A DNA stretch of 64,000 bases from Prosthecobacter debontii. Lineage in GTDB: Bacteria > Verrucomicrobiota > Verrucomicrobiia > Chthoniobacterales > Chthoniobacteraceae. A model generated the notes under the pieces. The model made no database searches. It was not told the DNA's origin and saw only the letters and a list, made by a program, of their open reading frames with translations. Position numbers and translations under genes: made by a program. The DNA lies in the NCBI GenBank assembly GCA_945905735.1, contig CAMDQC010000002.1:1-64000 (forward strand). Reading direction: 5' to 3'. Shown in pieces: positions 1 through 64,000 of the stretch; within the stretch, counting starts at the first letter, position 1, and each line of letters begins with the position of its first letter.

Positions 1-452
1 GCCAGCGCCACGTCCGCCTTCCATTCGCCCGTTTTGCCATCGAAGCGCTTCACCTTTCCATCGCCCTGACTCGCCACCAGCAAATCGCCGTCAAGCCACG
101 CCATCCCCGTCGCGCGAAACAACCGCCCGCCATAGCCCTCCGGCACATCCAGCCACGTCTCCATCTTCCCTCCGCCACGCGGATCAAAGCGCAGCACATT
201 TCCCACGCCGCCCGGCACACCCGTGGAAATGAGCAGCCGCCCTTCCGCATCGAAAATGATTTCGTTCGACGGTGGCAGCCCGCTGATGACCGTCCCCACA
301 TGCGCTCCGGTTTCCGAATCGTAGCGCTCCACTTTCCCCGAGCCATTCATCAGCACCAGCATGTCCGCAGCCGACACGCTCACGAGTTGACCGGCCAGCA
401 TCAGCGATGCCGCCAGCAGGATGACTCGGTAAAATGAGCGCACTTGGGTCAT
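1..452 (-). CDS. Secreted beta-propeller protein (SMP-30/NHL-like), 3' end outside the window
   Basis: The reading frame is open from an ATG at 452 to the window edge, giving 150 residues of an incomplete protein. It begins with a signal peptide (hydrophobic VILLAASLMLAGQ, then a likely SAA cleavage site). The mature part carries short repeats of the form V-x-R-[FY]-D with GxGKVxRYD, NVLRFDPRGGG and GKVKRFDGKTGEW, typical blades of NHL or SMP-30/gluconolactonase-like propellers. The location is probably periplasmic or extracellular and the substrate cannot be inferred. It is divergent from the PAS-AraC regulator at 528 with only 75 bp between the starts, so both may share a control region. 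The fold is fairly sure; the function is not. Confidence 0.7.
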   Translation of the reverse strand, partial: MTQVRSFYRVILLAASLMLAGQLVSVSAADMLVLMNGSGKVERYDSETGAHVGTVISGLPPSNEIIFDAEGRLLISTGVPGGVGNVLRFDPRGGGKMETWLDVPEGYGGRLFRATGMAWLDGDLLVASQGDGKVKRFDGKTGEWKADVAL

Positions 453-527
453 GGTGGGAATCTAGCCAGCGGTGCCCGACAAAGCTATGGCACGACCGCC
501 AAAGATTGGTAACATCCTCTTATCGCG

Positions 528-1352
528 ATGAACCGACTTCAAACTGCTTTTTTCCAAGATGTGGCCGAGTCCACGCAACTCCTGCAAGCGCTGGAGCACC
601 TGCCCGGCGCACTCTTCATGGTCAAGAATCTCGACTCCCGCTACCTCTACATGAGCCGGGCGCTGCGGGACGCCATCAACCTGCCGCCGGGGCAGGAAGT
701 CGTCGGCAAAACCGACTTCGACCTCTTCCCGAAAATCATCGCCGAGAGCTTCCGGCAAAACGACCTGCTCGTCTTCAAGCACGGCAAGCCATTGGTAAAT
801 GAAGTGCATGCCACCGGATTCTTCGCCCATGAACCCAAGTGGACCTTTTCCAGCAAATACCCGCTCCACAACCGCGCCGGGAAAGTCATCGGCCTCATCA
901 CCATCAACCGCCCCTACACCGAGGTCATGGGCCTCGATGCGGAACTCAACCGCCTGCTGCCCGCCATCGAGCACGTCTTCCGCCACTACGCCGAGGCAGT
1001 CACCATCGCCACCCTCGCCAAGCTCTGCAGCCTGTCCGAAAGCCATTTCATGCGCGTCTTCCGGCAGGGCATGAAAATGACCGCGCAAGTCTTCGTCGAG
1101 CAGGTGCGCATGTTCCACGCGATAGACGCCATCAAACACACTGCCCACAGCATCGCCCGCATCGCTCAGGACAACGGCTTTTACGATCACAGCGCCTTCG
1201 TGAAGCGCTTCAAGAAGTTCACCGGCACCACCCCGCTGAACTACCGCCGCGACCAGCAGACGAAGTTGAAGGCCGACCGTGCCATCGCCTTGCCGACTGG
1301 AATCGCCGGATCTGACTTCATGGATATCGCTCAGCAAAGCGACGGGAGGTGA
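528..1352 (+). CDS. AraC-family transcriptional regulator with N-terminal PAS domain
   Basis: This is a 274-residue protein. Residues about 20-135 look like a PAS sensor (LPGALFMVKNLDSRYLYMS, VVGKTDFDLFP, FSSKYPLHNRAGKVIGL), of the kind that binds a small ligand. Residues about 143-245 are an AraC double helix-turn-helix: the first helices lie in VTIATLAKLCSLSESHFMRV and the second in HSIARIAQDNGFYDHSAFVK, followed by the family signature FKKFTGTTPLNYRR. It should be a cytoplasmic DNA-binding regulator. The closest plausible target is the divergent propeller gene ending in the window at 1, but this is inferred from position only. The GTGAGC region after the stop starts a long non-coding stretch. 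Confidence 0.88.
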   Translation: MNRLQTAFFQDVAESTQLLQALEHLPGALFMVKNLDSRYLYMSRALRDAINLPPGQEVVGKTDFDLFPKIIAESFRQNDLLVFKHGKPLVNEVHATGFFAHEPKWTFSSKYPLHNRAGKVIGLITINRPYTEVMGLDAELNRLLPAIEHVFRHYAEAVTIATLAKLCSLSESHFMRVFRQGMKMTAQVFVEQVRMFHAIDAIKHTAHSIARIAQDNGFYDHSAFVKRFKKFTGTTPLNYRRDQQTKLKADRAIALPTGIAGSDFMDIAQQSDGR

Positions 1353-1795
1353 GCAGCCCGCTTGAATTGGACGTGAGCGCGAGCCTTTGAAATGTGAGTC
1401 TAAGCAATCTTTTATGTGCGCCAGCCTCAAACCCGGTTAAAGCGACCACCACCCTTTTCTTATGAGGGAGCTGTTTTTGCACCTTCCACTTTTTTTCGGC
1501 CTCCAAATCCCTCAGTGACGCCTTCCGTGCGTCACAACGCCTGATAAACGAGCTATTTACGCTGCTTTGCGGAATTTCATCACGGTGCATGTGAGGTGGA
1601 AGGTTGCCCACTTTTCGTGACCGCGCTTTACACCGCGCGTGCGGCGATCGGGGCGCTGGTTTTCGTTGTTCGCTGCCGGAAACGCAGGGCACGAAAGGAT
1701 GGTGCAAGGCGCGGAGCCAAACCGTTGTGCTCAAGTTTCGTGTCGCGCGTTTGTTCCATCTTGTCGCCTGCATGGAGATGCACGGTGTTGAAATC

Positions 1796-1908
1796 GGGAC
1801 GGTTGGGACACCGATTTAGACCCCTTGCGTAACGCGTGCGCGGGCGCATGTGTGCGCGCACACACACATGTGCATGGAAAGGTTTGCGAAAAGCGTCCCA
1901 ACCGTCCC
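1796..1908. repeat. Perfect 14-bp inverted repeat around a CA/TG-rich near-palindrome
   Basis: GGGACGGTTGGGAC at 1796-1809 is matched by its exact reverse complement at 1895-1908. Between them, at about 1843-1876, lies an alternating purine-pyrimidine, near-palindromic CATGTGTGCGCGCACACA-type tract. The arms contain two GGGAC units each. This layout resembles protein-binding or origin-type repeats of mobile elements; that reading is inference. Confidence 0.7.
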
Positions 1909-2079
1909 ATTTTCCGCACGGTGCATGATGGTGCAAGAGACGTGCGTTGAACGAGCCTTGCGACCCCTGGTTTGGTGGCGGAGAGAGCGATCTTGTTGCG
2001 CAACGAGACCGGGCCATCGAGCCAAAGCCGTCCGTTCATTGCGCAATTAGCGCCGGCCTCACAGCACGCGGAAACGGCA

Positions 2080-2103
2080 GATAGTCGTGTCGACACGATT
2101 ATC
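2080..2103. promoter_or_regulatory. Operator-like palindrome 1 (24 bp, one mismatched pair)
   Basis: The core TCGTGTCGACACGA (2085-2098) is a perfect 14-bp palindrome. It is extended by GATA on the left and TATC on the right with a single G/T mismatch on each side. It lies 53 bp upstream of the excisionase-like gene and shares its half-site with palindrome 2. A dimeric regulator binding here would be placed to control the cassette. Confidence 0.6.
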
Positions 2104-2122
2104 TCGGGTGCGTCGGAGGAAA

Positions 2123-2140
2123 GTTCGTTTTGACACGAAC
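2123..2140. promoter_or_regulatory. Operator-like palindrome 2, overlapping a TTGACA box
   Basis: GTTCGT and ACGAAC flank TTTGAC, and the central 14 bases match palindrome 1 at 12 positions. The centres of the two sites are 40 bp apart, close to four helical turns. A TTGACA hexamer (2130-2135), like a -35 box, sits inside this site, but no convincing -10 box follows at the normal spacing. Confidence 0.5.
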
Positions 2141-2156
2141 ATTGGGGCAAAACGCC

Positions 2157-2387
2157 ATGTCCACGCCTTCCACCAAACCGACCTACGTCTCGCTGCACCG
2201 GCTCGGGCAGCTCTCGGGCAAAGCCCGCAACACGCTGCTGCTGCGGATGCGCGACGGCGAGCTGGTCGCCGATGCGCAGCTCGACCTGGGCGGCCGGCTG
2301 CAACCGATCTTCGCCGCCGCACGAGTGGCGGATCTGAAGCGCATGCCCTCGCGCAAGGCTGCGCCCGCCGTGAACCCGATGCTCTGA
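2157..2387 (+). CDS. Small excisionase/MerR-like helix-turn-helix protein
   Basis: This is a 76-residue protein starting at the ATG at 2157. The segment SLHRLGQLSGKARNTLLLRM followed by RDGELVADAQLDLGGRLQPIF has the layout of HTH_17/excisionase-type winged helices: a helix, a turn, a recognition helix ending in R-x-R-D-G-E-L, then a two-strand wing. It is the first gene of a plus-strand run leading to a coat protein, and two palindromes lie just upstream, so it may regulate the cassette. Sequence similarity to the family is weak by eye. It could instead be a small structural protein of the element. Confidence 0.5.
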   Translation: MSTPSTKPTYVSLHRLGQLSGKARNTLLLRMRDGELVADAQLDLGGRLQPIFAAARVADLKRMPSRKAAPAVNPML

Positions 2388-2413
2388 ACCCAAACCCGAA
2401 AAACGAGACCGCC

Positions 2414-2983
2414 ATGCAAAACGAATTCCTGACCCTGACCAAAGCCCTGAATGTCCCGCTGCTGAGCGACGACGACATCGACGCGCTGCACCGGCTGCAA
2501 AAGCAGTGGGCGCACTGGAGCCAGCGCGAACGCCAGCACGCCGCGGCACGCGTCGCCGAGGAGCAGCAGGCTGCGTTCAACGCGTTCCTCGACAACCCGA
2601 GCGCCGAGGCTGAGCAGCGGCTCCTCGTCACCGCCGACGCGAACCTCACCGGGACGCGCTATGCGACGCTGCGGCGGGCCTGCGCCGCGTTGCGTGGGCG
2701 AATCAGCGCCCAGGCGGCCTGTATCATCCGGCCCGCGCTGGATCGTGCGATCGAGGCCCTGCGCGCCGAGCACGCGCGCCGTCGTGAAATTGCCGAGCCG
2801 GTCATGTCGAGCAAGGACCGCAACCCGGTCGTCATCGAGGCGCAGCGCGCGGTGGAATATGCCGAGCGCCTGGCCAATCGCGTGCTGTGGGCGAGCGATG
2901 GAAAGACGGGCACACAGCCGCTGGAATTGGCCGATGTGCTCAACGCTGGAGCCAACGATTTGACACCGGAGGACGGGAAATGA
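2414..2983 (+). CDS. Uncharacterised helical protein of the capsid cassette
   Basis: This is 189 residues from the ATG at 2414, 26 bases after the previous stop. No family was recognised. The protein is rich in Ala, Arg and Glu with long predicted helices (DDDIDALHRLQKQWAHWSQ, the REIAEPVMSSKDRN region, AVEYAERLANRVL) and no signal peptide or membrane segment. Its stop overlaps the start of the next gene by four bases (ATGA), so the two are probably translationally coupled. Position upstream of a coat gene and helical composition would fit a scaffolding or head-assembly role, but nothing in the sequence proves it. Confidence 0.6.
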   Translation: MQNEFLTLTKALNVPLLSDDDIDALHRLQKQWAHWSQRERQHAAARVAEEQQAAFNAFLDNPSAEAEQRLLVTADANLTGTRYATLRRACAALRGRISAQAACIIRPALDRAIEALRAEHARRREIAEPVMSSKDRNPVVIEAQRAVEYAERLANRVLWASDGKTGTQPLELADVLNAGANDLTPEDGK

Positions 2984-3339
2984 TGACCATCGAACATCGC
3001 CTCGCCACCGTGGTTTCCCTGCTTCCGCCGGGAGCCAAAGCCCGCTTCACTGCACCGCTCAGTCCCGATGAATCCACCGACACCCGCCTGGTGGAAGCGG
3101 TGCGCGCCCTCGCAAAGGCGGAGGGATTGAACTGTCTGACGCCGGGCGAATTTTCCCGCGCCCTGGTCCAGCAGGCAGCGCGGCTCGCGATGCCGACAAC
3201 CAAGCCGCCTGCCGCTGATGGAAAGCCTGAGGACGACCTCGCCGCCCGATTCGCCGCCATCACCGACCCGCGCGCACAGACCGCGTTCTGGCGCTCGCTC
3301 AGCGCCGAGCAGCGCGCCGCCATTCTCGAAACCAAGTAA
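2980..3339 (+). CDS. Uncharacterised small protein upstream of the coat gene
   Basis: This is 119 residues with the start at ATG 2980, overlapping the previous stop; a second ATG follows directly at 2983. The N-terminal half (MTIEHRLATVVSLLPPGAKA, LVEAVRALAKAEGL, FSRALVQQAARLA) is helical. A Pro-rich linker at about residues 75-85 leads to a C-terminal helical segment that ends in AFWRSLSAEQRAAILETK. No catalytic motif is visible. The coat protein gene begins 12 bases downstream, so the two are in one transcription unit. A scaffold or minor head protein is possible; the family is unknown to me. Confidence 0.6.
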   Translation: MMTIEHRLATVVSLLPPGAKARFTAPLSPDESTDTRLVEAVRALAKAEGLNCLTPGEFSRALVQQAARLAMPTTKPPAADGKPEDDLAARFAAITDPRAQTAFWRSLSAEQRAAILETK

Positions 3340-3351
3340 CCGCCCACAGCC

Positions 3352-4245
3352 ATGCCCAATACACTCACGAACGTCCAGGACATCAAGGTCGCGCAGAATG
3401 CGCTGCTGCCTTTCCGCGGGGCGCTGCTGCCGATCCGCGCCTTCTCCAGCAATTTCTCGCCCGACCCGGCCGAGAAGCTCGACACCGTGCGCGTGCCGGT
3501 GGTCGGCGCACCCACGCAATCGAGCGACTTCGCGGGCAGCTACACGGCGAACCCGGATTCCACGGTCACGGTGATTCCGGTGTCGCTCAATCGGCACAAG
3601 TTCAAGACCGTCCACGTCACCGCGCGTGAAGCCGCCGAGACGGCGTTCAACGTGCTCGACACGCTCGTCTCCGCCGCGGTGAAGCAGCTCGCGCAGGACG
3701 TGCTCCAGGACATTTTCTCCGCGATCACGGCGGCAAACTACGGCGCGCCGGTGATCCCCGCGCTGGCGGCCAGTGCGTTCGATTACAAAAAGCTCCTGGC
3801 GATCCGGGAGGCGTGCAGCGACGTGAAGATGCCCGTGACGGATCGCTCGCTCGTGCTCGATGGCGCCTACTACACGAACCTGCTCGGCGATGATGTGGTC
3901 GCGAAAGGCTTCGTCCCGCAGGTCGTGCAGCCTGGCATCATGGACGCGATGATTCGCCGTCTCGCCGGTTTCGATCTGCACGAGACAGTGATCCTGCCGG
4001 AGAACGGCGAGAAACTCATCGGCTTCGCGGCGCACCCGAGCGGCATGGCCGTGGCGATGCGCTACTTGGTGCCCGCCGCCGAATACGACGAAGCAGGTGC
4101 CATCACCGATCCCGAGACCGGCCTCACGTTCGGCTACCTGCGCTACAGCGAGACGAGCAGCAACCGAGTCTTCGTCACCGTCGAGTGCCTCTACGGGTTC
4201 AAGACGGCGCTGGCGGATGGCATCAAGCGGATCGTGAAGCCGTAG
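3352..4245 (+). CDS. Phage major capsid protein, P22 coat-like (HK97 fold)
   Basis: This 297-residue protein resembles phage coat proteins of the P22 group. It has an N-terminal segment with LPFRGALLPIRAFSSNF and DTVRVPVVGAPTQ, a central pattern of beta strands around SLNRHKFKTVHVTAREA, a helix-rich part (AVKQLAQDVLQDIFSAIT), and a C-terminal domain with YLVPAAEYDEAG and GLTFGYLRYSET. It would assemble into an icosahedral shell. No portal, terminase, protease or tail gene is present nearby, so it belongs to a stripped-down or domesticated element. An encapsulin-type compartment is an alternative for a lone HK97-fold protein, but no cargo enzyme is adjacent. A terminator follows at 4281. Confidence 0.75.
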   Translation: MPNTLTNVQDIKVAQNALLPFRGALLPIRAFSSNFSPDPAEKLDTVRVPVVGAPTQSSDFAGSYTANPDSTVTVIPVSLNRHKFKTVHVTAREAAETAFNVLDTLVSAAVKQLAQDVLQDIFSAITAANYGAPVIPALAASAFDYKKLLAIREACSDVKMPVTDRSLVLDGAYYTNLLGDDVVAKGFVPQVVQPGIMDAMIRRLAGFDLHETVILPENGEKLIGFAAHPSGMAVAMRYLVPAAEYDEAGAITDPETGLTFGYLRYSETSSNRVFVTVECLYGFKTALADGIKRIVKP

Positions 4246-4280
4246 CGGCACGGCACGAAAACATCCTCAAGTTGCGATGA

Positions 4281-4316
4281 GCCTCGCTGCTGGAAACGGC
4301 GGCGAGGCTTTCTGTT
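4281..4316 (+). terminator. Rho-independent terminator of the capsid cassette
   Basis: GCCTCGC at 4281-4287 pairs with GCGAGGC at 4302-4308 around a GC-rich loop, and the hairpin is followed by TTTCTGTTTT. It closes the plus-strand transcription unit that ends with the coat protein. Confidence 0.75.
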
Positions 4317-4437
4317 TTCGCCCATGATTTCGCGGCATCCTTCGCCTGACAAAAGCAGGACAAAAACCTTCACTATCGCGCATTTCCCTGCTACGAGTCC
4401 TCTTGTCTGCATGTAACAACATGCACGACATCAACCA

Positions 4438-4584
4438 CTAACTCATCACCCTGAAAAGCGGGGGAACCTTGTAGGGCTCGAATGTCGACTGCGGTGATGG
4501 CTTTGCCGCTGCGGGCGCAACGGGCTTCTGAACAGCTTTCGCCGCTGGTTCTATCCCGAAGAGTTTTTGAAAGAACGATTTCAT
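4438..4584 (-). CDS. Small 48-residue basic/Pro-Ala protein
   Basis: The frame starts at ATG 4584 and ends at TAG 4438-4440. It encodes MKSFFQKLFGIEPAAKAVQK, then a Pro/Ala-rich linker and the ending FEPYKVPPLFRVMS. The start has an amphipathic, basic N-terminus and the composition is unlike a random reverse frame. It lies 34 bases downstream of the antitoxin-like gene on the same strand and may be the last gene of that unit. No family was recognised. It is too short for confident calling, and the whole stretch 4317-4618 holds nothing else that I can support. Confidence 0.45.
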   Translation of the reverse strand: MKSFFQKLFGIEPAAKAVQKPVAPAAAKPSPQSTFEPYKVPPLFRVMS

Positions 4585-4618
4585 TCAGAATCGGGCGTCG
4601 CTGTTTCCACGGCTGTTC

Positions 4619-4852
4619 TCACCTCTCATCACCCTCCACCGGCGGGGCGTCTGGGACGCGGGCGAGGATTTCATCTACGCGCTGCCAATCCACACGGGCG
4701 GCGCGCTCGGCGATGGTGGGGCGGTGGGGGGCGTGGTCGAGTTGTGCGGTGAGGGCGGCGGCGATGAGGCTGTCCACGGTGATGTGCTCGCGGGCGGCGA
4801 GGTCGCGGGCTTGGCGGGCGATGGTTTCCGGTAGTTCGATGTGGAGCGTCAT
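4619..4852 (-). CDS. Antitoxin-like protein paired with a PIN toxin
   Basis: This is 77 residues starting at the ATG at 4852, which overlaps the stop of the upstream PIN gene in an ATGA. The N-terminus MTLHIELPETIARQARDLAA and the following helices (HITVDSLIAAALTAQLDH) resemble a ribbon-helix-helix DNA-binding antitoxin. The C-terminal tail (ERAARVDWQRVDEILARVPD) looks like the toxin-neutralising peptide seen in such antitoxins. The gene order is toxin first, antitoxin second, the reverse of the common arrangement. Longer upstream extensions of the frame are compositionally odd and unlikely to be translated. Confidence 0.72.
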   Translation of the reverse strand: MTLHIELPETIARQARDLAAREHITVDSLIAAALTAQLDHAPHRPTIAERAARVDWQRVDEILARVPDAPPVEGDER

Positions 4853-5268
4853 GATGAGGGAATCATCGCTGCGAAGTGGCGGGGCGGCAAGACTTCGATG
4901 CCGAGTGTGTGGGCGATGCGAAGGTGGCGGAGGTTGTGGGTGACGATACGGCAAGCGGCGGAGTCGTAGGCGAGTTGGACGAGGGGTTCGTCGTCTGGGT
5001 CTGGCAAAATCGGGAGCCAACCGGAGGCGAGTTGCCATTCCTCGGCGCGGGCGCAGATGGCGTCGAGCAGGGCGTCCACGTCCGCAAAGGTGAGGCCGAG
5101 TTCCGTGGCGTGGCGCTTGAGGATTTCTTCGTATTCGTGGACGAGGTGGTTGCTGAGGACGGCTGTCCAGCGGCCTTGGCGGAGGGCGGTGAAGACCTCG
5201 AACGACCAGCCGAGCCGAGAACGGAACGCGGAATCAAGAACGTTCGTATCCATGACGGCGCGAATCAT
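4849..5268 (-). CDS. PIN-domain toxin (COG1569-type ribonuclease)
   Basis: The start is taken at ATG 5268 (MIRAVMDTNVLDSAFRS); a GTG at 5286 would add six residues. The MDTNVL motif supplies the first acidic residue of the PIN active site. Further acidic positions are seen in HEYEEILKR and in LPDPDDEPLVQLAYDSAA, where the D-D/E pair is typical of the family, and the C-terminal part is ACRIVTHNLRHL. PIN toxins of this group are Mg-dependent RNases held inactive by the cognate antitoxin. The downstream partner overlaps by four bases, so the pair is translationally coupled. Confidence 0.82.
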   Translation of the reverse strand: MIRAVMDTNVLDSAFRSRLGWSFEVFTALRQGRWTAVLSNHLVHEYEEILKRHATELGLTFADVDALLDAICARAEEWQLASGWLPILPDPDDEPLVQLAYDSAACRIVTHNLRHLRIAHTLGIEVLPPRHFAAMIPSS

Positions 5269-5444
5269 TTCAACGGCGGGTTTCACGGTCGTTCATGTGA
5301 GTGTGGAGTCGGTGTGTTTTTGATGACTGGAACTGACGTGCGCAAGCTGGCGATGTGCGCGCTTTTTGCCAAGCGTGTTATTTCCACAACGGGCAACGTC
5401 CAGCTTGCCGAGCGCAGCGGTTTATCCCATCCAACTCCGCACCA

Positions 5445-6131
5445 ATGACGACGCCCGCGATGCAGATAGACATCCTGAGTCTCTTTCCTGGGATCGCCAC
5501 GGCGATCCTCGGCGAGAGCATCATGAAGCGCGCACAGGAAAAGGGAGCCGTCGCCTTTCGCTCGTTGGACCTCCGCGATTGGACGCATGACCGCCATCAC
5601 ACCACCGATGATACGCCCTACGGCGGCGGACAGGGAATGGTGATGAAGTGCGAGCCGATCTTCGAGGCGGTGGAGTCCGTGCGGACGCCGGAGACGCGCG
5701 TCGTGTACATGAGTCCGTGCGGGCGGCGGTTCGACCAACGCATCGCGCAAGAATATGCCGAGCTGCGCGGGCACGTCATCTTTCTCAGCGGGCACTACGA
5801 GGGGGTGGACCAGCGCGTCCTCGATCATCTCGTGGACGACGAAATCAGCATCGGCGACTACGTGCTCACAAACGGCGTCATCAGCGCGTGCGTCGTCGTG
5901 GATGCGATCGTGCGGCTGCTCCCCGGCGTGCTCGGCGACGAGGCCAGCGCGGGCGACGACAGCTTTGCCAGCGGGCTGCTGGAGTTCCCGCACTACACGC
6001 GACCGTTCGATTTTCGCGGATGGAAAGTGCCCGACATCCTCCTCAGCGGCCACCACAAGAACATCGCAAAATGGCGGCGAGAACAAGCCATCGCCCGCAC
6101 CCGCGAACGCCGCCCCGATTTACTGCCATGA
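5445..6131 (+). CDS. trmD: tRNA (guanine-N1)-methyltransferase TrmD
   Basis: TrmD methylates G37 of tRNAs reading codons that start with C, using S-adenosylmethionine, and prevents +1 frameshifting. The protein begins [16 protein letters not shown]; an alternative start at ATG 5460 gives the usual MxIDIL beginning, and no ribosome-binding site decides between them. Family landmarks include [14 protein letters not shown], the knot elements [15 protein letters not shown] and [17 protein letters not shown], then RLLPGVLG and the C-terminal [20 protein letters not shown]. The usual neighbours rpsP, rimM and rplS are absent. The stop overlaps the start of the ABC ATPase gene (ATGA), which suggests coupling. 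Confidence 0.95.
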
Positions 6132-6913
6132 CGCCGATTCTCCACGTAGAAAAACTCACCATCACCCGAGACGGCACGTGCATCCTCGATGCGCTCGATT
6201 GGACCGTCCTGCCCGGCGAGCATTGGGTGATCCTCGGCTCGAACGGCTCGGGGAAAACCTCGCTCCTTTCTGCCCTCACCGGCTACCTCACACCCTCCGG
6301 CGGTAGCGTCTCCCTTCTCGGCGAGACCTTCGGCGAAAGCGACTGGCGCAAGCTCCGCGAGCGCGTGGGGATCGTGAGCAGTTCCATCCGCCAAAAAGTC
6401 CCCGATTGGGACCCCGCCGAACTCGTCATCATCGGCGGGAAATACGCGATGCTCGACTACTGGGGCAGCGTCAAAAAAGCCGACAAACGCGAGGCGCTCG
6501 AAATGATGGAGCGCACCGAATGCGCCCACCTCGCCCAGCGCGAATGGGGCGTCCTCAGCCAAGGCGAACGCCAGCGCGTCCTCATCGCCCGCGCCCTCAT
6601 GGCCAAGCCGAGCGTGCTCATCCTCGACGAGCCATGCGCCGGGCTCGATCCCATCGCCCGCGAGCGATTCCTCGACTTCCTAGAGCGCCTCATTTCACAA
6701 AAGGATGCGCCCGCGCTGCTCTTCGTCACGCATCACGTCGAAGAAATCATCCCTCCCCTCACCCACGCACTACTCCTCGCCTCAGGCCGCGTCTTTGCCT
6801 CCGGAGAAAAAGACCGCGTCCTCACCACGAAGAACCTCAGTGCTGCATTCGGCGCAAAGGTCGCCCTCCGCAGAGCGAGCGGGCGCTTCACGATGACCGT
6901 CGGCGGGAAATAG
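6128..6913 (+). CDS. ABC transporter ATP-binding protein (ModF/YlmA-like)
   Basis: This 261-residue single ATPase domain is complete: Walker [11 protein letters not shown] (about residues 37-46), Q-loop region around [12 protein letters not shown], signature [15 protein letters not shown], Walker [15 protein letters not shown], and the H-loop in FVTHHVEEI. The insert after the Q-loop ([20 protein letters not shown]) is typical of ModF/YlmA-like ATPases. No permease or binding protein is adjacent, so the transported substrate, or whether it works in transport at all, is unknown. It is translationally coupled to trmD and converges on the protease gene 6 bases downstream. Confidence 0.9.
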
Positions 6914-6919
6914 CCGCGC

Positions 6920-9130
6920 CTACTTTTTCAGCGCAGTCTTGTCCTCCGCCGGGGTCGGCGGAGTGCGATTGAATTGGATCAGATCGGCGACGATGTTGAG
7001 TGTTTCCCGGCGAATCGGGTCCACCTGCGCAGGTGCATCCACTTCATCGTCCGCATCATCGTCCTCTTTCGCAGTCTTCGGCTCCGTTTTCGGAGTTTCT
7101 GCTGGGGTGGCGCTGTCTTTGCCCGGCACCACGGCTACTTCGGGCTTCTTATCGACCTTCGGCTCCAACTCTGGCTTTCCAGCGTTTGCCAGCGTGACGC
7201 TAAAGACCTTTTCTTCCGATCCCTTGTGCTTGGCACGTTCGGCCTTCCTTCCTTCTTTACGTGCTTTCTCCTCTTCCACTTCGCTTTTCCTAGCCTTCTC
7301 GTTGAGCGAAACTTTGTTCTCCGCGACGCGCTTTTTGATGCGCTCGGCATCTTCCATGATCCACTTGAACTCCTGATCCCCTGTCACCCGCACCGTAGAT
7401 TTCTGCTTCAATTCCTGAACGAAGAGCGGCTTCTCCGCCTTATCGTAAGGCACCGCATCAATCGTGTCGTAGCCCAATGGCCCTTTAAGCGCAGATTCGC
7501 CAATGTCCGCTTGATCCCAAAGCGACGGGAGCTTGATGTCGCTCACCACTCCGCGTAGCTGCGTGCTGCCACCGGAAACCCGGTAAAATTTCTGAATCGT
7601 GAGCTTTAATGCGCCAGCTCCGGTGCTCATCGGGATGATATTCCCAATATCCACCATCGTCTGCACCGTCCCTTTTCCAAACGTGGAAGTGTCACCCACG
7701 ATCGCCGCACGATTATAGTCTTGGAGTGCCGCTGCGAAAATCTCGCTCGCCGAAGCGCTCAGCTTGTTCGCGAGCACGACCATCGGCCCGTCATACGCCA
7801 CCGATGGGTCGTTATCCTTGAGCTTCGTCGTGCGGCCCTCGGTGTCCTTGGCCAAGACAACGCAACCACTCTTGATGAAGAGTCCCGTGAGGTTCACAGC
7901 CTCCTCCAGCGAGCCGCCACCATTGCGGCGGAGGTCCATCACAAGACCGTCAATCTTCTCTTTCTTCAGGCGCTCCAGCAAAATGAGAACATCCTTCGTA
8001 GTGCTCTTCGCATCGGCCTTTCGGCTGCGCTCCATGTCGGCATAAAACGACGGTAAAATAATCCAGCCGATACGCTCCACCGTGCCATCGGCCTTCGGAC
8101 GCTCGATGATCTCCGCCTTGGCCTCTTGCTCGGTCAATTTCACCTCACTGCGCTTAATCTCAATGACTTTGCGCTCCGATGGATCGGTCGTATTGACGGG
8201 GATCACCTTCAGTCGGACGATGGTATCTTTCTTGCCACGGATCATCTCAACGACCTTATCGAGGCGCATATCCACAGTCTCGACAAAGGGCTCATCTCCC
8301 TGCGCCACCGCGCAAACACGATCCCCCACTTTCAGTCGCCCGTCTTTCGACGCCGGCCCGCCGACCACAAGCTCTCGGATATTCGCGTAACCCTCATCCT
8401 CTTTCAAAACAGCCCCAATCCCGACGAGCGACAGGCGCATGTTAATGTTGAAGCTGTCGAGCTGCGACCGACTCATATACTCGGAATGCGGGTCATACGT
8501 CTCCGCGAGGATTGTCAGGAATGTTGAGATAATCTCCTCCTCCGTCTGCTCACGCAAATTGCGCAATAGCTGGTCGTAACGCTTAGTGATCACCTTCACA
8601 GGCGCATCAACCTTGTCATTCATCAGCGTCCGGTCGAGCATTTCGCCCTCGACCCGGTCCCGCCAAATCCGGTCTGCATCCGCAGCGTCCTTCGGCCACG
8701 GCGACTTATCCCGGCGAAGCTCTACCGAACGGGTTCCAGAGAACTCATATTTCTCCTTCAGGCTCTCCTTAACCTTCGCAACACGGTCTTCGACCCGCTT
8801 CTTGAAAATCTCGTAGATTTCGAGCGCAGGCTTCGCGTTCCCGGCGCTAATATCATCGTCGAGAGCAGTCGCGTATTTTGCCGTGAAATTATCCACATCC
8901 TTCTGGGTAAAAAACAAATGATTGTAATCAAGCCGCTCAAGATAGTTCTTCAGAAACTGCTTCGAGACGCTGTCGTCGAGATGCCTTTTGCTGAAGTGAG
9001 CCGTCTCCAAAAGATTCCCCACATTGGAGGCCACTTTACGGAAATCAGGCTCAGGAGCCCCAGTGACGAATGGCACGACCGTCAGCATTGCTGCAATCGA
9101 AGTGAGTAGGATGCAGGAGGTTTTTTTCAT
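6920..9130 (-). CDS. prc: Carboxy-terminal processing (tail-specific) protease, S41 family
   Basis: The start is placed at ATG 9130 because MKKTSCILLTSIAAMLTVVP is a proper signal peptide; the frame extends upstream without one. The mature protein has the Prc N-terminal domain, a PDZ domain at about residues 235-310 (LVGIGAVLKEDEGYANI ... GRLKVGDRV), and the S41 protease core with DGLVMDLRRNGGGSLEEAV. The catalytic Ser lies in SASASEIFAAALQDY (near residue 460) and the Lys in FGKGTVQ (near 486). The C-terminal domain (DUF3340-like) is charged and Lys/Glu-rich. Tsp-type proteases degrade or trim periplasmic proteins recognised by their C-termini. It follows the exopolysaccharide genes on the same strand after a 129-bp gap. 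Confidence 0.92.
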   Translation of the reverse strand: MKKTSCILLTSIAAMLTVVPFVTGAPEPDFRKVASNVGNLLETAHFSKRHLDDSVSKQFLKNYLERLDYNHLFFTQKDVDNFTAKYATALDDDISAGNAKPALEIYEIFKKRVEDRVAKVKESLKEKYEFSGTRSVELRRDKSPWPKDAADADRIWRDRVEGEMLDRTLMNDKVDAPVKVITKRYDQLLRNLREQTEEEIISTFLTILAETYDPHSEYMSRSQLDSFNINMRLSLVGIGAVLKEDEGYANIRELVVGGPASKDGRLKVGDRVCAVAQGDEPFVETVDMRLDKVVEMIRGKKDTIVRLKVIPVNTTDPSERKVIEIKRSEVKLTEQEAKAEIIERPKADGTVERIGWIILPSFYADMERSRKADAKSTTKDVLILLERLKKEKIDGLVMDLRRNGGGSLEEAVNLTGLFIKSGCVVLAKDTEGRTTKLKDNDPSVAYDGPMVVLANKLSASASEIFAAALQDYNRAAIVGDTSTFGKGTVQTMVDIGNIIPMSTGAGALKLTIQKFYRVSGGSTQLRGVVSDIKLPSLWDQADIGESALKGPLGYDTIDAVPYDKAEKPLFVQELKQKSTVRVTGDQEFKWIMEDAERIKKRVAENKVSLNEKARKSEVEEEKARKEGRKAERAKHKGSEEKVFSVTLANAGKPELEPKVDKKPEVAVVPGKDSATPAETPKTEPKTAKEDDDADDEVDAPAQVDPIRRETLNIVADLIQFNRTPPTPAEDKTALKK

Positions 9131-9259
9131 GCGTTTTTGTATGTTGGATGATTCGACCGACAGAATTCGCATAGAAGACTCATTTCGCAAGCGAGTCGCG
9201 AGTAAAATCTTTTCGATGGAGAAACTTTCACGCCTCTACGCACGGTAAACCAAAGCAGA

Positions 9260-11302
9260 TTAAGCCGCGTAGTATTTTGGATACCGGTAATAGTAGTAAT
9301 CCGGCAACTCCGTATCAACACAGTTCATAATGAGCCCCAGGACATTCACTTGCCGTTGGTAGAGCGCATTTAGAGCGTTGCGGGTCAACCGCGCAGACGT
9401 AAATGACGCGCGGATTACCATTAAAGTTCCGTCGAAATTCGGCGCGAGTGTAGGCGTATCATCCGTCGCAAGGATCGGTGCCGTATTGAAGACCACCAAG
9501 TCATAGCGCGCCTTCCATTCATCGAGCAATTTCTGCACGATAGGAAGCAAGAGCAACTCGCCCGACTGGTTCGTAACCGGTCCGCGCGGAATGATATGCA
9601 GCTTACCGCCTCGCACTTCTTGGACGGAATTCTGCCAAGTCACCTCCCCACGCAGAATGTTCGAGAGCCCCTGACGCCCATCAATATCAAAAAGCGCCGC
9701 AATATCCCCTCGACGCAAGTCCGCATCCACAAGGAGAACTCTCGCGCCCGCCGCAGACATCGTGACGGCGAGGTTACTCGCGACCGTAGATTTGCCTTCG
9801 TTCGGAATCGCGCTCGTCACAATCAGAGTCTTTAGCTCCGTCTGATTTGGCATAAAAATCAGCGAAGACCGCAAGCTGCGAAACGCCTCTGCAAACATGT
9901 AGCGGTCATCGTCCTCCTGCAAAAGCGGCAAACCAGCCTCAGTGCGCGTATCCGCCACATCGGGAATCTGCCCCAAAATCGGCTCGGCAAACTGCTCAAT
10001 CATCTCACTAGAGGAAGCCAATCGGTCATCCGCACGGTCGAGCAAAAACAGAATCCCAAGCCCCAACAAGAAACCGCCAATCAATCCAGTCAACAGATGC
10101 CGAACCACTCCGCGAGGTTCCTCCGTCGGAGTCTGCGCTGCGTAATGGATTCCGATGATCTCACCGCTATTTCCCTGCTCATTCTTCATCTTGGCGATTC
10201 GATCATCCGTGGTCTTCACTTTCTCCAAAGCCGAATCCACATTCATCTTCAGTTGGCGGTAGCGGAGCATGACAGAGCTCCATTTCACAGATTCCTCTGT
10301 AACTTCTTTAAGTTTTATCCGCGCCTGGTCGAGTTCGGTCTCAATCCGCTTAATCTGAGCTTCACGCCCAAGTTTTGCGAATTCAGACAACGTCTTGATC
10401 TCAGCATCTAGGGATTCGATCTCGTCAACAGCGGCGATATACCTTGGGTTTTTAGGGAGCCAAATCTCTTTCTTTTTCGCGAAGTCAGAGTCTTTTTTCG
10501 CCCGCAACTGTTTCAATGTCACCAGATTGTTGGCTGCGGGCGACGCTGATTCCTCTCCTTTGGTCGAGCCGGTTCCGCGCAAAACCTCACCGTCCGACAT
10601 CGATTTATACAGGTTCAAATGACTTTCGAGCCCACTAATCGTATCCTGAACCTTGTTCGTCTGGAGTGTGAGGTCTTTTTCCCGCTCTTCGGGAAGTGGC
10701 ACTTTGATGTCTTCTTTAAGCTTAAAGAGGGTATCTTTCGCTTCTTCCGCCAGTCGATTCTCGTCTGCGAGACGTTTATTGAGGTCGGCGATGACTTTTC
10801 CGTTGATCACAGCAGTCTCGTCCTCGCGAATCGCCAAGAACTCCTTCATCACGGTATCGACGTAAAACTGCGTAAAATCAGGGTTCTGCCCCGTCCCTGT
10901 CACAATGAAAAAGAACGTGTTTATTTCGTTCTCCGCGTTGATTTCAATCCGATCGACTTCCCCAATCCACTCGGGCTTCAAAACGGCTACCTGAGCCCGA
11001 GCACGCTCTCTCACTTGGATTCCCTTGAGCTGGGAAATCACATGTCCATAAAAACTGGGCAAATTGACCATCCCATTCATCCTTTCGTCAGACCCAGTGA
11101 GGCGCACGCTGAGTTTGCCAAAAGATACGAAACGAGTGGGCTTTGAAACTACGACGTAGGTTTCATAAAGAAGACCGATACCGATGGTGAGTGCTAAAAT
11201 CCACCAATAACGCCTGAGAACGGCGCGGTAGCGGTAAAAGCGAACTCCGAGTTTTGATCCAAGTTCCGCACCTGCGGCGGATGGGTAGGCTGGCGATTCC
11301 AT
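9260..11302 (-). CDS. Wzc-like polysaccharide co-polymerase / tyrosine autokinase with altered Walker B
   Basis: This 680-residue inner-membrane protein has a Wzz-type chain-length domain between two membrane segments (about 33-52 and 402-420). A long coiled coil links them. A cytoplasmic BY-kinase domain follows, with Walker A SAIPNEGKST (about 497-505) and Walker A' VLLVDADLRRG (about 520-530). Walker B reads DLVVFNTAPIL near residue 604, with Asn where the family has Asp. The protein ends in a Tyr-rich tail, ELPDYYYYRYPKYYAA, the usual autophosphorylation cluster. Proteins of this family control length and export of exopolysaccharide with an SLBB outer-membrane partner, which is encoded 13 bases upstream. 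The loss of the Walker B Asp may weaken or abolish kinase activity. Confidence 0.93.
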   Translation of the reverse strand: MESPAYPSAAGAELGSKLGVRFYRYRAVLRRYWWILALTIGIGLLYETYVVVSKPTRFVSFGKLSVRLTGSDERMNGMVNLPSFYGHVISQLKGIQVRERARAQVAVLKPEWIGEVDRIEINAENEINTFFFIVTGTGQNPDFTQFYVDTVMKEFLAIREDETAVINGKVIADLNKRLADENRLAEEAKDTLFKLKEDIKVPLPEEREKDLTLQTNKVQDTISGLESHLNLYKSMSDGEVLRGTGSTKGEESASPAANNLVTLKQLRAKKDSDFAKKKEIWLPKNPRYIAAVDEIESLDAEIKTLSEFAKLGREAQIKRIETELDQARIKLKEVTEESVKWSSVMLRYRQLKMNVDSALEKVKTTDDRIAKMKNEQGNSGEIIGIHYAAQTPTEEPRGVVRHLLTGLIGGFLLGLGILFLLDRADDRLASSSEMIEQFAEPILGQIPDVADTRTEAGLPLLQEDDDRYMFAEAFRSLRSSLIFMPNQTELKTLIVTSAIPNEGKSTVASNLAVTMSAAGARVLLVDADLRRGDIAALFDIDGRQGLSNILRGEVTWQNSVQEVRGGKLHIIPRGPVTNQSGELLLLPIVQKLLDEWKARYDLVVFNTAPILATDDTPTLAPNFDGTLMVIRASFTSARLTRNALNALYQRQVNVLGLIMNCVDTELPDYYYYRYPKYYAA

Positions 11303-11315
11303 ATCAGATAGTGCC

Positions 11316-12026
11316 TTAAAAGTTCCACTTTAGCGCCGGAACGAATATCCGGTCGCCATCTCTTAACGGAAAATCGTTCTTCGTATTTCCCTTCTCCAAG
11401 ATGTCCTTCACATTGTATTCGCGTGTCTCACTCCCCCGTGTTACCCGTACCTTCTCCAAATCAGACCAGGAAGTAGAGCCCGCCTCGTTGACTGCTTCTG
11501 ATAATGTCTTCGGAGCATTCGAGTAGAACTCCACCGCTCCGGCGCGCGCTACTTTTCCAGACATGATGACTTTCGATTTCGTCTGTCCACTCATTGGAAG
11601 GACATTGAGACCGATCACCACGGTAGCCTTCCCGTGCTTGTAGTAGCGACCTTCAAGATAGGATTTTACGGCCGATGCTGCCTGTGAGGAAGTCATCCCG
11701 TTCACATCGACGCGCCCCATTCCACCGGGAATCTCTAATTCACCGGTGTCCGCAATAATTGCACGAACTGGCGCTTCGTTCTCCTCGACAATCTTAAACG
11801 AAACCTCCGCCCCAGGAGCCAAAGGCGTGTTTGGAGAAACTGCCACTGAGCGCCCTGTATCCGCCGAGCGAATCTCGGCTACTGGCTCGGTTGGCGACAC
11901 CGCAGGCGCGCCCGCTCCAGGGCGACCTGTCGGCTTGAAAAAACTATTGGACTGCGCACTCACCGAACTGGTCGCCGATATGATGAGGGCGACCGCCCCG
12001 AGGAATCGAATTGGAAAGTTACGCAT
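11316..12026 (-). CDS. Polysaccharide export protein with Poly_export and SLBB domains
   Basis: This is 236 residues beginning with a signal peptide (MRNFPIRFLGAVALIISATS ... VSAQ). It has no lipobox Cys, unlike classical Wza. Residues about 70-145 look like the Poly_export domain (PGAEVSFKIVEENEAPVRAI, VDVNGMTSSQAASAVKSYLE). Residues about 155-225 look like an SLBB domain (VIMSGKVARAGAVEFYSNAP, KTLSEAVNEAGSTSWSDL), ending in FPLRDGDRIFVPALKWNF. It should act in the periplasm or outer membrane as the export partner of the Wzc-like protein encoded directly downstream. The outer-membrane barrel gene 14 bases upstream may supply the missing pore function. Confidence 0.88.
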   Translation of the reverse strand: MRNFPIRFLGAVALIISATSSVSAQSNSFFKPTGRPGAGAPAVSPTEPVAEIRSADTGRSVAVSPNTPLAPGAEVSFKIVEENEAPVRAIIADTGELEIPGGMGRVDVNGMTSSQAASAVKSYLEGRYYKHGKATVVIGLNVLPMSGQTKSKVIMSGKVARAGAVEFYSNAPKTLSEAVNEAGSTSWSDLEKVRVTRGSETREYNVKDILEKGNTKNDFPLRDGDRIFVPALKWNF

Positions 12027-12040
12027 AGGCCATAGTGATT

Positions 12041-13411
12041 TTAAAATTTATAGTAGAGACTAAACATCCCTAGATTCTGTTTGTAATCAGAGTCAGGTCT
12101 GTTCGAGTCTTTCATAAGAAAGCGATAATCGAGCCCAAGTGTCAGAGAATTTGATAGGATGTGGTGAATTCCCAATGCAAGCCCCAGTCGACGAGCCTCT
12201 TCCGGAACGGCCCCCGATGTCTCATAAGATTCGTAAAACGCTGTCGGAGTGATAGATGTGCTTTCGCGCAAGAGCCAGTCGGCAGAGTATTCAAAATGGT
12301 AGAGGTCGTAAAAATTCGACCCTAATCCGCTCTCAGTTGTGCGAGAAGCAGTGAGGGAATGGCGGAAGTTTTCACTCGGACGGTTCGTGATCTGGACCTT
12401 AAAATATATTTCCTCACTGTCCTGGGTATCTTGGATGAAAAATGGCGCTCCGGCGACTCCATTGGCGACAGGAACGATGAGTTGGAGGGTCCCACCGTCA
12501 TAGTCCGATTTTTGCCATCCGACTTCGCCATAGAAATCCGTATTGTCAGAAACTTTGACCTGGATGTACGGACCGACCAGCGTGGTTTTTCCGTCCGCTT
12601 GGATATTCTGTTTATAGTCCGCCCAACTCACGGAACCATTCAGTCCAACCGTCAGTCGTGGGTTGATGTCAACGCTTGGCCGAATGAAAACAGTATTGAT
12701 GGTACGATCTTGCGGGGCAAACGTTTCGTCTTTGGCCCAAAGGTCGAAACGGTCGAATCCCACAGAAACGCGGGCGTATTCTGTCGCCTCCCAGTCAACT
12801 TCAATGCCAGATTGGTTCTCCCAGCGTTTATAGTTGGCGACGTTGCTGAGAACGGGAAGATCAAACGGATCCTCCTGGTACGAAATGCGTTCCCTTAAGG
12901 TAAAAGTAAGACTCCCAGTTTTTACCGTCCACACGATCGCGGAGGTGGGCGATAGGATCACAGATTCCGAATCGAATTCGCTATGACTGAGGTATTTTGC
13001 GTATCCCAAGCCGATTCCGAATCGAAGGGTGTTTAATTCAGACACCCTCAAAATCCCCTCGATATTTATCTCGGGACGAAGCACGATGTCGCTTAATTGA
13101 TTGGAGTGCGAAAGGGTAATGTTATCGTTAAATTCGACCCCGATACCCGCAGCGATTACAAAATCAACCAGACCCAAGCGGAAATTGTATTTTTCTTCCA
13201 CAGCCTGTTGATCTACCGCATCGACAGGAGATAGCCCATCTGGTGAATTGCCGGCGAAGACGCCCGCAGAAGGGGTTAAACGACCGATACCGCTGGAACT
13301 GCGCGAAGTACCAAATTCGCGAAAAAACTCCTGCGAATAAGCAGGCGCAGCCAAGCAGAGCAAAGCTCCAGCAGTGAGAACCGGATAAACCCGACCAGCA
13401 AGAATCTTCAT
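12041..13411 (-). CDS. Outer-membrane beta-barrel protein of the exopolysaccharide block
   Basis: This is 456 residues with a clear signal peptide (MKILAGRVYPVLTAGALLCL ... PAYSQ). The mature part is made of alternating amphipathic strands with aromatic girdles (TLRFGIGLGYAKYL, SLTFTLRERISYQ, TLGLDYRFLM) and ends in the terminal Phe motif FSLYYKF that is typical of BamA-inserted barrels. No Pfam-level family is certain by eye, but similar barrels accompany exopolysaccharide export genes in other bacteria. It sits between the kinase-like gene and the SLBB gene on the same strand with short gaps (79 and 14 bases). A role as the exit pore is inferred. Confidence 0.8.
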   Translation of the reverse strand: MKILAGRVYPVLTAGALLCLAAPAYSQEFFREFGTSRSSSGIGRLTPSAGVFAGNSPDGLSPVDAVDQQAVEEKYNFRLGLVDFVIAAGIGVEFNDNITLSHSNQLSDIVLRPEINIEGILRVSELNTLRFGIGLGYAKYLSHSEFDSESVILSPTSAIVWTVKTGSLTFTLRERISYQEDPFDLPVLSNVANYKRWENQSGIEVDWEATEYARVSVGFDRFDLWAKDETFAPQDRTINTVFIRPSVDINPRLTVGLNGSVSWADYKQNIQADGKTTLVGPYIQVKVSDNTDFYGEVGWQKSDYDGGTLQLIVPVANGVAGAPFFIQDTQDSEEIYFKVQITNRPSENFRHSLTASRTTESGLGSNFYDLYHFEYSADWLLRESTSITPTAFYESYETSGAVPEEARRLGLALGIHHILSNSLTLGLDYRFLMKDSNRPDSDYKQNLGMFSLYYKF

Positions 13412-13490
13412 AATAATTTTAATACCAAAGCACGCTAAACACCGAATTCCTAGATAGATGGCAACCCGAAAAACGCTTCAGTTTATAGTG

Positions 13491-16400
13491 CTACTTCGGC
13501 TTTACCGCCGGTTTACCACCCTCTGAGGCCCTGACGACTCGGAACCCGTAAGTGTCATTAGATGCATCAGGTTTCGCGTTATAGCGGCACGACGCAAGCA
13601 GTGACGGCTTGATTCCGCCATTATACCACGAACCTCCCCGCAACACCTTACTCTCTTTTGCTTCATTAAAATAATCATTCGTCCATTGCCAGACATTACC
13701 CCCCATATCATTGAGTCCAAACGCGTTGGGCTTAAATTTCCCGACCGGCGAAGTCCACTGAAAGTCATCGCGGTATCCTTGGAGTTTCACTTCGGAATTG
13801 GTTTCCTCTCCCGCATAATTTCCCGCACCCGCTGGCGGTGGCCAGTCTATGCCCCATGGAAATATCCCATCCACTCCTAGGTCACGATCTTCCGGCGTGG
13901 CTCCGCTCTCTGGGGGCAGTCCAACAGCACGGCTCCACTCAAAATCAGACGGAAGTCGGTAGAATTCGGTAGGTTTGATGGCTCCTGCCTTCCGATCTTT
14001 CTCAGTGAGCCACTTACAAAAGGCGTCCGCCTCTTTCCATGTGACGTTCACCACGGGATGATCCTCCTCTTGAGTAAATCCCGGAGTGCGCCAACTGCCA
14101 CCTTTCAGCTTCTTTTCATTCGCAAATGCCTCATAATCCTTTCGAGTCACTAGATTCACGGCGAAATCAACATCGTCGATCTTCACAAAGCGCATCCCAA
14201 TGGAATTTACTCCATTTGTCGTAGCGGCAGACTTCGGGGGAAGCGGTTGAGGTGTCGGCACCGGAGGAGGCTGCAGGGTCGGCTGAACTGGCTGGGCTGC
14301 ATTGACCGGCGAACTCGCACCGCCAAGTTGCGCTATTTCATCGCGCAACGCTTTGAGTTGAGCATTGGTAGCGGCGATTCGTTCGGAGATAGGCTTAGCG
14401 GCGGGGATTCCGGCTTCGCCGATGTCCTTCAGTCGAACAAGGACATCTTCACAGCGCTTAATATCGGACTCAAGCGGTGCGATTTTTTTCTGCAAGTCTG
14501 CGATCTTTGCTTGGTTTTGCACGCGCATCGCCTCAAGCGCGCCCGCTTTCGCTTTTTCGACCGCGGCGATCAATAGCGCCCTTTCTCGTTCGATTTGCTG
14601 AAGTCCCAGAGCCGCTTGTTGACGCAGCGCGAGGACTTGCGTTTGATTTTTCCCAAACTCTTCAGATTGCTTTGCTTGCTCTACGATTTTCTGGCCAAGC
14701 TCCCTCAGTTCTTCATCGGCTTTTTTTGCGGCTTCCAGCTTTACTGCGGCTTGCTGGACGAGCGTCTCGTAGGCCGTCTTCGCAGCATCCGCAACCTTGC
14801 GCGCCTCAAGCGCCAGCGCCTCGGACCGACTCGCCTCTTCTTCGCGTTTCTTCCGTTCTACGACCAATGCATCATTTTCTTTCAGCATGGGGGTGAGCAC
14901 CTTTTTACGCTCGTCGAGAGTCTTGCGCAGGTCTTCCTGCGCTTTTTTGGCGCGGTCCGAAAGATGCAGTATCTCCTGTTGCGCCTGCTCGGCCTCCCCA
15001 GCAGTTTGTTTTAATAACACTTCCACATTGCTACGCTCCGCGATTAGCTTTTCTAGCGTTGCAGTGTCGGCTCCCGGCGGAATCGTCAATTTTGCAGGCA
15101 TCTGGGGCAGCGGCGGAAGCTTCACAGCCACGCCAACCACCAGTTGCGCTGGGACTTTCACGTCAGGCGGGCTCGTGGGCACTTGAGGCGGTATTTCAGG
15201 TTCCACTTTCGGTGGAATTTTCGCCCCTATGATTTCCCGCTTCGAGGGCTTCGGAACCATCACCGCCGACTTGTTTGGGTCATCACTAGGCGGGCTCGGA
15301 GGCGGGGTTATTGGTGAGATATCAGCGGGATTTGAAGGCAGCGTGGAGACAGGAATCGGAAGAGCTGCGACATTTTCCACCGGGAGGGGCAGATTCCGAT
15401 TGACGACATCCTCGGGAACTGGCGGGGGCAGACTTCCATCAAGCGGCGGTAATTGCGAATCTCCTTTTGGCAGTGGAAGTGACTCAACAGCACCACTCAC
15501 ATCCGGCGACACGACCGCCACGTTACCAGCACCATCATTTGTATCCCCTGAGTTGATTTTTTTAACGCGAACTGCGGAACTTGGGTTAATCACCGCAAAC
15601 GCGGCCAAGCCGACGGCAAGTCCTGCCATTACGACAGGCCATTTTGACTTAGGCCGAGACAGTTCCGGAAAATTCGAGGAAAGATTGGCTTTCGGTCCGG
15701 ATTGACGATTGGCAGGTGCAACAGGCGGCGCAGGAGGTGCCTGTTGTGCCTTTGTTGTCGCATTGCTATCGGGGACGACTGGTTCAGGTGGAAGGGTCGT
15801 GTCTTTAATCGCCGCAAACTCTGGCGCCTCAGTTACAGGGGCTGGATTAAAGTGCGCCGCCGTATTTCCACCAAACGAAACCCGACGCTCCGCGCCGCCG
15901 CTCTTAACGGGTGCCCCAGGCGCAGAAATCGCCGCCGGACGGGGAGGTGCCGGGGAGTGCACCGGTTCCGCTTCCGCTTTAGTAACAGGCGGCGCTTCCG
16001 GCATCGGGGTAGAGGGACCAACTCCCGCAGTACCCGCAGACGAATGAATCAAGGCAACCGCAGCACCACACGTTGCCGGGCGTTGCTCCGGCGCTTTTGA
16101 CATGCACGCCGCCACAAAACTCTCCCACTCAGAAGCAACTGGAGCTCCAAGCAAATCCGCAACGCGCGGTGCCGGCGTGGTGCGAATCGCAGGCACCACA
16201 TCATGCCCGGAAAACGGCAATTTCCCCGAAATCAACTCGCATACGAGTACTCCAAGCCCGTAAACATCATCGCTCTTCGTCGGCTTTTCGCCATCAACCT
16301 GCTGTGGGCTCATATAGGCCATGTGGAGTGAATCAGATGACAATGAACGAGTCCGCTCCATTGCATCACGAATACACCGTGCAACTCCAAAATTTGTCAC

Positions 16401-16892
16401 AAAGAGCCCCCCGCTCGGCCGCACGTAAATGTTCGACGGCGCAATATCTCGATGAAGCAACTGCACACGATGCGCGTCATCCAAGGTTCCTGCAAGCTGT
16501 TGAATCCACGCTTTGATCTCGCTCGGTTCGAACCGGCCTTTCCGCTTTAACAAAGACTCCAAAGACTCGCCGTCAAAACGATCCATCGACACTGCGGCAA
16601 AACCACTGCCCTCAACAAAATCATACACACGAAGAATGTGGGGATGAATTAATTGGCGATTTCGCTTCACCTCCTGGCGCAGTTCCGCCATCCCTCGCTG
16701 ATCGTCCAAAATCGCCAGCGGAACAAAGTGAAGCGATACCTCTTTCCCCAAAACCTCGTCGTTGGCAAGCCATACGGCGAGACCCGACTCACCCGGAATT
16801 TCTCGGTTGAGGACGTAGCATCCCGCTAGTTTCTGACCTGCCACAAAGGCGTTTTGGCTTGTATTGGATGATGAGTTCGCTTCGTTTTGCAC
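13491..16892 (-). CDS. Pseudokinase-like membrane protein fused to a formylglycine-generating-enzyme-type domain
   Basis: This is 1133 residues starting with GTG at 16892. Residues about 20-285 are a Ser/Thr protein-kinase fold with an intact catalytic loop (LLHRDIAPSNIYVR). The loop that is normally DFG is NFG (TNFGVA, about 167-169). The beta-3 Lys position reads VSLHFVP with His, and the Gly loop is degenerate, so catalysis is doubtful. A Pro/Ala-rich linker follows, then one membrane segment near 416-434, a further Pro-rich region, and a long coiled coil at about 627-830. The C-terminal domain (about 890-1125) is SUMF1/EgtB-like (SIGMRFVKI, GGNVWQWTNDYF, VLRGGSWYNGG, YGFRVVRASEG). Kinase outside or inside and FGE-like domain in the periplasm would link sensing to the export genes downstream; that is inference. 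Confidence 0.85.
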   Translation of the reverse strand: MQNEANSSSNTSQNAFVAGQKLAGCYVLNREIPGESGLAVWLANDEVLGKEVSLHFVPLAILDDQRGMAELRQEVKRNRQLIHPHILRVYDFVEGSGFAAVSMDRFDGESLESLLKRKGRFEPSEIKAWIQQLAGTLDDAHRVQLLHRDIAPSNIYVRPSGGLFVTNFGVARCIRDAMERTRSLSSDSLHMAYMSPQQVDGEKPTKSDDVYGLGVLVCELISGKLPFSGHDVVPAIRTTPAPRVADLLGAPVASEWESFVAACMSKAPEQRPATCGAAVALIHSSAGTAGVGPSTPMPEAPPVTKAEAEPVHSPAPPRPAAISAPGAPVKSGGAERRVSFGGNTAAHFNPAPVTEAPEFAAIKDTTLPPEPVVPDSNATTKAQQAPPAPPVAPANRQSGPKANLSSNFPELSRPKSKWPVVMAGLAVGLAAFAVINPSSAVRVKKINSGDTNDGAGNVAVVSPDVSGAVESLPLPKGDSQLPPLDGSLPPPVPEDVVNRNLPLPVENVAALPIPVSTLPSNPADISPITPPPSPPSDDPNKSAVMVPKPSKREIIGAKIPPKVEPEIPPQVPTSPPDVKVPAQLVVGVAVKLPPLPQMPAKLTIPPGADTATLEKLIAERSNVEVLLKQTAGEAEQAQQEILHLSDRAKKAQEDLRKTLDERKKVLTPMLKENDALVVERKKREEEASRSEALALEARKVADAAKTAYETLVQQAAVKLEAAKKADEELRELGQKIVEQAKQSEEFGKNQTQVLALRQQAALGLQQIERERALLIAAVEKAKAGALEAMRVQNQAKIADLQKKIAPLESDIKRCEDVLVRLKDIGEAGIPAAKPISERIAATNAQLKALRDEIAQLGGASSPVNAAQPVQPTLQPPPVPTPQPLPPKSAATTNGVNSIGMRFVKIDDVDFAVNLVTRKDYEAFANEKKLKGGSWRTPGFTQEEDHPVVNVTWKEADAFCKWLTEKDRKAGAIKPTEFYRLPSDFEWSRAVGLPPESGATPEDRDLGVDGIFPWGIDWPPPAGAGNYAGEETNSEVKLQGYRDDFQWTSPVGKFKPNAFGLNDMGGNVWQWTNDYFNEAKESKVLRGGSWYNGGIKPSLLASCRYNAKPDASNDTYGFRVVRASEGGKPAVKPK

Positions 16893-17364
16893 GGCTCGTA
16901 TGCGCTGATCGTTGACTTGTGTTGAATTGGCACTCCACGCGAAAAACGTGGCTCAGCTACTTTCGCAGCTACGACGGTCCTAGTCGGCAATGAGTAAAAC
17001 GACAACAGAAATCATGCATCCTCAAAATCTCCGGCGAGGACTCCCGCCAAGACGGGCGCCACGTACTCGTGGAAGCAAAGCATCAGCCCGCAATCCCCCG
17101 CAGCGGATATTTTACAGAACGGGATCAATGCCCTCGCCCAAAGCACTCCAAAAAGCGACTTTTTTAAAACAATTTTCTTTCCATGCAAAAACCGACCCAC
17201 TAAAAACTTCTCAAGCCCTCGCATTTTCTATAAAATATTACTTGCAAAGAAAATAGAAAACGATACAAACGCCGTAATTTCCATAATTTCACACGACCCA
17301 AATTCGAAATAAAACCTGTTTGCAAAACTCAAACATCCCGATAAAAACTCACAAAGCAAAACCC
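16893..17364. other. Divergent intergenic region with hairpins and an AT-rich promoter-like part
   Basis: No gene can be supported in these 472 bases; two short overlapping frames (16990-17256 plus and 17012-17224 minus) have no family signature. The part near 16935-16994 can fold into a compact structure. A second CCACG/CGTGG hairpin is at 17059-17072, followed by GCAAAGC. From about 17160 to 17364 the DNA is clearly AT-richer than the surroundings, with TATAAAATATT-like boxes near 17232, and probably carries the promoter and leader of the gene at 17365. Confidence 0.6.
16935..16994. ncRNA. Candidate structured RNA element (unassigned)
   Basis: On the plus strand CCACG (16935-16939) pairs with CGTGG (16947-16951) around a loop containing GAAA. 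CTCA (16952-16955) can close a three-way junction with TGAG (16991-16994), enclosing hairpins AGCT/AGCT (16955-16970) and CGAC/GTCG (16972-16986). It lies between an exopolysaccharide-type gene and a secreted protein gene. It does not match a riboswitch consensus that I can name. Confidence 0.3.
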
Positions 17365-18723
17365 ATGAAACACACCATAACAACATTGCTCACACTGGCA
17401 TGCGCTGCATGTCTGACTTCCGTAGCCGCAGAAACTACGCCGAGCGCCAAGCAGTTACAGTCTTTTCAAAAGAACCTTGCGCGGCAGCACCTCGGATCAA
17501 ACCTGTTCCTTTTCGACAGCTCGAAACAGACCTACGTACATACCGAAGCCGCTGCTGCTTGGCTTGATGACGATATCTCCACCGGTTGGCCAGCGCTGGC
17601 TGGAAAGCAACACTACGTGCTGCAATTCAGCGAACCACAGGTCCTCACGAACTTCAGCCTCTCGACAGCACCCGTCGAAGGAACAATCACAATCTACTCC
17701 GGCGACGAAGTAAAAAATCCCGGTGATGTTTCATGGCAAATCGTGGCCAAAGACGTTCCTGTCTCTGCCATCAACCAAAAGAAGCTCGCGAAGAGCTTCA
17801 ATCGGCAAGCGAAGTGCATCTTGATCGAAACGAACATCCCGAATCCGGGCCCTATTTTCAGCCTTTACGCTTACGGGGAGCGGGTTGCCGTGAACGACGC
17901 CATCGTCAAGCGCAGCAATCAAGTCGAAGTTTCGGCACTTGGCGAGTTCGTCAATAACCAAACCAGCTTCAACGTCTCCAGCATTTACAGCCAAGGGCTC
18001 GTGACCTACCTCAATGGAGGCACATCCTCGGTCGCATGGCAAAAAGCCATCGACGATAATCCGGAGACTTCGTCCGTGCTTAAAGCAAGCACGGACTCGG
18101 GAATGGTCATTACATTCGGCTCAAGCCGGACTGTTTCGCGCCTCGCATTGTTGACCGATGTGGCCACCAAAGGTAAGGCAGATGTTTATCTACTCGCCGA
18201 AGCTCCAGCAGTCGGGCAGCCAGTCTCGCTTGATGGCGTGCAGCCATCTGTAACCATCAGCTTCGACGGCTCTAACGCTCGCGCCAGCGTGGACTTCGAT
18301 GACACGACATCTGTCGCGATGGCTATCCGCTGGACACCGGAAACGGCTGGGCAAAGCCTGAACGTTCGCGAGTTAAACACCTTCGCCAACCTCTCACTCG
18401 CTGATTACGAAGTGGCCGGAGCGCTCGTCGCAATCGCTGAGGCTCCATCAGACGTGGCAAGCGAGCAAAAAACCGCCACCGCCAAGGATGGTAAGGAAAT
18501 CACGCCAATCGGTGAAGGCCGAGACACCGCTGACTACAAAGGCGGCGATGGCAAGGGGTCCAAGGAAATCATCGGCGAGGCACCTCCCGAAGCACAAGCG
18601 AGCTACTTCCCTGGTGGGCTCGGATTCCAGCCGAATCTCTCTTCATTCCGCGGACGTAGTCCAGTAATTCTAGTTCCGCCGGGTAGAGTGTTGCCTCCGG
18701 ATAAAAAGTTCCCAAGCCCTTAG
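17365..18723 (+). CDS. Secreted protein with F5/8 type C (discoidin)-like domains
   Basis: The start is set at ATG 17365 because MKHTITTLLTLACAACLTSV ... AAE is a good signal peptide; the 15 preceding codons are not. The 452-residue product has two regions that resemble discoidin-like sugar-binding beta sandwiches. The first has AAAAWLDDDISTGWPALAGK and HYVLQFSEPQVLTNFSLST, and the second has AWQKAIDDNPETSSVLKA with SGMVITFGSSRTVSRLALLT. The C-terminal 100 residues are low-complexity, Lys/Asp/Gly then Pro-rich, and may be an anchoring or linking region. It is extracellular or surface-associated. Position opposite the exopolysaccharide block suggests matrix binding, but this is inferred. Confidence 0.65.
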   Translation: MKHTITTLLTLACAACLTSVAAETTPSAKQLQSFQKNLARQHLGSNLFLFDSSKQTYVHTEAAAAWLDDDISTGWPALAGKQHYVLQFSEPQVLTNFSLSTAPVEGTITIYSGDEVKNPGDVSWQIVAKDVPVSAINQKKLAKSFNRQAKCILIETNIPNPGPIFSLYAYGERVAVNDAIVKRSNQVEVSALGEFVNNQTSFNVSSIYSQGLVTYLNGGTSSVAWQKAIDDNPETSSVLKASTDSGMVITFGSSRTVSRLALLTDVATKGKADVYLLAEAPAVGQPVSLDGVQPSVTISFDGSNARASVDFDDTTSVAMAIRWTPETAGQSLNVRELNTFANLSLADYEVAGALVAIAEAPSDVASEQKTATAKDGKEITPIGEGRDTADYKGGDGKGSKEIIGEAPPEAQASYFPGGLGFQPNLSSFRGRSPVILVPPGRVLPPDKKFPSP

Positions 18724-18752
18724 TAAGCATCGGCAACCGGCAAGTATTTCGC

Positions 18753-18790
18753 AAAGAGCGAGGATTTAAATATCCTCGCTCTTTCGCTTT
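18753..18790 (+). terminator. Strong rho-independent terminator
   Basis: AAAGAGCGAGGAT (18753-18765) pairs perfectly with ATCCTCGCTCTTT (18772-18784) around a 6-base loop, followed by CGCTTTT. It ends the gene at 17365-18723; the A-rich left arm may let it also work for the opposite strand. Confidence 0.85.
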
Positions 18791-18833
18791 TCATCGGAAT
18801 GCGCCGTTCGAGCGTTCTGGAATTTACAACGCT

Positions 18834-21800
18834 TCACCTCACCCGCCGACGGGAGAACCAAGCAGTCAACCCCAAAAAAAGCAACCCAGTGGAACCCGGT
18901 TCCGGAATGCTGCTGCTTCGAAGCACGACGTCATTGCCTACGCCTTCAAATCCCACCCCAGACTCTCCGGTGTAGCTGATTTGGAAAAACTGCCCACTGA
19001 TGGGGAAAACCGCGCCTTGATTCAGGTTTGCAACGACTCCATTCAACGTTCCAAACACGCCCGTGATGGCATCGCTTCCGTCATTCAGGATCAAATAAAA
19101 CAGATCGATTCCGGGAACCGGAACGAATCCCAAATCAAGAGACAAACCTCCGTCTGCGAGCGACACAGAACCAACTACAGACACTTGATCGTAGCCTGCC
19201 ACCGCCAAGGTGCTGTCGATATCGAAACGCGCGCTTCCTCCGAGGGCCAATGACACCGTTCCGGTCCTGATCTGCCCTTTCGCATCGCCAGCGGGAGACA
19301 GCGTCCCACCGCTACCAACGTTGACCGGCCCTACGATTCCCGTCCCTGCTAATGTCGCGGAAGAGTTGACCACGACGCTCCCTGAAACGCGTCCCGAAAC
19401 TTGCAGCGTCCCTTCCTGAATCATCACGTCGGCAAGAAAATCACCTTGTTCGTCACCGATTTCCAGCGTTCCTGCTCCGGAGGTGACCATCAAGCCATCC
19501 CCGATCAGTTGATTCGGATCATTTAAGCGAAATACGCCGCTCTCCACATGAATCTCCCCCACCGTGTCGATGACCCACCGTTTCGTATCTGGAAGCGGAT
19601 CCAAATCGCCGGAATCCACCGAAAATATCGCTCCATTGGTAAGGCGGATATCTTTTTGCCCCGAACCCAGCACCGTCGGATCCGCCGCGCCCGGCCCGGC
19701 GATGAGCAACTCCGTTCCATCCACCAAAATATCCCCAGCAAACGTATTCGCAGTGTTCCCCAACCGGACCGCGCCACCGCCGGAAAAGGTCACACCGAAA
19801 GTGCTGACACCCGCCACGCCGCCGGAGATCACCCGATCCAGCGTCAACGTGGAAGCGGTCACATTCACGGTCGCCCCACCAGAAACGCCGACGATGAGCG
19901 GTCGTCCGAGCGCGACGCTATTCGCACCTCGGTAGGTGAACGCAGCGACTCCCACGCGTAGCGCGTCGATGCCCGTTCCCAAGGCCGCTATATCATCGAC
20001 GATCAACTCACCATCTTGGACAGAAATCTCGCCGAGATTCCCATTCGCATTGTCAAGCAACAGCTCCAGACCGCCGGGGCCGAACTTCGTAAAGCCACCG
20101 GCAGTGCCCGTATTCACGATGTCGGATGCGATGATCGAAGTAGTATTCGACGCGACATACACAAGCGCCTCCCTCGTTCCGAAAGACAGTCTCCCGCCAC
20201 GAATCTCAGCGCTGCTACGGAGGATGATCCCCGCCGTGGTACTCGATCCGCCGAGCGTGAGTGTGATGCCCGGATCAATGTTTAAATTACTGCCGACCCG
20301 CACGGCGAGGGCGGACTCGTTGGCGGATACCGGCGACTCCAAGGTGATGTCTGCGATCTCGGCGGTTACTGCGGGATTTGGATCAAATCCATCGGAATAG
20401 GAGGACTGTTTACTGTTAAAACCGGTCGAAGCTGAGTAGCTCAGAAAGTGAGGAGACTCATCCACATCCGAATCAAGTCCCAGCACATACGGTGGGAAAA
20501 ACGGGATGGTCGTCGTTATCGATGGGATGCGCCACCGCTCGCCATCGCTCAACGGCGCACCGAGCAACCCGATCCCAGCCATCCCGGTCACCACAGCCGT
20601 GCCGTGGTCCACACGCGCTAATGCACCAGTGCTGAGGGTCGCGAGCAGATTGCCGGAGTTCCCGAGCGTCAGGCCGGTATTATCGAGCACCACCTTCACC
20701 GCCCCGCCGAGCGTGATCGCACCAGTCGTCAGCGTCACCGTGTCCAAGTCGGAGACGGGGGCCAGCGTCAACAGCCCATAGTTTAATCGCACAGCCCCGG
20801 TCCCCACGACATTCCCGCTCGGAGCCAACGAGTGCAGTTCCCCTCGACCGAGCGTGAAGCCACCCGTCGCCGACGCCGCAACGTCCAGCCTCAGAGCGCC
20901 TCTGCCCCATTTGGTAAAAGCACCCGTCCCCGATACAGCCGTGGTCAACAGCCCGAACACCATATCGGCATCCACTTCGATCCCGTTCGTCGCTCCGATC
21001 AAATTGATCCCACGGTCCGAGTCGAAGCCCTGCGTCACCAATAGTCCTCCTCCACTCAGTCGCACCCCGTTGCCCGACTTCACGAGTTCGGAATCCGAGT
21101 CCACGCTTACGAGTCCGCCCGTCACCACGATAGAACTCGCAGCATTAGTCCCGAATTGGTTGTTCCCATTCCCAAGCAGCAACGTGCCTGCGCCGGATTT
21201 CGTCAGCACCGTGGATCCGCTCAGCGCGCCGGAAAGCGTCGCGAGACTCCCGCCGGCCACGTCCACGGTCGTCGTACGGTTCAGCGCGATATCACCGGTG
21301 AAAGTTGCATGTCCTCCGCGGATCGACACCGTCCTCGTGCCTCCTGTACCGCCGGACGTAATCGCATTCGCAATCGTCGCCGTGCGGCTCACCGTCAGCG
21401 CCGTATTTGATGCAGCAGTGCCCAATTGCACCGATCCCGCGCCCAATGCACCCGATATCCGTGCCTCCACTTCCCCGGCAGAAATCAGCAGTCCTCCCGT
21501 CCACGTCGAAGTCTCGCGAAACACCAGCGCCGCAGAGCCCAGCTTCGTCAGCGTCCGCGCTCCACCCGACTCCGTAACCGCGCCAAGCAGCGTCTCCGCA
21601 TTCGTCGTCAGCGTCGCATTTCCATCCAGCGTCACCACGTCGAACCCCAGCTTAAAGGCATTCCCCGCCGCCGTCGTCAGCTTCTGCGCTCCGATTTGTA
21701 AACCGGCCAGCTCCAGCAGTTTTCCCGTCCCTCCTGTCGTAGTCAGCCGGTCCACATTGATCGTCACATTACTCGTAACGCGGACGCGATTGAGCAGCGC

Positions 21801-22358
21801 AAACTCCTCAAGCACCGAAGAATTGGCACCATCCCGACGAAGATTCAGCGTCCCTCCGCCGAGTAGCAATTGCGCCGAGCCCAGCGGACTGCCAGTGCCT
21901 GCATATTGCAGTTGGAGGATGCCAGAAGTCAGCGTCACCGACTGCGCGGAAGTAAGATTCCCATTCCCACTCAACACCGCGCTGCCGCTCGAACCGGTGA
22001 TAGAAAACACATTGCCCGCCACCGTAGAAAAAACACCACCACTCACCGTCAACACCCGCGTCCCGAGAGCCATGGTATAAGCGCCTGTCGTGAAGTTCAG
22101 CGAAGTCGCCGAGAGCGTCGCGCCCAACGTCACCACGCCCGCTGTGCCGCCGAATACCGCATCATTCGTCGTCCACCTTACCCCCGTCCCTCCCGTCAGC
22201 GCTGTATCCCAATTTAGCGTCGCCCCCGTACTCCACGTCCCAGCCCCCCCGCCCGGATCGCCAGCGATCGTCGCGCCATCCCAGTAAAGCTGAGCAGCAT
22301 CGCTTGCCGCGGTGGACGAAAGCAGTGCGAGAATCAAGTAAGAGCGTGGACGAAGCAT
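18834..22358 (-). CDS. PEP-CTERM protein with autotransporter-associated beta-strand repeats
   Basis: This is 1174 residues. A signal peptide (MLRPRSYLILALLSSTAASD) is followed by AAQLYWDGATIAGDPGGG and many imperfect repeats of the type L-x-K-x-G-x-G-x-L-x-L-x-[GN]-x-N. Examples are LTKSGAGTLLLGNGNNQFG and FTKFGPGGLELLLDNANGNL. These form a right-handed parallel beta helix of the autotransporter-associated repeat class. The C-terminus carries a PEP-CTERM sorting signal: IPEPGSTGLLFLGLTAWF followed by SRRRVR. Such proteins are processed by an exosortase and displayed on or released from the cell surface, often with exopolysaccharide. No exosortase gene lies in the window. Confidence 0.93.
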   Translation of the reverse strand: MLRPRSYLILALLSSTAASDAAQLYWDGATIAGDPGGGAGTWSTGATLNWDTALTGGTGVRWTTNDAVFGGTAGVVTLGATLSATSLNFTTGAYTMALGTRVLTVSGGVFSTVAGNVFSITGSSGSAVLSGNGNLTSAQSVTLTSGILQLQYAGTGSPLGSAQLLLGGGTLNLRRDGANSSVLEEFALLNRVRVTSNVTINVDRLTTTGGTGKLLELAGLQIGAQKLTTAAGNAFKLGFDVVTLDGNATLTTNAETLLGAVTESGGARTLTKLGSAALVFRETSTWTGGLLISAGEVEARISGALGAGSVQLGTAASNTALTVSRTATIANAITSGGTGGTRTVSIRGGHATFTGDIALNRTTTVDVAGGSLATLSGALSGSTVLTKSGAGTLLLGNGNNQFGTNAASSIVVTGGLVSVDSDSELVKSGNGVRLSGGGLLVTQGFDSDRGINLIGATNGIEVDADMVFGLLTTAVSGTGAFTKWGRGALRLDVAASATGGFTLGRGELHSLAPSGNVVGTGAVRLNYGLLTLAPVSDLDTVTLTTGAITLGGAVKVVLDNTGLTLGNSGNLLATLSTGALARVDHGTAVVTGMAGIGLLGAPLSDGERWRIPSITTTIPFFPPYVLGLDSDVDESPHFLSYSASTGFNSKQSSYSDGFDPNPAVTAEIADITLESPVSANESALAVRVGSNLNIDPGITLTLGGSSTTAGIILRSSAEIRGGRLSFGTREALVYVASNTTSIIASDIVNTGTAGGFTKFGPGGLELLLDNANGNLGEISVQDGELIVDDIAALGTGIDALRVGVAAFTYRGANSVALGRPLIVGVSGGATVNVTASTLTLDRVISGGVAGVSTFGVTFSGGGAVRLGNTANTFAGDILVDGTELLIAGPGAADPTVLGSGQKDIRLTNGAIFSVDSGDLDPLPDTKRWVIDTVGEIHVESGVFRLNDPNQLIGDGLMVTSGAGTLEIGDEQGDFLADVMIQEGTLQVSGRVSGSVVVNSSATLAGTGIVGPVNVGSGGTLSPAGDAKGQIRTGTVSLALGGSARFDIDSTLAVAGYDQVSVVGSVSLADGGLSLDLGFVPVPGIDLFYLILNDGSDAITGVFGTLNGVVANLNQGAVFPISGQFFQISYTGESGVGFEGVGNDVVLRSSSIPEPGSTGLLFLGLTAWFSRRRVR

Positions 22359-22412
22359 CGATGCACATAGATGCGTCGAAACGCGCCGCGTTCAATCCAA
22401 AAAATTTCCACC

Positions 22413-23207
22413 CTACGAACTCGCGCTCCCGTATCGCCGCAGCGCAAAAAGCCACCACACCCGCGTCCCGGCGAGCACGATGACCGTGGCCGCCACGAGC
22501 GTCGCAAGGCCCACCCACGGGCTCTCAAACGGCCGCGCCAACAATTTCGCCGGAACATTCGACACCAAGATGATCGGCATGATCCACGTAAAAATAAACC
22601 GGAACGCCCCGCGAAACACCGCGTCTGGATACCGCCCGATATGGAAAAGATTGAAGTACCCGTGGACGAGCGCCTGCCCCCGAATCATCCAAAAACTCAC
22701 CGCCGCCAACGAAAACATCACCGCATAATGCACCGCCACGCCGAGCAAGATCGCGAACGCAAAAACCACCACCTGCCAAACCTCCGGCACGATCCCCAGC
22801 TTCACCAACGAGAACGCCACGATGCCGATGCCCACGAGCGTATTCACAAAAGAATCGAAGCTCACCTGCCGCGTGCTCACCGCGAACTGAGCATCCACCG
22901 GCAGCGCCAGCAAGATGTCCAAACGCCCCGTGCGGATCAGCTCCGGCAAGTTCGCGAGGTTGATGTAAAAGAATCCCTGAAAGACCTGCGAAATGATCTG
23001 ATGCGTCCCCACGAGGCAAACGAGTTGCCACTTCGTCCATCCCGCAATCTCAGTGACGTGCCCATACATCACCTCGATGAACGCCATCTGACCAAGGAAC
23101 CAGCACGACTCGACAATCATCCACAGGAGAAAGTTCGCCTTGAAATTCATCTCGCGGATCAGCGAGTTGCGAAACGTAAGGCGGTAAATGGCAAGATAGC
23201 GGTTCAT
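22413..23207 (-). CDS. ABC-2 type transporter permease
   Basis: The start is set at ATG 23207 (MNRYLAIYRLTFRNSLIREM), since the upstream extension lacks membrane character. The 264-residue protein has about six membrane segments (FLLWMIVESCWFLGQMAFIE, QVVVFAFAILLGVAVHYAVM, FIFTWIMPIILVSNVPAKLL and others). It resembles the COG3694-type permeases of uncharacterised ABC-2 exporters, with the conserved ELIRTGRLDILLALPVDAQF segment. The ATPase and second permease usually encoded next to it are not seen here, as the upstream neighbour is a divergent barrel gene. The substrate is unknown. Confidence 0.85.
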   Translation of the reverse strand: MNRYLAIYRLTFRNSLIREMNFKANFLLWMIVESCWFLGQMAFIEVMYGHVTEIAGWTKWQLVCLVGTHQIISQVFQGFFYINLANLPELIRTGRLDILLALPVDAQFAVSTRQVSFDSFVNTLVGIGIVAFSLVKLGIVPEVWQVVVFAFAILLGVAVHYAVMFSLAAVSFWMIRGQALVHGYFNLFHIGRYPDAVFRGAFRFIFTWIMPIILVSNVPAKLLARPFESPWVGLATLVAATVIVLAGTRVWWLFALRRYGSASS

Positions 23208-23361
23208 GGAAATGACGAGGGCTCGAATCTCGAATGCCGAGCCTCCATGTCGAGAGTGCGTTTTATGATTCATCATCCCATCGCCCGAAAGTCGAAGTGC
23301 GCGTTTAGCAACCCCGATTGGCATTTACTGCAATTTGATTGCTTTATGAAAACGGCGCGAT

Positions 23362-24558
23362 ATGCCTACTGTCATGGCTCATCATCAAACCGTCGCACTC
23401 ATTCTCTCTCCCGCACTTACGCTACTCTCCGCCGCTGCCGAGCCGGAAGCCGGGACTCGATTCTCGCTCAGCGATGTTCTTTTTCCCGCCCTCAATGTGC
23501 AGAGCGCCTTCGGCACTTCCACTGCGGAACCCGCCGACCTCGCTTCCGGGCATCACGACCCGGATCGGCATGGATTCACGGTTCAGGACATAGAATTCTC
23601 ACTTGGGGTGAAGTATGGCGCGCTCGGGCTGTTCGGAACTTACGCGGTGAAAATTGACCAAGAAGACCGCTGGAAAGGCAACATTGAAGAATACTATGCC
23701 ACCGTCAGTTCGCTCCCACTTCAGTCCACGCTGAAGGGCGGGCGCTTCTACACGCGCTTCGGATTTCAAAATCAAAAACACCCGCACGACTTCACGATGG
23801 TGGACCAGTTTATCGCGAATGGACGACTTTTAGGCGAAGACTCGCTGACCGTGCAAGGCGGCGAGATCTCGCTGCCCATCCTCCGCGATCTCCCGACCGG
23901 CTGGGAGGATCGGCTTACTTTTTCCTACGGCCAAATCCCCGCTGCTGAGGAGGAAGAACACGGACACGAAGAAGCAGAGCCCACGTATGAGAGTGAGGCG
24001 GCGTTCTTTAGCGAGTGGGCGGCGACGGCGGATTACACGCTCACTTTTGCAGCCACGAGCGCCACGCTGCACACGGGCGGAGTCTCGGCAGCGTGGGGCG
24101 ACAATCATTTTGGCCGCAGCACGCAGGTCTATGGCGCGCACTACGAATATCTCTGGCGGGCCGAGGGCGCGCTGCGAGCCGACGGGCACGCGCACCGCGA
24201 GACGAGCGAGCTTCTGCGCTGGCGCTCGGAGGCGATGCTGCGGAGCTTTGGCGCAGTCGCAGAGGGCACGGGGAAACGGCGTGAGTTCACGGATTTTGCC
24301 GCCTATTCCGTGCTCACCTATGGGCTGCCCGGTGGAAAATGGCAGGCCCACCTCCGTGCAGAATATGCCAGCGGCACTGCCGAGGCGGGCCTGCCGGAAC
24401 GCTGGCGGCTCTCCCCCGCAGCGACGTGGTCGCCTGACCTCCCGCTGAATGTGAAGCTGCAATATAACTACGATCACTCCCCGAGTTTCGGCGACGAGCA
24501 CTCCGTGTGGCTGCAATTCAATCTCCAATGGGGCGATGGCTATTGCGCCGAGCATTGA
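23362..24558 (+). CDS. Outer-membrane barrel protein with His/Glu-rich metal-binding-like loops
   Basis: This is 398 residues; the start may be ATG 23362 or ATG 23374, and both give a signal peptide ending near LLSAAAEPE. The mature part is a predicted beta barrel with strands such as VQDIEFSLGVKYGALGLFGT and LNVKLQYNYDHSPSFGDEHS. It also has a typical TLKGGRFYTRFGFQNQKHPH segment. A long loop has EEEEHGHEEAEP and other His-rich parts, as in zinc-regulated outer-membrane receptors or porins found near metal uptake genes. No metal transporter or Zur-like gene is in the neighbourhood, so a zinc role is a guess from composition and family resemblance. Confidence 0.65.
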   Translation: MPTVMAHHQTVALILSPALTLLSAAAEPEAGTRFSLSDVLFPALNVQSAFGTSTAEPADLASGHHDPDRHGFTVQDIEFSLGVKYGALGLFGTYAVKIDQEDRWKGNIEEYYATVSSLPLQSTLKGGRFYTRFGFQNQKHPHDFTMVDQFIANGRLLGEDSLTVQGGEISLPILRDLPTGWEDRLTFSYGQIPAAEEEEHGHEEAEPTYESEAAFFSEWAATADYTLTFAATSATLHTGGVSAAWGDNHFGRSTQVYGAHYEYLWRAEGALRADGHAHRETSELLRWRSEAMLRSFGAVAEGTGKRREFTDFAAYSVLTYGLPGGKWQAHLRAEYASGTAEAGLPERWRLSPAATWSPDLPLNVKLQYNYDHSPSFGDEHSVWLQFNLQWGDGYCAEH

Positions 24559-24618
24559 TGCCGAAAATCTATTTTCGCAGTTGCCGTTCCGCCGCTGCAT
24601 GACAAAGGTTCGGGTCGC

Positions 24619-25989
24619 ATGACACCGCCTTCGGAGTATCCCACATCTTGGCAGAAAAAAGTGATATGGCGCGCTCTGTCCGCGCTTTCCATCGCCTGCA
24701 TTTTTGCGGTGTCGGTGGGGTTCCTCTACGTCTTCTCGAAGGTCATGTCCTTCATGCAGCCGATCCTCGTCCCGTTCGCCGTCGCGGGCGTGCTGGCGTA
24801 TCTGCTCGAGCCGGTGGTGACACGACTCGTGCGCCTCGGCACGACGCGAAATCGCGCGGTGAGCGGCGTCTTTATCATCACCACACTGGCGATTGTCGGC
24901 ATCCTATTTTGGATCATCCCCGTCATCTCCACACAGACTGTGAAGCTCGCGGTGAAAGTTCCCGACATCAGCTACAAGGTGCGGCTCGGCGTAGCGACCT
25001 TCGCCATCAAAGTGCGCGACCAATACGGCGTGAAGCTCCTCCCCGAGGAAATGCTCACGCTGCCAAAAAGAAACGTCGCAGCCCCACCAAAGCCCGCCCC
25101 CGAACCTCCGGCGGAACCCGAGCCGCCCAAAGCGAACGCCGTCGCCGCCGACGAGCCCACACCAGCCGAGACACTGCTCGCCGCCGCGAAGCTGGCGACC
25201 AAACCCAACGCAACTAAAGATGTCCCACCGGAAAACCCAGAAGAAATCCTCCACAAACTCGGGACCGGCGACTGGGTGAGTGACGCGCTGCCTTCCGTCG
25301 CGCGCAACGTCTGGAGCTTTCTCAGCGCCAGTCTCGGCGGCTTCCTCGGCTTCTTCGGCTTCCTCCTCTCGCTCGTCATCGTCCCGCTTTACCTCTTCTA
25401 TTTCCTCACAGAATCGCCACACATCGCGAAAGGCTGGGCTGCCTACGTGCCGCTAAAAAAGAGCGAGTTCAAAGACGAAGTCATCTCCTGCCTCACCGAG
25501 ATCAACGGCTACCTCATCGCGTTCTTCCGCGGCCAACTCATCGTCAGCCTCATCAACGGCGTCGCCACCGGAGTCCTACTCGCTTCGGCGGGGCTCGACT
25601 TCGGAATCCTCATCGGATTCGGGCTCTGCTTCCTCGGCATCATCCCGTATCTCGGTATCACGATGTGCTGGATTCCCGCCGTCGTCATCGCCTCCGTGCA
25701 GGGCGGCTCATGGATGGTTTCCTCGGACGCCGCGTGGTGGGTCTTCCCCCTCATCGTCACCGGCATCTTCGCCGTCGTGCAGCAAGTGGACGGGCTCTTC
25801 GTCACGCCGAAGATCGTCGGCGAACGCGTCGGACTGCACCCCGTCACCGTCATCTTCTCCGTCTTCTTATGGTCCCTTCTGCTGGGCGGCTTACTCGGGG
25901 CCATCCTCGCCGTCCCGCTCACCGCCACCGCGAAAGTCATCCTCAAGCGCTACGTCTGGGACCGCACCATCGGCGCAACGCCGGCCTGA
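24619..25989 (+). CDS. AI-2E family transporter (PerM/UPF0118) with a Pro-rich insert
   Basis: This 456-residue inner-membrane protein follows the family plan. N-terminal segments (ALSIACIFAVSVGFLYVF and PILVPFAVAGVLAYLLEPVV) are followed by a soluble part, then a cluster of membrane helices (GFLGFFGFLLSLVIVPLYLF, QLIVSLINGVATGVLLASAG). The conserved VVQQVDGLFVTPKIVGERVG and HPVTVIFSVFLWSLLLGGLL complete it. Between helices, about residues 155-205, lies an unusual Pro/Ala/Glu-rich insert (APPKPAPEPPAEPEPPKANA). The family exports signals or ions, and the substrate cannot be assigned. The next gene begins 3 bases after the stop. Confidence 0.9.
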   Translation: MTPPSEYPTSWQKKVIWRALSALSIACIFAVSVGFLYVFSKVMSFMQPILVPFAVAGVLAYLLEPVVTRLVRLGTTRNRAVSGVFIITTLAIVGILFWIIPVISTQTVKLAVKVPDISYKVRLGVATFAIKVRDQYGVKLLPEEMLTLPKRNVAAPPKPAPEPPAEPEPPKANAVAADEPTPAETLLAAAKLATKPNATKDVPPENPEEILHKLGTGDWVSDALPSVARNVWSFLSASLGGFLGFFGFLLSLVIVPLYLFYFLTESPHIAKGWAAYVPLKKSEFKDEVISCLTEINGYLIAFFRGQLIVSLINGVATGVLLASAGLDFGILIGFGLCFLGIIPYLGITMCWIPAVVIASVQGGSWMVSSDAAWWVFPLIVTGIFAVVQQVDGLFVTPKIVGERVGLHPVTVIFSVFLWSLLLGGLLGAILAVPLTATAKVILKRYVWDRTIGATPA

Positions 25990-25992
25990 AAA

Positions 25993-26382
25993 ATGAACAC
26001 GCCCGCGCCCAAAAAACCGCTCGTCATCGTCAAAGGGCTGAGCCGCCGCGACATCCTCACCGCAGTCCTCATCATGCTCGGCATCCTCTGCTTTATCTTC
26101 GCCGCCATCTACTCCACCGGCACCGCGAAAAACCCCAACATGCTCAACGGCATCATCCGCGAAAAATACAAAACCGGCGAGCAGGTACGCGACATCACCG
26201 TCAGCGCGCAAAAGGGCAGCCGAGGCGTCACCGACAAGATCACCGACAGCGGCTGCTACTTAAAAATCTACGTCTCCAGCCTCGATAAAACCTACACCGT
26301 CATGCTCGCCGAGTCCGAATGGGAACGCAAAAAAGTCGGCGACAAACTCGACTTCCTCCGCCCCGAACACGAACGACAATAG
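25993..26382 (+). CDS. Small single-span membrane protein
   Basis: This is 129 residues with a short cytoplasmic N-terminus (MNTPAPKKPLVIVKGLSRRD), one membrane helix (ILTAVLIMLGILCFIFAAIY), and an extracytoplasmic part of about 80 residues predicted as beta-rich (EQVRDITVSAQKGSRGVTDK, GCYLKIYVSSLDKTYTVMLA, KKVGDKLDFLRPEHERQ). No family was recognised. It is directly downstream of the AI-2E transporter gene (3-base gap) and is probably cotranscribed, so it may be an accessory subunit. Confidence 0.6.
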   Translation: MNTPAPKKPLVIVKGLSRRDILTAVLIMLGILCFIFAAIYSTGTAKNPNMLNGIIREKYKTGEQVRDITVSAQKGSRGVTDKITDSGCYLKIYVSSLDKTYTVMLAESEWERKKVGDKLDFLRPEHERQ

Positions 26383-26447
26383 ACCTGAGGAAACGCTGAA
26401 AGCGTTTGAATAATCACCGTGGGACGGCGTCTGAGTGCTTCGTGAAA

Positions 26448-26891
26448 ATGAAACTACTCGCACTCCTCGCCATCGCAACGCTCGCCCACGCCGAGCCAAA
26501 GGCCGAATTTCAAGCACTCTACGGAACCGATGGAACGCTTCGCGAGGCCAACGGGCGGACGGCGTTTTCCGTCGCGAGTTCCGGAGCTACGACCACCTAC
26601 CGCGACAGCAGGGGGCGTGTCACGGCAACCGCCTCCGGCTTCGGGCTGGACCGCCTCACCTATCGCGACGCAAGCGGACGAGTCTGCGGCACAGCCTCGC
26701 AGTTGGGCAGCAATACCACATTTCGCGACGCGAGCGGACGTGTGACCGGCACCGCATCGGAGCTGGGGAACAGCACCACCTACCGCGACGCCTCGGGCCG
26801 AGTTCTCGGGACGGCATCGCGCATGGGTAATTCCATCACCTTCCGCGATAGCTCGGGCCGCACCACCGGCACAGGCAGCGTCCGGAAATAG
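26448..26891 (+). CDS. Secreted protein of five 20-residue YRDxxGR repeats
   Basis: The start is set at ATG 26448, giving a signal peptide MKLLALLAIATLAHAEPK. After residue 45 the 147-residue protein is a chain of five near-identical repeats whose [YF]RD motif starts at residues 51, 72, 92, 112 and 132. The consensus is T-[YF]-R-D-x-S-G-R-V-x-G-T-A-S-x-L-G-N-S-T. Such regular spacing with Gly and Asn turns fits a small beta-solenoid. The function is unknown; it resembles short stretches of polymorphic-toxin or YD-type repeats but is too regular and too short for those families. It is likely extracellular. Confidence 0.65.
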   Translation: MKLLALLAIATLAHAEPKAEFQALYGTDGTLREANGRTAFSVASSGATTTYRDSRGRVTATASGFGLDRLTYRDASGRVCGTASQLGSNTTFRDASGRVTGTASELGNSTTYRDASGRVLGTASRMGNSITFRDSSGRTTGTGSVRK

Positions 26892-26915
26892 CCACGGCAA
26901 CTTTTCCCGAAACGG

Positions 26916-27992
26916 CTAGAACCGGAACTCCGACTGATGCCGAATCGCGCGCTTCTTGCGACCTTTCGGCGGCGTGGCCCAGCTTGCTATCTTCGCTTCG
27001 AGCATCCGCAGACGTTCTTCGTACGTTGTAATATCTCGCGACAACTCTTGCCTCATGCGTTGCTGGATTTTCGAGCGGTCTTCCATCCGCGAAAAGTTCC
27101 ACGCGAGGTCGTTCTTTGCCTGCCGCAGATTGCGCTGGAGCGCGTTAAACGAGCGGCGCAGCTCCGTGAGGACGGACTTCATTTGCGACAGGCTCGTGTG
27201 CGCGCCAGTCGTGTTGGCCTGCAGGTCCGTGAGGGCGATGAGCGTTTCGAGGCGCTCGATATTTCCCGTGTTGTAGGCATCCTGAACCTCGTGCCAGAGG
27301 GCGGAGACATCGGCAGCATCCGCCTCCCGAACGTCGGGGTGAAGGCGGCGGACGAGCTGGCGGTAAAGTTCCTTGATTCGGCTCTGCTCCGGCGTCGATG
27401 GCTCAGGCTGCGTCCGCGGAACCTCGTCCTTTTTGCCAGACATCTTCGCCTTAAACTCGGCGAACATCTTCTCGTAAGTCGCTTTGGTCATACAACCAGG
27501 AAACATCCCCATCGCCACCTCCAGAAAGCCTTGAAAGAGCATCTCCTGTTCATACTCGGAGATGTCCTCAAACTCCTCGGCATCAACCTCGGGCGGCGGC
27601 GGCTGATATGGCGGCGGCGGATTATTCCGGCGTTCCTGCACATCGGCGTATGCCGCGCGCTCGCTCCTCGCCATGCCGAAATGCACCTCCATTTCCACCT
27701 CTTCGATCAGCATCTCCTTCTCGGTGATGACAGATTTAAGCTCCCGCAAACGGCTCAAAACCGGGCCGAACGTTGCCGCCATCCATTGATCAAAGCGCGC
27801 TTTGTCTTCGGTCTCGTAGCGCTTCCACTCTGCCTTCGCCTTTTCCAGTCGCGCCATCTGGCGACTGCACTCCGATGCTGCCTTGCCGCGCAGTGCAGCT
27901 TGGTCGAGCAGCACAATCGCTCGACTCGCGAAGCGTTTGCTCCCTTTGCCCTGCGTGCCGCTCGCGTAGCCCTTGCGCTTCATTGGTTTCAT
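26916..27992 (-). CDS. J-domain (DnaJ-like) protein with central HPD motif
   Basis: This is 358 residues. The N-terminal half is helical and charged, with a likely coiled coil (AASECSRQMARLEKAKAEWK). A Pro-rich hinge (RRNNPPPPYQPPPPEVDAEE) follows at about 121-140. The J-domain core sits in the middle: RIKELYRQLVRRLHPDVREA with HPD at 218-220, then SALWHEVQDAYNTGNIERLE. The C-terminal third is another long coiled coil (LQRNLRQAKNDLAWNFSRM). It should recruit and stimulate a DnaK-type chaperone, with specificity set by the coiled coils. It lacks the Gly-rich and zinc-finger parts of DnaJ and has no recognisable chaperone neighbour. Confidence 0.8.
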   Translation of the reverse strand: MKPMKRKGYASGTQGKGSKRFASRAIVLLDQAALRGKAASECSRQMARLEKAKAEWKRYETEDKARFDQWMAATFGPVLSRLRELKSVITEKEMLIEEVEMEVHFGMARSERAAYADVQERRNNPPPPYQPPPPEVDAEEFEDISEYEQEMLFQGFLEVAMGMFPGCMTKATYEKMFAEFKAKMSGKKDEVPRTQPEPSTPEQSRIKELYRQLVRRLHPDVREADAADVSALWHEVQDAYNTGNIERLETLIALTDLQANTTGAHTSLSQMKSVLTELRRSFNALQRNLRQAKNDLAWNFSRMEDRSKIQQRMRQELSRDITTYEERLRMLEAKIASWATPPKGRKKRAIRHQSEFRF

Positions 27993-28105
27993 CCGCGCGA
28001 AGATAAGTAGCCCGATGAAAAAGACGCGAGCATTTAGCCCTGCAGTAGTTCTCGCGCAGATGATTTTGCTTTTCCCGGTGCGGAAATTTCGGCACGGCTC
28101 GGTGC

Positions 28106-28531
28106 ATGAGCAATCCTCGCCGTTTCGTCACCGCAGCAGAAAAAGTGGACTTCCAATCACCGTGGACCCTCGAAGAATGGCTCTGCCGGGGCGATGTCGT
28201 GGACAATAAAGAGTTGCTGATGGTGCGCGCCAACATGGAGCCGGGGCGGTGCCACCCTTTCCACACGCACCCGACGAGGGAGGAGATTATCTTCATCATC
28301 TCGGGCCGCGCAGAGCAATGGGTGGGAAAAGAGCACCGCATCCTCGGGCCGGGCGAGATGGCATTCATCCCGATGGGTGAAGTTCACGGGACGTTCAACC
28401 CCTTCAACGAGCGCCTCGTTTTCCTCGCCATCCTCTCCCCCTCGGGCGCGGCAGAACCAGGGATCGTGGATGTCTCAGCGGACGCCCCCTGGGCATCGCT
28501 ACGCGGGCCTGAATTCCCGCCCTGCACTTAG
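28106..28531 (+). CDS. Cupin-domain protein
   Basis: This 141-residue protein is a single cupin barrel. The first motif reads GRCHPFHTHPTREEIIFIIS, with HTH and E as predicted metal ligands, and the second reads GPGEMAFIPMGEVHGTFNPF, with the final His. It is soluble, with no signal peptide. Cupins of this size range from metal-dependent isomerases to small-molecule binding regulators, and the sequence alone does not distinguish them. It stands alone between a convergent J-domain gene upstream and the large cytochrome gene downstream. Confidence 0.85.
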   Translation: MSNPRRFVTAAEKVDFQSPWTLEEWLCRGDVVDNKELLMVRANMEPGRCHPFHTHPTREEIIFIISGRAEQWVGKEHRILGPGEMAFIPMGEVHGTFNPFNERLVFLAILSPSGAAEPGIVDVSADAPWASLRGPEFPPCT

Positions 28532-28638
28532 TCGTTCAGGGGCAAAACAGGTACCCCCTCACTTTTTTCGTCGTTTGCGCCATATAATGTGAAAAATGAC
28601 TCCCACTCGCCGACGCACTCGGGTAAACGTCGAAAGTC

Positions 28639-31600
28639 ATGCCTTCAATTCTCCGTAAGCGTCCGTTTTCTTGGCTCCTTTGGATCGCGCTTTACTGCGC
28701 GGTTTCCTTCCCCGTCATGTGGCTAAACGGACAAACGTCTCCATTCAAAACTTCACCCGCACCAGCACCGCAAGAGAACCCGCCCACCGCGAAGCCGGAG
28801 CCTCCTAAGCTAGAGCCCGTAGCCACTTCCGGGCTGGGGCCAGAAATTTCGGTCCCGCCGATGAAGCCGGGGAGCGTGAAGCTCCCACCGAAAAATCGCA
28901 TCGATCAGTCCGATGAGATGGTGAAGAAAAAATCCGCAGGCTGCATCGAGTGCCACAAGACGACGGACGCACATACAATGCACGCTTCGCCGAACGTCGT
29001 CCTCGGCTGCACGGACTGCCACACCGGCAACCCGAAGCCCGGTCTCACGATCGATAAAGCGCACCCGAAACCGCTGAACCCTGAATACTGGCCATCATCG
29101 GCGAACCCGCCGAACTCGACGACTTTGCTCAACCACGAATCCCCGGAGTGGATTCAATTTGTGAACCCCGGCGACTTACGCGTGGCAGATAAAACTTGCG
29201 GGCTTTGCCATGGTGAAGTGACTCACAACGTCGGACACTCGATGATGAATCACGGTGCGATGCTGTGGGGCGCGGCCGCTTACAACAATGGCGCAGTGCC
29301 GCTAAAAAATGCGTTTGTCGGGCAGGCATACGGGCTTTACGGGCAGGCTCTCAAGCTGGAGGCACCATTCGAGCCGACGAAAGAAGAGACCCTGAAACAC
29401 GGATGGCTTCCTGCGATGTTCCCTCTGCCGCGCTTCAATATTAGTATGCCCGGAAACCTCTTCCGTATTTTTGAAAAAGGCGGTGCATCACCGCTAGAGC
29501 TCGGCACACCCACGCTCGACGAGCCACCTGGCAAGCCCGAGCGCCGATTGAGCGAACGCGGTCTGGGGACGAAAATCCGCGTCGATCCCGTCGTGCTCGG
29601 CGCGCAGAAAACACGACTGCACGATCCGATGCTCGGCTTTTTCGGCAGCAACGACCGGCCTGGTGACTATCGCAGTTCGGGCTGTACCGCATGTCACGTC
29701 GTCTATGCAAACGACCGCTCGCCAACAAACTCGGGCTGGTGGAGCAAATATGGAAATCAAGGACTGTCTTTCTCGAAAGACCCGATGATGCCAAAGAACG
29801 AACGGGGGCATCCGATCAAGCACGTCTTCACCCGCAGCATCCCCAGCGCGATGTGCATGAACTGCCACATGCACCAAGGCAATCTGTTCGTGAACCCATA
29901 CCTCGGAATGGTGTGGTGGGATCAGGAAACAGAGGGGCAATTCATGTATCCGAATCCCGCGAACCCGCTTGCGAACGACCCGTATTGGCGCGATGGGAAA
30001 TCGAAGGCCGAGATGCTCAAACAGAAAAACCCAACGGACGCCGAAGTGGTCGCCGCTACCCGCGCCAACCCGGAAGGAGCGGCAGCACGCGGGCTATGGG
30101 GAAGCACGGATTTCCTAGAGAAAGTGAGCGAGCTGAATCCTAAGATGAAGCAAACGCAGTTCGCAGATTACCACGGTCACGGCTGGGTTTTCCGTGCGAT
30201 ATTTAAGCGCGATAAGAAGGGCAACCTCCTAGACCTCGACGATAACAAGGTGCAACCCGGCGATTGGAAGAACGCAGTTCATTTGAACGACATCCACATC
30301 AAAAAAGGAATGCAGTGCGTGGACTGTCACTTCGACGTCGATGTTCACGGGAACGGGCTGATTTACGCCGAACCACGCGCCGCGACGACCATCATGTGCA
30401 TCGATTGCCACGGCACCGTGTCGGCACGCCCGACCATGCTCACGACCGGCCCTGGCGGGACTTGGGATGGAAAGTCACGCAAGACGGAGCCGGTCGATCT
30501 GAGCAAATCGGTCACCCCTTGGAAGCCCCGCTTCGAGTGGGAGGGTGAGAAATTTTTCCAGAACTCTTCAATGTCGCCCGACATCCGTTGGGAAATCCCG
30601 CAGACGATCGATGTGGTGAATCCGCAATCGCCAAAATACAACGCCAAAGCCGCCCACGCCAAAACGCTTCGACGCGATGGTGAGACATGGGGTGAACTCC
30701 CGCCGACGGGCCAATGTGAAGAAAAGCTGGCGCACTCGAACGAACGAATGGACTGCCAGATTTGCCATACTTCGTGGGCGACCTCGTGCTTTGGCTGCCA
30801 TCTTTCCATGAAGGCCAACCAGCGCGTCCCACTGAATAAGTTCGAAGGCACACTGGATCGCAACATGACGACCTACAACCCGCAGGTCGTGCGCGATGAC
30901 GTGTTCCAACTCGGCATCGACAGCACGGTGAAGAATCACCGACTCGCCGTGTTGCGCTCCTCCTCCGCCGTAGTCGTAAGTTCGCAAAACGTGAATCGCG
31001 AATGGATCTATTCTCAGCAGCAGACCGTGAGCGCCGAGGGCTACGCGGGGCAGGCGTTTAATCCGCACTTCGCCCATACGACCAGCAGCAAGGGAACGAC
31101 CAAGAACTGCACGGATTGCCACATGAGCAAAGCGAACGACAACAATGCTTGGATGACTTCCATGCTCGGCTTCGGCACGGGCACGGTAAACTTCTTTGGC
31201 CGTTACGCATGGATCGGTAGCGAGGGCGGAATAGACGCCGCCATCTGGACCGAATCGGATGAACCACAAGCACCCCTCGGCTCCTCATTCCAAAAGCTCG
31301 CATACTCAGACAATCACGCCAAGCACGTCGCGGGAGGGCGCGAACTCAAGGTCGCCCACCACCATCACGCGGGCGAAGTCCGCGATCTCACGCTCCGCAG
31401 CGAGTATCTCTATGCCGCTTGCGGACACGATGGACTCCGCGTCTATGATGTGGCGAACATAGACAACAAGGGCTTCAGCGAACGATTCCTCACCCAGCCG
31501 GTTTCCCCGCTCGGGCAGAATACGCATGTGAAATTGGAAGACTGCACGAGCGTCGCACTGCCCAGCACGCTGCTGAATGATCCGAAGCGCGTGCGCCTTC

Positions 31601-32724
31601 CCGAAAATCAGGAACAGCCCATCCACGAGGTTTATGGCTACGTCTTCGCGACTGACCGCAAGGAAGGTCTCGTCATCGTGGATACGACCTGCCTGATGAA
31701 CGGCGACCCAGCAGACAACTTCCTGAAAAAAGACGCCGTCTTTAACCCCGACGGCAAACTCACCGGCGCAGAGTATGCCGTGTGCGCCGGCTCCCGCGTC
31801 TATGTCTGCACGCCACGCGGCATCGCCGTCGTGGACGTACGCAATCCGCTAAAGCCGCGCCTTGCAGGTGAATACGCGGGCGACTTCCTCCGCCAGCCGC
31901 GCGCGATTTCCGTGCAGTTCCGCTACGCCTTTGTCACGGATGCCGACGGGCTCAAAGTCCTCGACATCACAGACCCGGTAAAGCCACGCCCAGTGCGCGG
32001 CGCATCCGTCGCACTCCGCCACGCGGGCAAACTCTATGTCGCCCGCACTTACGCGTATGTAGCAAACGGCCCGGACGGTCTTGCCATCATCGACGTGGAA
32101 AATCCCGAGCAACCCAAGCTCGACCAAATGTTCACGGCCGATGGAGCGCTCAACGATGTCCACGCCGTGCAAATCGGCAGCGTAGCAGCGAGCATGTATG
32201 CGCTCGTTGCCGACGGTAAAAACGGAATGCGTGTCCTGCAAATGATCAGCCCCGACCGCGAGCCCAACAGCTACGGCTTCACGCCACGGCCTAAGCCGCT
32301 CCTTATCGCCACGTATCCCACGAAACACCATGCCCTATCCGTGAGCCGGGGCCTCGACCGCGACCGCGTGGTGGATGAGACCGGCGGACAAACTGTCGTC
32401 TTCGGACGCCGTGGCAGCCGCCCATTCCATTTGGATGAAATGAATAAGTTCCTCCGCCACAAAGACGGCGAGCTTTTCAAAGTCGAAGACACGCGGATGA
32501 AGCTCGTCGAAGAGGAACAGACCATCGCTGGAATCAAAGTAAAAGTGCCGCGCACCGTCCTCGAAACCAAGAACGGCAGCCCCGTCACCGCTCCCAAGTG
32601 GCCCACCCCACCGAAGGTCGAGCAGCCAGCACCAAAGGCCGAAGCACTCCCGACTGCCGACCCGCTCCAGCCTACGCCAGCTCCAGTCCCGCCAGCGCCA
32701 ACGGGCAGTCCGTTCAAGCAATAG
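28639..32724 (+). CDS. Decaheme c-type cytochrome fused to LVIVD-repeat propeller
   Basis: This is 1361 residues with an N-terminal signal/anchor helix (SWLLWIALYCAVSFPVMWL). Ten CxxCH heme motifs are visible, starting near residues 102, 124, 187, 349, 406, 560, 587, 706, 717 and 824. The C-terminal 500 residues contain LVIVD-type repeats: GLRVYDVANI, GLVIVDTTC, GIAVVDVRNPLKPRL, GLKVLDITDPVKPR, GLAIIDVENPEQPK and GMRVLQM. These should build a beta propeller. The protein probably sits in the periplasm or at the outer surface and conducts electrons, with the propeller as a partner-binding or catalytic module. The C-terminus is Pro-rich. No quinol oxidase or porin-cytochrome partner gene is adjacent. 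Confidence 0.9.
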   Translation: MPSILRKRPFSWLLWIALYCAVSFPVMWLNGQTSPFKTSPAPAPQENPPTAKPEPPKLEPVATSGLGPEISVPPMKPGSVKLPPKNRIDQSDEMVKKKSAGCIECHKTTDAHTMHASPNVVLGCTDCHTGNPKPGLTIDKAHPKPLNPEYWPSSANPPNSTTLLNHESPEWIQFVNPGDLRVADKTCGLCHGEVTHNVGHSMMNHGAMLWGAAAYNNGAVPLKNAFVGQAYGLYGQALKLEAPFEPTKEETLKHGWLPAMFPLPRFNISMPGNLFRIFEKGGASPLELGTPTLDEPPGKPERRLSERGLGTKIRVDPVVLGAQKTRLHDPMLGFFGSNDRPGDYRSSGCTACHVVYANDRSPTNSGWWSKYGNQGLSFSKDPMMPKNERGHPIKHVFTRSIPSAMCMNCHMHQGNLFVNPYLGMVWWDQETEGQFMYPNPANPLANDPYWRDGKSKAEMLKQKNPTDAEVVAATRANPEGAAARGLWGSTDFLEKVSELNPKMKQTQFADYHGHGWVFRAIFKRDKKGNLLDLDDNKVQPGDWKNAVHLNDIHIKKGMQCVDCHFDVDVHGNGLIYAEPRAATTIMCIDCHGTVSARPTMLTTGPGGTWDGKSRKTEPVDLSKSVTPWKPRFEWEGEKFFQNSSMSPDIRWEIPQTIDVVNPQSPKYNAKAAHAKTLRRDGETWGELPPTGQCEEKLAHSNERMDCQICHTSWATSCFGCHLSMKANQRVPLNKFEGTLDRNMTTYNPQVVRDDVFQLGIDSTVKNHRLAVLRSSSAVVVSSQNVNREWIYSQQQTVSAEGYAGQAFNPHFAHTTSSKGTTKNCTDCHMSKANDNNAWMTSMLGFGTGTVNFFGRYAWIGSEGGIDAAIWTESDEPQAPLGSSFQKLAYSDNHAKHVAGGRELKVAHHHHAGEVRDLTLRSEYLYAACGHDGLRVYDVANIDNKGFSERFLTQPVSPLGQNTHVKLEDCTSVALPSTLLNDPKRVRLPENQEQPIHEVYGYVFATDRKEGLVIVDTTCLMNGDPADNFLKKDAVFNPDGKLTGAEYAVCAGSRVYVCTPRGIAVVDVRNPLKPRLAGEYAGDFLRQPRAISVQFRYAFVTDADGLKVLDITDPVKPRPVRGASVALRHAGKLYVARTYAYVANGPDGLAIIDVENPEQPKLDQMFTADGALNDVHAVQIGSVAASMYALVADGKNGMRVLQMISPDREPNSYGFTPRPKPLLIATYPTKHHALSVSRGLDRDRVVDETGGQTVVFGRRGSRPFHLDEMNKFLRHKDGELFKVEDTRMKLVEEEQTIAGIKVKVPRTVLETKNGSPVTAPKWPTPPKVEQPAPKAEALPTADPLQPTPAPVPPAPTGSPFKQ

Positions 32725-32985
32725 CGCACATCGTTCACGATAAATCGCTCATCCTCCTGAAAAATCCCTTGCCGCAAGGGGGGAACGGCCATACACCGCG
32801 CATGGGACTGAGAAGAAAATTTGAAGTCCACCGTCTGAGCTGGTCGCTGGCACAGACAGAAATGGAGCCGTTGCTTCCAGGAATAAAACCCCTGAAGTAG
32901 CGACAGCGACGCCAGAATGAAATGGACCCAACCGAGCTCTGCGGCTGCGGGTCCCACTTAAATAAATACCATCCAACTCACTCAA
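32725..32985. other. Leader region upstream of infC
   Basis: No gene is seen. A hairpin (CCCTTG-CCG-CAAGGG, about 32767-32781) lies 40 bases after the cytochrome stop; it is followed by G-rich sequence rather than T-rich, so a terminator role on the plus strand is doubtful. The rest presumably holds the infC promoter and leader; an in-frame TAA at 32959-32961 limits the IF-3 reading frame. Confidence 0.4.
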
Positions 32986-33600
32986 ATTCGTGTAAACCAA
33001 CGCATTCGCGCGCGAGAGGTGCGCGTGATTGTGGCCTCCACCGGCGAGCAGCTCGGGGTAATGAAGATCCAAGACGCCCTCCGCGTAGCCCAGCAACATG
33101 GGCTTGATCTCGTCGAAGTCGCAGCCAATGCAATCCCACCAGTCTGCCGCATCGTGGACTTCGGTAAGTTCAAATACGAACTCGCCAAGAACGAGAAAGA
33201 AAAGAAGTCGAATGCGGCCTCCAAAATGAAGGAGATCAAGTTCCGCGTGAACATTGATAAGCACGACTACGACACCAAGCTCCGCCATGCGGAGGAGTTT
33301 CTCGACAAGGGAAACAAGGTTCGCATTTTGCTCCAGTTCCGCGGTCGCGAGATGGCCCATAAAGAGATCGGCATGGCCCTGATGAAAAAGATCGAGGCTA
33401 ACTTGGAGACCATGGGGCACCCCGAATCCATTCCCAAGATGATGGGCAAAAATGTCATCATGACCCTCGTCCCGCTGCCTCCCGGCAAGCGCAAACGCCA
33501 TTTCTTTAGCGACCACGATGTCGCCGTCGGAGACGCTGATGATGAAGGCGACGACGACGAGACGGAGGACGAAGAGGAAGGCGAAGAGTCGAAAGACTAA
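32986..33600 (+). CDS. infC: Translation initiation factor IF-3, non-AUG start, acidic C-terminal tail
   Basis: IF-3 binds the 30S subunit and checks start codon and initiator tRNA. The conserved N-terminus, IRVNQRIRAREVRVI, is encoded upstream of the first GTG (33019). No ATG, GTG or TTG lies between it and the in-frame stop at 32959-32961. The start is therefore most likely ATT 32986; ATC 32971 or ATA 32962 are alternatives. An AUU start is known for E. coli infC and underlies its autoregulation. The rest is typical: GVMKIQDALRVAQQHGLDLV, PPVCRIVDFGKFKYE, EIKFRVNIDKHDYDTKL. The protein ends in an acidic tail of about 25 residues (DADDEGDDDETEDEEEGEES). rpmI and rplT do not follow. Confidence 0.93.
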   Translation: MRVNQRIRAREVRVIVASTGEQLGVMKIQDALRVAQQHGLDLVEVAANAIPPVCRIVDFGKFKYELAKNEKEKKSNAASKMKEIKFRVNIDKHDYDTKLRHAEEFLDKGNKVRILLQFRGREMAHKEIGMALMKKIEANLETMGHPESIPKMMGKNVIMTLVPLPPGKRKRHFFSDHDVAVGDADDEGDDDETEDEEEGEESKD

Positions 33601-33622
33601 ACACCCGCTCCCAAACGATTTG

Positions 33623-33660
33623 AAAGCCAAGCTGGCAGACTACTGCGGCTTGGCTTTCTT
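33623..33660 (+). terminator. Rho-independent terminator after infC
   Basis: AAAGCCAAGC (33623-33632) pairs with GCTTGGCTTT (33648-33657) around a 15-base loop and is followed by CTT. It separates infC from the dehydrogenase gene and shows that infC is not cotranscribed with ribosomal protein genes here. Confidence 0.82.
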
Positions 33661-33709
33661 CGTGTCCGCTTGCCTCTCCTCGCGTGGCAGCTACGGTGCG
33701 CGACCTTTT

Positions 33710-36700
33710 ATGAAACTCACGCCGCTCTCCGCGTCCATCGCGTCCATCGCGTCCATCGCGTCCATCCTGTCCATCACCGTCCATGCCGCCGATGTATCCA
33801 GCGGCGGCTCGAAGTCCGGCGCACTGAAACCCGCGCCGCGCCAGCCGCTCTACCCGCCAAAAGACACGCCCGACGCCGTGCAAAACAACTTTCGCAAGGC
33901 GAAGCTGCCCGCTGGATTCTCCGGCGATGTGTGGGCCAGCGAGCCGTTGCTGGCGAATCCCGTCGCGTTTTGCTTCGACGGAAAGGGGCGCATGTTTGTG
34001 AGCGAGACGCATCGCTACCGCAGCAGCGTGCTCGATATCCGGCACTACTATTGGATGATCGAGGACGACCTCGCTTCGCGGAACCAAGACGACTGGCTCG
34101 CTTCCATTAAGAAGAACTTCCCGAAGGACTGGAAGGAACTGGAGAAAGAGAGCGAGCTAGTGCGGCTCGTCGAGGACAGCAATGGCGACGGCAAAGCTGA
34201 TAAATCCAGCGTCTATGCGGATGGCTTCAACTCCGCGCTCGACGGCATCGCCAGCGGCGTGCTGTGGCATAACGACTCGCTGTACTTCGCAAACATCCCC
34301 GCGCTGTGGAAGCTCTCCGGTGCGCAAAAGGCAGAGAAAAAGGAAGAGCTGCATCGCGGCTACGGCGTCCGCTTTAGCTACACGGGCCACGACTTCCACG
34401 GGCTCATCGCAGGGCCGGATGGACGGCTCTATTTCTCCATCGGAGATCGCGGCGCTTCCATCAAAACGAAGGAAGGCACGAGCATCGAAGTGCCAGATGA
34501 AGGCGCGGTCTTCCGCTGCGAGCCAGACGGTTCGCGGCTGGAACTCGTGATGCGCGGGCTGCGCAATCCGCAGGAGTTGGCGTTCGACGATTACGGCAAT
34601 CTTTTCACCGGCGACAACGACAGCGACCAAGGCGACCGCGAGCGTTGGGTCGCCGTGATCGAGGGCGCGGACGCTGGCTGGCGGGTCGGCTACCAGCATC
34701 ATCCGCTCGGAAAAGAGCACAACCCGTGGCTCGCCGAGAAGATGTGGGAGCCGCGCGACGCGAAGAAAAATCAACCCGCGTATGTCTTGTCGCCCATCGC
34801 GAATCTGCCCGACGGACCAAGTGGCCTCGCCTACTATCCCGGCACCGGATTGCCTGCGGAATACAAAGGCTCGTTCTTCCTCGCAGGCTACAAAGGCAGC
34901 ACGGCGAAGAGCCAAATCAGCACCTTCAAAACCGAGCCTGACGGCGCAGGCTTCAAGCTCGTGGGTTTGAAGACATTCATGGACAACGTGCAAGCGACCG
35001 ACGTGGACTTCGGCCCCGACTCGCGCTTCTACGTGAGCGCGTGGGATGAAGGCTGGGAGCGCAGCGACCAAGGCCGCATCTACCGCCTCAGCCACGACGC
35101 AGCACGCGTCGCGCAAGCCGCGCAGATTGCGGAAGTGCAGAAGATTTTGGGCGAGGGATTCAAGCAGCGGACGCCGGAGGAGTTGGTAAAACTATTCAAT
35201 CACACTGATCAGCGTGTGCGATTCGGAGCACAGTGGGAATTGGCGGGGCGTGGAATAAACAAAAATTCTGCTTATGGTGTCATGCGCTTACTCGGAGCAG
35301 CCGCCGCCGATAGTTCGCCTGCCGCGAGTAAAGCCGGTCGTTGCCATGCAATTTGGGCAATGGCGCAAATTTATGGAAACCTCTCGTATCGGGCTGAATC
35401 CAGTGGGAAGCCATTGCCACCTCTCGAAATTGATGACATTTTGCGCAAATCCTTCATCGAAAGCGATGAATCCGAAATTCGTGCGCAATTCATGGTATTT
35501 CTTCGCACTATAGGTTCTCTGTCTCCCCAATCCATTTCGATCATTGAGAAACTGGTGAAATCTGACCCGTCCATGCGCGTCCGCTCATACGCGACAATGG
35601 TAATCTCTAAGCACGGTTCCGGTTCGAGTACCCCGGCGATTATCGCAATGTTGCGGAAAAACGACGGCAAAGACCTTTACCTCCAGCACGCAGGCGTGAT
35701 GGCTTTGAAAGGGCTGATTACTCGGGAGAAATCGGCGAGCGAACTTACCGGCAGGGCTGCGAGCGATGAGTCCCGTGCTGTTCGGCTCGCGGTGCTTTTA
35801 GCGTGGAGGAACCATCCGAGTGTCGAACATTTCCTCAACGACAAAGACCCGGCGCTCATCCGCGAGGCGGCGATTGCGATTAACGATGCGCCGATTCTCG
35901 CGGCGATGCCGGCGTTGGCGAAGCGGCTCATCATCAAGCAACCCGAGGGCGGCAATGCGCCTTCGCAGGTCGGGCCGAATCCTACCGCAGACGAGCCGTT
36001 TCTCATCCGCGCACTGAATGCGAACTTCCGCGTCGGCGGGACGGATGGGGCGAACTCGCTGGCCACTTATGCGGCGCGGGCGAAGAACGACGGCATCCGC
36101 GTCATCGCGCTGAACATGCTGGCGAAATGGGCGAAGCCGCCGCAGCGCGATTACATCACGGGGACCTTCCGCCCGATGCCGGAGCGCAGCGCGGCCGATG
36201 CAGCGTTTCAGCTTAACCTCGTCGCAGCGGGCTTGCTCGGCGACAAAGCGGAGAAGGTCATCATCGCTGCGTGCGAGGCGCTCGCCGCGAATGACGTAAA
36301 GGCTTCCGCTTCGCATGTGCTGGCTGTGTTGAAGAACGACAAAGCAGCGCCAAAAGCGCGGCTCGCGGCGCTGGATGCCTTGGCGAAATTGGCGACGCCG
36401 GAGTTTGAGACGGCGCTCATCGTCGCGGGTGCGGACAAAAACGCGGCGCTGAAAACGGCTGCCAGCAAGCTGATGGGCAAGCGCACGCCGGACCTCGCAG
36501 CGACGCAACTCATCGCTGCGTGGGAGAGCGCGGATGCTGCGGAGAAGGCCGACATCGCCAGCGCACTCGGGGAAACCAAGAGCGCGAAATCGGGCGAGTT
36601 TTTAGCCAAGCTCGTCGGCTCACTCGCCAAGGAACCAGCGGAGGCGCAGCTCGAAATCACCGAAGCTGCGGAGAAGCACGACAACGCAAAAGCCGCCATC

Positions 36701-37177
36701 GCCGCTTACGAGAAGTCGCTCGCGAACCCGTTTGCAAAGTTCAACGTCGCGCTGCTCGGCGGCGACAAAGACGCGGGCGAAAAGCTCTTCAAAGAACACC
36801 CCGTCGCGGCGTGCCTGCGCTGCCACAAGGTTTCCACCAGCGGCGGCGACGCAGGGCCGGACATGACGGACTTCGCTGCGAAGCACGACCGCGCCTACAT
36901 TCTGGAGAGCATCGTGAACGTGAACGCGAAAGTCGCGCCGGGTTTCCAAATGGTCATCCTCACAATGAAGGACGGCTCGGTGAAAGCGGGTGCCTTGAAA
37001 ACCGAAGAGAACGGGGTGCTCACCATCCAAAATCCCGGCACGCCAGCCGAGCAGGTAAAAGCCGCCGACATCGCCAAGCGCGACACCGCGCCCAGCGGCA
37101 TGATCCCAAACCTCGGCGACCTTCTCACCAAGCGCGAACTGCGCGACATCATCGAGTATGTCAGCTCGCTGAAATAG
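33710..37177 (+). CDS. PVC-type membrane-bound dehydrogenase with HEAT repeats and c-type heme
   Basis: This is 1155 residues from ATG 33710, where a signal peptide starts. Its hydrophobic core is written as a 9-base tandem repeat (SASIASIASIASILSI). The N-terminal 450 residues form a propeller typical of the Planctomycetes/Verrucomicrobia membrane-bound dehydrogenase family: VWASEPLLANPVAFCFDGKG, VSETHRYR, EDSNGDGKADKSSVYADGF, MRGLRNPQELAFDDYGNLFT and DNDSDQGDRERWV. HEAT-like helical repeats fill the middle. The C-terminal domain has one heme site, ACLRCHKVS at about residue 1035, and the family ending YILESIVNVNAKVAPGFQMV. Substrates of the family are mostly unknown; sugars or polyols are suspected. 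It is periplasmic and probably passes electrons to its own heme. Confidence 0.92.
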   Translation: MKLTPLSASIASIASIASILSITVHAADVSSGGSKSGALKPAPRQPLYPPKDTPDAVQNNFRKAKLPAGFSGDVWASEPLLANPVAFCFDGKGRMFVSETHRYRSSVLDIRHYYWMIEDDLASRNQDDWLASIKKNFPKDWKELEKESELVRLVEDSNGDGKADKSSVYADGFNSALDGIASGVLWHNDSLYFANIPALWKLSGAQKAEKKEELHRGYGVRFSYTGHDFHGLIAGPDGRLYFSIGDRGASIKTKEGTSIEVPDEGAVFRCEPDGSRLELVMRGLRNPQELAFDDYGNLFTGDNDSDQGDRERWVAVIEGADAGWRVGYQHHPLGKEHNPWLAEKMWEPRDAKKNQPAYVLSPIANLPDGPSGLAYYPGTGLPAEYKGSFFLAGYKGSTAKSQISTFKTEPDGAGFKLVGLKTFMDNVQATDVDFGPDSRFYVSAWDEGWERSDQGRIYRLSHDAARVAQAAQIAEVQKILGEGFKQRTPEELVKLFNHTDQRVRFGAQWELAGRGINKNSAYGVMRLLGAAAADSSPAASKAGRCHAIWAMAQIYGNLSYRAESSGKPLPPLEIDDILRKSFIESDESEIRAQFMVFLRTIGSLSPQSISIIEKLVKSDPSMRVRSYATMVISKHGSGSSTPAIIAMLRKNDGKDLYLQHAGVMALKGLITREKSASELTGRAASDESRAVRLAVLLAWRNHPSVEHFLNDKDPALIREAAIAINDAPILAAMPALAKRLIIKQPEGGNAPSQVGPNPTADEPFLIRALNANFRVGGTDGANSLATYAARAKNDGIRVIALNMLAKWAKPPQRDYITGTFRPMPERSAADAAFQLNLVAAGLLGDKAEKVIIAACEALAANDVKASASHVLAVLKNDKAAPKARLAALDALAKLATPEFETALIVAGADKNAALKTAASKLMGKRTPDLAATQLIAAWESADAAEKADIASALGETKSAKSGEFLAKLVGSLAKEPAEAQLEITEAAEKHDNAKAAIAAYEKSLANPFAKFNVALLGGDKDAGEKLFKEHPVAACLRCHKVSTSGGDAGPDMTDFAAKHDRAYILESIVNVNAKVAPGFQMVILTMKDGSVKAGALKTEENGVLTIQNPGTPAEQVKAADIAKRDTAPSGMIPNLGDLLTKRELRDIIEYVSSLK

Positions 37178-37342
37178 CGTAGAAGAGGGAAAAGCGCCTA
37201 CACTCTGCGACCAATCACGGACCATGAAGCCTGTCGGCGACAGGAGTGTCGCCGCTCCCATCGCGCAGCCCTTCGGTAGCTCATCCGTCTCGCCGCATAT
37301 TCCGCATTGTTTTCCCCACGCCTCGCCGGGCACAGTGCCGCC

Positions 37343-38110
37343 ATGTCTGTATCCATCATATCCACCGCGCTCGAAGTCGCCATCGCCGCTGCGCGTGAGG
37401 CTGGGGCAAGTCTTCGCAGCCACTTTGGCAAAATCGCAGAGGTCAACGAAATGCTCGCGCACGACATCAAGCTCGCGCTCGATGTCGAGACGCAGGACCT
37501 CATCACCGAGCGGCTGCTCGCGCAGTTTCCCGACCACGCGATCTACGGCGAGGAAGGGCTGGCGGGGAATCAGGACAGCGAGTGGCAGTGGATCGTGGAC
37601 CCGATTGACGGGACCGTGAACTACTTCTACGGCATCCCGCATTACTGCATCAGCATCGCCCTGCGGCACATGGGGGCGATCCAGCTCGGCGTCATCTACG
37701 ACCCACAGCGCGACGAACTGTGGCAGACCGTCATCGGCGGCCCTGCGTTTCTCAACGGCCAGCCGATCTCCGTCAGCCCGCGCACGTTGCTCTCGGATGC
37801 TGTCGTCTCCATCGGCTTCTCGAAGACCGTCGCCACCATCAACGCCGGTCTCGCCCTCCTCCCTCGATACGTCCAGAGCGTGCGCAAGTGCCGCCTCATG
37901 GGCAGCGCCGCTCTCGACCTTGCCTACGTCGCCTGCGGGCGGTACGACGCCTACATCGAACAAAGCGTCAGCCTTTGGGATGTCGCAGCGGGCAAGCTCC
38001 TCGTCGAAAATGCGGGCGGCGCATTTGAAATGACCACGCGCGCCGACAACCCCGACAAAATCTCCGTCCGCGCATGGAACGGCAAAATCAAACTCCTCAC
38101 ACCCGAATGA
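37343..38110 (+). CDS. Inositol monophosphatase family protein
   Basis: The start is set at ATG 37343 (MSVSIISTALEVAIAAAREA), 12 codons into the longer open frame. The 255-residue protein has the metal-dependent phosphatase motifs: HDIKLALDVETQD, YGEEGL, WIVDPIDGTVNYFYGIP and, near the end, SLWDVAAGKLLVENAGG. These bind Mg and the substrate phosphate. It may act on inositol phosphates or on other sugar phosphates or 3'-phosphoadenosine phosphate; the sequence does not decide. The stop overlaps the ispF start in ATGA, which points to one operon with ispF and gluQ. Confidence 0.93.
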   Translation: MSVSIISTALEVAIAAAREAGASLRSHFGKIAEVNEMLAHDIKLALDVETQDLITERLLAQFPDHAIYGEEGLAGNQDSEWQWIVDPIDGTVNYFYGIPHYCISIALRHMGAIQLGVIYDPQRDELWQTVIGGPAFLNGQPISVSPRTLLSDAVVSIGFSKTVATINAGLALLPRYVQSVRKCRLMGSAALDLAYVACGRYDAYIEQSVSLWDVAAGKLLVENAGGAFEMTTRADNPDKISVRAWNGKIKLLTPE

Positions 38111-38586
38111 CGCTCGTAGGACTCGGATACGATGTCCATCGCTTCGCCGAAGGACGCAAACTCATCCTCGGCGGCGTGGAAATCCCCTACGCTCTCGGGC
38201 TCGACGGGCACAGCGATGCCGACGTCCTCTGCCACGCCATCGCCGACGCCATTCTCGGCGCAATCGGCGAAGCCGACATCGGCCACCACTTCCCCAATAC
38301 CGACCCCGCCTGCGAAGGCATGGACTCGCTCGAAATCGTCCGCCGCGCCGTGCAGCTCGTGCAGCAGCAAGGCGGGCGCATCCTCAACATAGACTCCACC
38401 CTCGTCGCCGAAGCCCCAAAAATCGCCCCACATCTCACCGCGATGAAAGCGAACCTCGCCCGCGTCCTCACACTCCCCGAAAAGCGCATCGGCATCAAAG
38501 CCACCACCAACGAACGCATGGGCTTCCTCGGGCGAAAAGAAGGCGTCGCCGCAATGGCCGTCGCATCCGTGGAGATGCCGGAGTAA
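38107..38586 (+). CDS. ispF: 2-C-methyl-D-erythritol 2,4-cyclodiphosphate synthase IspF
   Basis: IspF converts CDP-methylerythritol 2-phosphate to the cyclic diphosphate in the MEP isoprenoid pathway. The 159-residue size is normal for the trimeric enzyme. Metal ligands and active-site motifs are present: GLGYDVHRFAEG (Asp and His), LDGHSDADVLCHAIADAILG (His), then DIGHHFPNTDP, and the C-terminal GIKATTNERMGFLGRKEGVA. The start overlaps the upstream phosphatase stop by four bases, and gluQ begins 4 bases after its stop. No ispD is seen in the window. Confidence 0.96.
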   Translation: MTLVGLGYDVHRFAEGRKLILGGVEIPYALGLDGHSDADVLCHAIADAILGAIGEADIGHHFPNTDPACEGMDSLEIVRRAVQLVQQQGGRILNIDSTLVAEAPKIAPHLTAMKANLARVLTLPEKRIGIKATTNERMGFLGRKEGVAAMAVASVEMPE

Positions 38587-38590
38587 AGCC

Positions 38591-39364
38591 ATGCCGAGCG
38601 CGGGCTACCGAGGACGCATCGCCCCCTCCCCCACCGGCTACCTGCACCTCGGCCACGCCCGGACATTCGAGATCGCGCAAGCCCGGTGCCGCGCCGCAAA
38701 CGGCACCCTCATCTACCGCAACGACGACCTCGACGGCCCCCGCTGCCGCCCCGAATTTGCCACCGCGGCCATGGAAGATTTGCGATGGTTCGGCATCCGC
38801 TGGGACGAAGGCCCCTTCTCCCAAAGCGAACGCCTCCCCCTTTATCGCGACGCCTTCGAGCGCCTCCGCGACGCGGGCTGCCTCTACCCCTGCCGCTGCT
38901 CGCGCAAAGAAATCGCCGCCGCCCTCTCCGCCCCGCACCTCGGCGACGAAGAGCCACCCTACCCCGGCACCTGCCGCAGCGCAGACCCGACCGTCCCTCG
39001 CCCCGGCACGAACTGGCGCTTTCGCGTCCCCGATGGCAGCGAAGTGCGCTTCCACGACGGACACTTCGGCGAGCAAAAAGCCACCGCAGGCCGGGACTTC
39101 GGCGACATCCTCGTGTGGCGAAAGGACGACTTCCCCAGCTACCAGCTCGCCTGCGTCGTGGACGATGCGCTTCTCCGAATCACCGAAGTCGTCCGAGGCG
39201 CAGACCTCATCGGCAGCACCTTCCGCCAGCTCCTCCTGCACGCCGCCCTCGGCAATCCCGCTCCCGCCTTTTACCACTGCCCCCTCGTCACCGACGAACA
39301 CGGCCACCGCCTCGCCAAGCGCCACGACGCCATGAGCCTCCGGGCGCTGCGAGCGGCAAAGTGA
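38591..39364 (+). CDS. gluQ: Glutamyl-Q tRNA(Asp) synthetase
   Basis: This truncated glutamyl-tRNA synthetase paralogue attaches glutamate to queuosine at position 34 of tRNA(Asp). At 257 residues it lacks the anticodon-binding half, as expected. The HIGH-type motif reads APSPTGYLHLGHA, and the KMSKS-equivalent is RLAKRHD near the C-terminus. The family zinc site is suggested by CLYPCRCSRKEI together with YPGTC. The remaining fold is represented by RNDDLDGPRCRPEFATAAME and GRDFGDILVWRKDDFPSYQL. It is probably expressed with ispF and the phosphatase gene. Confidence 0.92.
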   Translation: MPSAGYRGRIAPSPTGYLHLGHARTFEIAQARCRAANGTLIYRNDDLDGPRCRPEFATAAMEDLRWFGIRWDEGPFSQSERLPLYRDAFERLRDAGCLYPCRCSRKEIAAALSAPHLGDEEPPYPGTCRSADPTVPRPGTNWRFRVPDGSEVRFHDGHFGEQKATAGRDFGDILVWRKDDFPSYQLACVVDDALLRITEVVRGADLIGSTFRQLLLHAALGNPAPAFYHCPLVTDEHGHRLAKRHDAMSLRALRAAK

Positions 39365-39370
39365 ACGCGC

Positions 39371-40087
39371 CTACTTTTTGGCAGCCCAAGCTTCGTCGGC
39401 TTTTTTGAGCTGCGCGTCGTCGCAGCCAAATGCCTTCAAAATGCCGCGCGCCATGATCTTGTCGCCTTCGTAGTTCATGTGGACGCCGTCGCCGGTGACG
39501 GTGTTTTTCCCCGGCTTGTTCTCGGCTTTGATGCGCTCTTGGAACATCGCGTTGAGATCGGCCAGCGGCGCTTTACGCTCGGCGGCGAGGGTGCGCAGGA
39601 AGTCGTTGTAGGCGGCGAGCTTCTGGTTCTCGGGGCTTTCGAGGTTTTCCTTGATGATGGTCGCTGTCGTGACGACGACCTTCACCTCCGCAGCGGCAGC
39701 CTTATCGAGGATGGCGGTGATGTTCTTTTTGTAGTCGTCAATCGCCACGCCATTCTTGCCATGCCACACGTCGTTCACTCCGCAACTCAGCGTCATCCAT
39801 TGTGGCTTTTTAGAAAGAACGTCGCGCTCGACGCGGGCGAGCATGTCATTGGATTTGTGCCCACTGATTCCCGCCGGGACGGCTTCAGCGGTGACGCCAT
39901 TGGCGGCGAGACCATCGATGACGAGGTGGACGTAGCCCTTCGGATTCCCCCAGCCACCCTGCGTGATGGAGTCGCCGAGGAAGCCGATTTTCTCACCGCT
40001 TTTCACGATGATGTCTGCGGAAGCGGTGGTGGCGAGCATGGCGGCGGTGGCGACGAGGAGCTGGGCCGAGGAGCGGAAGATATTCAT
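39371..40087 (-). CDS. Secreted SGNH/GDSL-type hydrolase
   Basis: The start is placed at ATG 40087 (MNIFRSSAQLLVATAAMLAT), which makes a signal peptide ending near TASAD. The 238-residue protein has the SGNH blocks: GFLGDSITQGG with the nucleophile Ser (block I), AGISGHKSNDM (block II), SCGVNDVWHG (block III) and VTGDGVHMNYEG with the Asp-His pair (block V). It should be an esterase, possibly acting on acetylated carbohydrates outside the cell as many secreted members do; the substrate is not shown. It converges on gluQ with a 6-base gap. Confidence 0.92.
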   Translation of the reverse strand: MNIFRSSAQLLVATAAMLATTASADIIVKSGEKIGFLGDSITQGGWGNPKGYVHLVIDGLAANGVTAEAVPAGISGHKSNDMLARVERDVLSKKPQWMTLSCGVNDVWHGKNGVAIDDYKKNITAILDKAAAAEVKVVVTTATIIKENLESPENQKLAAYNDFLRTLAAERKAPLADLNAMFQERIKAENKPGKNTVTGDGVHMNYEGDKIMARGILKAFGCDDAQLKKADEAWAAKK

Positions 40088-40160
40088 AAGGCGCGCATCC
40101 TCAGCCAATCGTCGTTGCAACAGCAAGAGGGAACATCCGAGGCCTCGGCAGGCCATCACC

Positions 40161-40805
40161 TCACCTCGCGGCGACGGGGGCGTCCATTTCTTGCGCGAGG
40201 GATTCTACGGCGGAGATTTCCTCCACGTAGAAGACTTCGCACGCGCCGTTGCCGGTGTCGTCGCGGCGGAGGGAGCTGTTCCATGTGCTGCCGTCGGGGT
40301 GACTGGCGTTTACGAGATAGCCGCGCATGTTCACGATGTGGCCGGGCAGCAGCGAGCGGACGGCTTTGCGGACGGCGGGGTTGGCGGCGATGATGTGGTT
40401 GTTGGCGGCGCTGCACATGATTTCGTCGGGCGGGATGGCGGGTTGGTCGCTCCATTTGTAAAAGAAGAAGCGGTTGCTCATGGAGAAGGTGAATTGGTCG
40501 AGGACGGCTTGGTCGCTCATGCGCCCCCAGCCGACGGCGACATCCATGGGCACGAGGTCGCTGCCAAATCCGCTGCGGTATTTTTTGGTCCCGAGGACTC
40601 TGCCCCGGAGTTGGTAGGCGGCCATCGGGCGGAGCTTCCAGCCTTCGACATCGGGGAGGGAGCCTTGCGCGAGTTCTGTCTGCGCGGGCGGCCTCGGCAC
40701 GAGCACGCCGGGTTGGTGGTGGATGGAACGCCAAGGGTTCCACGCCCAGCTGCAAGCGGCGAGTGCGATGATGAGTGCGAGCTTGGCGATTCCCTGGAAT
40801 TTCAC
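40161..40805 (-). CDS. Conserved-looking secreted protein of unknown function
   Basis: This is 214 residues with an N-terminal hydrophobic signal (MKFQGIAKLALIIALAACSW). The mature part contains YQLRGRVLGTKKYRSGFGSD, LVPMDVAVGWGRMSD, SMSNRFFFYKWS and NNHIIAANPAVRKAVRSLLP, with GHIVNMRGYLVNASHPDGST further on. This reads like one compact domain, and proteins with such segments occur widely as hypothetical proteins. I cannot name the family. The region around Cys in ALAACSW might suggest a lipoprotein, but the lipobox is poor. It lies 73 bases upstream of the SGNH gene on the same strand. Confidence 0.6.
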   Translation of the reverse strand: MKFQGIAKLALIIALAACSWAWNPWRSIHHQPGVLVPRPPAQTELAQGSLPDVEGWKLRPMAAYQLRGRVLGTKKYRSGFGSDLVPMDVAVGWGRMSDQAVLDQFTFSMSNRFFFYKWSDQPAIPPDEIMCSAANNHIIAANPAVRKAVRSLLPGHIVNMRGYLVNASHPDGSTWNSSLRRDDTGNGACEVFYVEEISAVESLAQEMDAPVAAR

Positions 40806-40845
40806 GCCACGACAGCAAGCAATGCCGGTGCCAGCGGGGAGGGCG

Positions 40846-41274
40846 CTACTCTTTCCCTTCCCAGATAAACTCCACGGGCATCTCGATGTCGGGGTGGACG
40901 CTTTGATGGACGGGGCAGCTCAGGGCGGCGCGCTCCAGTGCTTCGCGGTGCGGGTGGTCTTGGGAAAGTGGGGCGCGGATTTCGATGGCAAGCTTGCCGA
41001 TGCGGCGGATGGGCGCGGTGATCATTTCTTTGCGCACCTTCACGCTCAGCCCGCGAAGGTCGATGGCGTGACGCTCGGCGAAGATGCCCATGATGGTGGC
41101 CATGCAGGTGCCGAGGGCGGTGGCGACGAGGTCGGTGGGCGAGAAGCTTTCGCCTTTCCCTTGGTTATCAATGGGCGGGTCGGTGATGAGGGTGGCACCG
41201 CTCGGCCCGTGCGTGGCGCGGCAGCGGAGGCTGCCTTCATAGACGGTGGTGATTTCGACGAAGTGTGTGTTCAT
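40846..41274 (-). CDS. OsmC family peroxiredoxin-like protein
   Basis: This 142-residue protein matches the OsmC/Ohr fold. The two reactive cysteines are in TALGTCMATIMGIFAERHAI and in AALSCPVHQSVHPDIEM. The segments YEGSLRCRATHGPSGATLIT, GKGESFSPTDLVATALGTC and VKVRKEMITAPIRRIGKLAI are typical of the YhfA-like OsmC subgroup. The enzyme reduces organic hydroperoxides with thiol cofactors and acts in the cytoplasm as a dimer. Its neighbours give no extra functional hint. Confidence 0.92.
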   Translation of the reverse strand: MNTHFVEITTVYEGSLRCRATHGPSGATLITDPPIDNQGKGESFSPTDLVATALGTCMATIMGIFAERHAIDLRGLSVKVRKEMITAPIRRIGKLAIEIRAPLSQDHPHREALERAALSCPVHQSVHPDIEMPVEFIWEGKE

Positions 41275-41294
41275 CCCGCTGTCTTACGAAAAGG

Positions 41295-42191
41295 CTACCA
41301 CTGCGCGCGAGCGGCGAGTTTTGCAAAAGGCGCGGGGCCATCCGTGGTGTAGCTGCGGTCAACGCGATGGTAGTCCCATTCGCGTTCGATGCTGACTCCG
41401 GCGGAGGCTTCGAGAGTCCAACTGCCACGCGTCCAAGTCGCGCCGAGAGACACGCGCTTATCGCTGTAGCTCACCACTGCGTCGCTGATGCGTGGGTCGC
41501 TGGCACGTTTATCCGTGCGGAATGCGCCGCCGGCCAATTCTCCGCTGAGCCACAACGTGAGATCCTCGCTGGCGACCCACGTAAGGCGCGGCTCTGGCGG
41601 GATGGCCGTGAGGATGAGGCGGTCGTTGATTTTCCAAATGAACCCCGGGCCACCGACAATCGGATTCTCCTCCATCGCATCAAACCGCCCAGCCAGCGCG
41701 AGGGTGAAGCGGTCCGTCACCGGGAAGCCGATGCCAAATAGCACGGGGCAATTCCACGCATTTGACGCGATGCGATTTTCAAAATGAACGCCAGGGCGGG
41801 CATCAATGATTACGCCGACTTGCCTGCCGATGCGATACTCCAACGCCAGAACCGCCGCGATGCGCTGAAGGCTCGCAGGCAGCGGGAAAGCGCCCGTGTG
41901 GTTAAACTCAAAGCGCTCGTAATCCATCCCCAGCCGCAATTGCCACTGCCCGCCATTGCCGTCGAGAAGGCGCAGGCCAGAGAGCGGGCGCACGATGCCG
42001 AGCTGAAACCGCCCACTCCACGCAGAGCCACTCCCCTTCCCTACGCCGCCCTCGTAATCCGCCTCGCCGACATATGCGGACTCTCCGGAGAAAAAGACGT
42101 GCGTGCTCAAGTCGCGCGGAGGCTCGATCGTGGTCATGGGCGCTCCAGCGGTTGCAGAAAGGGTGAGAGCGAAAAGAGCGAGCGATTTCAT
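41295..42191 (-). CDS. Predicted outer-membrane beta-barrel protein
   Basis: This is 298 residues with a short signal peptide (MKSLALFALTLSATAGAP). The mature part shows a run of amphipathic strands with aromatic edges (WSGRFQLGIVRPLSGLRLLD, QWQLRLGMDYERFEFN, VAVLALEYRIGRQVGVIIDA-type strands, RVSLGATWTRGSWTLEASAG) and a terminal aromatic residue (LAARAQW). This is the pattern of a porin-like or DUF-type barrel. No family was recognised. The gene is 20 bases upstream of the OsmC gene on the same strand. Confidence 0.65.
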   Translation of the reverse strand: MKSLALFALTLSATAGAPMTTIEPPRDLSTHVFFSGESAYVGEADYEGGVGKGSGSAWSGRFQLGIVRPLSGLRLLDGNGGQWQLRLGMDYERFEFNHTGAFPLPASLQRIAAVLALEYRIGRQVGVIIDARPGVHFENRIASNAWNCPVLFGIGFPVTDRFTLALAGRFDAMEENPIVGGPGFIWKINDRLILTAIPPEPRLTWVASEDLTLWLSGELAGGAFRTDKRASDPRISDAVVSYSDKRVSLGATWTRGSWTLEASAGVSIEREWDYHRVDRSYTTDGPAPFAKLAARAQW

Positions 42192-42294
42192 AGACCGCAG
42201 GCCTTAACAGCAATGCTTACAGAATAGCAACCTCCGCAATCTCGTCGAAAGTTCTTCTTTTTTTTTGCGACGCTTTCCTATTTGCTCCGCACGC

Positions 42295-43458
42295 ATGTCC
42301 ACAGAAACCACTATCAAACCGCTCTATAACTCCAAGAACCCGTTCCAAGCCCGCCACACGGTGAACTTCAAACTCACCGGCGAGCATTCGGAAAAGGATA
42401 CACGGCATCACGAAATCTCGCTCGCAGGCTCGGGGCTCGTCTATGAAGTCGGCGACGCGCTGGCGCTCAAATGCACGAATAACCCCGAACTCGTCGAACT
42501 CACCATCCAGACGCTCGGCTGCACGGGCGACGAGATCGTAAAGGTCAAGGATGTGGAGAAGCCGCTGCGCGATGCGCTGTTCAACGATTACACGATTCAT
42601 TTCGTGGAAAAGAAATTCCTCGCGAAAGCCGCGGAAAAAGGCGCGACGAAACTCGCCGAGTTGCTCAAGCCCGAGAACGCCGCCGCACTCGCAGAATACA
42701 CCACTGCGCGCAACGCCACCCGCGACTACGTGGACATCCTACGTGAGTTCCCTGAGGTGAAGTTTTCGGCGCAGGAGTTCTGCGACCAGCTTCGCGTCTT
42801 GGCTATCCGCCTGTATTCGATTTCCTCATCGCTCAATGCGCACCCCGAATCCGTGCATCTCACCGTCGCCACCGTCCGCTGGCAGGCCCACGGGCGCAAG
42901 CGCGGCGGCGTCTGCTCGACATTCCTCGCGGAGCGTTGGGGCGGCGATATGACGGCCGGCGTCTTCGCCCAAACGCAGAAGCACTTCCGACTGCCGGACG
43001 ACAAAAATACACCCGTCATCATGTGCGGCCCTGGCACTGGTGTCGCACCGTTCCGCGCATTCCTCGAAGAGCGCGAAATCAGCGGCTCGAAAGGCGCGAA
43101 CTGGCTCTTCTTCGGCGACCAACGGCGCGAACAGGATTTCTTCTACCGCGAGCAGATGGAAGGCTGGGTGAAAAACGGCCTCCTCACCCGTCTCGACCTC
43201 GCATTCTCCCGCGACCAAGCGGAGAAAATCTACGTCCAAAACCGGATGCGCGAACAAGGCGCAGAGTTGTGGAAATGGATCAATGACGGCGCATACTTCT
43301 ACGTCTGCGGCGACAAGAACAAGATGGCAGCCGACGTCCATGCCGAACTCATCAACATCGCCCAGACGCACGGCGGCAAAAGCCCCGAGGAAGCGAAGGC
43401 ATTCATCGAAGAAATCTTCATGAAGACCGAGAAACGCTACCGCCGCGACGTTTACTAA
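42295..43458 (+). CDS. CysJ-like NADPH-dependent FAD reductase lacking the flavodoxin domain
   Basis: The start is set at ATG 42295 (MSTETTIKPLYNSKNPFQAR), giving 387 residues against about 600 for full-length CysJ. The FAD-binding domain is shown by RLYSISSSLNAHPESVHLTV and GGVCSTFLAERWGG. The NADP-binding domain is shown by PVIMCGPGTGVAPFRAFLEE, NWLFFGDQRREQDFFYREQM and YFYVCGDKNKMAADV, and the C-terminus ends in YRRDVY. The N-terminal FMN-flavodoxin module is missing, so electrons must pass to a separate flavodoxin, ferredoxin or a sulfite or nitrite reductase subunit. No such partner gene is near. A strong terminator follows at 43479. Confidence 0.88.
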   Translation: MSTETTIKPLYNSKNPFQARHTVNFKLTGEHSEKDTRHHEISLAGSGLVYEVGDALALKCTNNPELVELTIQTLGCTGDEIVKVKDVEKPLRDALFNDYTIHFVEKKFLAKAAEKGATKLAELLKPENAAALAEYTTARNATRDYVDILREFPEVKFSAQEFCDQLRVLAIRLYSISSSLNAHPESVHLTVATVRWQAHGRKRGGVCSTFLAERWGGDMTAGVFAQTQKHFRLPDDKNTPVIMCGPGTGVAPFRAFLEEREISGSKGANWLFFGDQRREQDFFYREQMEGWVKNGLLTRLDLAFSRDQAEKIYVQNRMREQGAELWKWINDGAYFYVCGDKNKMAADVHAELINIAQTHGGKSPEEAKAFIEEIFMKTEKRYRRDVY

Positions 43459-43478
43459 GAGCGCCCCATCTCACCCGC

Positions 43479-43516
43479 AAAGGCCGCGAAAACGAACACC
43501 GTTTTTCGCGGCCTTT
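43479..43516 (+). terminator. Terminator after the CysJ-like gene
   Basis: AAAGGCCGCGAAAA (43479-43492) pairs with TTTTCGCGGCCTTT (43503-43516) in a 14-bp perfect stem with a 10-base loop. The A/T ends of the stem serve as the U-tract on either strand. Confidence 0.8.
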
Positions 43517-43536
43517 CGCGTATCTGAACCACATCG

Positions 43537-43680
43537 ATGAAACCGCCATCCGCTCTTTCGCTCGTCACTTTCGTCGCGATCATCGCGGCAGCGGAGCCGC
43601 GAGTGGTCGCCTACGTCCCGAACGGTCAGCGACGTGTGAAAAATGAAGAAAGTGATTGCCATCTGCGACTTGGCGGTTAG
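43537..43680 (+). CDS. 47-residue secreted peptide or truncated gene remnant
   Basis: ATG 43537 opens a frame with a signal-like start, MKPPSALSLVTFVAIIAAAE, then PRVVAYVPNGQRRVKN and a short tail to TAG 43678-43680. The VVAYVPN segment resembles the first strand of GH18-type glycoside hydrolases, so this may be the broken 5' end of a secreted enzyme gene. It could equally be chance. It lies between a terminator and rpsN. Confidence 0.3.
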   Translation: MKPPSALSLVTFVAIIAAAEPRVVAYVPNGQRRVKNEESDCHLRLGG

Positions 43681-43708
43681 TTTCCGCGCCTCTTTTACTA
43701 ATCTATCT

Positions 43709-43978
43709 ATGGCAAAAACCTGCTGGCTCGAACGCGAAAAACGCAAAGGAAAAACTGTGGCAAAATACGCAGCAATCCGCGCTGAAATGAAAAAAACTGG
43801 CGACTACGTCGGTCTATCCCTGTTGCCGCGTAATGCGTGCCCTGTCCGTCTCAGCCGTCGCTGCAATGCGACTGGCCGTAAGCGCGCTTACATTGGCCGC
43901 TTTCAACTTTCACGTATCACAGTGCGTGAGCTTGCATCGCACGGGCTCATCCCCGGCGTGACGAAGTCGAGCTGGTAA
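43709..43978 (+). CDS. rpsN: 30S ribosomal protein S14
   Basis: The start is at ATG 43709 (MAKTCWLEREKRKGKTVAKY), 22 codons inside the longer frame. The 89-residue product is the zinc-free type of S14. The C-terminal signature is clear: LLPRNACPVRLSRRCNATGR followed by KRAYIGRFQLSRITVREL and ASHGLIPGVTKSSW. S14 is a late-assembling protein of the 30S head. It stands outside the spc operon here, flanked by terminators on both sides, so it is probably a monocistronic gene. Confidence 0.95.
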   Translation: MAKTCWLEREKRKGKTVAKYAAIRAEMKKTGDYVGLSLLPRNACPVRLSRRCNATGRKRAYIGRFQLSRITVRELASHGLIPGVTKSSW

Positions 43979-44004
43979 TCAGCCTCAGCTCACAACCAAT
44001 TTTC

Positions 44005-44040
44005 GAGTCGCAGATCTCAGGGTCTGCGACTCGTTCGTTT
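44005..44040 (+). terminator. Terminator after rpsN
   Basis: GAGTCGCAGA (44005-44014) pairs with TCTGCGACTC (44023-44032) around an 8-base loop and is followed by GTTCGTTTT. It ends rpsN and argues against a translation start at 44043 for the next gene. Confidence 0.88.
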
Positions 44041-44102
44041 TCGTGATAAATATCGTTTTACTGGCCAACGCAGCACTCGCTCTCCAGTGGGAGGACGGCG
44101 GG

Positions 44103-45398
44103 ATGATTGCGCTAAAACTGTTCGCCATCGCAGTGCTCGTTTTCCTGAACGGGTTTTTCGTGGCGGCGGAGTTCGCGCTGGTAAAAGTGCGTTCAAGCCA
44201 ACTCGACGCGCTCGTGGAAGAGGGGAATCGGGGCGCGAAAACCGCGCAACACATCGTAGGGAATCTGGACTCGTATTTATCCGCGTGTCAGCTCGGCATC
44301 ACGCTCGCCAGCTTGGCCCTGGGTTCGCTGGGTGAGCCGTATCTTGCGGCGATGATCTCCCCCATTTTCGCAAAGCTCGGGGTGACGAGTGAGACCTTCA
44401 TTCGCAGCGTATCGTTCATCTTAGCGTTCACGGTGATCACGAGTATCCATATCACCCTCGGCGAACAGGTGCCGAAGATCCTCGCGATCCGGAAACCGCT
44501 ACCGGCAACGGTTTGGGTCGCCGCACCGCTGCGATGGTTCGGCACTTTGCTGCGGCCCGCGATTTGGTTTCTGAATGGAGTGTCCAACTGGATGCTTCGG
44601 AGACTCTTTGGGCTAGAGCCAGCCAGCGAACACGAGTTGGCGCACAGCGAGGAAGAGTTGCGAATGATTTTCACCGAGAGCGCGAATGCCAAAGAGGTGA
44701 GCCCGCTCGGTAAGGAGTTGCTCATCAACGCGCTCGACCTGCGAGAGCGTGTGGTTCGCGACATTCACACGCCGCGAGGCTCCGTCATCTTCTTGAATAC
44801 GGAGGATTCCTTCGACGAGAATATGAAGCACGCGGAGGAATCTCGGCACACGAGATTCCCTCTTTGCCGCGGACATTTAGACGACACGCTCGGCCTCGTT
44901 CACATCAAGGATTTACTGAAGCTCTTGCGCGAAGGCGGCTCACCAAACGTGGAATCCATCCGCCGCGAATTACACACCGTCCCGGAGATGATGCCTCTGG
45001 AAAAGCTGCTCAATTTCTTCCTCAAAAACCACACCCACATCGCACTGGTCGTCGATGAATACGGCGGTGCGGTGGGTATCGTGACGCTCGATAACGTGCT
45101 GGAAGAACTCGTCGGCGAGATCCAAGACGAGTTCGATACATCGAAGCCGGAGATGCGCAAAGTGACACAGGATGAGTTCGTCGTGGAAGGCAGTCTCGGG
45201 CTTTACGAACTCAACGACATGCTCGGGCTGGAACTTGAAAGCACCGAGGTCAGCACTGTCGGCGGTTACATCACACAACTCATCGGGCACCTCCCCGCAG
45301 TGGGTGAAAAGACGCGCATCGACGAATTCGAGGCAACCGTCACAAAATCCGACGGACGCCGTGTAATCGAGGTCAACTTTAAGCGCGCAAAAACGTAG
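44103..45398 (+). CDS. CNNM/CorC-type membrane protein with CBS domains (hemolysin family)
   Basis: The start is placed at ATG 44103 because GGGAGG lies at a proper distance upstream and the GTG at 44043 directly abuts the rpsN terminator. The 431-residue protein has an N-terminal DUF21 membrane domain (MIALKLFAIAVLVFLNGFFV, LSACQLGITLASLALGSLGE, TSIHITLGEQVPKILAI). A CBS pair follows (RVVRDIHTPRGSVIFLNTED to HTHIALVVDEYGGAVGIVTL), then a CorC_HlyC domain (VEGSLGLYELNDMLGLELES, EVSTVGGYITQLIGHLPAVG). Members export or sense Mg or Co ions. The cvfB-like gene follows after 3 bases and is likely cotranscribed. Confidence 0.92.
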   Translation: MIALKLFAIAVLVFLNGFFVAAEFALVKVRSSQLDALVEEGNRGAKTAQHIVGNLDSYLSACQLGITLASLALGSLGEPYLAAMISPIFAKLGVTSETFIRSVSFILAFTVITSIHITLGEQVPKILAIRKPLPATVWVAAPLRWFGTLLRPAIWFLNGVSNWMLRRLFGLEPASEHELAHSEEELRMIFTESANAKEVSPLGKELLINALDLRERVVRDIHTPRGSVIFLNTEDSFDENMKHAEESRHTRFPLCRGHLDDTLGLVHIKDLLKLLREGGSPNVESIRRELHTVPEMMPLEKLLNFFLKNHTHIALVVDEYGGAVGIVTLDNVLEELVGEIQDEFDTSKPEMRKVTQDEFVVEGSLGLYELNDMLGLELESTEVSTVGGYITQLIGHLPAVGEKTRIDEFEATVTKSDGRRVIEVNFKRAKT

Positions 45399-45401
45399 AG
45401 C

Positions 45402-46268
45402 ATGGCAATCATCGGCAAACGCAACCAACTCCGCGTCGTGAGGGACAGCGACCACGGCGTGTATCTCGACGGTGGCGAGCACGGCGAGATTCTCCTGCCG
45501 AAACGCTACGTCCAACCCGGCGACAAACCCGGTGATGTTCTCGACGTCTTCGTCTATCGCGATTCCGAGGATCGGATGGTCGCCACCACAGAGACGCCGC
45601 TTGCGCGGGTAGGCGAGTTTGCTTCGCTCAAAGTTGTCGGCGGACACGCCCGCATCGGCGCATTTCTCGACTGGGGGCTGAGCAAAGATCTACTGCTCCC
45701 AAACCGCGAACTCACCCACCGGCCCACTATCGGCGACAGCATCGTCGTCTTCGTGTATGTGGATAAAAGGAGCGATCGCATCGTGGCCACGACGCAGTTC
45801 GATGGACTGCTCAACCTCACGCCGCCCAAGTACGAGCCCAAGCAGCGCGTCAGCATCCTCGTCGTCGGCGAGACGCCGCTCGGCTACAAAGCCATCGTCG
45901 AAGGCGCGCATTGGGGGCTGCTCTATCGAACCGATCTCGGTGTGATGCTCCAAGTTGGTTCGAAGATGGACGCTTACGTCCGCGTCGTTCGCCCCGACGG
46001 GAAGATCGACCTCAGCATTGAGCTCGCGCATTACCAAGAGCGAGTCGCCCCACTCACCGAGAAAATCCTCGAAGCCCTCAAAGCCAACGGCGGCAAACTC
46101 CCGCTGAACGACCGCAGCAGCCCCGGCGAAGTCTTCACAAGATTTGGGACGAGTAAGAAAGCATTCAAGCAAGCGCTCGGCGCACTCTACAAAAGCCGCC
46201 GCATCGCGATGACAGAGGACGGCATCGAACTCCTGCCCGAGCCGAAGGTAGTGCGCAAGGGGAGGTAG
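45402..46268 (+). CDS. CvfB-like S1 RNA-binding protein
   Basis: This 288-residue cytoplasmic protein matches the CvfB/YitL family: several S1-type OB folds followed by a C-terminal winged helix. Clear elements are HGVYLDGGEHGEILLPKRYV, GHARIGAFLDWGLSKDLLLP, DGLLNLTPPKYEPKQRVSIL and GLLYRTDLGVMLQVGSKMDA, then the wing FTRFGTSKKAFKQALGALYK. CvfB proteins bind RNA and affect virulence or stress gene expression in firmicutes; the role here is unknown. It is 3 bases downstream of the CNNM transporter gene. Confidence 0.9.
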   Translation: MAIIGKRNQLRVVRDSDHGVYLDGGEHGEILLPKRYVQPGDKPGDVLDVFVYRDSEDRMVATTETPLARVGEFASLKVVGGHARIGAFLDWGLSKDLLLPNRELTHRPTIGDSIVVFVYVDKRSDRIVATTQFDGLLNLTPPKYEPKQRVSILVVGETPLGYKAIVEGAHWGLLYRTDLGVMLQVGSKMDAYVRVVRPDGKIDLSIELAHYQERVAPLTEKILEALKANGGKLPLNDRSSPGEVFTRFGTSKKAFKQALGALYKSRRIAMTEDGIELLPEPKVVRKGR

Positions 46269-46360
46269 CCGGAGTTTCGCAGGCGGCAGTCTGCGCGGAG
46301 AACTTTGCTTTGGCGGTATTCAATCGCAAGGAGACCGTCGAGCGACGGCATCGTGGGCAA

Positions 46361-49300
46361 TCAAGGCGTGGTCACTCTCAGTCGAATGTATTGCGCCGAG
46401 CTCGACGTTGTTGCGCTGCGCCACATCTCGGACGCCATGCTTCCGCTGACTACCCGCGTTACCATTTCGGCGGGGGTCCAAGTGATGAGATCGTCGCTCG
46501 TTTCGCAGAGGCACGAGACGTCTTCTGCGAGAAGATTGTGAGGGAAGGTGAGCGTGAGTCGTCCGGTGAGGTCCACGCCTGCGACAAGCACGCCGGGACC
46601 GCTGGTATTTGAAGTGGGGTTCGTCCCGAGTGCGTGTTCGACCAGCGCTGGCAGCGCGTCGGAATCGCCATCGGACGCAGCGACACCGGTAAAAGACACC
46701 GCATCACTCCCGGCGGGATTCCCGCCGATCGTCGTGCTGTTGCGCCATGCTTCAGGCTGGCTAGCCGCGCTGTTCGCAGGGAGAACCCGCGCAAGGCTAT
46801 AGCCGCCCCCGTCCGCCCCTTGCGGCCACGGGAGCGCGCCGTCGTAGGTGAACGAATCGAGCGTCGTGCCGCCCGCAGCGGCGCTGGAAAAGGTGATGAG
46901 CTCGCCACCATCGTCGAGGTTTCCGTCGTAGATGCCGGCGACGGGGACTTCAGTGCCATACGCCGCGCGAAAGGCGAACAGGTCTTTCACGATGACGATG
47001 CGTTCGCCGGGCGCGAGCACGGTGTCAAAGTAGTCCGAGAAGGTGAATGCGACTCCGGCGGTAAGCGCAGTGTTGCGCAGATTCACTGCGCGCGTGCTGA
47101 TATTGCGAAGCTCGATGAACTCCTGCGCATCTCCCGCTGTTGGGTTGTAATTCAGCTCGCTGATGACTATATCGCCGGGCGCGACGGCAGCGCCGACTTG
47201 GAAGTATGCTTCATTCAAAGCGGACCAACCGGTGCTCGCGTTTTTGTGCCGGGACTTAATGATAGCGCTCTTCGTCAGCGCAGGAATCGTCGGACTCACT
47301 CCAACGACACAAAGCTGCGCAGTGGGCGAAATCGCGCCGCCGGGCAACCGAGGATCGGAGCCATCGAGCGTGTAATAGATTTGTGCGGAGACTGGTGCCG
47401 ATGGACCGGTGAACGTCGGCACAAAGCCGCTTGAGACACTTCCTCCCTGCTGGTTGAGCAGCGGCGCTTCGCGATTCTCCGCAGTCGGCGGATAGAAGCC
47501 GCTCGTGCGAAGTTGCCCGAGTACGGTCGCAGTATTCGGCGGCATCCAAGTATTCAGCACGCTGTCGCGCGCAACGATCCACGATGCATACGTCCGGAAA
47601 TTCGTCGCCGAATTTGAAAACCAGCGCGCGCATTCGCTCTTCAGCGCTTTCTCGATCTGCGCACAACGCGTGCGTAGTCGCTGATCATTGCGAGCTGGAG
47701 TGAGCACTCCGCTGTTGAAATACATCCGGTAAATCCGGTCCGACAGGAACACGCGATGATCCACGGTGTTCGCGTTCCACAGTCCCGAGAATACGTCGCC
47801 CGGACCATCGCCCGATTTGCGAGTGGGAGTCAGTCCGGCAGCCGTGTAAACGAGGCGGTCGCCCCAACCATCCCACGTCGAGTCGGATGCTTTCAAAAAG
47901 CCGTCGCCGTCGTTCAGGAATATCTTGAATCCACTGCCAGCGACGGACGGCCCCGCGATGCGGTATTCGCCCTCGCAACGGCCAAACATCCACATCAGCA
48001 GCCAGTCCGTGTATTCGCCGATGTCGATAAATGGACGTACTCCGACGAAGTTGGACCGCAGCGATTTGATACGCGCCCACGCACTGCCATCGCCGTCGGC
48101 GATGCTGCCGACGTCCCACGTCACGCCGATGTTTGCGTTGCCGTTGATCGTCTCATAGTTGAGGTCGCTGCCGCCGAGATACCGCGCTGCCATCTTCGCA
48201 TCCCAGTGTTCCCGTGCGTGGTAAACTCCGTGATAAACGCCATTCAGATACATGTGCACGAAGCGCCCGTGCGGATGCATCGTTCCGGTTTCGAGCATCG
48301 TGTCGTCCGTAAAAATATTCCCCATGTAAAACCCGCGTTGCCTCATGTCGTGCTCCCCGGCGCGGAAGTCGATCGTGTCAAACTGCGTCACCGGTCGCAG
48401 GCCATGGTCATAGCCCTCATAGATCGGATAGTTCAGACTCGTCGCACCATACTCGCCCTTGAAAGAAATACGCATCGCACGCTTCGCGAAAGCGGCCGCC
48501 GAGTTCCCATAGTTTTCCACCCCGCAGTTTTCTTGAAAACCGACGATTCCATCCGGCCGAATCCACTCGATCGATGCGGGCACCGTCGCCGTCGTGGAAA
48601 TCGTGCTGCCCGTGGAGATCGACACGCTCGGCAAATCCCGGAGGCTTTCGATTTTCTCTGCATCGGTCGGGCTCCCGCCGTTTGCCCACGTGAAAACTGG
48701 CGACGTGATAAGGCTGCTTAGAAAGATGTAAGTATTGCTCCGCACATCGGACGAAATCGCCCCGGTCTTGTATGCTGCCGCCCGCAAGATCGTCGTCGCA
48801 GTGACAGCGATGGGCGCAGTGTAAACGGTCCCAGTCGTGCTCGTCGGCGCAGCACCGTTCGTCGTGTAGCGGATCGTCGCGCCTGCCGTCGTCGTGGTCA
48901 GCGTTACGTTCTGCGATAGATCGTAGAAGCCGCGCGCAACGGAGAACACCGGATCCTGCACGATCTCCGAATAGACGGCACCATTCGCAGCCCCCGGCGT
49001 CGGCGGTTGCATGTAGCCAAACACGCCGCCCGAGTCTCGCCCGTAGCTGATGTTTGATTGCTGCGCGGGAAACTTGAGCGGCTCGGGATACGTCGCAGGA
49101 ATCTGCTGGAGCACGACACTTCCAGGCCCGACGAGCGCGAAGTAGTCGCCTGCGTTTGATAGTTTGAAATTCGTGTGCAAGGGCGCCGCAGGATTCACAT
49201 AATTCTTCCCCGAACAAAACACGATGAGCCGCCCATTTCCCGGCACCGACGCCCCAGTCGGAAATGCCCACTGAGCAGGAATGTCGGCCTTGTTGGTGAG

Positions 49301-50191
49301 AAAATAGCCGGCCAAATCGAAGCGATACGGGCTCGAATTCGTCAGCTCGATCCAGTCCGGGCTGTCGCCGTCTTGATCATTCAGGCCGCCGTCGTTTTCC
49401 GCCAACAGTTCCGTAATCAGCGGCGGCGTCTGCGTCACGTTCACGCCGATGTTTACCGTCGCTGTGCTGGTCCCTCCCGCGCCCGTTGCACTTAGCGTGT
49501 AGGTCGTGCTCACGGTGGGACTCACCGAATAAGTTCCCGTTGCCCCGCTTAGCGTAATCGCGCCGGGATTCAGCGTCAGCGAAGTTGCGCCTTCCACGTT
49601 CCACGACAGCGCCACCATTTCGCCCGTCGCGATCGTTTCATCGCTTGCGACAAACGAAACGATCTTCGGCGGCAGCAAGCCATACACCTCCACCTCGGCG
49701 ATCTGGGGATTGTAGCCCGCGCCGTTCAAATTCACGACACGGATGAAACGCCCTGCAAACGTGCCGGTCGGGTTTGCAGACGCCACCATCGTATCCACTC
49801 CGCCCATCCCCGAATTACTCCCGTCGGCCCGCAGCGTCGCGATCCAGTTTTGAGCCCCCGGCACCCCGCCGTTGTCTGCGAACACGCGGACGCTGTCGTT
49901 GCTCAATCGCTCCGGGCAGCAGTTTGCACGATTGCGCAGCACGATACTCGAAAGGGGGTAAGTCGCTCCGAGGTCGATCTGGTAATAGAATCCCGTATTC
50001 CCCGACGCCGCATTCGGGTGGGTGAATGTCGCAGCGTTTCCATCGACGACATTTGTGACCGGGTATCCAGAAATCAGCGCAGCCGAGGCCGTGATTGGTT
50101 TGTTCAGCGCAAGGTTCGTCTGGGCACGCAAAGACGATCCGCAGAAAAGCAGGCAGAGGAGGAAGAACAACGGTACGCGGAAAATTCGCAT
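46361..50191 (-). CDS. Large secreted CotH-family protein with F5/8C, lamin-tail and chitobiase-like domains
   Basis: The start is set at ATG 50191, giving a signal peptide (MRIFRVPLFFLLCLLFCGSS ... RAQ); the longer frame upstream is Arg-rich and unlikely. The 1276 residues contain an F5/8C domain (about 25-160, LALNKPITAS), an Ig-like segment, and a lamin-tail domain (about 245-370, LITELLAENDGGLND). Next come a chitobiase-C-like module (about 405-460), a CotH domain (about 520-870, TIDFRAGEHDMRQRGF, HMYLNGVYHGVYHAREHWD), a second chitobiase-like stretch near 934 (YYTLDGSDPRLPGG), and a second lamin-tail domain from about 1004. The tail has DGDSDALPALVEHALGTNP. CotH proteins are atypical secreted kinases in spore coats and bacteria; the role here is unknown. 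Confidence 0.9.
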   Translation of the reverse strand: MRIFRVPLFFLLCLLFCGSSLRAQTNLALNKPITASAALISGYPVTNVVDGNAATFTHPNAASGNTGFYYQIDLGATYPLSSIVLRNRANCCPERLSNDSVRVFADNGGVPGAQNWIATLRADGSNSGMGGVDTMVASANPTGTFAGRFIRVVNLNGAGYNPQIAEVEVYGLLPPKIVSFVASDETIATGEMVALSWNVEGATSLTLNPGAITLSGATGTYSVSPTVSTTYTLSATGAGGTSTATVNIGVNVTQTPPLITELLAENDGGLNDQDGDSPDWIELTNSSPYRFDLAGYFLTNKADIPAQWAFPTGASVPGNGRLIVFCSGKNYVNPAAPLHTNFKLSNAGDYFALVGPGSVVLQQIPATYPEPLKFPAQQSNISYGRDSGGVFGYMQPPTPGAANGAVYSEIVQDPVFSVARGFYDLSQNVTLTTTTAGATIRYTTNGAAPTSTTGTVYTAPIAVTATTILRAAAYKTGAISSDVRSNTYIFLSSLITSPVFTWANGGSPTDAEKIESLRDLPSVSISTGSTISTTATVPASIEWIRPDGIVGFQENCGVENYGNSAAAFAKRAMRISFKGEYGATSLNYPIYEGYDHGLRPVTQFDTIDFRAGEHDMRQRGFYMGNIFTDDTMLETGTMHPHGRFVHMYLNGVYHGVYHAREHWDAKMAARYLGGSDLNYETINGNANIGVTWDVGSIADGDGSAWARIKSLRSNFVGVRPFIDIGEYTDWLLMWMFGRCEGEYRIAGPSVAGSGFKIFLNDGDGFLKASDSTWDGWGDRLVYTAAGLTPTRKSGDGPGDVFSGLWNANTVDHRVFLSDRIYRMYFNSGVLTPARNDQRLRTRCAQIEKALKSECARWFSNSATNFRTYASWIVARDSVLNTWMPPNTATVLGQLRTSGFYPPTAENREAPLLNQQGGSVSSGFVPTFTGPSAPVSAQIYYTLDGSDPRLPGGAISPTAQLCVVGVSPTIPALTKSAIIKSRHKNASTGWSALNEAYFQVGAAVAPGDIVISELNYNPTAGDAQEFIELRNISTRAVNLRNTALTAGVAFTFSDYFDTVLAPGERIVIVKDLFAFRAAYGTEVPVAGIYDGNLDDGGELITFSSAAAGGTTLDSFTYDGALPWPQGADGGGYSLARVLPANSAASQPEAWRNSTTIGGNPAGSDAVSFTGVAASDGDSDALPALVEHALGTNPTSNTSGPGVLVAGVDLTGRLTLTFPHNLLAEDVSCLCETSDDLITWTPAEMVTRVVSGSMASEMWRSATTSSSAQYIRLRVTTP

Positions 50192-50398
50192 GAGTGAGTT
50201 TTGTAGTGAGAGGCGCAAACCCACTATCGAGCAGGTCGGGAAAAATAACAGTCGTTTTGCGAGGCGCATTCTTTTCGAGCTTCCGAGGACGATTGACTTG
50301 GAGGCGTTGCGCTTCCGGCTGTGCCGAGTTTCATATGAACGTGCTTTTCGTCGCCAAGACGCGCGGAGGTGGGCGCGTAGTATTGAATTCATCGCCAT

Positions 50399-52864
50399 AT
50401 GAAACTCCATCGCCTCGTACTCCTGCTCACGCTCACCATGTCCGCATTTTCGGCGGAGCCGCCGAAGACGCCGCCGGACCTCACGCAAGATAGTGCGGTG
50501 GATCGCAAGTTGACTTACAACCTTGGGGCGACGGGGCTTCGGGGGTGGATATATACGAAGCCCGCGAATTATCTCGATAGCCTGCAAGGGCGGACGACGG
50601 CGGCGAGTCGGCAAATTCTTGTGACCCATGTGGGCGCTAAATCCCCGGCGGATGGAGTGGTGAATGTGGATGATGTGATCCTCGGAGTTGGCGGGAGGCC
50701 TTTCAGTGAGGATGCCCGGAAGAGTTTCGCTGGGGCGATCCAGTTGGCCGAGCAGACGGGGAGTTTGAAGATGACGATCTGGCGCGCTGGCAAGACGCAG
50801 GATGTGGAATTGAAGATGCGTGTGCTCGGGGCATACGGCGCGACGGCACCCTACGCTTGCTCGAAGTCCAAGCTCATCTTTGAGGATGCCTGCAAGGTGC
50901 TCGCTGCGGAACCGCTGAAAGACGGGATCATGGGCTCCATTAGTGCGCTGGCTCTACTCTCGACGGGGAATGCGGAGTATCTGCCGAAGGTCCGGGAGTT
51001 TGCGCACAAGATGGGACCGACGTCACTGAAGCTGGAGCTCAAGGACGGGATGGTGGTGTGGGATTGGGGATACCGGAATCTTTTCCTGAGCGAGTATTTT
51101 CTGCTCACGGGCGATAAGGAGGTGCTCCATGCCATTAACGAATATACGCTCTCGCTCGCGAAGGGGCAGAGCCTCTATGGCACATTCGGGCACGGAATAT
51201 CACGGCTCACGCCGGAGGGGAAATTGCACGGCTCCATCCCGCCGTACGGGCCAGTCAATGAGGCTGGGCTGATCGGGAATTTGGCCATTGTGATGGGGAA
51301 GAAGTGCGGCGTAGCGGATCCGGAAGTGGACGCAGCCATCGCGAGGGCTGCGGGATTTTTCGGATACTTTGTCGATAAGGGATCGATTCCCTACGGCGAG
51401 CACGAGCCATGGCCTTTTCACGAAAACAACGGTAAGGTTTCCATGTCTGCCGTGTTCTTCGCTCTGCAAGGCAACAAGGTAAAGGAGGCACAATTTTTTG
51501 CGAAGATGGCGACTGCTGGATACCGGAGTCGCGAGTGCGGGCACACGGGACAGGGGTTCAGCTACCTGTGGAGCGCGCTCGGCGCGAATGTCGGAGGGCC
51601 AGCGGCGGCGGCGGCGTTTGTGCAAGAGGCGTCGTGGCATCTCGACCTCGTGCGGCGCAGTGACGGCTCCTTCACCTACGACGGTGGCGAGCAATACGGT
51701 CCCGGCAAAACCGACGACGACACTTACTATGGCAAGAGCGGCTACTACGGCATGAGCCCGACGGCCACGTATGTACTGACGTATTCGCTGCCGTTGAAAA
51801 AACTGTGCATCACCGGCAAGGACGCCAAGCCCGCGAACTCGCTGAGTGCGGCGGAGGTGACGAGTGCGATAGCATCCGGGCGCTTCGATACGGCGCGGAC
51901 AAAAATGACTCCAAAGGAGTTGGTGGCAGCGTTTGGCGATTGGTCGCCCATCGTGCGCGGCTGGGCGGCGGATGAGCTGGCCGAGCGGCCCGAGGCGAAG
52001 GCGATGGTGCCAGAACTCATCGCGCTCGCCGATGGCAAGGACGTGCACCTTATCCAAGGTGCGTGCGAGGCGCTCGGTGAAATCAAGAGCGTAGAAGCTT
52101 TGCCCGTTTTGGTTCGCCGGCTTTCGCACCCCGACCGCTGGGTGCGCTTCAAGGCTGCACAGGCGCTCAAAAGGATGGGCGGCGCTGCGAAACCTGCCAT
52201 CCCGGAAATCCTGAGCGCACTCGTGCAAACCGCCGAGCCTCTGCAGCCTGTGAACTGGGCCGACCCCATCCAACTCACTCACGGCCAGCTCGCCGCCACG
52301 CTATTCGAAGGCCCGCTCGCCGATGCAGTGCAAGCCGCCGACCCGAAGCTGCTCTATCCCGCAATCCGAGCCATCTCCCGCAACGCCGACGGAATGGCCC
52401 GCGCGAAACTCCGCAGCTTCTTCGACCGGCGCCTGAAGCTCGAAGATGTGATTGCGCTCGCCCCTGACATCTTCGCCGCCGTGAAAACCCCGAGCCCAGC
52501 GGACACGATGTTTAGCAACGAAATCCGTATGGGAGGCTTCAAGGCGCTGACGAAATACAATTTCAAAGAAGGCGTCGAAGTCGGCGTCGAGTTCGCGAAA
52601 ACACAAGGCGGGCATGGCAGCGAAAACCGGACTGGGGAAATCATGAAGGAGATCGTAAAATACGGAACTGCCGCGCGTGGAGCGATCCCGGGGCTTCGCG
52701 AGCTGATTGTTTCGTTCAACGAGCAATGCGCTCGTGGCGAATACCCAAAGGGTGAACTCAACAACCGTCGGGTTGGCACTGTCGAGGATGCGATCAAAGC
52801 TATCGAAGCCGCCACCACACAGCCCGAGTTGCGGAGCATAGCGGTGACGCCGAAGGGAAATTAG
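50399..52864 (+). CDS. Secreted DUF6288-like protein with PDZ domain and HEAT repeats
   Basis: This is 821 residues with a signal peptide (MKLHRLVLLLTLTMSAFSAE). Residues about 70-140 form a PDZ domain (VNVDDVILGVGGRPFSEDAR). A long alpha-toroid-like region follows (GYRNLFLSEYFLLTGDKEVL, FHENNGKVSMSAVFFALQGN, RECGHTGQGFSYLWSALGAN), which is typical of the DUF6288 family found in Verrucomicrobiota and Planctomycetota. The C-terminal part has HEAT-type repeats (HPDRWVRFKAAQALKRMGGA). It is likely periplasmic. It lies between two CotH-family genes and is divergent from the first, which suggests a shared function. Confidence 0.85.
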   Translation: MKLHRLVLLLTLTMSAFSAEPPKTPPDLTQDSAVDRKLTYNLGATGLRGWIYTKPANYLDSLQGRTTAASRQILVTHVGAKSPADGVVNVDDVILGVGGRPFSEDARKSFAGAIQLAEQTGSLKMTIWRAGKTQDVELKMRVLGAYGATAPYACSKSKLIFEDACKVLAAEPLKDGIMGSISALALLSTGNAEYLPKVREFAHKMGPTSLKLELKDGMVVWDWGYRNLFLSEYFLLTGDKEVLHAINEYTLSLAKGQSLYGTFGHGISRLTPEGKLHGSIPPYGPVNEAGLIGNLAIVMGKKCGVADPEVDAAIARAAGFFGYFVDKGSIPYGEHEPWPFHENNGKVSMSAVFFALQGNKVKEAQFFAKMATAGYRSRECGHTGQGFSYLWSALGANVGGPAAAAAFVQEASWHLDLVRRSDGSFTYDGGEQYGPGKTDDDTYYGKSGYYGMSPTATYVLTYSLPLKKLCITGKDAKPANSLSAAEVTSAIASGRFDTARTKMTPKELVAAFGDWSPIVRGWAADELAERPEAKAMVPELIALADGKDVHLIQGACEALGEIKSVEALPVLVRRLSHPDRWVRFKAAQALKRMGGAAKPAIPEILSALVQTAEPLQPVNWADPIQLTHGQLAATLFEGPLADAVQAADPKLLYPAIRAISRNADGMARAKLRSFFDRRLKLEDVIALAPDIFAAVKTPSPADTMFSNEIRMGGFKALTKYNFKEGVEVGVEFAKTQGGHGSENRTGEIMKEIVKYGTAARGAIPGLRELIVSFNEQCARGEYPKGELNNRRVGTVEDAIKAIEAATTQPELRSIAVTPKGN

Positions 52865-53084
52865 TTCCGGACTTCGGTCGGCGCGACGTCGCCACCCGTA
52901 AGCTCCGCTGAGGCCTAGCGATAGCGAGTGCAGATAAATCGAGGCCTCGGTCCCAGAACCCGCATGACTGCCAAATCGGTCTCCGCCAATTGCGGAACTT
53001 GAGGACGCAAACTGAAGCATTCTTGGTGCAAATAAATCGTCGCCAGCGTGGTGGTAAAGCGTCCACGCTCACCAAATAAATTAA

Positions 53085-54914
53085 ATGATACGCGAAATAC
53101 GACCGATGAGAACTCTCTCATACATGATTGCGACGCTTATAGTGGGGATCGGAGCTTTTTTAATAGCGCCCTTTGTCGCCGGCCAGCCTACGCGTGTGGC
53201 CCTGCTGCCAAAGTCTGTGGTTGAGACACCGAGTGCTCCGCTTGCGGCAAAGCCCGAGCCGATCTTGCTGGCTCAAAATACGGTACCACCGCCTGCACCG
53301 CCCGTCGCTCCTGCACCGCCTGTTGCGCCTGTTGCGCCCATCGCGTCCCGTGAGTTGGTGCCGGTCGTGCAACCGGCGATTCCGGTGCCGAAGCTCCAGA
53401 AGAAGGACAAAAACCGCAAAGCGTCGGACGATTTTTTCAACGGTCCTGTGCGCAAGCTGGAGATCGTATGGGAGCCGGAAGAGTGGGAGTATCTGAAGCG
53501 GGATAATCGTCGGTATGCGGAGTGCGACATCATCGAGACTTTGCCGGATGGGACGACCAAGACCCATAAGCACGCGGCGGTAAAACTGAAGGGCGCTGCG
53601 GGGAGTTTTCGCGGGCCGGATGATAAGCCGGGGCTCACCATCAGCATGGATAAATACAAGGGGGCCGAGCGATTTCACGGGATGGATAAGTTCCACCTGA
53701 ATAACGGTGCCCAAGATGGGAGCTTCCTCAACGAACTGGTGGGGGGCGAGTGGTGCCGGGCGAGCGAAGTGCCTGCTTCGCGCTGCACGCATGTGCTCGT
53801 GAAATGGAACGGGCGTGAGCTGGGGCTGTATCTGTTTAAGGAAAGCTTCACGGATGACTTTCTCGCTTACTTTTTCGAGAAGACGGATGGCAGCTTTTAC
53901 GACGGGCATTTTATCGCCGAGGTGGATGGTGATTTGGAGAAGCAGCAGGGTGCGGACCGGAAGGATAAGTCGGACCTGAAGGCGCTTGCGGCGGCGTGCA
54001 AAATTGCCGACCCGAAAGCGAAGTGGGAGGCTGTGGCGAAGGTGCTGGATGTGGAGGAGTTCTTGCGCTCGCTCGCTTTGGAGACATTCACCTGCCACTG
54101 GGATGGCTACAATTTTAATCGGAACAACTACCGCATCTATTTCGACCCGAAGACGGGGAAGGCGAATTTCCTTTGTCATGGGATGGACCAGCTTTTCAGC
54201 GACGCGAACTGGCCCGTCGTGCGGGACCCAGGCTCGCTCGTCGGGCAGACGGTCTTTAGTAATCCTGAGTGGAAAAAGCGTTACCGGGAGATCGCTGAGG
54301 AGATTTATACAAAGGTGCTTAAAGGGCTCGATTGGGAGCTGCGCATCGCGGACCACGGAAAGAAGATCGTGGAGGCTTTGAACAAGCAGAACCCGCAGTG
54401 GGGGAAGGATTTTCAGGGCCAGATTACGGCCACGCAACAACGCGTGATGGGGCGTATCGCGGCTATCGGCAAGCAGTTCGGGGATATGCCCAAGCCGTTC
54501 GACTGGAAGAACGGCGTCGCGAAAATCGGGGGCAAACAATGGCGTGGTGAGGGGAGCGGCGTGCTGGATGAAGTGCAGATGGACGGCCAGCGCTGCTACC
54601 ACTTGAAGGCGGACGGGAGTTCGTCGGCGTCTTGGCGGCGAACCGTCGCGTTGGAGCCGGGTAAATATCGATTTGAGGCGATGGCAAAGGTGGCGAATGT
54701 GGATGATACAGGTGATGAAAGCGGGCGCGGCGCGGGCCTCCGCATCAGCGGAGCGCAGCGGACTGCTGGGTTTAAAGGGACGAGTGGCTGGCAGAAGTTG
54801 GCGTATGATTTTGACGCGACTGGGGCGGATGTTGTCCTTGTGGCTGAGCTTCGCTCCAAGAATGGCGATGTGTGGTTTCAGAACGAAGGGTTCCAACTTG
54901 TGCGAGTGAAGTAG
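53085..54914 (+). CDS. CotH-family protein with Pro-rich stalk and C-terminal carbohydrate-binding-like module
   Basis: This is 609 residues with an N-terminal membrane anchor (YMIATLIVGIGAFLIAPFVA), then a Pro/Ala/Val-rich stalk (PPAPPVAPAPPVAPVAPIA). The CotH kinase-like domain (about 120-465) shows WEPEEWEYLKRDNRRYAECD, FHGMDKFHLNNGAQDGSFLN, VKWNGRELGLYLFKESFTDD and CHGMDQLFSDANWP, with the acidic residues expected near the end of the domain. Residues about 485-609 look like a carbohydrate-binding module (LEPGKYRFEAMAKVANVDDT). It is surface or periplasmic. The start at ATG 53085 is uncertain, as further Met codons follow within 15 residues. Confidence 0.88.
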   Translation: MIREIRPMRTLSYMIATLIVGIGAFLIAPFVAGQPTRVALLPKSVVETPSAPLAAKPEPILLAQNTVPPPAPPVAPAPPVAPVAPIASRELVPVVQPAIPVPKLQKKDKNRKASDDFFNGPVRKLEIVWEPEEWEYLKRDNRRYAECDIIETLPDGTTKTHKHAAVKLKGAAGSFRGPDDKPGLTISMDKYKGAERFHGMDKFHLNNGAQDGSFLNELVGGEWCRASEVPASRCTHVLVKWNGRELGLYLFKESFTDDFLAYFFEKTDGSFYDGHFIAEVDGDLEKQQGADRKDKSDLKALAAACKIADPKAKWEAVAKVLDVEEFLRSLALETFTCHWDGYNFNRNNYRIYFDPKTGKANFLCHGMDQLFSDANWPVVRDPGSLVGQTVFSNPEWKKRYREIAEEIYTKVLKGLDWELRIADHGKKIVEALNKQNPQWGKDFQGQITATQQRVMGRIAAIGKQFGDMPKPFDWKNGVAKIGGKQWRGEGSGVLDEVQMDGQRCYHLKADGSSSASWRRTVALEPGKYRFEAMAKVANVDDTGDESGRGAGLRISGAQRTAGFKGTSGWQKLAYDFDATGADVVLVAELRSKNGDVWFQNEGFQLVRVK

Positions 54915-54923
54915 TGGCGGGGG

Positions 54924-54967
54924 GAATGACGAATGACGAAACTCGCGAACTTCGTCATTCGTCATTC
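54924..54967. repeat. 17-bp perfect inverted repeat of GACGAAT units
   Basis: GAATGACGAATGACGAA (54924-54940) is exactly reversed and complemented at 54951-54967 with a 10-base loop. The arms consist of the tandem 7-base unit GACGAAT, and more copies (TTCGTCATT) follow to about 54980. It can act as a terminator hairpin after the CotH gene, and it is also built like a short dispersed repeat. Confidence 0.75.
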
Positions 54968-55050
54968 GTCGTTCGTCATTTCCCTTTCCGATCCGAAATG
55001 GACTCGCTCTAATAACACCCCACTCCCCCCGGTATCTCATTCACTCTACT

Positions 55051-56508
55051 ATGGACATTTTCATCCTTCGCGGCGGCGAACAGACAGGGCCGTTCGACGA
55101 GCAAGCCGTGCAAAAACTCATCAAAACCGGTGCGGTGCGCCCGCAAGACATGGCATGGCGCAAGGGTTTGCCTGCTTGGTTGCCTGTGAGCGAGGTGCTG
55201 AATCCCGGTAGCGAGAAGCCGAGTGAGCCGCCGCCAGTGGTGCAAGTCTCAGGGGTCCGATCTGCGCCTCAGTCTGTGACGCCTGCGACGGCGAAACAGA
55301 AGGCGCTGCTGAAGTATCTCGGCGTCGAGTTTTCCGAGAAGGCGTCGAAAAGCGAAGCGGCTCTCTTAGTGAGCGACGCGCTGGAAGCCCCAAAACTCCA
55401 AGCGCGGCTCGCGAAATGGAATGAAGAGAAGACGCGTCTGCACAGCGATGTATTCGCCGATGAGATCGACCATCGCAAGGCGGGACGGGGCGCTACTTAC
55501 GTGGAGCTTTGCCAGACGCAAGGCGTCGGGGTGGTGAAAGATGTGACGAAGGCGCACTGCCAAGTGCTTGTGGAGTCGCTCGACAAGCGCTTCCCCTCGT
55601 GGGAGGCGAGCCCGAAGGATGCACTTTGGCATTACTTTTTCCCTGCCATCGCCGAGCATTTCCCGATGCTTGTCATGGATGAGTGGAAGTCGAAGTTGCG
55701 CTTTGGCAGCACGCCCAAAGGTGCGACATCCAGCGCGCATATCTCGGGTGCTATCTCGACTTCGCCGGAGCGTGGGCCGAGCCCGGCTCAGGCTGCCGCC
55801 CGCGGCGTCGTGTATGGTCTTGCCGCGCTGGGGCTCATCATCGGAGCGATGCAGCTCATGAAGCCGAGCGATCCCACCCTCGCCAACCAAGGTGCAGCCG
55901 CGACGCCCCCGCCGACTCCGCCGCCGACACCCGAAGCCCCCGTGCAAAAGCCGCCGACCGATGCCCCACTCATCGCTGCAATCGACCCGGTGCCTGCATT
56001 GCCGCTGGAGCCGACACCGCCGGCTCCCGTGGAGGCACCGCCCGTCGCACCCGTCGTGCCCGCAGCGCCTCCGATGGCAGAGCAGCCGGCTGCGCCGCCT
56101 GTCGTCCCAACCATCCCGCCCGTAAATCCCGTCCCCGCGGGCCCTCCGACGCTCCCTCGCGCGGATACCGTCGCGCCGCCGATCGCTCCGCCGCCGATGA
56201 CCACGCCCACTGTGCCCGTCGCGCCAGTTGCGCCGGTGGCGAAGACGGACCTCACGCTTACGAAGCCCGTAAGCGTCCAGCTTCAGTTTGGCAAAGTGGT
56301 GCTTCCAGCCGGGACGAAAGTGAAGTTCCTCGGTGCGATACCAACGGGGCTGAAGTGTAATTTCAACAACAGCATCATCGTCGTTCCTGTGACCTCGACG
56401 GACTACGATGGCCCTCAACTGCCCGCCGCGCCCGCCACGCTCCCGCCGGGGATCCCTGCACCAGCACCTGGGACGCCGCCCAAGCCGGTGACGCCGACCG
56501 ATTTATAG
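55051..56508 (+). CDS. GYF_2-domain membrane protein with Pro-rich region
   Basis: This is 485 residues. The N-terminus is a GYF_2 (DUF4339) domain: MDIFILRGGEQTGPFDEQAV and GAVRPQDMAWRKGLPAWLPV. A helical cytoplasmic part follows (residues about 80-220), including TAKQKALLKYLGVEFSEKAS. One membrane helix lies near 255-270 (VVYGLAALGLIIGAMQLM). The next 130 residues are Pro/Ala-rich. The C-terminal domain (LTLTKPVSVQLQFGKVVLPA) is beta-rich and extracytoplasmic. GYF_2 domains bind partner proteins, and the role is unknown. A related GYF_2 gene lies at 59172-59780. Confidence 0.8.
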   Translation: MDIFILRGGEQTGPFDEQAVQKLIKTGAVRPQDMAWRKGLPAWLPVSEVLNPGSEKPSEPPPVVQVSGVRSAPQSVTPATAKQKALLKYLGVEFSEKASKSEAALLVSDALEAPKLQARLAKWNEEKTRLHSDVFADEIDHRKAGRGATYVELCQTQGVGVVKDVTKAHCQVLVESLDKRFPSWEASPKDALWHYFFPAIAEHFPMLVMDEWKSKLRFGSTPKGATSSAHISGAISTSPERGPSPAQAAARGVVYGLAALGLIIGAMQLMKPSDPTLANQGAAATPPPTPPPTPEAPVQKPPTDAPLIAAIDPVPALPLEPTPPAPVEAPPVAPVVPAAPPMAEQPAAPPVVPTIPPVNPVPAGPPTLPRADTVAPPIAPPPMTTPTVPVAPVAPVAKTDLTLTKPVSVQLQFGKVVLPAGTKVKFLGAIPTGLKCNFNNSIIVVPVTSTDYDGPQLPAAPATLPPGIPAPAPGTPPKPVTPTDL

Positions 56509-56557
56509 CGCACGGCGCACTTGCACAGTGAGCGCGCTCCGGCCTATCACTGCATCC

Positions 56558-57085
56558 ATGATACGCCTCGTCGCCGCTATTGCTACGGTCACCCTTTTGG
56601 GAGCCTGCGCCTCACGGAAAGAACCGCCACGCATTACCGCCATTGCCAGCGCGGAAGTGCTCCCACTTGCCCTTTCGGACGACTTTGCCTTCACGAAAGT
56701 CTCCACTTTTTCGAACGACCCGCGCGACCCGCGGACGCAAAAGCCGACGACGAGCGCGATGATCCAGTTTGAGCGTGCGAGGGTGAACTTTGGGGCCGTC
56801 AGCGGCTACGACCGAGCTGAGCGTTATGGGCATTATTTTAACGTCTGGTGGAAGACGAGGAAGCCCGCAGATGTCACCGTGCGCCTTGAATACCGACAGG
56901 AAAACATCGCCTCCCACGTTCAGGCCAAGGAGCTCCACTACACGGCGCAAAAGGGCACCGTGGAGAGCAAGTTCACCGTCATCGGCGACGAGTATCGGGA
57001 CGACGGGAAGATCACCGCTTGGCGGCTCCTGCTCATCGTGGATGGGAAGATCGTCGGGCTCCGCCAGTCATTCCTGTGGAACTAA
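56558..57085 (+). CDS. Putative lipoprotein
   Basis: The start is set at ATG 56558, giving a lipoprotein signal MIRLVAAIATVTLLGACASR with lipobox LLGAC. The 175-residue product has a mature domain with STFSNDPRDPRTQKPTTSAM, RAERYGHYFNVWWKTRKPAD, VTVRLEYRQENIASHVQAKE and LLLIVDGKIVGLRQSFLWN, predicted as mostly beta. It is attached to the inner or outer membrane. No family was recognised. The gene is followed by the STAS-domain gene 48 bases later, and the gap before it is 49 bases, so a short operon with the GYF gene is possible. Confidence 0.75.
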   Translation: MIRLVAAIATVTLLGACASRKEPPRITAIASAEVLPLALSDDFAFTKVSTFSNDPRDPRTQKPTTSAMIQFERARVNFGAVSGYDRAERYGHYFNVWWKTRKPADVTVRLEYRQENIASHVQAKELHYTAQKGTVESKFTVIGDEYRDDGKITAWRLLLIVDGKIVGLRQSFLWN

Positions 57086-57133
57086 GTTTGAACATCGGCA
57101 TCGAATGAGGTATTTGTCCTCCACAGACCGTAA

Positions 57134-57628
57134 ATGATTAGGCCACCGAGCATCTTTGCCGACACCGAGAGCGACCACGCTGTGTTGGTTCGTGTCGAGG
57201 GCAAGGGAGAGTTCACCAATAGCCCGTGCCTGAGGGATTTCGCGGAGAAGATGATCGCTGAAGGACGACGAGCGTTCGTCGTGGATTTGAAAAACTGCCC
57301 CTCGATGGACAGCACATTCATGGGCACGCTCGCGGGGATCACGATGCGCCTTACGGATGCTGGCGGAGGGAAGCTCTGGGTCATCAATCGCAACCACCGC
57401 AATACCGAGTTGCTCGACGATTTGGGATTCACCGCGCTCTTTGAAGAAGGCCCCGCTCCCGCCTGCGGCACGTCCGCTGTCCCGCTCGACTTTGTTGCGG
57501 ATAAAGCCACTACGCGCGAAGTCATGCTCGAAGCGCACGAAGCGTGTATCCAAGCGAACCCCAACAACGCTGAAAAATTCAAAGACGTGCTAGAGCACCT
57601 CGCCGACAGCGCCCGGCGGGCGAAGTAG
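57134..57628 (+). CDS. STAS-domain protein (anti-sigma factor antagonist-like)
   Basis: This is 164 residues. Residues about 15-110 form a STAS fold: HAVLVRVEGKGEFTNSPCLR, RRAFVVDLKNCPSMDSTFMG and GGKLWVINRNHRNTELLDDL. The segment MDSTFMGTL holds the Ser at the site that is phosphorylated in SpoIIAA-like antagonists. The C-terminal extension of about 50 residues is helical. It probably takes part in a partner-switching regulatory chain; no anti-sigma kinase or phosphatase gene is adjacent. The convergent gene at 57629 starts directly after the stop codon. Confidence 0.85.
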   Translation: MIRPPSIFADTESDHAVLVRVEGKGEFTNSPCLRDFAEKMIAEGRRAFVVDLKNCPSMDSTFMGTLAGITMRLTDAGGGKLWVINRNHRNTELLDDLGFTALFEEGPAPACGTSAVPLDFVADKATTREVMLEAHEACIQANPNNAEKFKDVLEHLADSARRAK

Positions 57629-58180
57629 CTAGGATTTCGACAGCAGGCGCTTCTCGATCTCTTCTAGGATTTGACGCGTGGGCTTGGTGTCGAACTTGTA
57701 GTCATCGACGATGAATTCGCACTGCTTGCCGTCCAGCGTGTAGCGCACTTTGGCGATGCCTTTGGAGTCCCAGAGCTTTTTGCCGACGCCGATGATGGCG
57801 GGGAATGGGACGCGCACTCCGCTCGTCGTCGTCACGCCGTCATCGTCCATGCGGAGGGTTCGGTTGATTTGCGTGCGCCAGTAAATGAGCGCGCCGAGGC
57901 CGAGCGCGGCGCATAGGCCGCCGATGATGTATTGGCCGAGGATGTCTTTGTATTCGTAGAGTCGGTGAGGGGGTTCGGTGCTCCAGTTGTTTTGCTTGGC
58001 GACTTCCTCCCATTTTCCCGCTTGGCCCTTCAGTCGCTCGTGCTCGCGCCAACGGTCGTTGCTCTTTGGCCAGCCGATGAGGCCGTCGAACACAAACCAC
58101 GCCCCAAATCCGAGCAGCAACAAGGCGAGGAGGAGTTTCTGTTTTTTCCAGACAGGTGTGATGTGGGCTTCGACGGTCAT
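57629..58180 (-). CDS. Two-span membrane protein with PH-like C-terminal domain
   Basis: This is 183 residues. The first membrane helix is at about 13-33 (KLLLALLLLGFGAWFVFDGL) and the second at about 84-101 (YIIGGLCAALGLGALIYW). The C-terminal part (INRTLRMDDDGVTTTSGVRV, PFPAIIGVGKKLWDSKGIAK, VRYTLDGKQCEFIVDDYKFD) looks like a small PH-type (DUF304/bPH_2) beta domain facing the cytoplasm. I cannot name the family. It converges on the STAS gene. Confidence 0.65.
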   Translation of the reverse strand: MTVEAHITPVWKKQKLLLALLLLGFGAWFVFDGLIGWPKSNDRWREHERLKGQAGKWEEVAKQNNWSTEPPHRLYEYKDILGQYIIGGLCAALGLGALIYWRTQINRTLRMDDDGVTTTSGVRVPFPAIIGVGKKLWDSKGIAKVRYTLDGKQCEFIVDDYKFDTKPTRQILEEIEKRLLSKS

Positions 58181-58267
58181 GGTTCATTTTTCGCGGGGAA
58201 AAAAGAATGCGGCGAGAGAAAAAGAACGCAGCGTTGAAAAGCTGCGGCGAGACGATAGGACCGGTGT

Positions 58268-59185
58268 ATGAGATTTCCGAGATTACCCATCGCTTGCTTG
58301 CTGTTGATGAGCACCTTCGCCCACGCCGCACCGCAGCAACCCAAACAGCCGCCGAGCGGTCCCGGCGGCGCACAGTATGCACATGCAAAGGTGCGAGAGA
58401 GCGAGCATGGCGCTGGCGCGCAGCGGTTTTGGCTGTTTGAGCCTGCAGAGCCTGCACTTAAAAAGGCACCGCTCATTATCTTCCTCCACGGCTACAGCGC
58501 GACGCGGCCTGAGCCGTATCGGGGGTGGATCACGCACCTCGTTCGCCGGGGGAATATCGTCGTTTATCCGCAGTATCAAAAAGACCTACTCACTCCGCCG
58601 CCGGAGTATCACTCGAACATCGCAGCGGCCATCCGGCGAGCGTTGGAAGTACTTGCGGAGGAGGGTCATGTCGCGCCTGACCTCGACCGCGTGGCCGTTG
58701 TGGGGCACTCGGCGGGTGGTGTCGGATCTGCCACGTTTGCTGCGCGAGCGGTGGAGGATAGATTGCCGATTCCGAAAGCAATCATGCCCGTGCAATCCGG
58801 GCAGGGCGCGGAGAATGGAGTCCAAATCATCCCTCTCAGTGACCTCTCGACGATCCCGTCCACGACTCGCGTTGCGATTGTTGTGGGAGCGGACGACCAC
58901 TTCGTAGGAACGCGCAGTTCGCGCAAGATTTGGGAAGGCACGAAGCATGTGGGCGAGCGGCGATTTATCACGGTCCAATCCGACGCCCACGGCACGCCGC
59001 GCCTTTCGTCGGGGCATCTCGCGCCGTTGGCACCCACGGCAAATGCGCTCGATTGGTTCGGCTATTGGCGGCTGTTCGATGAGCTGTGCGATGCGGCCTT
59101 TTCGGGTCGTCCATTCGAGCCTTCGCCCGCGATGGGGAAATGGAGCGACGGTACGGCGGTGGCACCGCTGCTCATCGAGCGGTAG
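58268..59185 (+). CDS. Secreted alpha/beta hydrolase
   Basis: This is 305 residues with a signal peptide (MRFPRLPIACLLLMSTFAHA). The alpha/beta-hydrolase core has the oxyanion HG turn (LIIFLHGYSATRPEPYRGWI), the nucleophile elbow RVAVVGHSAGGVGSATFA, a likely acid in ADDHFV and a His in SDAHGTPR. The segment between them resembles PET-hydrolase or dienelactone-type enzymes, but the substrate cannot be assigned. The 3' end overlaps the convergent GYF gene by 14 bases. Confidence 0.88.
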   Translation: MRFPRLPIACLLLMSTFAHAAPQQPKQPPSGPGGAQYAHAKVRESEHGAGAQRFWLFEPAEPALKKAPLIIFLHGYSATRPEPYRGWITHLVRRGNIVVYPQYQKDLLTPPPEYHSNIAAAIRRALEVLAEEGHVAPDLDRVAVVGHSAGGVGSATFAARAVEDRLPIPKAIMPVQSGQGAENGVQIIPLSDLSTIPSTTRVAIVVGADDHFVGTRSSRKIWEGTKHVGERRFITVQSDAHGTPRLSSGHLAPLAPTANALDWFGYWRLFDELCDAAFSGRPFEPSPAMGKWSDGTAVAPLLIER

Positions 59186-59780
59186 CTGCCCACGGAATCA
59201 ACGCGTCCGCAGCGAGTAGGAGACCGCCCGCGAAGAACCGTCGGCGACGTATGAGGGCAATTGCAGCCACGAGCGGTGGAAGTATGAGAGGTCCCCAAAA
59301 TGCAAGTTGCCACTGACTGAGTAATACGCCGAGAACCGCAATGCTGAGGCATATCCAGCCTGCTTGGAGGGACTTTTCATCGAGGTTGTAGCGAAGTCGC
59401 AGCCAGCACCACGCAAGGATCGATGCCCACCGTGGTGCGGGATTTGTCCCGTCTGGGGGTGGCACTGAGGGATCGAGTGCCAGGGGCAGCGGGAGCCATT
59501 GCGCTGTGCCCGCGATTTGGACGAAGTCGCTCCGGTTTACGGTGTGGGTGAGTGCCATCTCGACGACTCGTTTGATGGTGAATGGTCCCGCGATGCGTCC
59601 TGTTTGGAGTACGTAATAATAGACTTCCGGCACCGCAGACTCCGGATCAGTCGATGCGTCCTCATCGACTGGGTTTGGGATGATCAAGGGCAGTTTTCGC
59701 TCAGCGTCGGGTGCGTTTGGTTCCGTTGAGGCAGGGAGGACTACTTTGATCGGTTGCGGGAGTGTGTCCATGCTTTGCAT
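59172..59780 (-). CDS. GYF_2-domain protein with C-terminal membrane helices
   Basis: The start at ATG 59780 overlaps the dprA stop (TAATG), and the longer upstream frame is low-complexity Arg/His/Pro-rich and inside dprA. The 202-residue protein has a GYF_2-like domain (EVYYYVLQTGRIAGPFTIKR, THTVNRSDFVQIAGTAQWLP). Two or three membrane helices follow (GWICLSIAVLGVLLSQWQLA, FWGPLILPPLVAAIALI). It is probably coexpressed with dprA. The function is unknown; the GYF domain suggests it recruits another protein to the membrane. Confidence 0.75.
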   Translation of the reverse strand: MQSMDTLPQPIKVVLPASTEPNAPDAERKLPLIIPNPVDEDASTDPESAVPEVYYYVLQTGRIAGPFTIKRVVEMALTHTVNRSDFVQIAGTAQWLPLPLALDPSVPPPDGTNPAPRWASILAWCWLRLRYNLDEKSLQAGWICLSIAVLGVLLSQWQLAFWGPLILPPLVAAIALIRRRRFFAGGLLLAADALIPWAATAR

Positions 59781-60904
59781 TATTTTCCCGCGAGGATGTA
59801 ACGTTGGCCAGGGAGGGGCTTTGCGAGCCGTTTGAGCTCTAGGCCGAGGAGTGTGCTGCTCACTTTGTAAGTGGGGAGACGTGTGGCGGAGCACAATTCG
59901 TCGAGCGAAAGTTCGCCGACTTCCAGCGCGGTGAGGAGGAGTGTTTCCTCGTGGCTGAGCTTGGGCGGGGTGATGATTGGGAGTTCGCCCTGTTGCGGGA
60001 TGTTCGGTGTCCTTTTTTTGCCTGCAAATGAGAAGCACTGCTCGAGTTCGTCGAGCACGTCTTCGGCGCCGACGATCAGTTTCGCGCCTTGTTGGATGAG
60101 GCGGTTGGAGCCTGCGCTCGTGGGGCGGTCGATGGGGCCCGGCACGGCGAAAACGGTGCGTCCGTGGTCTATTGCTTGGTTGGCGGTGATGAGCGCGCCG
60201 CTGTTCATCCCGGCTTCTACGACGACGAGCGCATCCCCCCAGCCGGCCACGATGCGGTTGCGGTAGGGGAACGTCTGGCGGTCCGCCGGGCGCATCATCG
60301 GATATTCGCTGACGACGGCTCCGCTTTCGGCAATTTTTTCGGCGAGCCCTTTATTTTCCGGTGGGTAGAGCTTGGAGAGTCCGCTGCCGATCACGGCAAT
60401 GGTGCGGCCTTTCGCGGCGAGTGCGCCTTGGTGGGCGGAGGTGTCGATCCCGCGCGCGAGCCCGCTCACGACGGTGTAACCTGCGTAGGCGAATTGGTAG
60501 CTGAGTTTTTTCGCGCACTCGGTGCCGTAGTGCGTCACATTGCGAGAGCCCACGACGCTGATCGCGCGTGAGTCCGCCGCTTGTAACTGGCCCCATACGT
60601 AGAGGATGAACGGCGGATTATCAATGGTCCGCAATGCCACGGGATACTCCGGCGCATCCCATGTGATGACATGCGCGCCAAACGTGGCGATGCGGTCTAG
60701 CTCGGCGGGGAGATCGACGGTCTGCTGCCAGTTTGCAATCGCTGAGGCAGTCTCGGAGCCGATGCCCTCGACGGATGCGAGCGCGTTGCGCCCGGCGATG
60801 AGAATAGCCTCGGGAGTGCCGAGCGATGCGAGCAGGGCGCGTAGTCGGACTGGCCCGAGTCCGGGGATCATGTTGAGTGCGATGCAGGCTTCAGTTTCCG
60901 TCAC
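59780..60904 (-). CDS. dprA: DNA-processing protein DprA
   Basis: DprA binds incoming single-stranded DNA during natural transformation and loads RecA. The 374-residue protein has an N-terminal SAM-like part (MIPGLGPVRLRALLASLGTP) and the Rossmann-type DNA-processing core: SVVGSRNVTHYGTECAKKLS, YTVVSGLARGIDTSAHQGAL, FPYRNRIVAGWGDALVVVEA and TVFAVPGPIDRPTSAGSNRL. A C-terminal winged helix ends the protein (SLDELCSATRLPTYKVSSTL). No other competence gene is in the window. The start at ATG 60904 gives the expected family beginning. Confidence 0.95.
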   Translation of the reverse strand: MTETEACIALNMIPGLGPVRLRALLASLGTPEAILIAGRNALASVEGIGSETASAIANWQQTVDLPAELDRIATFGAHVITWDAPEYPVALRTIDNPPFILYVWGQLQAADSRAISVVGSRNVTHYGTECAKKLSYQFAYAGYTVVSGLARGIDTSAHQGALAAKGRTIAVIGSGLSKLYPPENKGLAEKIAESGAVVSEYPMMRPADRQTFPYRNRIVAGWGDALVVVEAGMNSGALITANQAIDHGRTVFAVPGPIDRPTSAGSNRLIQQGAKLIVGAEDVLDELEQCFSFAGKKRTPNIPQQGELPIITPPKLSHEETLLLTALEVGELSLDELCSATRLPTYKVSSTLLGLELKRLAKPLPGQRYILAGK

Positions 60905-60999
60905 GCGGAGTGTTGTAGTGGAAAGCGAAGCAAACGTCCATCGGGGGATTCAAATGCTCGCTTGCCCGAGTGTTGCGCGGTGAGTAGGCACCTTTAGAA

Positions 61000-61317
61000 A
61001 TGGCGACGCTCAAACAAGAACCACATATCCGGCGCGGCATCTGGTGTCTCGTCGTCGGCGTGTTTACGTCGTGGCTCGGTGTCGGGTTCATTTTTATCCT
61101 CGCCGCTGTGTCGTTTGGATTTGTCGCGATGTTCGGGCGGCGAGCTGGGCAGGGAGTGCTGCTTTTTGTTTCGTCGTTTGTGCTCGGGTGGTTCTCGGTA
61201 ATCGTATCGTTGCACGTGTGGGCGCTCGTGGGTGTCATCGCGTTTCACAATATGCGAAATGCGAGTCCGACGGAAGGTGTGCCGACGAAAGTTGCGCCGG
61301 CGAAATTGCGAAAGTAA
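61000..61317 (+). CDS. Small membrane protein
   Basis: This is 105 residues with two or three hydrophobic helices (GIWCLVVGVFTSWLGVGFIF, VLLFVSSFVLGWFSVIVSLH) and a short hydrophilic tail (NMRNASPTEGVPTKVAPAKL). No family was recognised. It lies 95 bases upstream of hflX on the same strand and is divergent from dprA. Its hydrophobic composition and start support it as real. Confidence 0.5.
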   Translation: MATLKQEPHIRRGIWCLVVGVFTSWLGVGFIFILAAVSFGFVAMFGRRAGQGVLLFVSSFVLGWFSVIVSLHVWALVGVIAFHNMRNASPTEGVPTKVAPAKLRK

Positions 61318-61411
61318 AGCGACCAAGGGGCACTTTACCGCTTGCCGATCCTGCGCGAGAAGTGGAGCGTCGGTGCTTGGAAATTACTGTGGCATTTTTA
61401 ACTCAACGAGA

Positions 61412-62740
61412 ATGAAGCCGGCTTTGCTTATCGGTCCTTACACCGAACACGATTTGCGGGACGAAGCGGCAAGCCTGCTGGACGAATTGGCGGAACTCGT
61501 CCAGACGCTTGGCGTGCCGATTGCCGACCGTATGCTGATCCACCATCGGGAGATGCACGCTCGGTATTTGCTGGGCTCGGGCAAGGCGCAGGAAATCGCC
61601 GAGCGGGTGAAGGCAGAGGACTTCGGCGCGGTCGTGATCGATCACGATTTGTCGCCGAGCCAGCAGCGAAATTGGGAGGAGCTAGCGGGCGTGCCGGTGT
61701 TCGATCGGCAGAAAGTGATTCTCGATATTTTTGCCCGGCGCGCGCGGTCTCGGGAGGCGCGGCTGCAAATCGAACTGGCGCAGCTCGAATACTCGCTGCC
61801 ACGGCTCACGCGGGCTTGGGCGCACTTGGGCGGGCAGGGCGGCGGAATCGGCGGCAAGGGGGATGGCGAGAGCCAGCTTGAGCAGGACCGTCGCCGAATG
61901 TGGAAGTCGATGGACCAGCTCAAACGCGAGCTCGTGGATGTCCGCCGACAGCGCGCAACGCAGCGCAAGGATCGGCAGCGGACGCCCGTGCCGAATTGCG
62001 CTATCGTGGGATATACCAATGCAGGGAAATCTTCCCTGCTGCGCCGCCTCACTGGTGCCGAGGTGCTGGTCGAGGATAAGCTGTTCGCGACCCTCGACAC
62101 TACGACGCGCAAGGTGGCGCTGCCGAACAATCAGCCGCTTTTACTCACCGACACGGTGGGCTTTGTCCGTAAGCTGCCGCACCGGCTTGTGGAGGCATTT
62201 ATGGCGACTCTGGAAGAGGCGGCGCAGGCAGATTTTTTGATTCACCTGCTTGATGCGAGTGCTCCGGAAGTGGACGTATTTTTTGATACGACGATGAAAG
62301 TTCTCGGGGAGCTTCATGCGGACAAGCGGCCAATGGTCATTGTTTTCAACAAGATCGATAAAGTGGACGAGCCTGCTGTGCTCAACGGGCTCCGGATGCG
62401 GTTTGAGGATGCGTTCTTCGTCTCGGCTCAGACGGGCGGGGGATTACCAAAGTTGCTCGAGAAAATGGCGGAAATGGCGGCACCGGGGACCGTCACTCGC
62501 GCACTCCGCCTCCCACCATCGCAAGGGGAGCTCGTAGCGAGGCTCTACCGGCATGGAAAAGTCCATGAAGTAACTTACGATGGGGCAGACACTTTGCTTA
62601 CAGTGACAATCCCGTCTCGGATGGTGTCGGAATGTGAGTTGTTTGCCGACAGGCCTGACAGCCGGGACGTGCCACAAAATGAAACGTTTTTAGAGACAAA
62701 TGAAGCTGCAACCGTTAGTTCGATCACCGCTGAAATATGA
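61412..62740 (+). CDS. hflX: GTPase HflX
   Basis: HflX is a ribosome-associated GTPase that splits stalled or heat-damaged 70S ribosomes. The start at ATG 61412 gives MKPALLIGPYTEHDLRDEAA. The N-terminal HflX domain (RMLIHHREMHARYLLGSGKA, DLSPSQQRNWEELAGVPVFD) is followed by the Gly-rich loop HLGGQGGGIGGKGDGESQLE. The G domain has GYTNAGKSSLLRRL (G1), the switch with TLDTTTRKV, DTVGFVRKLPH (G3) and NKIDKVDEP (G4). The C-terminal part is moderately long. The following gene starts 30 bases downstream. Confidence 0.95.
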   Translation: MKPALLIGPYTEHDLRDEAASLLDELAELVQTLGVPIADRMLIHHREMHARYLLGSGKAQEIAERVKAEDFGAVVIDHDLSPSQQRNWEELAGVPVFDRQKVILDIFARRARSREARLQIELAQLEYSLPRLTRAWAHLGGQGGGIGGKGDGESQLEQDRRRMWKSMDQLKRELVDVRRQRATQRKDRQRTPVPNCAIVGYTNAGKSSLLRRLTGAEVLVEDKLFATLDTTTRKVALPNNQPLLLTDTVGFVRKLPHRLVEAFMATLEEAAQADFLIHLLDASAPEVDVFFDTTMKVLGELHADKRPMVIVFNKIDKVDEPAVLNGLRMRFEDAFFVSAQTGGGLPKLLEKMAEMAAPGTVTRALRLPPSQGELVARLYRHGKVHEVTYDGADTLLTVTIPSRMVSECELFADRPDSRDVPQNETFLETNEAATVSSITAEI

Positions 62741-62770
62741 CGACGCGCACGTATTCACTTTTGGAAAACA

Positions 62771-64000
62771 ATGAAGTTTCTCGATAGATTTAAGCGCAAA
62801 GCGCCGACGGAACCGCCGTTGCCTGAGCAAAAACGGACTCAGGAGCAAAAAAAAGCTGCGGAGACGCCCGCTGTGAACAAGGCCGAAGGGAAGGCGTCTG
62901 GGAAGTTTGGGCCTGTTCCAGCCCCAGCACCGAAAAAGCCCACCACGAGTGAAAACGACTTACGTCTCGAACTCGGCGATTTTCTTCACCGTATTCCAGC
63001 CCATCTCCTTTCGCCAGGGCCGCACGATTTAAAATCTGAGTTGCGTTTCGACATCGGCGACCTTTCCGACCGTATTGCGAAGGGGCAAACGACGGTCGCG
63101 CTTGCAGAGATTTACCGGCGTGTGCCCACGATTTTCCGCGGCGAAATCCTCGATAGCGACAATATCGAAATCCGCTTCCCGTGGCAAAAGCTCGCAAAGC
63201 TCGTGAACCTCGCGAAACCCAATGGCCCGCAGTCAGATGCGCCTACCGGCAGCCCGATGCCTGCGCTCGCGGAGAAGCTGCGTTCTACGAAAAAGGCCGT
63301 TCGCGCCATCAAGACGGGCGAGCCTGCGGATGAAGCGGCACATACTCTGCAAGCGCCGACGCCACCTGTGCTGCCTGGGCGCACTCCCGGGCCAAAGCCG
63401 GCAACGTGGTTTACTAAGGCCACCACCGAGACAGCCCCGGCCGCTCCCGTGGAACCGCCGCTCGCGACGGGGGACTCTGCTGATATGTCGGCTGCCGCTC
63501 CCGCGCCGCTCACTCTCAAGCTCCAAACTCCCCCGCCAGAGCCAGAGCCCGAGCCAGCCGATGCGAAGCCTTTGGAGCCAGAGGCGGGGCCCACCATCGC
63601 CGAGGACATGCGCTTTACCGATCTGCCCCAAGAAACGCAGCGACGGTTCGTGACGATGAAGGGTGAATACGAACGCCAAATCGCCGAGATTCAGGCTCAG
63701 CGGAAGATCATTACCGAGGCGAAAGACCGTGCGAACGCGGAGATTGAGAGCCTCAAGAAGGAACTCGACCGGAACCTTAACCTGCTCGCCAAAGAGCAGA
63801 CGGCGAGCTCGATCGGACATGATCTTGTCCAGCACCACCAAAAGGAACGCGAGGAGTTGCTGGCGCAAATCGATGCGCTTAAAGCCCAAATCGCAGCATC
63901 CCCCGCATCGTCCACGCAGGACAGCGCCGACAAAGACGAGCAGCTCGCATCTCTAACCAGCGAAAGGGATGCGCTCCTCCAGCAGAAGGCCTATCTTTCT
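62771..64000 (+). CDS. Coiled-coil protein with tandem IP/LGD motif, 3' end outside the window
   Basis: This is 410 residues in the window from ATG 62771 (MKFLDRFKRKAPTEPPLPEQ). After a basic, Lys/Pro-rich start come two related segments, DLRLELGDFLHRIPAHLL (about 63-80) and LKSELRFDIGDLSDRIAKG (about 87-105), then YRRVPTIFRGEILDSDNIEI and RFPWQKLAKLV. A long Pro/Ala-rich linker follows, and from about residue 310 a coiled coil (YERQIAEIQAQRKIITEAKD) runs to the edge. No signal peptide is seen. The module with RRVPTIFRGEI resembles segments of other large verrucomicrobial coiled-coil proteins of unknown role. Confidence 0.7.
   Translation, partial: MKFLDRFKRKAPTEPPLPEQKRTQEQKKAAETPAVNKAEGKASGKFGPVPAPAPKKPTTSENDLRLELGDFLHRIPAHLLSPGPHDLKSELRFDIGDLSDRIAKGQTTVALAEIYRRVPTIFRGEILDSDNIEIRFPWQKLAKLVNLAKPNGPQSDAPTGSPMPALAEKLRSTKKAVRAIKTGEPADEAAHTLQAPTPPVLPGRTPGPKPATWFTKATTETAPAAPVEPPLATGDSADMSAAAPAPLTLKLQTPPPEPEPEPADAKPLEPEAGPTIAEDMRFTDLPQETQRRFVTMKGEYERQIAEIQAQRKIITEAKDRANAEIESLKKELDRNLNLLAKEQTASSIGHDLVQHHQKEREELLAQIDALKAQIAASPASSTQDSADKDEQLASLTSERDALLQQKAYLS

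Follow-up and report, generated by a model that had tools for sequence, protein, structure and literature searches.

Why should a bacterial genome carry an intact capsid gene that is accompanied by no portal, terminase, protease or tail gene? This question is raised by a cassette of four intact plus-strand ORFs (positions 2157-4245), which we call g1, g2, g3 and coat, in Prosthecobacter debontii. All positions refer to the window, i.e., the whole 64-kb stretch of DNA that was analysed. A first-pass annotation of this DNA considered three explanations: a satellite that uses a helper phage, a domesticated capsid nanocompartment and a decaying prophage. Our analysis makes it likely that the cassette serves as the capsid module in an integrative, PICI-like phage satellite of Chthoniobacterales, and that this satellite exploits a family of temperate tailed phages from this order. 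As far as sequences can establish such things, there is an element family with its own gene content and integration sites, with a putative operator in common with phages, and under selective constraint.

The cassette and its proteins

The first gene, g1 (2157-2387, plus strand), encodes a small helix-turn-helix-like protein of 76 amino acids. It was annotated as a regulator, a label based on its appearance and on homologs, which are located immediately 5' of g2 in six other loci (L032, L033, L142, L144, L145 and L146); it matches no Pfam or PHROG model. The second gene, g2 (2414-2983, plus strand), encodes an all-helical protein of 189 amino acids, and is the marker gene of the satellite family. 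Its AF2 model has a pLDDT of 86, and comparison of the fold with PDB and BFVD gave no match. A role of g2 in packaging or size control would be a guess. The start of g3 (2980-3339, plus strand; 119 amino acids) overlaps the end of g2 via ATGA. Neither g2 nor g3 has a convincing PHROG or Pfam family match. The last gene, coat (3352-4245, plus strand), encodes a major capsid protein of 297 amino acids, and is followed by a strong hairpin terminator with a T-rich tail (4256-4320, plus strand). The terminator region is common to helper-type phages, and the DNA match with phage loci reaches roughly position 4319. The annotated four-gene unit with a coat-like last gene and a terminator is therefore present as described.

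Also as described, approximately 0.8 kb of repeat-bearing non-coding DNA precedes g1. The left non-coding part of the element (1395-1989, plus strand), which reaches the inferred left limit, contains a large imperfect inverted repeat (1763-1941, no strand) with 47-nt arms at 1763-1809 and 1895-1941. The stability of this hairpin is moderately above that of shuffled sequences (DNA fold z of -2.7), and the L033 and L146 copies likewise contain an inverted repeat. It is possible that the repeat is an origin or packaging site.

The annotated absence of integrase, portal, terminase, protease and tail genes agrees with our searches: when the 64 kb were queried with terL, portal, protease and tail proteins of the relevant phage family and with related integrases, only the overlap between g3 and the phage scaffold was matched. 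The virion-gene set is incomplete in the same way in L032, L033, L034 and the satellite part of L062, none of which has terL, portal, protease or tail homologs of the phage family. Judging from these sequences, then, the satellite encodes its own scaffold derivative (g3) and HK97-fold coat, without portal, protease, terminase or tail genes.

The coat protein matches PHROG 283 (major head protein) with an E-value of 8e-27. An AlphaFold model based on 77 homologs (pLDDT 86, pTM 0.82) has the HK97 fold, and its best Foldseek matches are phage capsids, e.g., that of Douge (8zdh, E-value 8e-12). The annotation had called the coat P22-type and had proposed to predict its structure; the prediction does not favour that label, as the fold is HK97-like and the P22-like coat of CUS-3 appears only at rank 19. 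Encapsulins are also present among the fold matches.

We regard g3 as a mini-scaffold. In all 85 related phage loci, the protease/scaffold ORF has a coat-proximal end that matches the last 54 residues of g3 (66-119), while residues 1-65 match none of the 85. The matching end is the part of the scaffold that phages encode directly 5' of the coat gene. Based on this position and on analogy with other scaffolds, g3 may be the coat-binding end of a scaffold, retained on a shorter protein.

Relatives and integration sites

Coat relatives were found in 23 of the 213 genomes of the order, and a scan of viral contigs gave 114 relatives, of which 80 were kept. In 79 of these 80 viral loci the coat gene is preceded by a phage scaffold or protease gene, and portal and terminase genes are present wherever the contig is long enough. 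PHROG matches confirm terS, terL, portal and head maturation protease in the related phages. The phage arrangement, with protease and scaffold upstream, extends to loci in the order whose coats are 71-73% identical to that of the window and to loci of up to 82% identity. Full Verrucomicrobiota phages carry coats up to this value, and those of 76-82% identity belong to complete prophages within the same family and genus. One member of the probable-helper family is a related full prophage in the cultured Chthoniobacter flavus Ellin428.

The exceptions to this phage context are the loci closest to the window, whose coats are 86-89% identical to its own. They are L033, a second copy from the window's own genome (G000:C233, 80% DNA identity); L032 (G008, record CAMAUI010000129); L034 (G014, VFJQ01); and L062, on a viral contig. 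Phage portal, terminase and protease genes are absent from all four cassettes. In a tree of 77 coats, made with a quick search, these four and the window copy form a single clade nested among phage coats (SH-aLRT 99). The order g2-g3-coat is repeated in four loci with divergent DNA, as the annotation had suggested looking for in verrucomicrobial genomes, and all frames are open throughout the clade. Within it, dN/dS is 0.07-0.18 for coat, 0.21-0.37 for g3 and 0.28-0.49 for g2. The combination of one coat clade, open frames and low dN/dS leads us to conclude, at the level of sequence, that the stripped cassettes are a lineage with conserved gene order, and not the outcome of repeated prophage decay. 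The distribution of g2 is narrow: it was detected in 7 of the 213 genomes of the order (in one case as a weak fragment), only in the P. debontii genome itself when 388 genomes sampled elsewhere in the phylum were included, and in none of the viral contigs.

Searching with g2 led to two further elements, in G090 and G051, which contain g1-g2 but lack g3-coat. The G051 element (L145) begins at its left end with a gene for a 442-amino-acid integrase, followed by an AlpA/excisionase-like gene (PHROG 66, excisionase). A primase/helicase-like gene, recognised by PHROG matches, lies directly before g1-g2, and the right part carries defence-type genes. The element is bounded by a perfect 17-bp repeat, TCCCAGAGGAACTTCAC, with junctions 28,341 bp apart, and on either side lies one half of an amidoligase gene belonging to a full prophage that carries a related coat. 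As far as mobility can be read from sequence, we consider this element decisive for the family.

The remaining loci show parts of the same picture. L034 has a tyrosine integrase gene and an HTH gene upstream of g2; it is the only locus in which an integrase occurs together with the full g2-g3-coat set, and this integrase is split by a frame change. In L032, a type I restriction system lies between coat and the right end, and the right end abuts a truncated phage gene, "c15", exactly where c15 resumes; the left side is off the contig. The L062 cassette is followed by methylase and helicase genes, and adjoins the MCVVL/amidoligase/ligase early genes of a prophage that reaches terL. The prophage target genes (amidoligase and c15) are on the minus strand, away from the late operon and opposite in direction to the satellite operons. 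Besides the G051 element, two others are thus placed within helper-type prophages, and it is probable that the satellites exploit the viruses that they sit inside or beside. L034 and the window copy are located in the host chromosome, and AlpA-like and replication genes are absent in the window and L033. We found no tRNA attachment sites near the window, L032-L034 or other satellite loci, and no convincing short direct repeats flanking L034.

The unit in the window had been annotated as extending from 1353 to 4316. All four genes are indeed inside these limits, but homology to other copies begins at approximately 1395-1430 and the unit reaches approximately 4467. On the left, 1406-1989 is 67% identical to L146 (G002:C111), and the same holds for L033 (G000:C233) from 1526; additionally, 1395-1501 has a 66% match to non-coding DNA that precedes the replication genes in G051 (L145:5283-5389). 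The conserved right end (4335-4467, plus strand) contains an arm-type direct repeat, TGACAAAAGCAGGACA, at 4347-4362. Positions 4335-4462 are 79% identical to L032:8886-9013, and this end is also recognisable in L062, L142 and L145. In the five shared right ends, direct repeats of the TGACAAAWGCNKGACAA type are always found about 110 bp before the junction, and the G051 element has a similar direct repeat at its left end, just before the integrase gene. These repeats look like integrase arm sites.

Similarity to other satellites stops at about 4462. Since 4468-4768 is 84% identical to a locus in G005 (G005:C86) where a Ser/Thr kinase gene is uninterrupted, and the kinase is also intact in G002 (G002:C92), the window copy is inserted at approximately codon 40 of the host kinase gene, with the insertion point at 4466-4477 (minus strand, GAGCCCTACAAG). 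On the left, searches for an attL, an integrase and the rest of the kinase gene gave no result for the window copy, and the left flank is rearranged. The best match to the kinase remainder in the same genome is only 37% identical, so the remainder has been lost or is unassembled. The flanking repeats and empty sites that the annotation had recommended seeking are thus represented by the 17-bp repeat in G051 and the uninterrupted kinase in G005, but not by an attL of the window copy. Given the missing left end and the shared left non-coding stretch, this copy is either a left-deleted derivative or a member of a small-format subgroup.

Two other interpretations of the flanks were rejected. A clean empty site at trmD was suggested by a 94% match of G002, a close relative, from 5395 rightwards; however, the upstream genes in G002 differ (malQ side), so 5395 marks a separate rearrangement. 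VapBC (4619-5286) is not satellite cargo but host flank, as VapB adjoins the kinase gene in G005 where there is no satellite.

A putative operator and competing explanations

A palindrome that also occurs in helper-type phages, AGATAGTCGTGTCGACACGATTATCT, is located at 2079-2104 (no strand) and is a putative operator. Its exact core, TCGTGTCGACACGA, is at 2085-2098, upstream of g1. A second operator-like palindrome, TTCGTTTTGACACGAA (2124-2139, no strand), lies 17 bp upstream of g1 and has 2 mismatches to the core; at the corresponding place before g1, the L033 and L146 copies have TTCGTGTTGACACGAA. The best core site of the window is the one upstream of g1. In shuffled sequences, 0.33 core matches are expected per 64 kb, and at least two matches anywhere occurred in 3 of 100 shuffles. 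In phages, 0.98 Mb of DNA contains 20 core sites with at most one mismatch, where about 0.7 are expected, and nearly all 20 precede a portal, protease or terS-like gene at a distance of 18-118 bp. The palindrome is absent before g1 in L142, L144 and L145. The simplest reading of these sequences predicts that one helper regulator acts on both the helper head genes and the satellite operon. Because the palindrome is common to the helper head genes and g1, the module is probably switched on together with those head genes. As regards induction and packaging by a helper, the pointers are this palindrome and the coat and scaffold end that the satellite has in common with the phages.

We therefore propose a tentative sequence of events, in which helper induction, diversion of assembly and packaging by the helper terminase are inferred. 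After induction of a helper prophage, a DNA-binding protein of the helper would act on the palindromes before g1, as it would before terS, portal and protease. The g3 and coat proteins would be produced alongside those of the helper head genes, and the short scaffold and satellite coat could then join the helper assembly pathway around the helper portal. The helper terminase would fill the shells with satellite DNA, while g1 and g2 might have a regulatory role or one in the choice of what is packaged. The window copy would be a stranded descendant in a host kinase gene, with an intact right end and capsid operon but without the integrase end and any replication genes. A more specific version, which we consider rather improbable, is that the satellite replaces the helper scaffold and coat and builds its own shell on the helper portal under a helper operator, and that the window, L033 and L146 represent a subgroup of integrase-less units of about 3 kb, moved in trans via the right end.

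For the capsid step, interference without packaging is a serious rival. Here, coat and g3 would defend against phages by poisoning the assembly of helper capsids, and the satellite itself would not be packaged. Some known PICIs can be transferred without their capsid genes (PMC10111431), and the coat could therefore function in interference instead of packaging. In addition, the coat homolog Ccm of SaPIbov5 enters at pentamers and redirects helper assembly (PMC8569155), restriction systems occupy cargo slots in our elements, and the window copy looks immobile yet retains its operon. However, in SaPIs packaging accompanies interference, and in our family a scaffold is brought along with a coat that is strongly constrained over its full length, which fits a working shell. 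We think interference without packaging possible, though less likely than a role in packaging.

The other two explanations concern the origin of the cassette as a whole. That it is the remainder of a full prophage after deletions is suggested by the complete prophages of that family and genus which have 76-82% identical coats, by coat fragments in G014 and G008, and by the lack of an integrase and the rearranged left flank in the window. The last of these points stands for the window copy, which has lost its integrase end. For the module, the decay explanation fails, given divergent copies that share gene order and a coat clade, purifying selection, and a right end that matches those of other satellites. 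The annotation had named frameshifts in most relatives and the same genes in full prophages as signs of a mere remnant; instead, the frames of the stripped cassettes are open, and phages hold the coat and the scaffold end but not g1, g2 or the N-terminus of g3. We thus regard prophage decay as quite unlikely. Even less probable, in our opinion, is a domesticated compartment kept by the host for cellular or gene-transfer use. HK97 shells can be domesticated, as the encapsulins among the fold matches illustrate, one genome has two copies, and the operon is intact in a stranded copy. Nevertheless, the patchy occurrence of g2 in the order, the absence of a conserved host neighbour or linked cargo enzyme, the retained piece of scaffold, the phage affinity of the nearest coats and the location of copies at different sites, several of them within prophages, all point elsewhere. 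The remaining explanation, a satellite with a helper phage, is well supported for the family by the coat clade, the integrase, AlpA and replication genes, the att repeats, the helper-embedded copies and the shared putative operator.

Comparison with known satellites

Coat-bearing and helper-embedded satellites are already known in other phyla; the literature searched contained no account of phage satellites from Verrucomicrobiota. The family resembles cos-type SaPIs, Gram-negative PICIs and HE-PICIs, but combines a scaffold derivative and coat with early-side, minus-strand targets in a Verrucomicrobiota host. Of the features typical of PICIs, an integrase with att sites is found in the G051 element, a frame-split integrase in L034, and no integrase in the window copy.

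Like our family, cos-type SaPIs such as SaPIbov5 encode a homolog of the helper's HK97 coat (Ccm) and otherwise rely on head and tail genes of the helper (PMC8569155). Ccm is located at pentamers and requires the helper coat (PMC8569155); no satellite protein other than Ccm was found in the small capsids, and Ccm by itself cannot form shells, whereas in our family a shortened scaffold is encoded beside the coat. Moreover, no N-terminal delta domain is apparent in the sequence of our coat, and our host and helper come from a different phylum. Gram-negative PICIs, e.g., EcCICFT073 and PmCI172, share int, AlpA and replication genes with our family (PMC6092414, PMC10111431). Of 29 reference elements, 21 have a major capsid gene, and small capsids are linked with PmCI172 (PMC6092414, PMC10111431). 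This likeness is one of gene content, with no sequence relation seen. The present family differs in having scaffold and coat in one operon with g1-g2, in a putative operator common to the helper head genes, and in two intact-looking elements without a coat.

HE-PICIs are integrated inside a helper prophage gene; near their ends they have a short block of identity and a DNA motif that occurs twice (PMC10111431). Comparable situations here are the G051 element in its split amidoligase gene with the 17-bp repeat, and L032 at c15; the gene that holds the window copy is one of the host. However, HE-PICIs lie in late genes (PMC10111431) and are oriented like them, while our family uses minus-strand, early-side genes and its operons run in the opposite direction. 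Defence cargo in a variable slot is reminiscent of P4-like satellites and of P4/P2 defence hotspots (PMC9122126), but P4 uses an external scaffold, Sid, and encodes no coat. PICMIs are likewise very small satellites with few genes (PMC10803314), but lack capsid remodelling genes, while the element in the window consists mostly of capsid genes. cfPICIs encode a complete head set (coat, portal, terminase and protease), whereas our family encodes only a scaffold derivative and coat. Encapsulins and other HK97 nanocompartments have the fold in common with our coat, but our cassette encodes a scaffold derivative and no linked cargo enzyme.

The result is a defined satellite lineage with a probable helper phage family, att sites that are known exactly and a candidate operator common to both. 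With a scaffold derivative encoded beside the coat, its predicted redirection of the capsid would be unlike the solutions represented by Sid, CpmAB, TcaP, Rcm and Ccm.

Duplicated left end of a satellite

Locus L146 (contig C111 of genome G002, from the same order) has two copies of the satellite's left-end segment, at 2992-3169 and 4113-4289, which are approximately 94% identical to each other and bracket a gene encoding a PIN-domain toxin. The second copy runs into the HTH-like gene g1 and then into g2, the all-helical family marker, which is cut off at codon 53.

Genomic surroundings

Synteny between the window and contig C29 of G002 ends abruptly at window position 5395. Rightward of this point, from trmD onward, the two are 94% identical; leftward, the gene content of G002 is unrelated to that of the window.

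Elsewhere, a prophage coat gene or coat fragment adjoins two large host-like genes, encoding 1075 and 470 aa in G002 (L040, contig C89, 4870-9512) and 1191 and 479 aa in G008 (L051, contig C98, 1503-6532). The two pairs are related, and this unusual insertion point beside the coat is common to both genomes. Adjoining the satellite insertion at L034 in G014 are proteasome-pair-like genes and a gene for a small Pup/UBact-like protein (2156-3902), as judged by eye only.

Possible cargo of coat-less satellites

Genome G090 contains three g1-g2 satellites (L142, L143 and L144), all without coat genes. In each, two small ORFs follow g1-g2, and the opposite strand carries a defence-type or accessory gene set that is different in every case. 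The G051 satellite, located inside the amidoligase gene of a helper-type prophage, encodes a 1453-aa protein weakly similar to GajB, along with a kinase-like gene (L180, 10838-15199 and 16108-16902). It is possible that the GajB-similar protein and the kinase-like gene constitute new defence cargo.

Follow-up and report, generated by a model that had tools for sequence, protein, structure and literature searches.

A transmembrane pseudokinase ending in an FGE-like domain beside exopolysaccharide export genes of Prosthecobacter debontii: a candidate envelope adaptor

The gene discussed here lies in a window of 64,000 nucleotides, i.e. the whole stretch of DNA that was analysed (positions 1-64,000 of contig CAMDQC010000002.1, assembly GCA_945905735.1), from Prosthecobacter debontii. 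The host is a freshwater member of the Verrucomicrobia. The ORF (13491-16892, minus strand) starts with GTG, encodes a product of 1133 residues and is followed on the same strand by genes for a beta-barrel outer-membrane protein (OMP), an SLBB protein and a Wzc-like protein, the successive genes being 79, 14 and 13 bases apart (Table 1). A preliminary description had taken it as the first gene of an exopolysaccharide export block, and the OMP-SLBB-Wzc genes are indeed directly downstream and closely spaced. Matches of the block to the XrtA/PEP-CTERM families TIGR03016, TIGR03027 and TIGR03018 (41, 39 and 115 bits, respectively) all fall below the NCBIfam cut-offs, and an exosortase is encoded elsewhere in the same genome. 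On the other strand is a divergent conserved neighbour, whose structural model is poor (mean pLDDT 60), so that its discoidin/CBM32-like domains are to be read as a lead only. No signal of RNA structure was seen upstream of the pseudokinase-FGE gene (z -0.02).

Table 1. Features of the pseudokinase-FGE gene and its neighbours (positions in the window)
Feature	Position	Strand	Remarks
Whole gene: pseudokinase, TM helix, helical/coiled-coil stretch, FGE-like domain	13491..16892	-	1133 aa
Pseudokinase domain, aa 18-285	16038..16841	-	predicted bilobal kinase fold, pLDDT 92
beta3 His, aa 55, replacing the ATP-anchoring Lys	16728..16730	-	His in 28/30, Tyr in 2/30 homologues
Asn, aa 167, replacing the DFG Asp	16392..16394	-	Asp in 0/30 homologues
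Single hydrophobic (transmembrane) segment, aa 417-441	15570..15644	-	Kyte-Doolittle, 19-residue windows
Pro-poor, charged, Ala/Leu-rich stretch, aa 601-870, probable coiled coil	14283..15092	-	composition; weak SMC match
FGE-like domain, aa 880-1133, without the FGE catalytic Cys pair	13494..14255	-	Pfam match 915-1121
Beta-barrel outer-membrane protein	12041..13411	-	weak TIGR03016 (PEP-CTERM system OMP) match
SLBB/Poly_export protein	11316..12026	-	weak TIGR03027 match
Wzc-like chain-length/BY-kinase protein	9260..11302	-	Walker A (AIPNEGKS), Tyr-rich tail
Divergent conserved neighbour	17365..18723	+	signal-peptide-like start; two predicted discoidin/CBM32-like domains, low-confidence model

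Pfam places a Pkinase domain at residues 67-274 (E 4.6e-29, 102 bits) and an FGE-sulfatase domain at residues 915-1121 (E 1.4e-33, 117 bits), both above the cut-off. The only hydrophobic segment (417-441) has KSK just before it, and the helical stretch at about 601-870, which contains 3-5% Pro, is rich in charged residues, Ala and Leu and has Pro-rich linkers on either side. Such a composition, together with a weak match to SMC at residues 611-857, makes it a probable coiled coil. The succession of kinase-like domain, membrane helix, coiled coil and FGE-like domain in one ORF, as originally proposed, therefore agrees with both Pfam and hydropathy, the coiled coil being probable. When hydropathy was checked in 16 proteins, i.e. 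this gene and its pseudokinase homologues (14 in all, 13 H-type and G044) and two motif-intact relatives, a hydrophobic helix followed the kinase domain in 14/14 pseudokinases, G044 having a second, weaker segment. The kinase domain is predicted to lie inside the cell and the FGE-like domain outside, and this placement on opposite sides of the membrane, which had been put forward before, is backed by the helix in 14/14 proteins and by a conserved Cys pair of the FGE-like domain.

How far the kinase domain departs from an active enzyme can be read from its motifs. The Gly loop is gone (GESGLAVW stands in its place), the beta3 motif is VSLHF (Lys to His), the metal motif is TNFG (DFG to NFG) and the catalytic loop is HRDIAPSN, where HRD is present and the Lys of HRDxK has become Ala, while the alphaC Glu is still there (RQEVK). 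The kept HRD, the NFG, the His at the anchoring Lys and the degenerate Gly loop had all been noted and are all found in the sequence; the loss of the HRDxK Lys had not been listed and is an addition. Structure prediction, proposed as a check in the preliminary description, gave a bilobal kinase fold (pLDDT 92) with PDB matches spanning the whole domain, the best Foldseek match being PknA (4x3f, E 3.3e-21), and comparison with Stk1 gave a VIA Z of 30.0 and an rmsd of 2.8 over 256 residues. An active Hanks-type Ser/Thr kinase has this bilobal fold and all of the beta3 Lys, HRD Asp and DFG Asp. The protein has the fold with His, Asp and Asn, respectively, and belongs by its sequence with the bacterial Ser/Thr pseudokinases, in which the kinase fold lacks at least one of the three canonical residues; the fold is that of Hanks kinases and not the BY-kinase fold of EcpK. 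As judged from these motifs, the domain keeps its kinase fold without the residues that anchor ATP, bind Mg and handle phosphate. PADLOC matches to a defence kinase (PD-T4-6) cover the kinase domain (159 bits); such matches are expected for any Hanks kinase, and a role as defence kinase was set aside on this ground.

These losses are not a one-genome accident since the beta3 Lys (His in 28, Tyr in two) and the DFG Asp are gone from all 30 related genes of this bacterial family. Homologues with intact Lys and DFG at such loci had been named as evidence against a pseudokinase; none was found among the 30, which strongly supports the assignment, and the alignment of homologues, suggested for those near SLBB/Wzc genes and made here across the family, found both residues lost in 30/30. 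The HRDxK Lys is kept in none of the 30, the xFG motif in 29 and the HRD Asp in 17, having been replaced in 13, including the close relative G002 (HRY). A hidden Lys substitute (WNK-like beta2 Lys or DLHK-like Arg) was also searched for and is absent: none of the 30 homologues has a compensating Lys or Arg in Gly-loop/beta2 columns 17-25, and neither beta2 nor the catalytic loop offers a basic residue in its stead. Searches at the level of the taxonomic order and of the phylum scored the best-ranked candidates of each genome (11 and 6, respectively), the phylum genomes being an even sample of a larger group.

In a FastTree phylogeny, the 29 placeable homologues form one H/Y clade (support 0.987, 77 of 80 bootstrap replicates); G015, whose kinase domain aligned in fewer than 180 columns, was counted for motifs and left out of the tree. 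This clade originated beside active kinases from the same lineage, and just one of the 37 kinases in the closest active set has an FGE-like domain, hence the receptor layout is not common to the active group. Two H-type genes encode no FGE-like domain within the ORF: G016 lies at a contig end, and in G024 the FGE part is in a second overlapping frame. The beta3 His ranks 28th in conservation among 274 columns, against ranks 110-118 for the columns of the HRD Asp, HRDxK and DFG Asp; by this measure the His is itself conserved and the other lost positions drift. The dN/dS ratios (NG86) are 0.04-0.22 for the kinase domain in 10 pairs and 0.04-0.11 for the FGE-like domain in the nine pairs giving a value, one FGE pair being without dS. 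Estimated in this way, the kinase domain is under purifying selection, and the motif loss is clade-wide and selectively maintained. Together, the 30 homologues and the dN/dS values rule out sequencing error or single-genome decay. Most family members have one strong match per genome. A search of genome contigs for related loci recovered a single true relative (L051, 89% identity), the other four matches being distant kinases. The genome studied here also encodes motif-intact kinases; of its 17 kinase matches, one is this gene and 11 are other kinases that were inspected, the remaining five having no locus.

At the other end of the protein, profile matches to SUMF2, SUMF1 and bacterial FGE, together with the Pfam match of 117 bits, identify an FGE-like domain, with pFGE/SUMF2 as the nearest solved structure; the score against the NCBIfam GldK model is 65.3 bits for a cut-off of 350. 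The catalytic Cys pair (GGSxxC....C) is present in L001, a true FGE encoded in this genome, in SUMF1 and in 6muj, and is found at neither position in any of the 28 FGE-like domains, another Cys pair being kept in 28/28 and 26/28. On this residue evidence, catalysis is lost at the FGE-like end as well, and an active FGE as the head is ruled out. The missing catalytic cysteines had not featured in the preliminary description.

The link with the exporter is not general across homologues. Only 10 of the 30 are directly adjacent to it (two more are consistent with this, given contig ends), adjacency to OMP-SLBB-Wzc recurring in four genera and, by contig ends, in a fifth. In three genomes of the same genus (G001, G006 and G007), the gene is apart from the block and the trio is elsewhere in the genome. 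Thirteen homologues lie apart from the exporter (G008, nine of genus g5, G014, G018 and G026); no close OMP was found in the 11 of these genomes that were searched, seven of them from genus g5, although a distant trio is encoded elsewhere in G014 and G018. In one genus, which lacks a close relative of the block's OMP, the gene sits next to genes for PilT-like ATPases. Among the 31 of 40 family genomes in which the OMP and the divergent neighbour were searched for, the neighbour occurs in 17, and 16 of these have a close OMP versus none of the 14 others; the two co-occur even where gene order is broken. Exporter-linked homologues were never monophyletic in 80 bootstraps and were rejected as one derived subclade. 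The idea of a 'signalling scaffold for export' is supported in part: adjacency in four genera and neighbour-OMP co-occurrence speak for it, but the gene lies apart in G001, G006 and G007 and persists without a close OMP.

Since the kinase and FGE-like ends are both broken, and kept so family-wide, the protein is probably an adaptor for surface machinery and not an enzyme. On balance, and with modest conviction, we consider it a non-catalytic single-pass envelope adaptor or receptor, both of whose ends are dead enzymes. The kinase domain would serve as a protein-docking platform in the cytoplasm, the Pro-rich and helical stretch would extend into the periplasm and the FGE-like head may bind a periplasmic partner, whether an outer-membrane component, a secreted discoidin-like protein or a polymer. 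Binding outside would be relayed, or machinery on both sides held together, through protein contacts without phosphorylation. The likeliest client here and in several related genera would be the exporter encoded downstream; in one genus, it may instead be the pilus-retraction ATPases. A bolder extension, which we regard as speculative and rather unlikely as a whole, is an undescribed family of trans-envelope adaptors, dead at either end, in which the conserved His (perhaps with the mostly kept alphaC Glu) would replace the Lys-Glu bridge and fix one docking state, the head would sense polymer or outer membrane, gating would be by contact only and the client would be swapped between exopolysaccharide export and pilus retraction.

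A narrower role deserves serious consideration, even if we do not think it the probable one, namely that of a dedicated regulator gating polymerisation and export, with the Wzc-like BY kinase as the docking site of its pseudokinase and OMP/SLBB as that of its head. Its place at the start of a tight block, the recurrence of this order, the co-occurrence of neighbour and OMP despite broken order and the precedent of EcpK, a (BY-type) pseudokinase able to scaffold on PCP (PMC12004946), all argue for it. However, homologues exist without a close OMP (7/7 genus-g5 genomes tested), the gene and the trio are separated in G001, G006 and G007, and the local Wzc retains its Walker A motif and Tyr tail, so there is no missing kinase to replace. 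We are more doubtful that the protein is a ligand sensor, with a C-type-lectin-like FGE head binding sugar or peptide outside and a pseudokinase through which an active kinase inside is recruited or switched allosterically. Motif-intact kinases are available in the genome, the clade arose beside active ones and the FGE fold can be reused for binding, as reported for PorK (PMC12421860), with pFGE/SUMF2 as nearest structure; nevertheless, an FGE-like domain is rare in the closest active set (1/37).

That catalysis survives in another guise, the kinase fold binding nucleotide or performing a different transfer through the conserved His, seems improbable. The HRD Asp kept in 17/30 homologues does leave room for some unusual chemistry, the beta3 His is found in 28/30, and kinase-like folds with new chemistry exist (SelO and SidJ, PMC12599244), but the Gly loop, DFG Asp and HRDxK Lys are absent, no basic residue replaces them in beta2 or the catalytic loop and the HRD Asp is itself replaced in 13/30, G002 included. 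The drift of catalytic positions (ranks 110-118 of 274) would also suit a functionless former kinase in decay. This we consider very improbable because it is contradicted by selection, as apparent from long intact ORFs, dN/dS of 0.04-0.22 and, in most of the family, one strong match in each genome.

Bacterial Ser/Thr pseudokinases have been little studied and their functions are mostly unknown, according to PMC12599244. The family described here is compact and testable: a receptor-like protein that appears to have lost catalysis at both ends, in which selection persists, with a conserved His replacement and candidate clients. If the adaptor reading is true, a kinase fold can serve envelope machinery by contact alone. 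As a caution, kinase-FGE proteins of this phylum should not be annotated as enzymes before their catalytic residues have been checked.

Among known systems, Hanks kinases of the PknA/PknB/Stk1 type are close in fold and sequence (Foldseek PknA 4x3f and Stk1). PknB-type proteins have one TM helix after the kinase, as does this protein, which however lacks the catalytic Lys, DFG Asp, HRDxK Lys and Gly loop and has an FGE-like rather than a PASTA part outside. PMC12599244 describes EssB/YukC of T7SSb as a membrane-spanning pseudokinase that scaffolds a secretion system; it belongs to a different system and phylum, and no FGE-like head figures in the description given there. EcpK of Myxococcus xanthus, reported as a pseudokinase needed for exopolysaccharide and a scaffold on PCP (PMC12004946), is BY-type, whereas the protein here is Hanks-type and the Wzc of its locus retains kinase motifs. 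In the DYD and DLHK pseudokinase families outlined in PMC12599244, ATP and metal motifs are divergent as well. The DYD family, however, has a beta3 Arg and a DYD motif where this family has His/Tyr in 30/30 and xFG in 29/30, respectively, and the DLHK family has basic beta2 residues and no TM helix where this one has K/R in 0/30 and a TM-like helix in 14/14, so neither accommodates it. The joining of a kinase and an FGE-like domain is shared with chlamydial proteins that carry a DUF323/NirV domain (PMC1262709), although Pkn1 and PknD of Chlamydia are reported to autophosphorylate (PMC5177608). Finally, PorK is portrayed in PMC12421860 as a repurposed FGE fold that lacks the two catalytic Cys and serves as a docking hub in the periplasm, and the FGE-like domain here has this fold in common with PorK/GldK of T9SS, likewise without catalytic Cys (sequence match E 3.7e-19, profile A3). 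PorK/GldK, however, is an outer-membrane-anchored ring protein, whereas here the FGE fold ends a transmembrane pseudokinase.

The gene that the preliminary description had read as a pseudokinase joined via a transmembrane helix and a coiled coil to an FGE-like domain was recovered at the same location, as an open reading frame of 1133 aa with a GTG start (see the table). Both the protein kinase and the FGE-sulfatase domains score well over the Pfam cut-offs, and between them lies a single hydrophobic segment with a basic KSK just before it. The stretch that reads as a putative coiled coil does so on composition. The window's own assembly consists of 258 contigs and is 93.5% complete; in a Chthoniobacteraceae MAG (locus L051), identity across the gene is 89% and the entire block occurs in the same order.

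Coordinates of the features discussed (window positions unless a locus or aa is given)
Feature	Position	Strand	Remark
Pseudokinase-FGE gene	13491-16892	-	
Protein kinase domain	aa 67-274		
Hydrophobic segment	aa 417-441		
Pro-rich stretch	aa 442-600		C-terminal to hydrophobic segment; composition
Pro-poor, charged, Ala/Leu-rich stretch	aa 601-870		composition
Second Pro-rich linker			after aa 601-870; composition
FGE-sulfatase domain	aa 915-1121		
OMP	12041-13411	-	
SLBB protein	11316-12026	-	
Wzc-like protein	9260-11302	-	
Divergent neighbour	17365-18723	+	
1174-aa protein	18834-22358	-	
297-aa protein	3352-4245	+	
True FGE, same genome	L001 1501-2382		
Overlapping frames, G024	L073 5100-6467, 5822-8296		
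Intact kinase run	L164 (G132:C1:96500-116000)		
PilT-like/O-methyltransferase arrangement, genus g5	L082 3081-5275, 8223-9311		also L075, L077, L078, L080, L081, L083, L143, L144

In the kinase domain (motifs GESGLAVW, VSLHF, RQEVK, HRDIAPSN and TNFG), the β3 Lys is replaced by His, the DFG Asp by Asn and the HRDxK Lys by Ala, and the Gly loop is lost; the αC Glu and HRD Asp are retained. An AlphaFold2 model built on 23 homologous kinase domains is a full two-lobed kinase (mean pLDDT 92), closest among solved structures to PknA, PknB and Stk1 (Foldseek E 3.3e-21; VIA Z 30.0, rmsd 2.8, 256 residues). Such a retained fold carries no information on activity.

A kinase-domain profile was searched in the family (40 genomes), the order (213, scoring the top 11 candidates of each genome) and an evenly drawn phylum sample (387, top six of each), and motifs were counted from the profile alignment of fetched loci. 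The 30 homologues, one per genome, all fall within the family, and none has an intact Lys and DFG, which bears out the pseudokinase claim: β3 is His in 28 and Tyr in two, the DFG Asp is lost in all (N 23, G 3, H 2, S 1, A 1), as is the HRDxK Lys (S 15, A 12, C 2, D 1), and the HRD Asp is retained in 17 (otherwise N in nine, and Y, S, G and E once each, with HRY in the close relative G002). No Lys or Arg that could substitute for the lost Lys was found in Gly-loop/β2 columns 17-25 of any of the 30, and in 23 the HRD Arg is the sole basic residue of the catalytic loop proper. By comparison, in a closest active set (n = 37) chosen by the presence of Lys, HRD Asp, DFG Asp and SPQQ, the HRDxK Lys is also present in 37/37, versus 0/30 homologues. 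A 19.5-kb stretch (L164) carries a run of intact PknB-like kinase genes that belong to this set. The two phylum-sample matches beyond the order (G424) have VALKF, HRDLKP and DFG. The 17 kinase matches of the host genome comprise this gene, 11 others inspected and five uninspected; the β3 Lys is present in 10/10 of the others with an aligned N-lobe, and the HRD and DFG/DWG Asp in 11/11 inspected.

In a FastTree of 97 kinase domains, the 29 His/Tyr sequences of sufficient length (out of 30) form one clade (support 0.987; 77/80 bootstraps) with no Lys-bearing member. Other degenerate genes lie nearby without firm support for their placement: L074 (K-K-D, with an FGE-like domain), L166 (K-E-E) and L167 (K-G-D). 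Low values of dN/dS (NG86) indicate that the gene is under selection: 0.04-0.22 for the kinase domain and 0.10-0.30 for linker plus helix (10 pairs each), and 0.04-0.11 for the FGE-like domain (9/10 pairs, one having no dS value). Could the β3 His be a mere remnant? Among 274 columns (23 rows after removal of near-identical ones) it ranks 28th in conservation, whereas the catalytic columns drift (HRD Asp 118, HRDxK 110, DFG Asp 116), and the His therefore looks selected rather than left over. As the αC Glu is retained in 19/23 rows, one might guess that a His-Glu pair substitutes for Lys-Glu.

A good alignment was obtained for the FGE-like domains of 28 homologues, with Cys in 0/28 at either catalytic Cys position (GGSxxC, then five residues further). 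The true FGE of the same genome has an intact catalytic pair (RGGSWMCADSYC) and aligns to human SUMF1 and bacterial FGE, both of which show the pair. Judged from its sequence, the FGE-like end is also catalytically dead; the pseudokinase reading holds and reaches past one gene, to a clade predicted to be dead at both ends. Two other cysteines are retained (FCKW 28/28, SSCR 26/28) and appear to correspond to the AYCTW and RYRCAAR cysteines of SUMF1, which form a structural disulfide. If the retained cysteines do likewise, they would suit the oxidising conditions of the periplasm. Among solved structures, the closest in sequence are SUMF2 (pFGE), termed a non-functional counterpart of FGE (PMC1262709), PvdO, and PorK, an FGE fold that lacks both catalytic Cys and serves as a docking hub (PMC12421860). 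In G024, the coding sequence is divided between two overlapping frames, one with the kinase and the other with the FGE-like part, which may reflect a frameshift, a split gene or an error of assembly.

Three genes follow 3' on the same strand at gaps of 79, 14 and 13 bases, encoding in turn a β-barrel OMP, an SLBB protein and a Wzc-like protein; an S41 peptidase gene comes next. The three have sub-cut-off matches to models of XrtA/PEP-CTERM exopolysaccharide export, and the host's one exosortase is on a different contig. Walker A and the Tyr-rich tail of Wzc are retained here and in 6/6 other syntenic copies inspected. The proposed scaffold for exopolysaccharide export is plausible at the window locus, the gene lying directly before the OMP in 10/30 homologues (its own, G002, G003, G004, G012, G015, G024, G028, G031 and G033), but it is not general. 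The gene is wholly unlinked to the exporter in 13/30 (G008, G014, G018, G026 and nine of a related genus, g5), and in 4/30 (G001, G006, G007 and G020, where the contig stops 1.7 kb after the gene) OMP-SLBB-Wzc lie on other contigs. Contig ends allow adjacency in 2/30 (G005, G016) and come too early to judge it in G009. Exporter-linked homologues were monophyletic in 0/80 bootstraps; therefore either the ancestor had the linkage and some lineages lost it, or it arose repeatedly. A 297-aa protein elsewhere in the window may be a prophage remnant, given its match to major head proteins in PHROG (E 7.9e-27).

Other neighbours recur. In g5, a divergent PilT-like ATPase gene and an O-methyltransferase gene flank the homologue in 9/9 genomes, with a second PilT-like gene in 8/9 (the ninth reaches a contig end), and a close OMP was found in 0/7 genomes tested; being the synteny of a single lineage, this is weak evidence on its own. 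The divergent neighbour, searched in 31 genomes, is present in 17, of which 16 have a close OMP, versus 0/14 of those lacking it (best OMP score 182 bits, 33% identity). It has no match in Pfam, NCBIfam or PHROG. Its AlphaFold model (14 sequences; mean pLDDT 60) has two better β-sandwich regions, and nearly all of the 50 PDB matches listed have F5/8-type discoidin or CBM32-like domains (CBM32, fucolectin, neuropilin, coagulation factors); whole-chain TM is low, single-domain TM to AlyQ CBM32 0.67. On this model, the neighbour could fairly be guessed to be a secreted carbohydrate-binding protein, which would fit a surface-polymer role. Past it lies a gene whose 1174-aa product weakly matches PATR autotransporter repeats and PEP-CTERM; this gene is retained in G002 and, within the fetched stretch, G009.

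Both ends have lost their catalytic residues and kept their folds, there is one TM-like helix, and neighbours recur; the best reading is an adaptor that would act across the inner membrane by contact only, its topology, docking and client being what we infer. By title and abstract start, no description of a pseudokinase with an FGE-like domain was found in the open-licence papers searched, and FGE, sulfatase and Verrucomicrobia are absent from the text of a pseudokinase review (PMC12599244). There are precedents for parts of it. Chlamydia has kinase-DUF323 proteins (PMC1262709), although chlamydial Pkn1 and PknD autophosphorylate (PMC5177608). EcpK is a pseudokinase scaffold for exopolysaccharide, but of BY-type (PMC12004946), and EssB/YukC is a pseudokinase that serves in the membrane as a scaffold of T7SSb (PMC12599244).
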